Shown here piece by piece: positions 1 through 21,997 of a stretch of DNA of 21,997 nt. The notes beneath the pieces were generated by a model. The model saw only the letters and a program-made list of their open reading frames with translations. It was not told the DNA's origin and searched no databases. Positions within the stretch are counted from its first letter, which is position 1; each line of letters begins with the position of its first letter. This stretch comes from a virus: IMG/VR virus record IMGVR_UViG_3300030099_000084, positions 1-21,997 of that record, one strand, 5' to 3'. Both the position numbers and the translations under genes were made by a program.

Positions 1-282
1 GATCCAAATGTTATCTATGAGATTCAATGTGACGCTGCATTTCCTATTGCAGATTTATTTGGTAATTTTGACATCGTATATACAACTTCAGGTTCTACTG
101 TGACTGGTATATCAGGTGCAGAATTGGATGTAACAACAGGTGCGACCACTGCTGGTTTACCTCTGAAAGCGATTGATATTTCGCAAGATCCAGAGAACAG
201 CGATGTAAGTTCCGATGCAACCAATGTTCAAGTAGTTATTCAAAATAGCATATTTGGACAAAAGGGTGCAGGATTAGCGTAA
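1..282 (+). CDS. Probable head decoration/structural protein, C-terminal part
   Basis: The reading frame is open from the first base of the window, so this is the C-terminal 93 residues of a longer protein; the ATG at position 100 is internal. The visible part starts DPNVIYEIQCDA and is rich in Thr, Ser, Gly, Val and Asp, as expected of an all-beta virion surface protein. There is no membrane segment. It lies 13 bases upstream of the capsid gene. Proteins of this type (a 'NVIYEIQ' stretch, then a Ser/Thr/Gly-rich 'TGSTVTGISG' region) commonly sit just before the capsid gene in marine phages and are thought to decorate or stabilise the head. The role rests on position and composition, not on a recognised catalytic motif. 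Confidence 0.55.
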   Translation, partial: DPNVIYEIQCDAAFPIADLFGNFDIVYTTSGSTVTGISGAELDVTTGATTAGLPLKAIDISQDPENSDVSSDATNVQVVIQNSIFGQKGAGLA

Positions 283-295
283 GGGAGATTAGATT

Positions 296-1204
296 ATGGC
301 TATATCAAGAGCGCAACTCGTAAAAGAGTTAGAACCTGGTCTTAACGCTTTATTCGGCATGGAATATGATCGTTACGACAATCAGCATACTGAAATCTTT
401 GAGACAGAAACTTCAGATCGAGCATTCGAAGAAGAAGTGATGTTAAGTGGATTTGGTAATGCACAAACTAAATCTGAAGGTGCTGGTGTAGCATTTGATG
501 ATGCAAACGAAGTATATACTTCAAGATATACAATGGAAACAATTTCATTGGCTTTTGCTTTAACAGAAGAAGCTATGGAAGACAACTTGTATGATCAGCT
601 TGGAAGAAGATATACAAGAGCGTTAGCAAGATCAATGTCACACACAAAGCAAATCAAAGCCGCTGCAGTGTTAAACAATGCGTTTGACTCAAGCTTTACA
701 GGTGGTGATGGTAAAGAGCTTTGTGCAACAGACCATCCTTTAGGTGGTGGTGGTACATTCAGAAATGAATTTACTGTGGCTGCAGACCTTAATGAGACAT
801 CATTAGAAAATGCTCTTATTGACATTTCACAATTTGTTGATGAGAGAAATATGATTGTTGCTTTGAGAGGTATGAAGCTTATTGTTCCACCAGCATTACA
901 ATTCGTTGCTGATAGATTACTTGAGTCAACATTAAGAACAGGTACTTCTGACAATGATTTAAACGCAATCAAAAACATGGGTATGTTACCAGAGGGTTAT
1001 ACAATTAACCACTTCTTAACAGACACAGATGCGTTTTTCTTAAAGACAGATGCACCTAATGGTTTCAAGTATTTTGAAAGAACACCATTAAGTACAAGTA
1101 TGGAAGCTGATTTCGATACTGGTAACATGAGATATAAAGCTAGAGAGCGTTATGCCTTTGGTTTTTCAGATCCAAGATGTGTGTTCGGATCACCAGGCGC
1201 ATAA
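296..1204 (+). CDS. Major capsid protein (HK97-fold, Mu gpT-like)
   Basis: This 302-residue protein is the shell subunit of the head. It fits the Mu gpT-like / HK97-fold capsid family seen in many marine phages. Recognisable stretches are the N-terminal helix region with an ETETSDRAFEEE segment, the 'CATDHPLGGGG' loop near residue 143, the 'LIVPPALQFVADRLL' strand-helix near residue 196, 'LPEGYTINHFLTDTDAFFLKTD' and the C-terminal 'RYKARERYAFGFSDPRCVFGSPGA' region. It has no N-terminal scaffold-like extension. The start is set by a strong Shine-Dalgarno (AAGGGAGA, 281-288) before ATG 296. Strong terminators follow at once, as expected for the most abundantly made virion protein. Family identity is from remembered resemblance; the capsid role is secure from context. 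Confidence 0.9.
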   Translation: MAISRAQLVKELEPGLNALFGMEYDRYDNQHTEIFETETSDRAFEEEVMLSGFGNAQTKSEGAGVAFDDANEVYTSRYTMETISLAFALTEEAMEDNLYDQLGRRYTRALARSMSHTKQIKAAAVLNNAFDSSFTGGDGKELCATDHPLGGGGTFRNEFTVAADLNETSLENALIDISQFVDERNMIVALRGMKLIVPPALQFVADRLLESTLRTGTSDNDLNAIKNMGMLPEGYTINHFLTDTDAFFLKTDAPNGFKYFERTPLSTSMEADFDTGNMRYKARERYAFGFSDPRCVFGSPGA

Positions 1205-1225
1205 GCGAACAATTGTTCGTTTTTT
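1205..1225 (+). terminator. Weak first hairpin terminator after the capsid gene
   Basis: A perfect 14-base palindrome (CGAACAATTGTTCG, 1206-1219) directly follows the capsid stop codon and is followed by six T (1220-1225). It can form a short hairpin with a small loop, so it may be a weak intrinsic terminator or a 3'-end-stabilising stem. It stands just upstream of a much stronger terminator. Confidence 0.5.
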
Positions 1226-1230
1226 ATTAA

Positions 1231-1256
1231 GGGGTCTTTTCAGACCCCTTTTTTTT
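1231..1256 (+). terminator. Strong rho-independent terminator after the capsid gene
   Basis: The stem GGGGTCT (1231-1237) pairs perfectly with AGACCCC (1242-1248) across a 4-base loop and is followed by eight T (1249-1256). This is a textbook intrinsic terminator. It is the only strong one I find in the window, so it separates the head module from everything downstream. Confidence 0.9.
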
Positions 1257-1265
1257 GTATATACT
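1237..1265 (+). promoter_or_regulatory. Possible sigma70-like promoter overlapping the terminator
   Basis: TTTTCA (1237-1242) and TATACT (1260-1265) are separated by 17 bases and match the -35 and -10 consensus at 4 of 6 and 5 of 6 positions. A new promoter is expected between the strong terminator and the gene at 1321. In AT-rich DNA such matches occur by chance, and the phage may use its own polymerase, so this is only a candidate. Confidence 0.25.
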
Positions 1266-1308
1266 TAAATTACCTTGACGAAGAATTAACTTCGACAACA
1301 GCCAAGAC

Positions 1309-1323
1309 AAGGAGATATACATG
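1309..1323 (+). promoter_or_regulatory. Very strong ribosome binding site (AAGGAGATATAC-ATG)
   Basis: AAGGAG (1309-1314) stands six bases before ATG 1321. The stretch AAGGAGATATACAT is the same 14 bases found in the T7 gene 10 leader. It predicts high translation of the following gene, consistent with a high-copy virion protein. A small hairpin (CGAAG 1279-1283 / CTTCG 1290-1294) lies upstream in the leader. Confidence 0.7.
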
Positions 1324-1830
1324 GCTAATACAACATTCTCAGGACCTATACGTTCTGAAAGCACTATTAAAACTATTAGTAAAGACGGAACTACTGGAAC
1401 CATTACAGAGATTACAACACTTGGTGGCGCACCAGTTAGCTTATCTGATGGTGACGTAACCTTAACTAATGCAACTCACAGTGGTAGAATTTTACTTGTG
1501 CCAGATGGATCTCAGGATAATACATACACATTACCTGCTCCTATAGCTGGATCTTCATTTAGATTTGTTTATGCTGGTGGAGCTGCTGATGGAACAGATG
1601 CTTTAATTGTTACACCTGGCAATTCAAACTTTTACATTGGAGGAGTAACATTTTTAGATACTGATGGTAATGAAGTAAGTTCAGTTTTTTCTGATGGTAA
1701 CTCAAACAGCAGTATTCAATTAAATGTTCCTGCTGGATTTGATGTGACTATTGTTGGCATTGATACGACTAACTATCAAATTTTTGGTAACGTAACATCA
1801 ACGACAGCTCCAGCTTTTGCTGATCAATAA
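1321..1830 (+). CDS. Probable virion surface/decoration protein
   Basis: This 169-residue protein starts MANTTFSGPIRSE, an N-terminus seen in many structural proteins of marine cyano- and pelagiphages. The rest is Thr/Ser/Gly/Asn-rich with few charged residues, consistent with a beta-sandwich decoration or fibre-head protein. Middle stretches such as 'HSGRILLVPDGSQDNTYTLP' (about residues 53-72) resemble the dinucleotide-free beta domains of phage fibres. There is no signal peptide, membrane segment or catalytic motif. It is the first gene after the capsid terminator and has an exceptionally good ribosome binding site, so it is probably made in large amounts. Whether it sits on the capsid or the tail cannot be decided from sequence. 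Confidence 0.65.
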   Translation: MANTTFSGPIRSESTIKTISKDGTTGTITEITTLGGAPVSLSDGDVTLTNATHSGRILLVPDGSQDNTYTLPAPIAGSSFRFVYAGGAADGTDALIVTPGNSNFYIGGVTFLDTDGNEVSSVFSDGNSNSSIQLNVPAGFDVTIVGIDTTNYQIFGNVTSTTAPAFADQ

Positions 1831-1842
1831 TAGGAGAGTTAT

Positions 1843-2247
1843 ATGGCAGATACAGTTGCCTCACAAACCTTACAAGATGGGATAAAGCAAGCTGTTTTTA
1901 AATTCACTAACGTATCTGATGGCACTGGCGAAAGTGCAGTAACCAAAATTGATGTTTCTAATTTGTCAAAAAATGAGAAAGGTCAGTCCTGCACAAGAGT
2001 TACAATTGATGAAATTTGGTGGCAATGTAATGGCATGAAGGTGCAGGTTCTTTTTGACGCTTCATCTAATCTTTTGTGCATTGAGCTAGGTGAAAATCAA
2101 AGTGGACATCACGACTATTCAAGCTTTGGTGGTTTAGTAAACAACGCTGGTTCAGGTGTAACAGGTGATATTTTATTCACTACAGTCGGACACTCTTCAG
2201 CAGATACTTACACAATAACCATGAAAGTAAGAAAGAGTTATGAGTAA
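1843..2247 (+). CDS. Conserved hypothetical structural protein
   Basis: This 134-residue protein is predicted to be soluble and beta-rich, with alternating hydrophobic/polar strands in 'GQSCTRVTIDEIWWQCNGMK' (about residues 47-66) and at the C-terminus 'DTYTITMKVRKSYE'. It has three Cys (50, 62 and 75) and a central WW pair, but no motif I recognise as enzymatic. A clear Shine-Dalgarno (AGGAG) precedes ATG 1843, and the stop codon overlaps the next start as TAATG. Its place between the capsid-proximal surface protein and the basic cassette suggests a second minor head protein or a head-tail accessory. The function is inferred from position only. Confidence 0.6.
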   Translation: MADTVASQTLQDGIKQAVFKFTNVSDGTGESAVTKIDVSNLSKNEKGQSCTRVTIDEIWWQCNGMKVQVLFDASSNLLCIELGENQSGHHDYSSFGGLVNNAGSGVTGDILFTTVGHSSADTYTITMKVRKSYE

Positions 2248-2531
2248 TGGCTAGGAAGGCTAGTAAAAACCCTCCTAAAACTAAAAAGTATTTCCGTTCC
2301 ACAAAAAGTGGAGCGGGAATGACTAAAGCTGGAGTTGCACGTTACAGACGTGAAAATCCAGGTAGTAAGCTTAAAACTGCTGTTACTGGTAAAGTTAAAC
2401 CAGGCAGTAAGGCTGCAAAAAGAAGAAAGTCTTTTTGTGCTAGATCTGCTGGACAAATGAAAAAATTTCCAAAAGCAGCAAAAAATCCTAATAGTAGGTT
2501 AAGACAAGCAAGAAGAAGATGGAAGTGTTAG
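2247..2531 (+). CDS. Small, strongly basic marine-phage protein, Cys-containing
   Basis: This 94-residue protein is extremely rich in Lys and Arg. It carries 'GAGMTKAGVARYRRENPGSK' (residues 22-41), then 'KAAKRRKSFCARSAGQMKKF' and a C-terminal 'SRLRQARRRWKC'. The pattern 'MT..GV..YRR.NPGSKLKTAVT...KAAKRRKSFCAR' recurs in short proteins of marine phages and some algal viruses and is, to my memory, close to the DUF5872-type group. The charge and the two conserved Cys (one at the very C-terminus) suggest nucleic-acid binding, or a virion-internal basic protein with metal- or disulphide-linked ends. Start TAATG is coupled to the previous stop. No catalytic role is evident. Confidence 0.7.
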   Translation: MARKASKNPPKTKKYFRSTKSGAGMTKAGVARYRRENPGSKLKTAVTGKVKPGSKAAKRRKSFCARSAGQMKKFPKAAKNPNSRLRQARRRWKC

Positions 2532-2690
2532 ATGACAAGTAAAGAATTATTAAAAATGTTGGAAAAACATGAGTCTGTATGTAATGCTAGATTTGATGGT
2601 ATTAACAATAAATTGAACAAATTGGATACTCGTTTGTGGGGTATCTATGGAGTTATTATAGGAGTAGCAGTTCTTGAGAAGTTTTTCTAA
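2532..2690 (+). CDS. XhlA-like one-helix membrane protein, possible holin component
   Basis: This 52-residue ORF starts immediately after the preceding TAG. The protein begins MTSKELLKML and has a heptad-like amphipathic segment 'FDGINNKLNKLDTRLWG' (residues 21-37), followed by one hydrophobic span 'IYGVIIGVAVL' (38-48) and a short EKFF tail. A coiled coil, a Trp at the membrane edge and one C-terminal transmembrane helix is the arrangement of XhlA haemolysin/holin-associated proteins. It could therefore help permeabilise the inner membrane at lysis, or simply anchor a virion or ejection component. It lies 19 kb from the lysozyme gene, which is unusual for a lysis pair. It ends in TAATG with the next gene. 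Confidence 0.6.
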   Translation: MTSKELLKMLEKHESVCNARFDGINNKLNKLDTRLWGIYGVIIGVAVLEKFF

Positions 2691-2857
2691 TGGTAATGGG
2701 CAGGTCACAAATGTCACGTCAAGTGTCGAAGCCTCCCCAAAAAAGGAAGTGGAGTAATGCGAGGAAACGGAAAATCAATTGCAGAAGACCTAAAGGATTT
2801 TCTGAAAAAGCACATTGTGCCGCTAAAAAAAGGAGAAGTTCTAAGAGCAAGAGGTGA
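2690..2857 (+). CDS. Small basic protein with GFSEKAHC motif
   Basis: The ORF encodes 55 residues from ATG 2690, which overlaps the preceding TAA as TAATG. The N-terminal third is Gln/Lys/Arg-rich and the core reads 'INCRRPKGFSEKAHCAAKKR' (residues 29-48), followed by a Ser/Lys/Arg tail. The 'C..PKGFS.KAHCA.KKR' pattern is one I recognise from small marine-phage proteins of unknown function; the two Cys are 12 residues apart. It overlaps the next ORF by 101 bases in another frame, so the DNA may be dual-coding. No role is known; nucleic-acid binding is suggested by charge only. Confidence 0.55.
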   Translation: MVMGRSQMSRQVSKPPQKRKWSNARKRKINCRRPKGFSEKAHCAAKKRRSSKSKR

Positions 2858-2942
2858 GCCATTAAAAGATTGTCCTCAATGTATGAAGAGAAAATATTGG
2901 TGTACCTGTTGGAAAGTATTGAAAGGAAGATATTATGCCTAA
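2757..2942 (+). CDS. Small protein with CxxC/CxC cluster
   Basis: This 61-residue ORF has ATG 2757 preceded by a good Shine-Dalgarno (GGAAGTGGAG, about 2744-2753). The product is basic. It begins with an amphipathic stretch 'SIAEDLKDFLKKHIV' (residues 7-21) and ends with four Cys in 'DCPQCMKRKYWCTCWKVLKG' (38-57), arranged C-x2-C-x6-C-x-C. Four Cys in this order could hold one zinc ion. Its first 101 bases lie inside the GFSEKAHC gene, read in the +1 frame, and it overlaps the next gene by eight bases. Either both are real, or an indel in the A-run at about 2825-2831 joins them into one protein. Confidence 0.55.
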   Translation: MRGNGKSIAEDLKDFLKKHIVPLKKGEVLRARGEPLKDCPQCMKRKYWCTCWKVLKGRYYA

Positions 2943-3363
2943 AGACGCTTGTTATCATAAGGTAAAAGCTCGTTACAGAGTTTTTCCATCAGCTTATGCT
3001 TCAGGAGCTATTGCTAAATGCCGAAAGGTAGGTGCAGCTAACTATGGCAAAGGTGGTAAAAAAGCTAAGAAAAAAGCAATGGGTGGTGTCGTTAAAATGC
3101 AAACGGGTGGTGAACCTAAAATTCGTGCATTAGAAGACATACTTAATGAGTCAATTATGAAAGATCTTAAAGATCTTAGAAAAGTACAATTTAAAAAAGG
3201 TGCAAGATTTTCTGTAGACTCAAAAGGAAATGTTACAAAAAACTTTAAAAATGGTGGTTCTGTACCAAAACAAAAAAGAAAAAGAAAAACAAAAAATCCA
3301 AACATTGCACGAGGTTGTGGTGTAGTTATGAACAATAGAAGAAAAGTTACAAAGTTTAGATAA
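2935..3363 (+). CDS. Basic two-part marine-phage protein (DACYHKVK domain plus ARGCG..NRRK tail)
   Basis: This 142-residue Lys/Arg-rich protein has two recognisable ends. The N-terminus 'DACYHKVKARYRVFPSAYAS' (residues 4-23) followed by 'GAIAKCRKVGAANYG' matches a short conserved module common in marine phages. The C-terminus 'NIARGCGVVMNNRRKVTKFR' (123-142) matches another widespread small protein whose usual form is a separate 60-90-residue ORF ending in ARGCG.VM.NRRK.T. Between them are a Gly/Lys/Met linker ('KKKAMGGVVKMQTGG') and an acidic-basic helix (about 64-90). It looks like a fusion of two cassette proteins. Start ATG 2935 has AAGGAAG just upstream. Function is unknown; the charge suggests DNA or RNA contact. 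Confidence 0.7.
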   Translation: MPKDACYHKVKARYRVFPSAYASGAIAKCRKVGAANYGKGGKKAKKKAMGGVVKMQTGGEPKIRALEDILNESIMKDLKDLRKVQFKKGARFSVDSKGNVTKNFKNGGSVPKQKRKRKTKNPNIARGCGVVMNNRRKVTKFR

Positions 3364-3644
3364 TGGCTGTTCGTAAAACAAAAGCTGGTCTTGCTCTTAA
3401 ACGATGGTTTAAAGAAGATTGGAAAGATCAAAGAACTGGCAAGCCTTGTGGCAGACAAAAGGGTGAAAAACGTGGCACACCTTATTGCAGACCATCAAAA
3501 AGAATATCCAGTAAGACTCCAAAAACTGGATCTGAGATGTCAGCTTCTGAAAAAAGAAAACGTATAGCTCAAAAGAAAAGATTAGGTCAACCAGCAGGTA
3601 AACCAAGACGAGTTCAAGCAGTAAGGCGAAGAAAGAAAAAATGA
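3363..3644 (+). CDS. Small basic marine-virus protein (WFKEDW..PCGR..YCRPSKR family)
   Basis: This 93-residue protein begins with 'LALKRWFKEDWKDQRTGKPC' (residues 10-29), continues 'GRQKGEKRGTPYCRPSKRIS' and ends in a run of Arg and Lys. The combination 'W[FL]KE.W.D...GKPCGR..G..R..PYCRPSKR' occurs in small proteins of marine phages and, in diverged form, of large algal viruses. Two Cys (29 and 42) flank a basic loop. The second half (50-93) is a highly charged, probably disordered tail. It begins with TAATG and ends with an ATGA overlap to the next gene, so it is translated as part of the cassette. No enzymatic motif is present. Confidence 0.7.
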   Translation: MAVRKTKAGLALKRWFKEDWKDQRTGKPCGRQKGEKRGTPYCRPSKRISSKTPKTGSEMSASEKRKRIAQKKRLGQPAGKPRRVQAVRRRKKK

Positions 3645-4204
3645 GTTTAGAGCAAAAAATTTGTGACGAAATAAAAGCTTGGTCTAAATATGCCTTAGAA
3701 ATTCCTAATGAAAATTATAATAATTTACCTTCATGTCCTTATGCAAAGTCTGCTTGGAAAAATAACAAAGTAGGTTTTGCTATAAAAACTACAAACAATT
3801 ATGACATAGTTTATACTTTAATAAATAAATTTCATGATTCTAAAGACTTAGTTATAGTTGTTGATTTATCTTATGAAAATAATGAAATATTTCACAATAA
3901 TTTAACTAATTTAAATAAATTAATACATGAAGATAAATTTGACCAAAACGATATTTGGTTAATGGGATTCCACCCTGATGATGATGTTAACGAGTTAATT
4001 GATGATGGCACGTTTGCAGAAATTGTTAAGGAGGAATATGCTTTGATATTCGTTCAACGATTAACAAAGCTACAAGAAAGTGCAAATAAATTGAAGAAAC
4101 TTGGTTATTATGATAAATATTATAATGAGTACAATGTTGAAGAAATTTATGAGCAAAGACAACAATACTACAACAACCTTAAAAGGAGAATAAAATGGCA
4201 ATGA
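3641..4204 (+). CDS. Conserved hypothetical protein with CPYAKxAW motif
   Basis: This 187-residue protein is very rich in Asn, Tyr, Asp, Lys and Ile. It is visibly more AT-rich than its neighbours and, unlike them, not strongly basic. It has 'EIPNENYNNLPSCPYAKSAW' (residues 20-39), a hydrophobic strand 'LVIVVDLSY' (70-78) and 'DIWLMGFHPDDDVNELI' (104-120), then a Tyr/Glu-rich helical C-terminus. The 'LP.CPYAK.AW' plus 'GFHPDDD' pair is conserved in proteins I associate with marine and cyanobacterial phages, but their function is unknown to me. An alpha/beta fold is likely. The start overlaps the previous stop as ATGA. The composition shift may mark a later acquisition. Confidence 0.6.
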   Translation: MSLEQKICDEIKAWSKYALEIPNENYNNLPSCPYAKSAWKNNKVGFAIKTTNNYDIVYTLINKFHDSKDLVIVVDLSYENNEIFHNNLTNLNKLIHEDKFDQNDIWLMGFHPDDDVNELIDDGTFAEIVKEEYALIFVQRLTKLQESANKLKKLGYYDKYYNEYNVEEIYEQRQQYYNNLKRRIKWQ

Positions 4205-4362
4205 GTCCTAGAAAAATGAACGCTATGGGCGATCAATTAAAAAAAGCAGCTACTAAAATGATGGCTGGAGGTAAAGTCAAAAAAATGATGGGTGGTGGTG
4301 CTGCCAAAAAAATGCGTGGTGGTGGCATGGCTAAAAAAATGAAAAAAGGTGGTAAAGCCTAA
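4195..4362 (+). CDS. Met/Gly/Lys-rich low-complexity peptide
   Basis: This 55-residue ORF has ATG 4195 preceded by an excellent AAAGGAG (4182-4188 region) inside the end of the previous gene. It starts MAMSPRKMNAMGDQLKKAAT and then becomes repeated Lys-Met-Met-Gly-Gly units ('KKMMGGGAAKKMRGGGMAKK', residues 29-48). Similar 'AKKM..GGMAKK' peptides recur in marine phages, usually next to the same basic cassette. The protein is strongly cationic and surely disordered. It could bind nucleic acid or act as a flexible virion component. It ends in TAATG with the adaptor gene, so it is translated with the head-tail connector. Confidence 0.6.
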   Translation: MAMSPRKMNAMGDQLKKAATKMMAGGKVKKMMGGGAAKKMRGGGMAKKMKKGGKA

Positions 4363-5030
4363 TGACAACTTCAAGTTCAAATAATTTTGAATTAGATGTT
4401 GCAGAGTACATTGAAGAAGCTTTTGAAAGATGTGGTTTAGAAGCTAGGACAGGTTACGATTTGCAAACAGCCAGACGTTCTATGAACATTATGTTGGCAG
4501 AGTGGGCAAATCGTGGCTTGAACCAATGGACTATTGAACAAAGAACACAATCTCTTACTTCAGGGACTGCTGAATATAGTTTAGGAACAGATATAATTGA
4601 TGTTTTATCAGTGGTTGTAAGAAGATCAGGTACTGATTTTAGTATGAGTAGAATAAGTAGAGATACTTTTTTAAATATTCCAACTAAATCAACAACAGGT
4701 CGAGCAACACAATATTTTTTAGATAGACAGATTACACCAAATCTAAAATTATATCCAACACCTGAGAATAGCACTGATGTTTTAGTTTATGATGCTTTAA
4801 CAAGAATGCAAGATGCTGATACTCAAGTAAATACACTTGAAGTGCCTTTTAGATTTTTTCCATGTCTTACTGCTGGACTTGCATATTACATTGCAATGAA
4901 AAGAGCTCCTGACAGAATACAATTGTTAAAAAGTGTATATGAAGAGGAGTTTGAAAGAGCTATAGGTGAAGACAGAGATAGATCTTCATTTAGTATCACA
5001 CCAAAGTTAGATTATTATAAGGTTGGATAA
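4362..5030 (+). CDS. Head-tail adaptor (P22 gp4-like tail accessory factor)
   Basis: This 222-residue protein has the features of adaptor proteins that bind under the portal ring. It has an N-terminal helical bundle ('DVAEYIEEAFERCGLEARTG', residues 12-31, then 'ARRSMNIMLAEWANRGLNQW', 37-56), a middle beta part ('TQSLTSGTAEYSLGTDIIDV'), and a C-terminal helix region ('FFPCLTAGLAYYIAMKRAP') where the chain packs on the portal. 'LNIMLAEWANRG...WT' is characteristic of the P22 gp4-like group in marine phages. Its job would be to close the packaged head and give the docking surface for the hub protein. Start overlaps as TAATG. It lies with a second adaptor gene 300 bases downstream. Confidence 0.75.
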   Translation: MTTSSSNNFELDVAEYIEEAFERCGLEARTGYDLQTARRSMNIMLAEWANRGLNQWTIEQRTQSLTSGTAEYSLGTDIIDVLSVVVRRSGTDFSMSRISRDTFLNIPTKSTTGRATQYFLDRQITPNLKLYPTPENSTDVLVYDALTRMQDADTQVNTLEVPFRFFPCLTAGLAYYIAMKRAPDRIQLLKSVYEEEFERAIGEDRDRSSFSITPKLDYYKVG

Positions 5031-5344
5031 TGGCTTTTGCTAAAGGTAAATATGCTTATAGAATATCAGATCGTTCTGGATTTCGTTACAGAATAAGAGA
5101 TATGAGAAAAGAATGGAATGGTAGCATAGTTGGTTATGATGAATATGAAGAAAAACATCCACAACTAACTCCACCAAGAATAAGAACAGATCTTGAAGCT
5201 ATTAGAGATGCAAGACCAGATGTAAAAGATGACAATAAAAAATTTATTGTTTACACTAATACTGGATTAGGAAACATAGGAACTTTATTAGATACCTTTA
5301 GTGCAACAGCCTCAGTTGGAACAGTTACAGTGAGTACGACATGA
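5030..5344 (+). CDS. Conserved head-tail region structural protein
   Basis: This 104-residue protein begins MAFAKGKYAYRISDRSGFRY and continues 'REMRKEWNG'-like as 'RDMRKEWNGSIVGYDEYEEK', then 'HPQL'. This N-terminal pattern (GKYA..I.DRSG...R..RDM..EWNGS.V...EYE.KHPQ) is highly conserved between adaptor genes of many phages with SU10-like or P22-like connectors, but its function is not established. The C-terminus ends in a short hydrophobic beta motif 'ATASVGTVTVSTT' (residues 92-104). Related proteins are often longer after this point, so this copy may be shortened. It starts as TAATG and ends as ATGA with the next gene. Confidence 0.7.
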   Translation: MAFAKGKYAYRISDRSGFRYRIRDMRKEWNGSIVGYDEYEEKHPQLTPPRIRTDLEAIRDARPDVKDDNKKFIVYTNTGLGNIGTLLDTFSATASVGTVTVSTT

Positions 5345-5985
5345 GTTTTACCTTAACTACATTAACAGCATCAATACAAGAGTGGACACAAAATGATGAA
5401 GCCACTTTTGTAGCAGAGATACCTTTTTTCATAAAAAATGCAGAAGAAAGAATATTTAAAGTTGTTGATTTAGATTATTTCAGAAAAAATGTGACTGGAA
5501 CAATGACAAGTGGCAATAAATTTTTAGAAAAACCATCTGATTATTTAGCAACCTTCTCATTATCTTATGTAAAAGATAGTGCAAATGTATTTTTATTGCA
5601 AAAAGATGTAAACTACATTCAAGAGTTTACTCCAAATCCAAGCACAACTGGTAGTCCTAGATTTTATTCATCTTTTGATGTCGATACATTTATAGTTGCA
5701 CCAACTCCAGATTCCAGCTATGCCGTTGAATTACATTATTATTATAGACCTGCTTCATTAACGACTGATAACTCAGGAAGCACATGGATAAGCACAAATG
5801 CACCTGATGCCTTATTGTATGCTTCACTTGTTGAGGCATATACTTTTATGAAAGGTGAGTCAGATTTAATACAGCTTTATACTGCAAGATTTACAGAAGC
5901 CATGAGTAGACTTAAAGTATATGGTGAGGGACAAGAAAATACAGATGCTTTTAGGGAGGGTTTGGTCAGAGTTCCAAAACAATAG
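5341..5985 (+). CDS. SU10-type head-tail adaptor protein
   Basis: This 214-residue protein belongs, by recognition, to the SU10/phiEco32-type adaptor family that forms the ring between portal and tail nozzle. Features: N-terminal helical region 'SIQEWTQNDEATFVAEIPFF' (residues 11-30), 'IKNAEERIFKVVDLDYFRKN', a beta core with 'LEKPSDYLATFSLSY' and 'GSPRFYSSFDVDTFIVAPTP', the strand 'YAVELHYYYRPASLT', and C-terminal helix 'APDALLYASLVEAYTFMKGE'. Length and order agree with the family. It would act in the neck of the virion with the gp4-like protein at 4362. It overlaps the previous stop by four bases. Confidence 0.85.
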   Translation: MSFTLTTLTASIQEWTQNDEATFVAEIPFFIKNAEERIFKVVDLDYFRKNVTGTMTSGNKFLEKPSDYLATFSLSYVKDSANVFLLQKDVNYIQEFTPNPSTTGSPRFYSSFDVDTFIVAPTPDSSYAVELHYYYRPASLTTDNSGSTWISTNAPDALLYASLVEAYTFMKGESDLIQLYTARFTEAMSRLKVYGEGQENTDAFREGLVRVPKQ

Positions 5986-5996
5986 AAGGTAGCAAA

Positions 5997-6716
5997 ATGA
6001 AAAACAAAAGCATAGCTATTGTTGCACTTGGCAATAGTTTTTCAGAATATATATTAGCTAAGATAAGAAGTGAAAAATTTGATGAAGTTTGGACGATAAA
6101 CTCTATGTCTGGAGTTATCTACCATGACAAATGTTTTATGATGGATCCACCCTCAAGATTTCTTGATACGCCTAATGCTGGTAAACAAACAGACGTAATG
6201 ACAGAAAGACTTCTAACTAAAAAAGACATACCAATATATTCTTGTTGTTTAGATGAAAGATGTCCTGACGTTATAGAATATCCTTTACAAGAAGTTATTC
6301 AAAAAACTGGCTATGCTTATTTTAATAATACAGTGTCATACTCTTTAGGTTATGCAGTATCACAAAAAGTGTCAGATTTACATTTGTATGGAATAGATTT
6401 TACTCATAAAAGTGTCGCTTTTGCAGAGGCAGGCAGAGCCTGTTGTGAGTTTTGGTTGGCTATAGCTATTTCAAAAAAAATTAAAGTTCATATAGCAAAT
6501 AGTTCATCTTTACTAGATATGAATGTTCCAGACGATGAAAAACTTTATGGATACCATAGGCTTGATGACCCACTTGTTTCCACAACCACACAAGGTAATA
6601 TGTTAATAACAAAAAAGTCAAAATTAGAACCACCAGAGCCTTTAGACTCTAAGCCTAATTTAATTGGTAGAGTTGACATACCTGGCATAAGTTATGAGGA
6701 GAAGAAAAATGTTTGA
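5997..6716 (+). CDS. Rossmann-like protein, DUF115/MptE-like
   Basis: This 239-residue alpha/beta protein begins with a hydrophobic strand and a nucleotide-binding-like loop, 'SIAIVALGNSFSEYIL' (residues 5-20). It continues with 'EVWTINSMSG' (30-39) and 'HDKCFMMDPPSRFLD' (43-57). Later motifs are 'YFNNTVSYSLGYAVSQ' (108-123), 'LHLYGIDF' (128-135) and 'EAGRACCEFWLAIA' (144-157). The order resembles the DUF115 / 6-hydroxymethylpterin pyrophosphokinase MptE-like fold. It is not an obvious virion protein, yet sits among neck and tail genes and overlaps the next gene by eight bases. It might modify a sugar or nucleotide, perhaps on a tail protein or the host surface; the substrate cannot be inferred. 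Six Cys are present, without a metal-cluster pattern. Confidence 0.6.
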   Translation: MKNKSIAIVALGNSFSEYILAKIRSEKFDEVWTINSMSGVIYHDKCFMMDPPSRFLDTPNAGKQTDVMTERLLTKKDIPIYSCCLDERCPDVIEYPLQEVIQKTGYAYFNNTVSYSLGYAVSQKVSDLHLYGIDFTHKSVAFAEAGRACCEFWLAIAISKKIKVHIANSSSLLDMNVPDDEKLYGYHRLDDPLVSTTTQGNMLITKKSKLEPPEPLDSKPNLIGRVDIPGISYEEKKNV

Positions 6717-6996
6717 TTTAGGATCAGGAACAGTTGGAAGTGTTAACATTAAAACATCACAAGGTGGTGGGTTAACAAACGAACAAATAGCAGATTTAGC
6801 TGTTGATAAGATAGCAGGTATATCAGATGAAGCACCACCTCATGTGAGACAACAAGCTAAATTATTTAAAGAGCAACTTAAAGGAGTTTTGTATCATTAT
6901 ATATTATTGGCAAGAAGAGAGGAACGTGCTAGTATAATTCAAGTTCTAAGATCAAGTGGTCAAAAAGAGACGGCTGAATATATAAGGAGACTTTAA
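6709..6996 (+). CDS. Conserved small helical protein
   Basis: This 95-residue protein starts at ATG 6709, chosen because GAGGAGAAG (6696-6704) stands five bases upstream, whereas the in-frame ATG at 6694 has none. The N-terminus is flexible and Gly-rich (MFDLGSGTVGSVNIKTSQGG). From residue 40 it is helical: 'APPHVRQQAKLFKEQLKGVL' (42-61), then 'YHYILLARREERASIIQVLR' and 'GQKETAEYIRRL'. The 'VR.QA..FK..L..V...Y...A...ER..I...L...G....AE.IRRL' pattern is conserved next to adaptor genes in marine phages. Its function is unknown; a scaffold, chaperone or minor virion role is possible. It overlaps the Rossmann gene. Confidence 0.65.
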   Translation: MFDLGSGTVGSVNIKTSQGGGLTNEQIADLAVDKIAGISDEAPPHVRQQAKLFKEQLKGVLYHYILLARREERASIIQVLRSSGQKETAEYIRRL

Positions 6997-6997
6997 T

Positions 6998-7450
6998 ATG
7001 GCTATAGCACAAGCAATGTGTACTGCATTTAAACAAGAGTTACTTCTTGGCACACATAATTTTGCAACAAACGGAAACGCTTTTAAATTAGCGTTATATG
7101 CAGAAGGTGGAGGGGGTAAATCTTCTACAACTGCGACATTAGGAGCAGCAACGACTGCATTTACAACAACTGGAGAAGTTGCAAATAGTGGTTCTTATAC
7201 TTCTGGAGGAGGCACACTAACTAAAGTTGCACCAACTACCTCTGGAACAACTGCTTTTACAGATTTTGCTGATTTAAGCTTTACCACTGCAACAATCACT
7301 GCAATGGGTGCTTTAATATATAATGACACTAATAGTGATAAAGCAGTGTGTGTATTAGATTTTACATCTAATAAAACTTCAACATCTGGCACTTTCACAA
7401 TTCAGTTTCCAACTGCCGATGCAAGTAATGCGATTATAAGGATAGCTTAA
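6998..7450 (+). CDS. Conserved virion structural protein (tail/fibre-associated, beta-rich)
   Basis: This 150-residue protein begins MAIAQAMCTAFKQELLLGTH and continues 'NFATNGNAFKLALYAEG'. Later come 'TGEVANSGSYTSGGGTLT', 'TTAFTDFADLSFTTATITAM', 'GALIYNDTNSDKAVCVLDF' and the ending 'TIQFPTADASNAIIRIA'. This is a very common marine-phage structural family; the N-terminal 'MAIAQAMC..FK.ELL...HNF' and C-terminal 'QFPTADASNAIIRIA' are distinctive. The body is beta strands with Thr/Ser/Gly turns. Its place ahead of the fibre genes suggests a tail or fibre-base protein. An AAGGAG inside the previous gene (about 6984-6989) serves as its ribosome binding site. The precise role is unknown. Confidence 0.75.
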   Translation: MAIAQAMCTAFKQELLLGTHNFATNGNAFKLALYAEGGGGKSSTTATLGAATTAFTTTGEVANSGSYTSGGGTLTKVAPTTSGTTAFTDFADLSFTTATITAMGALIYNDTNSDKAVCVLDFTSNKTSTSGTFTIQFPTADASNAIIRIA

Positions 7451-7451
7451 A

Positions 7452-8354
7452 TTGTCAAATACTACCTTACAAGGTTGGGGTAGAGGCACATGGGGTCAAG
7501 GAGCATGGAACGCTCCTATATCCGTTGAAATAGATAGCACTAGTCCCGTTCAAATACTTGGGACAACTGCTTTAGGCTCTGTGTTAGGCGTACCTGGTGT
7601 TTTTGTAAATGTTACTGGTGTTTCTTCTACTACTGCCATAAGTCAAACTGGTGCAAGCACAGTTACTTTTACTGTCACTGTAGTTTCTGGTAATCCTTCA
7701 AATCACCCATATTACAATCAAGGATCAACAAACAAGTACGCTATTGGTGGATCAACTGCTACCAGTGATGTTACTTTAACTATGTATGAAGGTAACACAT
7801 ACAGATTTGATCAAAGCGATAGTAGTAATGATGGTCATCCGATTAATTTTTATGAGGATAAAGACAAAAATACAGCATACACAAGTGGTGTAAGTTACAA
7901 TATAGATGGTTCTTCTGTTTCTCAATCATCTTATGTTGATACATCTACGTTTAATGCAGGCACAACTAGATATATAGAAATAACAGTTCCAGACGGAGCA
8001 CCAACACTTCATTATCAATGCTATAACCATGCTTTGATGGGATATTTTGCCAACACGCTTGGTATCCCCAATATAGCAACAACAACTGGAGCACCAGTTT
8101 CAGCTAACACTCCAGTAAGCATTGCAATGACAGGTGGATTAGGCAATGAAACTGTTGTCACATCAGTTGAAGTTGTGCCATCTGACTATAATAACACAAC
8201 ATCAGCTTTACAAGCACAACAATCTAATGTTGTCACAGTGCCTCAATGTGTGGTATCTTTAACAGGAGTAAGTGCTACTGGTGGCACTGGAGAGGAATTA
8301 GTATATAGTTTAATAGTTCCAAATCAAACAGCTAATTGGCAAGAGGTCGCATAA
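7452..8354 (+). CDS. Tail-associated protein with cupredoxin-like domain
   Basis: The 300-residue protein starts at TTG 7452, supported by AAGGA (7438-7442) nine bases upstream. The N-terminus has a Trp/Gly motif 'GWGRGTWGQGAWNAP' (residues 8-22), shared with the tail hub protein at 13329. Residues about 70-205 form a cupredoxin-like beta sandwich: 'HPYYNQGSTNKYAIGG', 'LTMYEGNTYRFDQSDSSNDG', 'HPINFYEDKD' and 'LHYQCYNHALMGYF'. His129, Cys190, His193 and Met196 are placed as type 1 copper ligands, and the C-x2-H-x2-M loop has the spacing of amicyanin. The rest is beta-rich with Val/Thr/Gly 'TGVSSTTAIS' stretches. This domain is known in marine-phage appendages, but a copper function is unproven. 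Confidence 0.7.
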   Translation: MSNTTLQGWGRGTWGQGAWNAPISVEIDSTSPVQILGTTALGSVLGVPGVFVNVTGVSSTTAISQTGASTVTFTVTVVSGNPSNHPYYNQGSTNKYAIGGSTATSDVTLTMYEGNTYRFDQSDSSNDGHPINFYEDKDKNTAYTSGVSYNIDGSSVSQSSYVDTSTFNAGTTRYIEITVPDGAPTLHYQCYNHALMGYFANTLGIPNIATTTGAPVSANTPVSIAMTGGLGNETVVTSVEVVPSDYNNTTSALQAQQSNVVTVPQCVVSLTGVSATGGTGEELVYSLIVPNQTANWQEVA

Positions 8355-9634
8355 TGGCAAGTACATTTGTAAACAATTTAAGACTCGAAGAAATGAACAC
8401 TGGCGAACAGTCAGGAACTTGGGGTACAAAAACAAACACTAATTTAGAACTCATAGGTGAGGCATTAGGTTTTGGCACAGAAGCTATAACGACAAACGCT
8501 GATACTCATACGACCACAGTAGCAGATGCTTCTACTGATCCTGGTAGAGCCATGTTTATTAAGTACACTGGAACATTAGATTCAGCTTGTACGATCACAA
8601 TAGCACCAAACACTCTAAGTAGGGTGCATATTATTGAAAATGGTACAAGTGGTTCACAAAATATTATCATATCTCAAGGTTCTGGAAGTAATGTAACAAT
8701 AACACCAGGCACTGCAAAGGTTGTTTACTTAGATGGAGCAGGTTCTGGTGCAGCAGTTGTTGATGCTTTTGCACATTTAGCTGCCGTAGATTTAACAGTC
8801 GATGATGATTTAATCGTAAGTGATGATATTACATTAAAATCAGATAGTGCTGTTCTTGGTTTTGGAGCCGACACTGATACAACACTTACTCATACAGATG
8901 GCACTGGACTTACACTCAATGGCACTAACAAACTTACATTTGGTGATGCAGCTAGTTTTGTTCAACAATCAAGTGATGGCACATTAAGAATAGATGGTGA
9001 GGCAATAATTGATTTGAATGCTAGTACAAGAGTTGATGTATCTGGTGATCTACAAGTTGGTGATGATTTAAGTTTAGCTTCTGATAGTGCAGTTTTAAAT
9101 TTTGGTGCAGATAGTGACGTAAATTTAACTCATGTTGCAGACTCAGCTTTATTACTAAATGACGCTATTAAGATGACTTTTAGAGATAGTGCTTTATCAG
9201 TAAGTTCTAGCACAGATGGGCAACTAGATGTAGACGCAGATACAGAAGTAGAAATAACAGCACCAACAATTGATTTGACTGCATCAACTAAAGTTACAGT
9301 AAGTAATGACGTTGAAGTCACTGGTAGATCTGTTGGTGTAACAGTGACGGCAGAAAATGATGGTAGCTTTGATTTAGCAGTAGGTAATGATTTTACTTGC
9401 ACCACTACTGGCAATACAGAGATTACATTTAGTAATGCTGCTGCTGGACAATCTGGCAACATAAAGTTTGTAAATGGTGGCAATCATACAATTACTGCAA
9501 ATGCACTAGTGGCAATAAATGCAGACACTCTTTCTGCTTTATCAGCAACTGGTACATATCATTTAGCTTATTATGTTACAGCAGCTAGTGGTAATAATAG
9601 TATCTTAGTTTCGGCATCAGCAATACTTACATAG
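8354..9634 (+). CDS. Tail fibre protein with 80-residue repeat
   Basis: The 426-residue protein starts at ATG 8354 (overlapping the previous TAA), not at the in-frame upstream ATG. The N-terminus 'STFVNNLRLEEMNTGEQSGT' and 'WGTKTNTNLELIGEAL' is a conserved fibre base domain of marine phages. From about residue 145 the chain becomes Asp/Ser/Thr/Leu-rich beta-helix-like repeats. Two copies of an 80-residue unit can be aligned: 'LKSDSAVLGFGADTDTTLTH' at 161 and 'LASDSAVLNFGADSDVNLTH' at 241. The C-terminal domain (about 325-426) ends in 'TYHLAYYVTAASGNNSILVS', a likely tip or trimerisation domain. It is expected to form trimeric shafts. There is no enzymatic motif. Confidence 0.8.
   Translation: MASTFVNNLRLEEMNTGEQSGTWGTKTNTNLELIGEALGFGTEAITTNADTHTTTVADASTDPGRAMFIKYTGTLDSACTITIAPNTLSRVHIIENGTSGSQNIIISQGSGSNVTITPGTAKVVYLDGAGSGAAVVDAFAHLAAVDLTVDDDLIVSDDITLKSDSAVLGFGADTDTTLTHTDGTGLTLNGTNKLTFGDAASFVQQSSDGTLRIDGEAIIDLNASTRVDVSGDLQVGDDLSLASDSAVLNFGADSDVNLTHVADSALLLNDAIKMTFRDSALSVSSSTDGQLDVDADTEVEITAPTIDLTASTKVTVSNDVEVTGRSVGVTVTAENDGSFDLAVGNDFTCTTTGNTEITFSNAAAGQSGNIKFVNGGNHTITANALVAINADTLSALSATGTYHLAYYVTAASGNNSILVSASAILT
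8834..9313 (+). repeat. Two tandem 240-base coding repeats in the tail fibre
   Basis: Residues 161-240 and 241-320 of the fibre are two diverged copies of one unit, beginning L[KA]SDSAVL[GN]FGAD[TS]D..LTH. The period is exactly 80 residues, or 240 bases. Similarity at DNA level is moderate, so duplication is old or the repeat is held by protein structure. Confidence 0.7.
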
Positions 9635-9642
9635 GATTTTAA

Positions 9643-12183
9643 ATGAGCATAGTAAAAGCAAATGGTGCAGGAGAAAGTGGTGGCTTTTACAATGGGGTTG
9701 CCACTCAAGGGCTACGATTAAATGATGGTGCTAGTCAATATTTAAGCAGAACACCATCAAGTGCAGGCAACAGAAGAACTTTTACTTTTAGTGCGTGGAT
9801 TAAAAGAGCACAACTTGATGCCAATAATGTTGGTGGTGGTAGTGATACTCCAATAATTTCAGCAGGAACAGCTAGTGTTTTTGATGTTTTAAGATTTGTT
9901 TCTCAAAATTTTACAACGCCAAAAGATATATTACACGTTTATACTTATGACGGAAGTGCAGATTATTCAGAAGAAGTAAATAGGTCATTTCGAGATACAG
10001 CTAATTGGTATAATATTGTATGGGCAGTAGATACCACACAATCAACTGCTGGAAATAGAATTAAATATTACGTTAATGGCACATTGCAAACAGCAGTATC
10101 TCAATATTATGCACAAGTACCTCAAAATTATGACTTCTCATTTAATTCAACTAATGCACACTGGATTGGTAGGAATTTAAATTCAACAAGCAGATATTTT
10201 GATGGATACTTGGCAGAGGTTAATTTTGTTGATGGTTTGCAACTAGCTGCCGACAATTTTGGTCAGACAAAAAATAATATTTGGATTGCCAAAAATCCAG
10301 ATGTTTCAGATTATGGTACAAATGGTTTTAGATTACAATTCAAAGAGGTGGGAGGCTCTGCAAACTCAAGTGGCATAGGTGCTGATACAAGTGGTAAGGG
10401 TAATCATTTCACTCCAAATAATATTAATGGTATTGATAGTAACTTTAAAGATTGTCCTGAAAACGTCTATTGTGTGATGAACGAACTTGATAAAGGTGGT
10501 AATGTTACATTAGAAAAAGGCAACCTTTCTGTGCAATCTACTGCCGATGATATAACAACAAGCACATTTCATTTTGATGTCGCAACAAGCAAAGTGTATG
10601 CTGAGTTTTATATAAACTCTAGTCCTGGATTATCGACTGCTATAGGTATAACTGAAAGTAGTGTTGCGTCATCTATATCAGATGCGTCTGGAAGTAATGC
10701 AGCTAGTTACTGGTATAATGCAAATGGTCAAACAAGACACACGAGTTATGCAAACTATGGTAATACATTTGCTGCGTCTGACATAATAAGTATTAGAGTT
10801 GATGAAGGATCACTATTTTTTTACAAAAATGGCACTATACAAAATAGTGGCACTGCAGCTTTTACTAGTTTAACTGGTACTTATTCTATATCTGTGGGTG
10901 AGTTTTCAGGTACAAATATACAAATATTTGCTAATTTTGGGCAAGATAGCACTTTTGTCAATACAGTATCTCAAGGTAATAATACAGATGCAAATGGTGA
11001 GGGAGATTTCAAATACTCTGTACCTAGTGGACATACGGCTTTATGCACAAAAAATTTAGCTAATCCTACTATAGGTCCAGATTCTGATACTAATTCAGAT
11101 GATCATCATGACACAGTTCTTTATACTGGTAATGGCTCTACACAATCAATAACGGGTCTTAAGTTTAAACCAGATTGGACATGGAGTAAAGATTTAAGTG
11201 CTGTAGTGAATCATGTTCTAACTGATTCAACAAGGGGAGTGTATAAAGACTTGTTTTCAAGTAGTAATTCTGTACAATCAAATGATACTGCTGGAGTAAC
11301 TGCTTTTAATGCACCTTCTTCAGTTGGAGCAACTGATGGTGGTTTTAATTTAAGTTCTAGCACAAATCATAACGTATCAACTAATAGTTATGCTTCTTGG
11401 AACTGGAAAGCTAATGGTGGTACGACTTCAACTGATAGTAATGGCTCTATCTCATCAACAGTACAGGCAAACACAACTGCTGGATTTAGCATTATTAATT
11501 GGAATGGCAATGAAACAAATGGTGCGACTATTGGACATGGATTAGGAGCAGCAGTTGAGGTAATTTGGACAAAATGTTTTAGTCACGCAACAAGTTGGGT
11601 TTGTGGCATAGGTGGGGTTACTGGATTTAGTACTAATGATTATTTAAGTTTAAATTCATCAAATGCCAAAGCCTCTTTAACTAATTTCTATCAAGCATAT
11701 GGATCAAGCACTTTTACAGTGGGTGTTTCTAGTGCAGATGAAATGAATAGAAACACTGGTGGTGTGGCTAGAAATTATATTACATACTGTTTTCGTTCTA
11801 TTGATGGTTATTCAAAAATGGGTTTCTATGATGGCGATGGTTCAGTAGGACCCTTTGTGTTTACAGGATTTAGACCAGCACTAATTATAATTAAAAATAC
11901 TGGCGATGCTAATAATTGGCAGATCTATGATGACATGAGAATAGGAGTAGGGGTAACTTCACACACAATCAATCCAGTTCTATCTGCAATAGCACCAAAC
12001 CTAGCAACGCAAGAGTTTGATAGCCAATCATATCCTATATTAGATTTATTATCTAATGGATTTAGACTCAGACTAGCAGGTACAGGTTCAACATTAGCAC
12101 AAAATGTTAATAAAGCTACTGGTACAAGATATTTCTACATGGCTTTTGCACACTCACCATTCAAGTTTGCTAACGCATTTTAA
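9643..12183 (+). CDS. Large tail protein, LamG/SPRY-type lectin domains, likely host recognition
   Basis: This 846-residue protein is mostly beta. After a short base (MSIVKANGAGESGGFYNGV), residues about 25-215 form a LamG/concanavalin A-like jelly roll: 'LRLNDGASQYLSRTPSS', 'RRTFTFSAWIKRAQLD', 'YYVNGTLQTAVSQYY' and 'DGYLAEVNFVDG'. Residues about 290-450 look like a SPRY-type sandwich ('KVYAEFYINSSPGLSTAIGI', 'DIISIRVDEGSLFFYKNG'). A C-terminal part resembles the DUF7483-type domain of marine phages ('LYTGNGSTQSITGLKFKPDW', 'ASWNWKANGG', 'GFSIINWNGN', 'YFYMAFAHSPFKFAN'). These lectin-like folds usually bind carbohydrate, so this is the best candidate receptor-binding protein. Asp- and Asn-rich loops may hold calcium. 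A weak AGGA precedes the start. Confidence 0.75.
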   Translation: MSIVKANGAGESGGFYNGVATQGLRLNDGASQYLSRTPSSAGNRRTFTFSAWIKRAQLDANNVGGGSDTPIISAGTASVFDVLRFVSQNFTTPKDILHVYTYDGSADYSEEVNRSFRDTANWYNIVWAVDTTQSTAGNRIKYYVNGTLQTAVSQYYAQVPQNYDFSFNSTNAHWIGRNLNSTSRYFDGYLAEVNFVDGLQLAADNFGQTKNNIWIAKNPDVSDYGTNGFRLQFKEVGGSANSSGIGADTSGKGNHFTPNNINGIDSNFKDCPENVYCVMNELDKGGNVTLEKGNLSVQSTADDITTSTFHFDVATSKVYAEFYINSSPGLSTAIGITESSVASSISDASGSNAASYWYNANGQTRHTSYANYGNTFAASDIISIRVDEGSLFFYKNGTIQNSGTAAFTSLTGTYSISVGEFSGTNIQIFANFGQDSTFVNTVSQGNNTDANGEGDFKYSVPSGHTALCTKNLANPTIGPDSDTNSDDHHDTVLYTGNGSTQSITGLKFKPDWTWSKDLSAVVNHVLTDSTRGVYKDLFSSSNSVQSNDTAGVTAFNAPSSVGATDGGFNLSSSTNHNVSTNSYASWNWKANGGTTSTDSNGSISSTVQANTTAGFSIINWNGNETNGATIGHGLGAAVEVIWTKCFSHATSWVCGIGGVTGFSTNDYLSLNSSNAKASLTNFYQAYGSSTFTVGVSSADEMNRNTGGVARNYITYCFRSIDGYSKMGFYDGDGSVGPFVFTGFRPALIIIKNTGDANNWQIYDDMRIGVGVTSHTINPVLSAIAPNLATQEFDSQSYPILDLLSNGFRLRLAGTGSTLAQNVNKATGTRYFYMAFAHSPFKFANAF

Positions 12184-12194
12184 AGGAGTAAAAT

Positions 12195-12746
12195 ATGGCT
12201 TGGACACATAATGGAAGAACAATAACAATAGGAACTGCATGGGTAAGCGATGACAATAAAAAATATCCTCGTCAATGGAACAATCTTACGGATGCAGAAA
12301 AAAAATCTGCTGGATTAGTTTGGAAAGATGATGCAGTTGTGGAAACTTACGACAATAGATTTTATTGGTCAAAAGGTGTAGAGCGTAATTTAGAAGATAT
12401 TAATGTAGTCGATGAAAGTGGAAAAGAGGTTATCGATCCCACTACTGGAAAACAAATGGTGCAACTTGGTCTAAAATCAATTTGGATAGACACCACAAAG
12501 AAAACAACAAATAATTTATTAAGCAACACAGATTGGCAAATAACTAGAAAATATGAAAAAGGAACTGCTATACCTAGTGCCACGACAACATATAGAGACA
12601 AGGTAAGGACAGCTTGTGATACAATTGAAACCAAAATAAATAATTGTAGTAACTTAACACAATTAATGGCTTTATTTGATCCACCAACAGACAGTGATGG
12701 TAATATTACAGGTGTAGCACCCATATTTGATTTACCTAATGAGTAA
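12195..12746 (+). CDS. Probable tail fibre assembly/chaperone-like protein
   Basis: This 183-residue protein follows the fibre gene directly with a strong AAAGGAG (12183-12189). N-terminal 'MAWTHNGRTITIGTAWVSDD' and 'YPRQWNNLTDAEKKSAGLVW' (about residues 24-43) are typical of short proteins encoded after phage tail fibres. 'LLSNTDWQITRKYEKGTAIP' (108-127) followed by 'YRDKVRTACDTIETKINNC' resembles the C-terminal module of tail fibre assembly proteins, where 'LL..TDW...R' and a helix 'R..L...' recur. It probably helps the fibre fold or attaches to it, or is a small appendage itself. No catalytic motif is present. Confidence 0.65.
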   Translation: MAWTHNGRTITIGTAWVSDDNKKYPRQWNNLTDAEKKSAGLVWKDDAVVETYDNRFYWSKGVERNLEDINVVDESGKEVIDPTTGKQMVQLGLKSIWIDTTKKTTNNLLSNTDWQITRKYEKGTAIPSATTTYRDKVRTACDTIETKINNCSNLTQLMALFDPPTDSDGNITGVAPIFDLPNE

Positions 12747-12751
12747 CAAAA

Positions 12752-13327
12752 ATGCCCATTACGTCTTTAAAATTTAGACCAGGAATAAATAAAGAAACAA
12801 CATCATATTCAAATAAAGGTGGATGGAACGATTGTGATCTTGTTCGTTTTCGTTTTGGATACCCTGAAAAATTAGGTGGATGGGAGAAGTATTCAACAAA
12901 CACTTTTCTTGGAACATCAAGATCCCTACATACATGGGCAAATTTACAAGGCAATAGTTACTTAGGCATTGGAACACAAATAAAATTCTATATAGAAGAA
13001 TCAGAAGGTTATAATGATATAACACCACTTAGACGCAAAGTTGTAAATGATGTAGTTGTTTTTGATTTAGAGGGTGGTGTAGTCAAATCAGTAATCACTG
13101 GGAATGCAGGAACTGGCTCAGTTGGCACAGTTGTAATAGATCGAGCACAAACAGTGAGCGTTCAGTCAAATAATCCAGTAGAAAGTTTAAGAATATTAGC
13201 AACTGCATCTCTTGGCACAGTTACAATAAGCACGCCACCAGTTACAACTAACTTGGCTATGACTTCAGCAGTTGGAACTGTCACTGTATCAGTAAATGAT
13301 TTAAGTGTTTCTGTTGGTGGTTCTTGA
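12752..13327 (+). CDS. Tail hub (P22 gp10-like) protein, N-terminal part
   Basis: This 191-residue ORF begins 'MPITSLKFRPGINKETTSYS' and continues 'GGWNDCDLVRFRFGYPEKLG' and 'GW..Y' to 'LHTWANLQGNSYLGIGTQIK'. This is the conserved start of gp10-like packaged-DNA stabilisation (hub/nozzle) proteins of marine phages, whose remainder is encoded by the next ORF. After 'YNDITPLRRK' (residues 87-96) it has about 95 residues not usual at this place, with three Gly-Thr-Val motifs (SVGTVVID 123-130, SLGTVTIS 153-160, AVGTVTVS 173-180). It stops at TGA 13325-13327, one base before the next ATG. Only a weak ribosome binding site precedes ATG 12752. It may be one half of a frameshifted protein. Confidence 0.75.
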   Translation: MPITSLKFRPGINKETTSYSNKGGWNDCDLVRFRFGYPEKLGGWEKYSTNTFLGTSRSLHTWANLQGNSYLGIGTQIKFYIEESEGYNDITPLRRKVVNDVVVFDLEGGVVKSVITGNAGTGSVGTVVIDRAQTVSVQSNNPVESLRILATASLGTVTISTPPVTTNLAMTSAVGTVTVSVNDLSVSVGGS

Positions 13328-13328
13328 T

Positions 13329-14870
13329 ATGGCTATAACATTTATCACATCAACTTCAAGCACAAGTGTTACTGTAAATGATACTGATCATGGAGCTATC
13401 GCTGGAAGTTTTGTAACATTTAGTAATGCTAACACGGGAAATCTAGGTTTAAATTCTAAACTTAACAATGAATTTTCTATAACATCAATTACAGACATTA
13501 ATAGTTATGTCATAACTTTAAGTGCTAATGCAGACACTGCACTATCTAGTGCTGGTTCGGCTGATGCAGAATATCAACTTAATGTAGGTATTAATACAGT
13601 CGTGCCTGGTGATGGATGGGGTGCTGGAACTTGGGGTGCAGATGGATGGGGTTCTGCTTCTGGTGAAACTGCTGGTGGTGGCACTTTGCGTCTGTGGTCA
13701 CAAGATAATTTTGGTGAAGATTTAATATTTAATCAAAGAGATGGTTTTGTTTTTTATTGGGATAAGACTCTTGGCACGGGTGCAAGGGCAAAAAATTTAA
13801 TTGAGTTATCAGATGCTGCTCCGACTAAATCAAGAAAAGTTATTGTATCTGAAAGAGATCGTCATGTAATTTGCTTTGGTGCAAATCCAAGAGGAGAGAC
13901 AGTGCAAGACAGATTGCTTGTTCGTTTTAGTTCACAAGAAAATCCATTTTTATGGACTCCAACTGCCACAAATACTGCTGGTGATTTAAGGATTGGATCA
14001 GGGTCTGAAATTGTAACTGCTGTAAAAACAAGACGTGAAATAATAATTTTGACTGATTCATCTGTGCATAGTATGCAATTTATAGGACCTCCATTTACTT
14101 TTGGAATAAATCAATTAGCAAGTGCTATTACAGTAAGAGGATTTAATACAGCAGTAGCCGTAGGCGATAGTGTCTTTTGGATGGGATATGATAGATTTTA
14201 TATATATGATGGTCGTGTTCAAGTTATACCTTGTTCTGTAAGAGATCATGTTTTTCAAGATTTTAATGAAACACAATCTGACAAAGTTTATGCAGGTATA
14301 AATTCAGCTTTTGGTGAGGTTTTTTGGTTTTATCCATCTGAAACTAATTCTGGTGCTAATGGTGGCACAGATGAAAATGATAGATATGTGGTGTACAACT
14401 ATGATCAAAAAATATGGTATGTAGGTAATCTTTCAAGATCATCTTGGGTAGATAGAGGCGTGTATCAATATCCAATGGCAACAGATTCTAATCTTGTGTA
14501 CAACCATGAAAAAGGCAATGATAATGATGGCACTGCGTTTACATCTTTTATAGAGTCAAGTCCGATAGATATACAAGATGGAGATCAGTTTGTTTTTTTA
14601 AGAAGAATGATACCAGATGTTAGTTTTGATAATAGTGACAGTGGGTTGAGTAACGATAATAAACAAGCGATATTCTCTTTAAAAGCACAACGTAGTCCTG
14701 GTGGGGGTTTTATTAAAACATCAACTAATACTGTACTCCCCACAACTGAATTAAATCATTTAAGGTTGCGTGGTAGATCTTTTGGTTTAAGAGTAGAAAG
14801 CACAACACAAGGTGTTAACTGGAGATTAGGAACAAATAGGGTTGATATAAGAGCGGATGGTGACAGATGA
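13329..14870 (+). CDS. Tail hub (P22 gp10-like) protein, main part
   Basis: The 513-residue ORF carries the body of the hub/stabilisation protein. It contains 'SVTVNDTDHGAIAGSFVTFS' (13-32), the Trp/Gly motif 'DGWGAGTWGADGWGS' (95-109), 'LRLWSQDNFGEDLIFNQRDG', 'FYWDKTLGTGARA', 'LVRFSSQENPFLWTPTATNT', 'IILTDSSVHSMQFIGPPFTF', 'VFWMGYDRFYIYDGRVQVIP', and the ending 'RSFGLRVESTTQGVNWRLGT' plus 'NRVDIRADGDR'. Length and order fit the family once the preceding ORF is added (about 705 residues together). Start at ATG 13329 rather than GTG 13305, since 13329 is one base after the upstream TGA; a TAA in this frame at 13302 bars any longer form. The protein plugs the portal and forms the tail base. Confidence 0.8.
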   Translation: MAITFITSTSSTSVTVNDTDHGAIAGSFVTFSNANTGNLGLNSKLNNEFSITSITDINSYVITLSANADTALSSAGSADAEYQLNVGINTVVPGDGWGAGTWGADGWGSASGETAGGGTLRLWSQDNFGEDLIFNQRDGFVFYWDKTLGTGARAKNLIELSDAAPTKSRKVIVSERDRHVICFGANPRGETVQDRLLVRFSSQENPFLWTPTATNTAGDLRIGSGSEIVTAVKTRREIIILTDSSVHSMQFIGPPFTFGINQLASAITVRGFNTAVAVGDSVFWMGYDRFYIYDGRVQVIPCSVRDHVFQDFNETQSDKVYAGINSAFGEVFWFYPSETNSGANGGTDENDRYVVYNYDQKIWYVGNLSRSSWVDRGVYQYPMATDSNLVYNHEKGNDNDGTAFTSFIESSPIDIQDGDQFVFLRRMIPDVSFDNSDSGLSNDNKQAIFSLKAQRSPGGGFIKTSTNTVLPTTELNHLRLRGRSFGLRVESTTQGVNWRLGTNRVDIRADGDR

Positions 14871-15094
14871 GTAGACAGTTAGTACCACCGAATTTTTCTT
14901 TACCACCAGACGAATATGATGTTCAGTATTTTAACGAAATGGTAAGAAGTTTAAGTCAACTTGTAACACAATTACAAAATCCTGGTGAATTAAGAGGCAC
15001 TAAGATTACTTTGACGGACTTACCAACAAGTGATACAGATTTAGAAGTAGGTGCTTTATTTAATGATAATGGCACAATTAAAGTAAAGACATAG
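14867..15094 (+). CDS. Small conserved tail protein after the hub
   Basis: This 75-residue protein begins 'MSRQLVPPNFSLPPDEYDVQ' and has a helix 'FNEMVRSLSQLVTQLQNPG' (22-40), then 'LRGTKITLTDLPTSDTDLEV' and 'GALFNDNGTIKVKT'. The arrangement (N-terminal PPxxxLPP, helix, then 'LP.S..GL..G..[FW].D.GT.K') is common directly after gp10-like genes of marine phages. The C-terminal part resembles short beta turns at fibre or needle ends. The gene overlaps the hub stop as ATGA. It could be a tail plug, needle base or adhesion piece; none is proven. Confidence 0.65.
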   Translation: MSRQLVPPNFSLPPDEYDVQYFNEMVRSLSQLVTQLQNPGELRGTKITLTDLPTSDTDLEVGALFNDNGTIKVKT

Positions 15095-15126
15095 ACGAAT
15101 AATAAAAAATAAGGTAACATAAAGCT

Positions 15127-15936
15127 ATGAGTTTAGGAAAATTATTTAAAGATTTAGCTCCTGTACTTATAGGTAGTGCTCTTGGTCCTGGCATAGGTTC
15201 TGCTATAGCTGGACAAGGTTTTAGTCCATTTGTTAGTAGATTAGCCACAGGAGCAATAACATCAAAGCTTATGGGTGGCAAAAACAAAGATGCTGTGCGA
15301 AATGCTTTACTCGCTGGCATAGGTGGTATGGCATTTGATCGTTTTGGAGGTGCAGAACAAGCTGTTTCTCAAGGTGGACAGGGAACATTTGTTCGGAGAG
15401 ATTTACCAGATTCAGAATTTATGGGTTCTGATAGCACAACAGGAGATGTGGTTTCTAAAACAGTGCCAGCAGATCAAGCATCAGAAAAAATAGCAGAGGC
15501 TTTTAAGCCTAAAACATTTAGTGGAGAATTGTTACAAGCAGCGGGTGTCGGTCAAGATAATTTGTTAGCTAGATTATTAAATACTAGAGTTGGAGAGGGC
15601 TTAACCGCAGGATTACTTGCACAATTACTTGCAGGAGATGATGAAGAAGATACTAGAAGAGAGTTTGAGAGAAGACCTTTTGGTCAAGGTGGACCTGGAG
15701 GTCAACTAGGTGGCATAAGATTTGCCGCAGATGGTGGCCAAATGGGATTTCCTAGAAGAACTGGAGGTATTGATCCATCAGAGGGATCTGGAACAAAAGA
15801 TGATGTACCAGCTATGTTAATGGCTGGTGAATTTGTGCTTACTAAAGATGCAGTCAAAGGTTTAGGAGATGGTAATCAACGTAAGGGTATACAAAGAGCT
15901 TATGATATGATGAGTAACTTGGAGGCTAGAGCATAA
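15127..15936 (+). CDS. Probable DNA-ejection / internal virion protein with glycine-zipper
   Basis: This 269-residue protein has Gly/Ala-rich hydrophobic N-terminal stretches ('APVLIGSALGPGIGSAIAGQ', residues 11-30, and 'ALLAGIGGMAFDRFGG', 60-75) that can act as glycine-zipper membrane segments. The middle is charged. Near the C-terminus 'DDVPAMLMAGEFVLTKDAVK' (225-244) and 'GLGDGNQRKGIQRAYDMMSN' form a motif ('[DE][DN]VPAML..GEFV.T..AV.G.G.GN...G....Y.MM..LE') shared by many marine podovirus tail/ejection proteins. It probably travels in the virion and enters the cell envelope during infection. A weak AAGG precedes ATG 15127, and a 32-base gap with no hairpin lies upstream. Confidence 0.7.
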   Translation: MSLGKLFKDLAPVLIGSALGPGIGSAIAGQGFSPFVSRLATGAITSKLMGGKNKDAVRNALLAGIGGMAFDRFGGAEQAVSQGGQGTFVRRDLPDSEFMGSDSTTGDVVSKTVPADQASEKIAEAFKPKTFSGELLQAAGVGQDNLLARLLNTRVGEGLTAGLLAQLLAGDDEEDTRREFERRPFGQGGPGGQLGGIRFAADGGQMGFPRRTGGIDPSEGSGTKDDVPAMLMAGEFVLTKDAVKGLGDGNQRKGIQRAYDMMSNLEARA

Positions 15937-16865
15937 TGGCAGTTCAAACAGTTGAAAATATACAAAGATTACCTCCGTTTTTAGAAGGGTTACAAAAACG
16001 CCTTTTACAAACTGGTTTTGGTGTATTTGATGGTGATACACAAACTGTTCCTGGTTTATTAGATAGACCATTAGGCTTACCTGGATTTCAAATTGCAGGA
16101 ACAGATCCTTTGCAAGATAAAGCCACACAACTTGGCGAGCAAATGACAGGTGCTTTTCAACCTTTCATACAAGGTGCGGCAGATCAATCATTAGCAGCAC
16201 AACAAGCTTTAACTAGTGGTCTAGGTTTTTTACAACCTGAATCAATTAAAAGATTTCAAGATCCATTTCAAGAGCAAGTAATTGATGTAGCAATGCGTCA
16301 ACTTAACAGACAAGCAGATTTGCGTAGAGCTGGTGCGGCTCAACAGGCAATTAAAGCAGGAGCATTTGGTGGGTCAAGAGAGGGTGTGCAGAGAGCAGAA
16401 ACAGAAAGAGGTTTGCAACAAGTTAAAGGTGACACTTTATCAAAACTATTATCACAAGGCTTTGGACAAGCTCTTAAAGCGTCACAAGATGCAGGAAGAT
16501 TGTCTGGTGGTATTGGTCAAGCGTTTGGAACATTAGCAGGCACAACAAGTGATTTAGGGCGTTTACAACAAGCTTTGGGTCAAGCAGACGTATCACAACT
16601 ATCACAGTTAGGTGCTCTAAGGCAAAGACAACAACAAGCAGGACTTGATGCAATGAGAGCAAACTTAATGCAACAAGCACAAGAGCCTTTTACAAGGTTG
16701 CAAATTGGTCAAAATTTACTACAAGGTATGCCAAGTGCAAGTATTCCATCTACATTTCAACAAGCTACAACTCCAAGTGCAAATCCATTTTTACAAGGTG
16801 TAGGTGCATATACAACATTATCACAAATAGCACCATTTGGTGGTGCTACAGCTAAAAGAGGCTAA
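15936..16865 (+). CDS. Probable internal virion protein, Gln/Ala-rich
   Basis: This 309-residue protein is rich in Gln, Ala, Leu and Gly. It begins MAVQTVENIQRLPPFLEGLQ, then 'LPGFQIAGTDPLQDKATQLG' and 'FQPFIQGAADQSLAAQQALT'. The core has 'FQDPFQEQVIDVAMRQLNRQ', 'AIKAGAFGGSREGVQRAETE' and a long Gln-rich helical region (about residues 185-260). 'AGAFGGSR..VQ.AE..R' with flanking coiled coil is a hallmark of a marine-phage internal/ejection family, in which the virion stores a long helical protein. It sits between two other ejection-like genes with TAATG coupling to the previous one. Enzymatic motifs are absent. Confidence 0.7.
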   Translation: MAVQTVENIQRLPPFLEGLQKRLLQTGFGVFDGDTQTVPGLLDRPLGLPGFQIAGTDPLQDKATQLGEQMTGAFQPFIQGAADQSLAAQQALTSGLGFLQPESIKRFQDPFQEQVIDVAMRQLNRQADLRRAGAAQQAIKAGAFGGSREGVQRAETERGLQQVKGDTLSKLLSQGFGQALKASQDAGRLSGGIGQAFGTLAGTTSDLGRLQQALGQADVSQLSQLGALRQRQQQAGLDAMRANLMQQAQEPFTRLQIGQNLLQGMPSASIPSTFQQATTPSANPFLQGVGAYTTLSQIAPFGGATAKRG

Positions 16866-16866
16866 A

Positions 16867-18615
16867 ATGGCACCTAAAAATCAAGGCATCATGCAAATAA
16901 GCCCTTTTTTACAAGAAAGACTTATTGGTAAAGACACAAGAAAAGGTCTAATTGGCAACATTGGAGATGCAGCAAATATTTTGTCAATGGAACAATTTGA
17001 TCCTAAAGCTCCTCAAACAGGGACAACAAGACAGGCCATAAGAGATATTTTAAAAGAACCTTTAAGATTTGGTTATAATGTTGTTTCAAACATTCCATCT
17101 GTTTTTCAAGGTATATCAAGAACTTTAGATGAACAAACAGATGAAGCAAGAGCAAAAAAAGCCTCAGATGTTGCACAAGCCATGTCTGGTGTTGAGTTTG
17201 GATTACCTCAAGATTTAGACGCAAGACAAAAAGGGACAATCTTTACACCAGAGGGACAAGAAGCTTTAGGTGCAGAAATATCAAAACAATTACAACCTAT
17301 ATTTACAAAAGAAACTGACGGCGATATTGCAGAGGAAGAAAATTTAATCGCAAGCGATGTAGCAACAGAGGAAAGTGATGAGAATTTATCTAATGCACAA
17401 AAGGCTACAAAAGGTGCCCTTGATGAATTTTTAAAAGAAGCAAGACCTGGTGTTAGCCCAAAAGAATATAAAGACTATATTGAGGAATTTGGCAAAGCCA
17501 CTGGCTTAGACATATCTGGTGACCCTGATACTAAACAAGCACTTATGTCATTCGGTTTGGCTCTTATGCAAAACAGAGCTGGCAAAGGATTTGATGTAAG
17601 CAAAATACTAACATCTGTGGGTGAGGCTGGAGAGGCTGCTATGCCAGAGTTTAGTAAAGCTGTTAGTGAGGCTAAAGCTATTAGAGCAAAAGCTGGTGCA
17701 TTTGCTATTAGCAGAAAGAAAGAAGATGAAGCCGAAGCAAGGAACAGAAAAAATTATGTTATAGTTCCAAAAGGCACTGGTGGAATAAAAGGACTTGCAG
17801 CTAATATGGATAAAGCAAGAAACATACCTTTAAACTCTTTTGAACTCAACGCATTATTAGAAAATGAAAATTTTAACAATCAGTTTGAAGTTGTGCCTGA
17901 TAGTCAATACAACAAAGTATTAGAGGCTGCACTAAAAACACCAGAACTTGGAAAAAAATATTTGACCAAAAGCAGCGAAATAGAATTGTTTGAGGATGCT
18001 GAAGGTATTTTTAAAGTTCCTGTCCAATTGGCTGATGGAAATTATAAGGGTGCAGATGCGGCAACAAAACCTTTATTTATAGGCGATAAAAAATCAGTTG
18101 AACAAGCCTTTAGATCTATGCGTAAAGACATAGATAGAGGTAAGGCACAATTTAAAGAATTAGTTGACGCAATTGAGTCACCAGGAGGCACAACAGTTTT
18201 CCAACAAGGTGCTGATGCTATTACAAATTTAGGTGCTGCTTTTGGAGTTGACTTTAAAGATGACCAGACAAAAACACAAAAAATTAAACTTATTTTAAAT
18301 AGAATACAATCAAAATATGCACCACAAATTTTAGGTGAAACAGGTAAAACTATTTCTGATGCAGATAGAGAAAGAGTGGCAAGAATTGTAGGTGAGTTAG
18401 GATTTTTTAACAATCCAGAGGATTTAAAAGCTGCAATTGGTAGAATTTTTGATGATATAATAGGTCAACAAGAAAGAAAACTTAAACAAGGTGTTTTAAA
18501 TTTTAATAGACTTACAGGACAACAAATTAGTTTAGATTTTGGTAGCGGTTTAAATGAAAAACAAAAATCAGAATTGGCAGCTTATGAACAAAGATTTAGT
18601 CAACAACAAACATAG
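16867..18615 (+). CDS. Probable internal virion/ejection protein
   Basis: This 582-residue protein starts at ATG 16867, one base after the previous gene; a longer in-frame start at 16837 would run into it. It begins MAPKNQGIMQISPFLQERLI and is mostly alpha-helical with acidic linkers. A distinctive stretch is 'ALMSFGLALMQNRAGKGFDV' (about residues 225-244), then 'GEAGEAAMPEFSKAVSEAKA', common to marine podovirus ejection proteins. The remainder has charged helices and an 'ENLNSL'-free soluble C-terminal half. It has no clear membrane segment, which suggests a lumenal or periplasm-spanning part of the ejection apparatus. The function is from family resemblance and position. Confidence 0.65.
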   Translation: MAPKNQGIMQISPFLQERLIGKDTRKGLIGNIGDAANILSMEQFDPKAPQTGTTRQAIRDILKEPLRFGYNVVSNIPSVFQGISRTLDEQTDEARAKKASDVAQAMSGVEFGLPQDLDARQKGTIFTPEGQEALGAEISKQLQPIFTKETDGDIAEEENLIASDVATEESDENLSNAQKATKGALDEFLKEARPGVSPKEYKDYIEEFGKATGLDISGDPDTKQALMSFGLALMQNRAGKGFDVSKILTSVGEAGEAAMPEFSKAVSEAKAIRAKAGAFAISRKKEDEAEARNRKNYVIVPKGTGGIKGLAANMDKARNIPLNSFELNALLENENFNNQFEVVPDSQYNKVLEAALKTPELGKKYLTKSSEIELFEDAEGIFKVPVQLADGNYKGADAATKPLFIGDKKSVEQAFRSMRKDIDRGKAQFKELVDAIESPGGTTVFQQGADAITNLGAAFGVDFKDDQTKTQKIKLILNRIQSKYAPQILGETGKTISDADRERVARIVGELGFFNNPEDLKAAIGRIFDDIIGQQERKLKQGVLNFNRLTGQQISLDFGSGLNEKQKSELAAYEQRFSQQQT

Positions 18616-18624
18616 ACAATTAAA

Positions 18625-21582
18625 ATGAAGCCTGAAGAAAGATTAACATTATTTAATGCTCTTAAAACTAATGTATTTAGCAAACCAGAAGAAAGATTAG
18701 CAGCGTTCCAGGCGTTAGAACGCAATGATGAAGATGTTGATAATTTACTAAGAGCAGTTCAATTTAATACATTAACAAAACAAACATCATTTGATGAATT
18801 ATCTGCAGATTCTTCTAAAGATGAGAATTTTGACTATGAAACTGGTGCAGACTCTGGGCTTAGAGCACTTTTATCTTTTGGTGAATCTGATAAAGATCAA
18901 GAAGCTATTTTAACAAAACTTGTGGGAGCTGATGGATTTACAAGAGATAGCTCTGGTAGATTAGCATTAACAGTTAAAGGTCAAAGAGCTAGAGGTATCG
19001 AGCCAACAGGTAAAAATTTAGTTATTGAAGATGAGGGTTTTTCTTTTGGAGATATAGCTGATCTAACTGGATTTGTACCTGAAACTGTTGGTGCCATATC
19101 TGGTGCTATAATTGGATTACCTGGCTTAGTCACAAGTGCTGCAGGAGCTGCGGCAGGTGCAGCTATAGGTCAAAGCCTTGAAGAAGGTATTGAAAGTTTA
19201 ATTGGTGTACAAAAACAATCTGCAAGCGAAGTTGCTGAAGATGTGCTTACAGAGGCAGCACTTGCTGGTGCTTTTGAGTTTGCTGGAGGTGCAATATTTA
19301 AGGCTGGTCGTGCTTTAGTAGGCGGCACAAGAAAAGTAGTTGATAAAGCAGGTAAACTGCAAACTGTTAAAGATGAAAATTTAGCTAGAGCAGATAGGCT
19401 TTTAGATGAGGGATTTATTCCTAGTGCAGAGCGTTTGGGTGCTCCTGGAATGGTTGCATATCAACAAAAATTTGCTGAAAATGTTATGAGAGATAGCACT
19501 AGAATAGAAAAGAATATTGCTGCTGCTTTATCTAAAGCTACTGAATTAAGACAAGCACACACTAGAGGGCAAGCGGCGGCTGCAACTGAGGGTTTTGAAA
19601 ACTTATCTAAAGGTCAATACAATACTCTTAAACAAGCACAGGAAGATGCTTCGAATGCAGCAATGAAAGCTGTAAATGACAGTATAAATTATATTCAAAA
19701 AGCCACAAAAAATGATGCTACTATTAACGAGCAAATCTTAAAATCCATTGATAATGCGTTTCAAAAATTTGAAACAGATATTGCAGCAGACTTTGCACAA
19801 GTAGATGAAATATTAAAATCAGTTAATATTAAAGGTGCTGGAAACGCACAAATAGCACAAGTAATACCGACCAACCCACTTAAACAACAATTTGAAACTT
19901 TAATTGGACAAGCTGGTGGTTTACAAACTGCAGGACCTAGTATGCAACAAGCTTTTGAAGCCTTTAGAGGTCTTGGAGAATTTGCTAGTTTTAGACAAGT
20001 GGTTCTTTTGCGAAAACAATTTAATGACGCTTTATACAAAGAGAGTGCTTTGTTTCAAAGAGAGTTAGGCCCAGAAATAAATACTTTAATTAATAATTTA
20101 GATAAATTAGTTGAAGGTACAAATTTATCAGACTTAACAGCTCTTAAAAACTTAACAAAAACTCAAAGGGATAAACTTAAAGAGGCATCTGATCTTAGAA
20201 AAAATGTAATGATACGTTACAAAAATCAACGTAAAATGTTTGAAGACTTAGATACCTTTGGAGTTATAAGATCGTTAAGAAATTTTGGTAAAAATACAGA
20301 CCAAAGGAAGTTTGAAATAGATAGATTTTTTGAAAGAGTTATTAAACAGGATAGTCCTGAAAGACTTAAACAATTGTTTAAAGCAATAGGCGATGATGAA
20401 GCACAATTGTTGAAAAGTGAATTGAGTAGAACATACTTAGAAAAAGGTATTCAAAAAACTGGTTTAAATGAATTTGGTGAGTTAACAAATGGTAAATTCA
20501 GTGGTGCTGCTTTTAACAATCACATACAAAAATTAGGTGATACTGGCAAACAATTATTTGGTAATCAATGGGATGAAGTTAAAAAACTTGGAGAAATTAT
20601 AGCAAGGTCTGGTACAGACAAAATAGATAAAGCAACAGTTGATCAAATAATAAAAAGATCAACAGACCAAAACAAACCTTTAGTACAAGCTTTAAAAGAT
20701 GTTGCAGATGCAAAAGAAGCTTTTGCTAAAGCACAAGAAGTTACAATAATTAAAAAGTTTAATGAGGGCACATTAGATCCTATAGATGCAGTTCAAATAT
20801 TAGCAACACCAAAAAGAATATCTTTGAATGAAGCTAAAAAATTTATGAAATTTTTTGAAAAAGATCCACAAGCATTAGAAGATATAAGAACATTTGTTGT
20901 TGAGGATATTTTATCAAGAGTGGATGGAGATGTTTTTAGCAGTAAAGCTGCCGCTTCACAATTATTAAAACATTTAGACAGTTTTGACGATAACGTATTG
21001 CGAACAATTTTAGGAGATGAACCAGTAACTGCGTTAAAAGAATTTGCTAAAGATTTGGATTTTTTAAATGATATTGGTAGAGAGGGTAATGTAGCTGCGG
21101 CTAGTTATACATCTAATCCTATTAATAAATATAGAGATATTATTAAATTTAAAATATTTAATAAAATTGGCAGTAATCCAGAAGTAGCAAGACGATATGT
21201 TGATATGCAAAAGAATTTACGAAGAAATGATGCTAATGGATCAGCTATTAATAGCAGAGTTGCAAATACAGTTGAAGATGCTGCAAACAAAGTTCTAAAT
21301 GTTACCGACAATATAGCTAGAGTTGGCAGACAAGCATTAGCACAAGCAGTTGGACCAGGACAAGATGATGGCAGAGCACAGGCTAGAAGAGTAACTCAAG
21401 CTCCATTCACAGTACAACCAGCATCAAATGTAAGTGCCGTTGGTGGTATTGATATAACCTCCCCTGGCGTTGGTGCAGCACTTGGGTTAAACCCATCTGA
21501 TTTAGCAATAGCGTCAAGAACAAGATCAAAGTCACCATTAACAGTACAAAATTTAAATTTTAGTGAGTTATTTAACAGATGA
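18625..21582 (+). CDS. Large internal virion/ejection protein with glycine-zipper segment
   Basis: At 985 residues this is the largest protein in the window. The N-terminus has a short direct repeat 'KPEERLTLFNAL' (2-13) and 'KPEERLAAFQAL' (20-31). Residues 152-190 form a Gly/Ala-rich hydrophobic region ('PETVGAISGAIIGLPGLVTS', then 'AAGAAAGAAIGQSLEEGIES') able to cross a membrane, followed by 'VQKQSASEVAEDVLTEAALA'. The rest is long, charged and helical, with no recognised peptidase or transglycosylase motif. A very large, helical, glycine-zipper protein after two others matches the T7 gp14-15-16 style ejection set. It ends by overlapping the lysozyme as ATGA. A weak ribosome binding site precedes ATG 18625. 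Confidence 0.7.
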   Translation: MKPEERLTLFNALKTNVFSKPEERLAAFQALERNDEDVDNLLRAVQFNTLTKQTSFDELSADSSKDENFDYETGADSGLRALLSFGESDKDQEAILTKLVGADGFTRDSSGRLALTVKGQRARGIEPTGKNLVIEDEGFSFGDIADLTGFVPETVGAISGAIIGLPGLVTSAAGAAAGAAIGQSLEEGIESLIGVQKQSASEVAEDVLTEAALAGAFEFAGGAIFKAGRALVGGTRKVVDKAGKLQTVKDENLARADRLLDEGFIPSAERLGAPGMVAYQQKFAENVMRDSTRIEKNIAAALSKATELRQAHTRGQAAAATEGFENLSKGQYNTLKQAQEDASNAAMKAVNDSINYIQKATKNDATINEQILKSIDNAFQKFETDIAADFAQVDEILKSVNIKGAGNAQIAQVIPTNPLKQQFETLIGQAGGLQTAGPSMQQAFEAFRGLGEFASFRQVVLLRKQFNDALYKESALFQRELGPEINTLINNLDKLVEGTNLSDLTALKNLTKTQRDKLKEASDLRKNVMIRYKNQRKMFEDLDTFGVIRSLRNFGKNTDQRKFEIDRFFERVIKQDSPERLKQLFKAIGDDEAQLLKSELSRTYLEKGIQKTGLNEFGELTNGKFSGAAFNNHIQKLGDTGKQLFGNQWDEVKKLGEIIARSGTDKIDKATVDQIIKRSTDQNKPLVQALKDVADAKEAFAKAQEVTIIKKFNEGTLDPIDAVQILATPKRISLNEAKKFMKFFEKDPQALEDIRTFVVEDILSRVDGDVFSSKAAASQLLKHLDSFDDNVLRTILGDEPVTALKEFAKDLDFLNDIGREGNVAAASYTSNPINKYRDIIKFKIFNKIGSNPEVARRYVDMQKNLRRNDANGSAINSRVANTVEDAANKVLNVTDNIARVGRQALAQAVGPGQDDGRAQARRVTQAPFTVQPASNVSAVGGIDITSPGVGAALGLNPSDLAIASRTRSKSPLTVQNLNFSELFNR

Positions 21583-21997
21583 ACATAGATGAGTTAAGAG
21601 AAGAAATAGCAACTGATGAGGGCAAAGTAATGTCCGTGTATCTCGACCACCTTAACCTACCTACGCTAGGAATTGGGCATCTTATAACTGAGTGGGATGA
21701 AGAACATGGTAAACCTGTAGGCACAGAAGTATCTGAGGAAAGAGTAAACGAGCTATTTGCAAAAGACATTGAGGTTACAATATCAGAATGTAAGGAATTG
21801 TTTGAAAACTTTGATGATCTGCCAGATGAAGTACAAAAAATTTGTGCGAACATGATGTTTAATATGGGGAGGCCCAGATTAAGTGGTTTTAAAAAGTTTC
21901 GTGCTGCGATAGCGAACAATGATTGGAATGAGTGTGCAGTTCAAATGGAAGATTCCAGGTGGCATAAGCAAGTCACAAATAGAGCAAATCGTCTCAT
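21579..21997 (+). CDS. T4-type lysozyme (GH24 endolysin), C-terminus cut off
   Basis: The ORF is open to the window edge (139 complete codons); the stop is not visible. It is a muramidase that cleaves the MurNAc-GlcNAc bond of peptidoglycan. The start MNIDELREEIATDEG has catalytic Glu14, then Asp23 and Thr29 in 'YLDHLNLPTLGIGHL', with exactly the 9- and 6-residue spacing of T4 lysozyme (Glu11, Asp20, Thr26). 'MMFNMGRPRLSGFKKFRAAI' and 'SRWHKQVTNRANRLM' match the T4 lysozyme helix region. There is no signal peptide, so release needs a holin or it works inside the virion. It overlaps the previous stop as ATGA, which ties it to the ejection genes. Confidence 0.9.
   Translation, partial: MNIDELREEIATDEGKVMSVYLDHLNLPTLGIGHLITEWDEEHGKPVGTEVSEERVNELFAKDIEVTISECKELFENFDDLPDEVQKICANMMFNMGRPRLSGFKKFRAAIANNDWNECAVQMEDSRWHKQVTNRANRL

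What the first reader, a model, noticed from the sequence alone, without database searches (positions are those of the whole stretch)
12752..14870. Tail hub gene split into two frames at a possible +1 recoding site
The conserved start of a gp10-like hub (12752-13327) and its body (13329-14870) are normally one protein in relatives as I remember them. Here the first ORF ends GGT GGT TCT TGA, and a +1 shift at the TGA gives GAT ATG in the second frame, yielding one protein of about 705 residues. A GGTGG (13316-13320) lies just before the shift, which recalls the prfB +1 site. However UCU to CUU is a poor slip, so simple stop/re-start (TGATATG) is as likely.
Basis: partly seen in the sequence, partly recalled or inferred. 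Interest (0 to 1): 0.55.

Follow-up and report, generated by a model that had tools for sequence, protein, structure and literature searches.

The report
Phage tail nozzle made from two genes
A phage tail protein that is one chain in known relatives is encoded here by two abutting genes; related ocean phages share the break, so it looks like a stable two-gene arrangement and not a ribosomal frameshift site.

Summary
The two ORFs and the GGTGGTTCTTGATATG junction are real and correctly placed. The +1 recoding idea is not supported. In 84 further IMG/VR contigs that hold both parts, the gene is broken at the same place, but the second gene lies in all three frames relative to the first (of 85 records with the window: 33 in +2, 33 in +1, 19 in the same frame after a stop). 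TGA occurs only in the window. What is constant is a second gene that starts ATGGC within 6 nt of the first gene's stop, so GGTGG is best read as its ribosome-binding site. By profile and predicted fold the pair is a podovirus tail nozzle/hub (P22 gp10 type). The 163 loci classified outside the clade all have one frame. The break falls, by inference, where SU10 nozzles insert domains between propeller blades 2 and 3. Most likely ORF A (platform part, about two blades, a variable tail) and ORF B (the rest) are made by termination-reinitiation and assemble as two chains. The A tail has been exchanged between phages. The conserved split is shown; coupling and assembly in trans are inferred.

The parts
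12752..13327 (+). ORF A: N-terminal part of the tail nozzle (platform start and first propeller strands) plus a variable tail; stop TGA
13034..13324 (+). Variable tail of ORF A, absent from the nearest fused relative L318; low-confidence in the model; exchanged between phages
13316..13320 (+). GGTGG, 8 nt before ATG 13329: likely Shine-Dalgarno site of ORF B
13325..13331 (+). TGA stop of A, one base, ATG start of B
13329..14870 (+). ORF B: beta domain, remaining propeller blades and platform end of the nozzle

Best explanation
ORF A and ORF B are two genes left by a fission of a podovirus tail nozzle/hub gene (P22 gp10 type). Ribosomes that end A restart at the adjacent ATG of B, helped by a Shine-Dalgarno site at the end of A. 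The two chains assemble into one nozzle subunit: A gives the start of the platform and about two blades of a seven-bladed propeller, B gives a small beta domain, the other blades and the rest of the platform. The break lies where SU10 nozzle proteins insert extra domains between blades 2 and 3, so both new ends would sit on that insertion. The A tail is a variable module that has been swapped between phages, at times with its stop and the start site of B. Shown by sequence: the conserved split, one clade, varying frames, the start-site signal, tail exchange. Inferred: reinitiation itself, assembly in trans, the blade mapping and the place on the particle.
For: Split in 85 of 85 records of the clade that hold both parts, window included; 67 distinct junctions. 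One frame in 159 of 159 classified loci outside it, 10 of them cultured phages, and in 4 of 4 MAG contigs; the nearest, L318, is 64% identical to A 1-95 and 50% to B. Tree: split rows on one side of one branch, SH-aLRT 100. ATGGC starts B in 67 of 67. Duplex energy with the 16S end: mean -7.0 at 67 B starts against -4.15 at 2,724 internal ATGs. Gaps of -1, +1 or +3 nt lie in the -8 to +10 nt range that PMC10666635 takes as predictive of reinitiation; such pairs were enriched for subunits of complexes (passages). Read-through model: Z 29.4 to Pa223 (466 aligned, 4.3 A), 24.1 to P22 gp10 (416, 4.3 A), over its whole length. B alone: 21.1 (375, 7.8 A) and 16.2 (324, 5.2 A), and pLDDT 35-55 at B 371-410, where the joint model has 73-90. 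A's N part is under purifying selection: window against L006, 29 synonymous codon changes, 5 amino-acid changes.
Against: No protein data. The joint model used a read-through query and fused relatives, so A-B contact is partly built in; the B-alone model had fewer rows (50 against 77), its confidence is lower in other parts too, and losing about 90 aligned residues is expected when A is removed. SD signal: a quarter (25.6%) of internal ATGs reach the median of the B starts and 8.2% reach the window's; the TAATG group is weaker (mean -5.28, 26 junctions); the A start itself is weak (-3.46, n = 46). Rows are related, so the p-value of that call is not literal. A low level of fused product in the window is not excluded.
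Confidence: 0.8

Rival explanations
1. Programmed +1 frameshifting at the TGA joins A and B into one protein of 705 residues.
For: SD-like GGTGG before a TGA and an overlap of 20 nt with B's frame in the window; the joined product folds like known nozzles.
Against: Frame relation not constant (33, 33, 19 of 85); four different last codons in 24 distinct +1 junctions and TGA in 1 of 67; no structure beyond shuffles at the window's junction (z 0.25 and 0.74).
Confidence: 0.04
2. Two genes as above, but B is translated from its own start site without coupling to A.
For: Strong SD in many members, strongest in the in-frame group (mean -9.8, 17 junctions).
Against: Gap never above +3 nt in 85 of 85, where coupling is common (PMC10666635); weak SD in the TAATG group.
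Confidence: 0.1
3. A and B are made as two chains but do not rebuild one propeller: B works alone or with rearranged blades, and A has another role in the virion.
For: B alone still models as a propeller-like nozzle (Z 21.1 to Pa223); nothing here shows that A binds B.
Against: A's first 96 residues keep the family sequence and stay adjacent to B in all 85 records; fit and confidence are better with A.
Confidence: 0.12
4. Sequencing or assembly error in a normal single gene.
For: Only a one-base step separates the frames in the window.
Against: Same break in 84 other contigs, each with a stop followed by ATGGC and an added tail.
Confidence: 0.01

Closest known systems
Podovirus tail hub/nozzle: P22 gp10, SU10 gp17, Vibrio phage VP1 gp16, Pseudomonas phage Pa223 tail chain; T7 nozzle more distantly
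   Same: Profile match (PHROG 3287; PDB 9nwi_Y and 8zkk_O) and whole-length fold match of the read-through model (T7 only in the list).
   Different: One chain there; two genes here, with an extra tail of about 95 residues on the first.
Fused relatives: DSL-LC04 (622 aa), HTVC027P (654), HTVC023P (711), CRP-902 (707), MAG contig L318 (629)
   Same: Same N part, beta insert and body in the same order.
   Different: Unbroken frame; L318 passes from DITPIRKTTTG straight into AATF without the tail.
Termination-reinitiation gene pairs (PMC10666635, passages)
   Same: Gap of -1, +1 or +3 nt and a start-site signal at the end of the first gene.
   Different: Coupling not measured here; the pair comes from the fission of one structural protein.
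prfB-type +1 frameshift (recalled, no call)
   Same: SD-like sequence before a TGA.
   Different: No conserved shift codon, stop or frame in relatives.

Membership tests
Podovirus tail nozzle/hub (P22 gp10 type) | Family sequence profile over both parts | tested here: met
   PHROG 3287 hit by A and by B in consecutive profile ranges; nozzle chains in PDB hit by the joint alignment
Podovirus tail nozzle/hub (P22 gp10 type) | Platform plus seven-bladed propeller fold | tested here: met
   Read-through model, mean pLDDT 76.8, matches 9nwi_Y (Z 29.4) and 8eap_D (Z 24.1) over its whole length; a prediction, and of the joined chain
Podovirus tail nozzle/hub (P22 gp10 type) | Hexamer below the adaptor in the virion | not testable with these tools
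   needs a structure or virion proteomics
Programmed +1 frameshift (prfB type) | Constant +1 relation of the two frames among homologues | tested here: not met
   +1 in 33, +2 in 33, in-frame in 19 of 85
Programmed +1 frameshift (prfB type) | Conserved shift codon and stop | tested here: not met
   TCT 16, GGT 4, GGA 3, TCA 1 of 24 distinct +1 junctions; TGA 1 of 67
Programmed +1 frameshift (prfB type) | Fused product made | not testable with these tools
   no protein data
Termination-reinitiation pair | Overlap or gap within about -8 to +10 nt | tested here: met
   -1, +1 or +3 nt in 85 of 85
Termination-reinitiation pair | Start-site signal for the second gene inside the first | tested here: met
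   mean -7.0 against -4.15 at internal ATGs, but weaker in the TAATG group and reached by 25.6% of internal ATGs at the median
Termination-reinitiation pair | Translation of B depends on translation of A | not testable with these tools
   needs reporters

The most novel reading that the evidence does not exclude
A group of phages builds its tail nozzle from a beta-propeller split over two chains: about two blades come from one protein and the rest from another, made in step by coupled translation. The split turned the insertion point on the outer tail into two free ends, one of which carries a variable module that recombines between phages, at times together with its own stop codon and the start site of the next gene.
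Probability: 0.5. Interest if true: 0.5.

Novelty: new variant of a known kind. Interest (0 to 1): 0.4.

Why it matters
It removes a recoding candidate and gives a case of a conserved gene fission in a virion structural protein, with frame changes that show why relatives should be checked before recoding is proposed. If the two chains assemble in trans, the split nozzle is a natural test of how a propeller closes from two chains and why a variable module sits at that point of the tail.

Tried and rejected
Homology of the A tail with the beta domain at the start of B (a tandem duplication before the split): no profile similarity (probability 0.3%), nor with the insert of L318 (1.2%). Solved relatives of the A tail: 3 hits with E 0.37 to 0.9, none convincing. 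RNA structure at the junction: two window stretches z 0.25 and 0.74, L001 -0.10, L014 -1.39, L010 1.44. TGA read as sense: rejected, as TGA ends 7 of the 24 main ORFs listed, A and B among them.

Papers: the listings showed no title or abstract start about a split nozzle/hub gene; the listings were capped (for example 15 of 193, 10 of 72). Passages were read of PMC10666635, PMC9599517 (nozzle, gp10, tail hub and stabilization do not occur in its main text) and PMC9509320.

Rows dropped: L079, L145, L150 and L312 have no N part; three fused rows (L204, L105, L089) were left out of the tree because a text pattern missed their body start; L020 was left out of the identity table because its motif differs; L313 and L317 are cut by the contig end, so the body identity of L313 is not meaningful. 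The tail-swap count was 10 of 35 and 8 of 35 when repeated with rounded values: two pairs lie at 0.65.

Full report
What is there. The window is an IMG/VR virus record of 21,997 bases. ORF A (12752-13327, 191 aa) ends GGT GGT TCT TGA, and ORF B (ATG 13329 to 14870, 513 aa) starts one base later. Both ORFs match PHROG 3287 in consecutive parts of its profile. Cultured relatives carry one long gene: DSL-LC04 622 aa, CRP-902 707 aa, HTVC027P 654 aa, HTVC023P 711 aa.

The break is shared. Of 80 IMG/VR loci fetched with B (the best 80 of 131), 79 hold A upstream, and all 79 are broken at the same place. A second scan added 5 contigs, also broken, one of them identical over its length to an earlier locus. 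With the window this makes 85 records and 67 distinct junction sequences. Outside the clade, 159 of 159 loci that could be classified have one frame (317 examined: 154 split, counting refetched copies and the window, 159 fused, 4 without the N part). These were fetched with two fused proteins as queries, so they are a sample. The 4 contigs found in GTDB genomes are also unbroken. On a tree of 84 body sequences the 66 split rows lie on one side of one branch (SH-aLRT 100, quick method; long branches meet near that point, so the exact sister group is unsure).

It does not look like recoding. A frameshift that joined A and B would need a constant frame relation. It is +2 in 33, +1 in 33 and in-frame after a stop in 19 of the 85 records, and at least 19 changes are needed on the tree, of which 23 of 81 inner branches are weakly supported. 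The stop is TAA in 81, TAG in 3 and TGA in the window alone. In the 24 distinct +1 junctions the last sense codon is TCT (16), GGT (4), GGA (3) or TCA (1). GGTGGTTCT before the stop occurs in 9 of 67 junctions and is followed by TGA only in the window. In the in-frame group B's frame is not open upstream of A's stop (19 of 19 records). The window's junction RNA is no more structured than shuffles.

What is constant is a start site. B begins ATGGC in 67 of 67 distinct junctions, 2, 4 or 6 nt after the first base of the stop, a gap of -1, +1 or +3 nt. The stretch before B pairs with the 16S 3' end at -7.0 kcal/mol on average (67 junctions), against -4.15 for 2,724 internal ATGs and -3.46 for 46 starts of A. 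The in-frame group is strongest (-9.8), the TAATG group weakest (-5.28). A quarter of internal ATGs (25.6%) reach the median of the B starts and 8.2% reach the window's -8.5, so the signal is a tendency. The GGTGG that recalled prfB lies 8 nt before the ATG and is best read as this site. Gaps of this size are usual in the window. PMC10666635 (passages) takes gaps of -8 to +10 nt as predictive of termination-reinitiation and finds such pairs enriched for subunits of heteromeric complexes.

What it encodes. A joint alignment of 77 rows finds the solved nozzles 9nwi_Y (1.1e-28) and 8zkk_O (5.3e-15). An AlphaFold2 model of the read-through product (mean pLDDT 76.8) is confident over A residues 31-90 (block means 79-91) and most of B, and not over the A tail (100-192). 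It matches tail chains of Pa223 (Z 29.4), VP1 (26.7), SU10 (26.7) and P22 gp10 (24.1) over its whole length. Most WD40 propellers listed align from about residue 32-45, inside A, to about 583-602, some to 690-694. Modelled alone (50 rows), B falls to Z 21.1 and 16.2 against Pa223 and P22 gp10, with 375 and 324 aligned residues in place of 466 and 416 and rmsd 7.8 and 5.2 in place of 4.3. Its confidence falls to 35-55 at B 371-410, where the joint model has 73-90, and to 67-73 at B 121-160, where the joint model has 87-92. Part of this is expected from the loss of A and of rows; it fits A supplying strands next to the last blade. The SU10 paper (passages) describes a seven-bladed propeller with nozzle domains inserted between blades 2 and 3. 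The strands of A, followed by the tail and the beta domain of B, would put the break at that insertion; this mapping is my inference.

A variable module. L318 passes from DITPIRKTTTG directly to AATFSATDG. The split clade has about 95 extra residues, a stop, a start site and (M)AITF at that point. Between pairs of 62 distinct records this tail is 60.6% identical on average, against 80.4% for the N part, 73.5% for the start of B and 80.7% for the body. Among pairs whose flanks are both close, 10 of 35 have a tail under 65% identical (8 of 35 without two borderline pairs); of the other 19 windows along A and B, 17 have none, and two have 3 of 21 (overlapping the tail) and 2 of 32. The pairs are not independent: 4 of the 8 involve L015 and 3 involve L041. 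In 4 of the 8, all with close flanks and a foreign tail, the offset of B differs as well, as in L037 against L041. So the tail can move with its stop and start site, which can explain part of the frame changes: 10 of the 35 pairs differ in offset, and 4 of these have a foreign tail by this measure. The tail is less constrained than the N part (window against L006: 15 amino-acid and 14 synonymous changes, against 5 and 29).

Limits. There is no protein evidence. Assembly in trans rests on predictions that used fused relatives. Rows are related, so the statistics describe and do not test. A little fused product in the window cannot be ruled out.

Noticed in passing
L070-L072 (510 nt more in ORF B), L073-L076 (261 nt), L247 (288 nt): These clade members carry an extra stretch in ORF B after about residue 103. 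Similar ...DATGI...LTVTRG-like segments stand at other points of nozzle proteins such as CRP-902, HTVC023P, 023Pt_psg01, L319 and L320, so it may be a mobile insert domain.
   Followed up: partly
window 9643-12183: 846-aa tail fibre-like protein with DUF7483 and a weak SPRY match below its cut-off.
   Followed up: no
window 296-1204 and 15936-16865: Major head protein (PHROG 371) and a gene like a DNA ejection protein (PHROG 4287), which with the nozzle point to a short-tailed phage.
   Followed up: no
window 18625-21582 and 16837-18615: 985-aa and 592-aa ORFs downstream of the nozzle without a PHROG match at the thresholds used.
   Followed up: no
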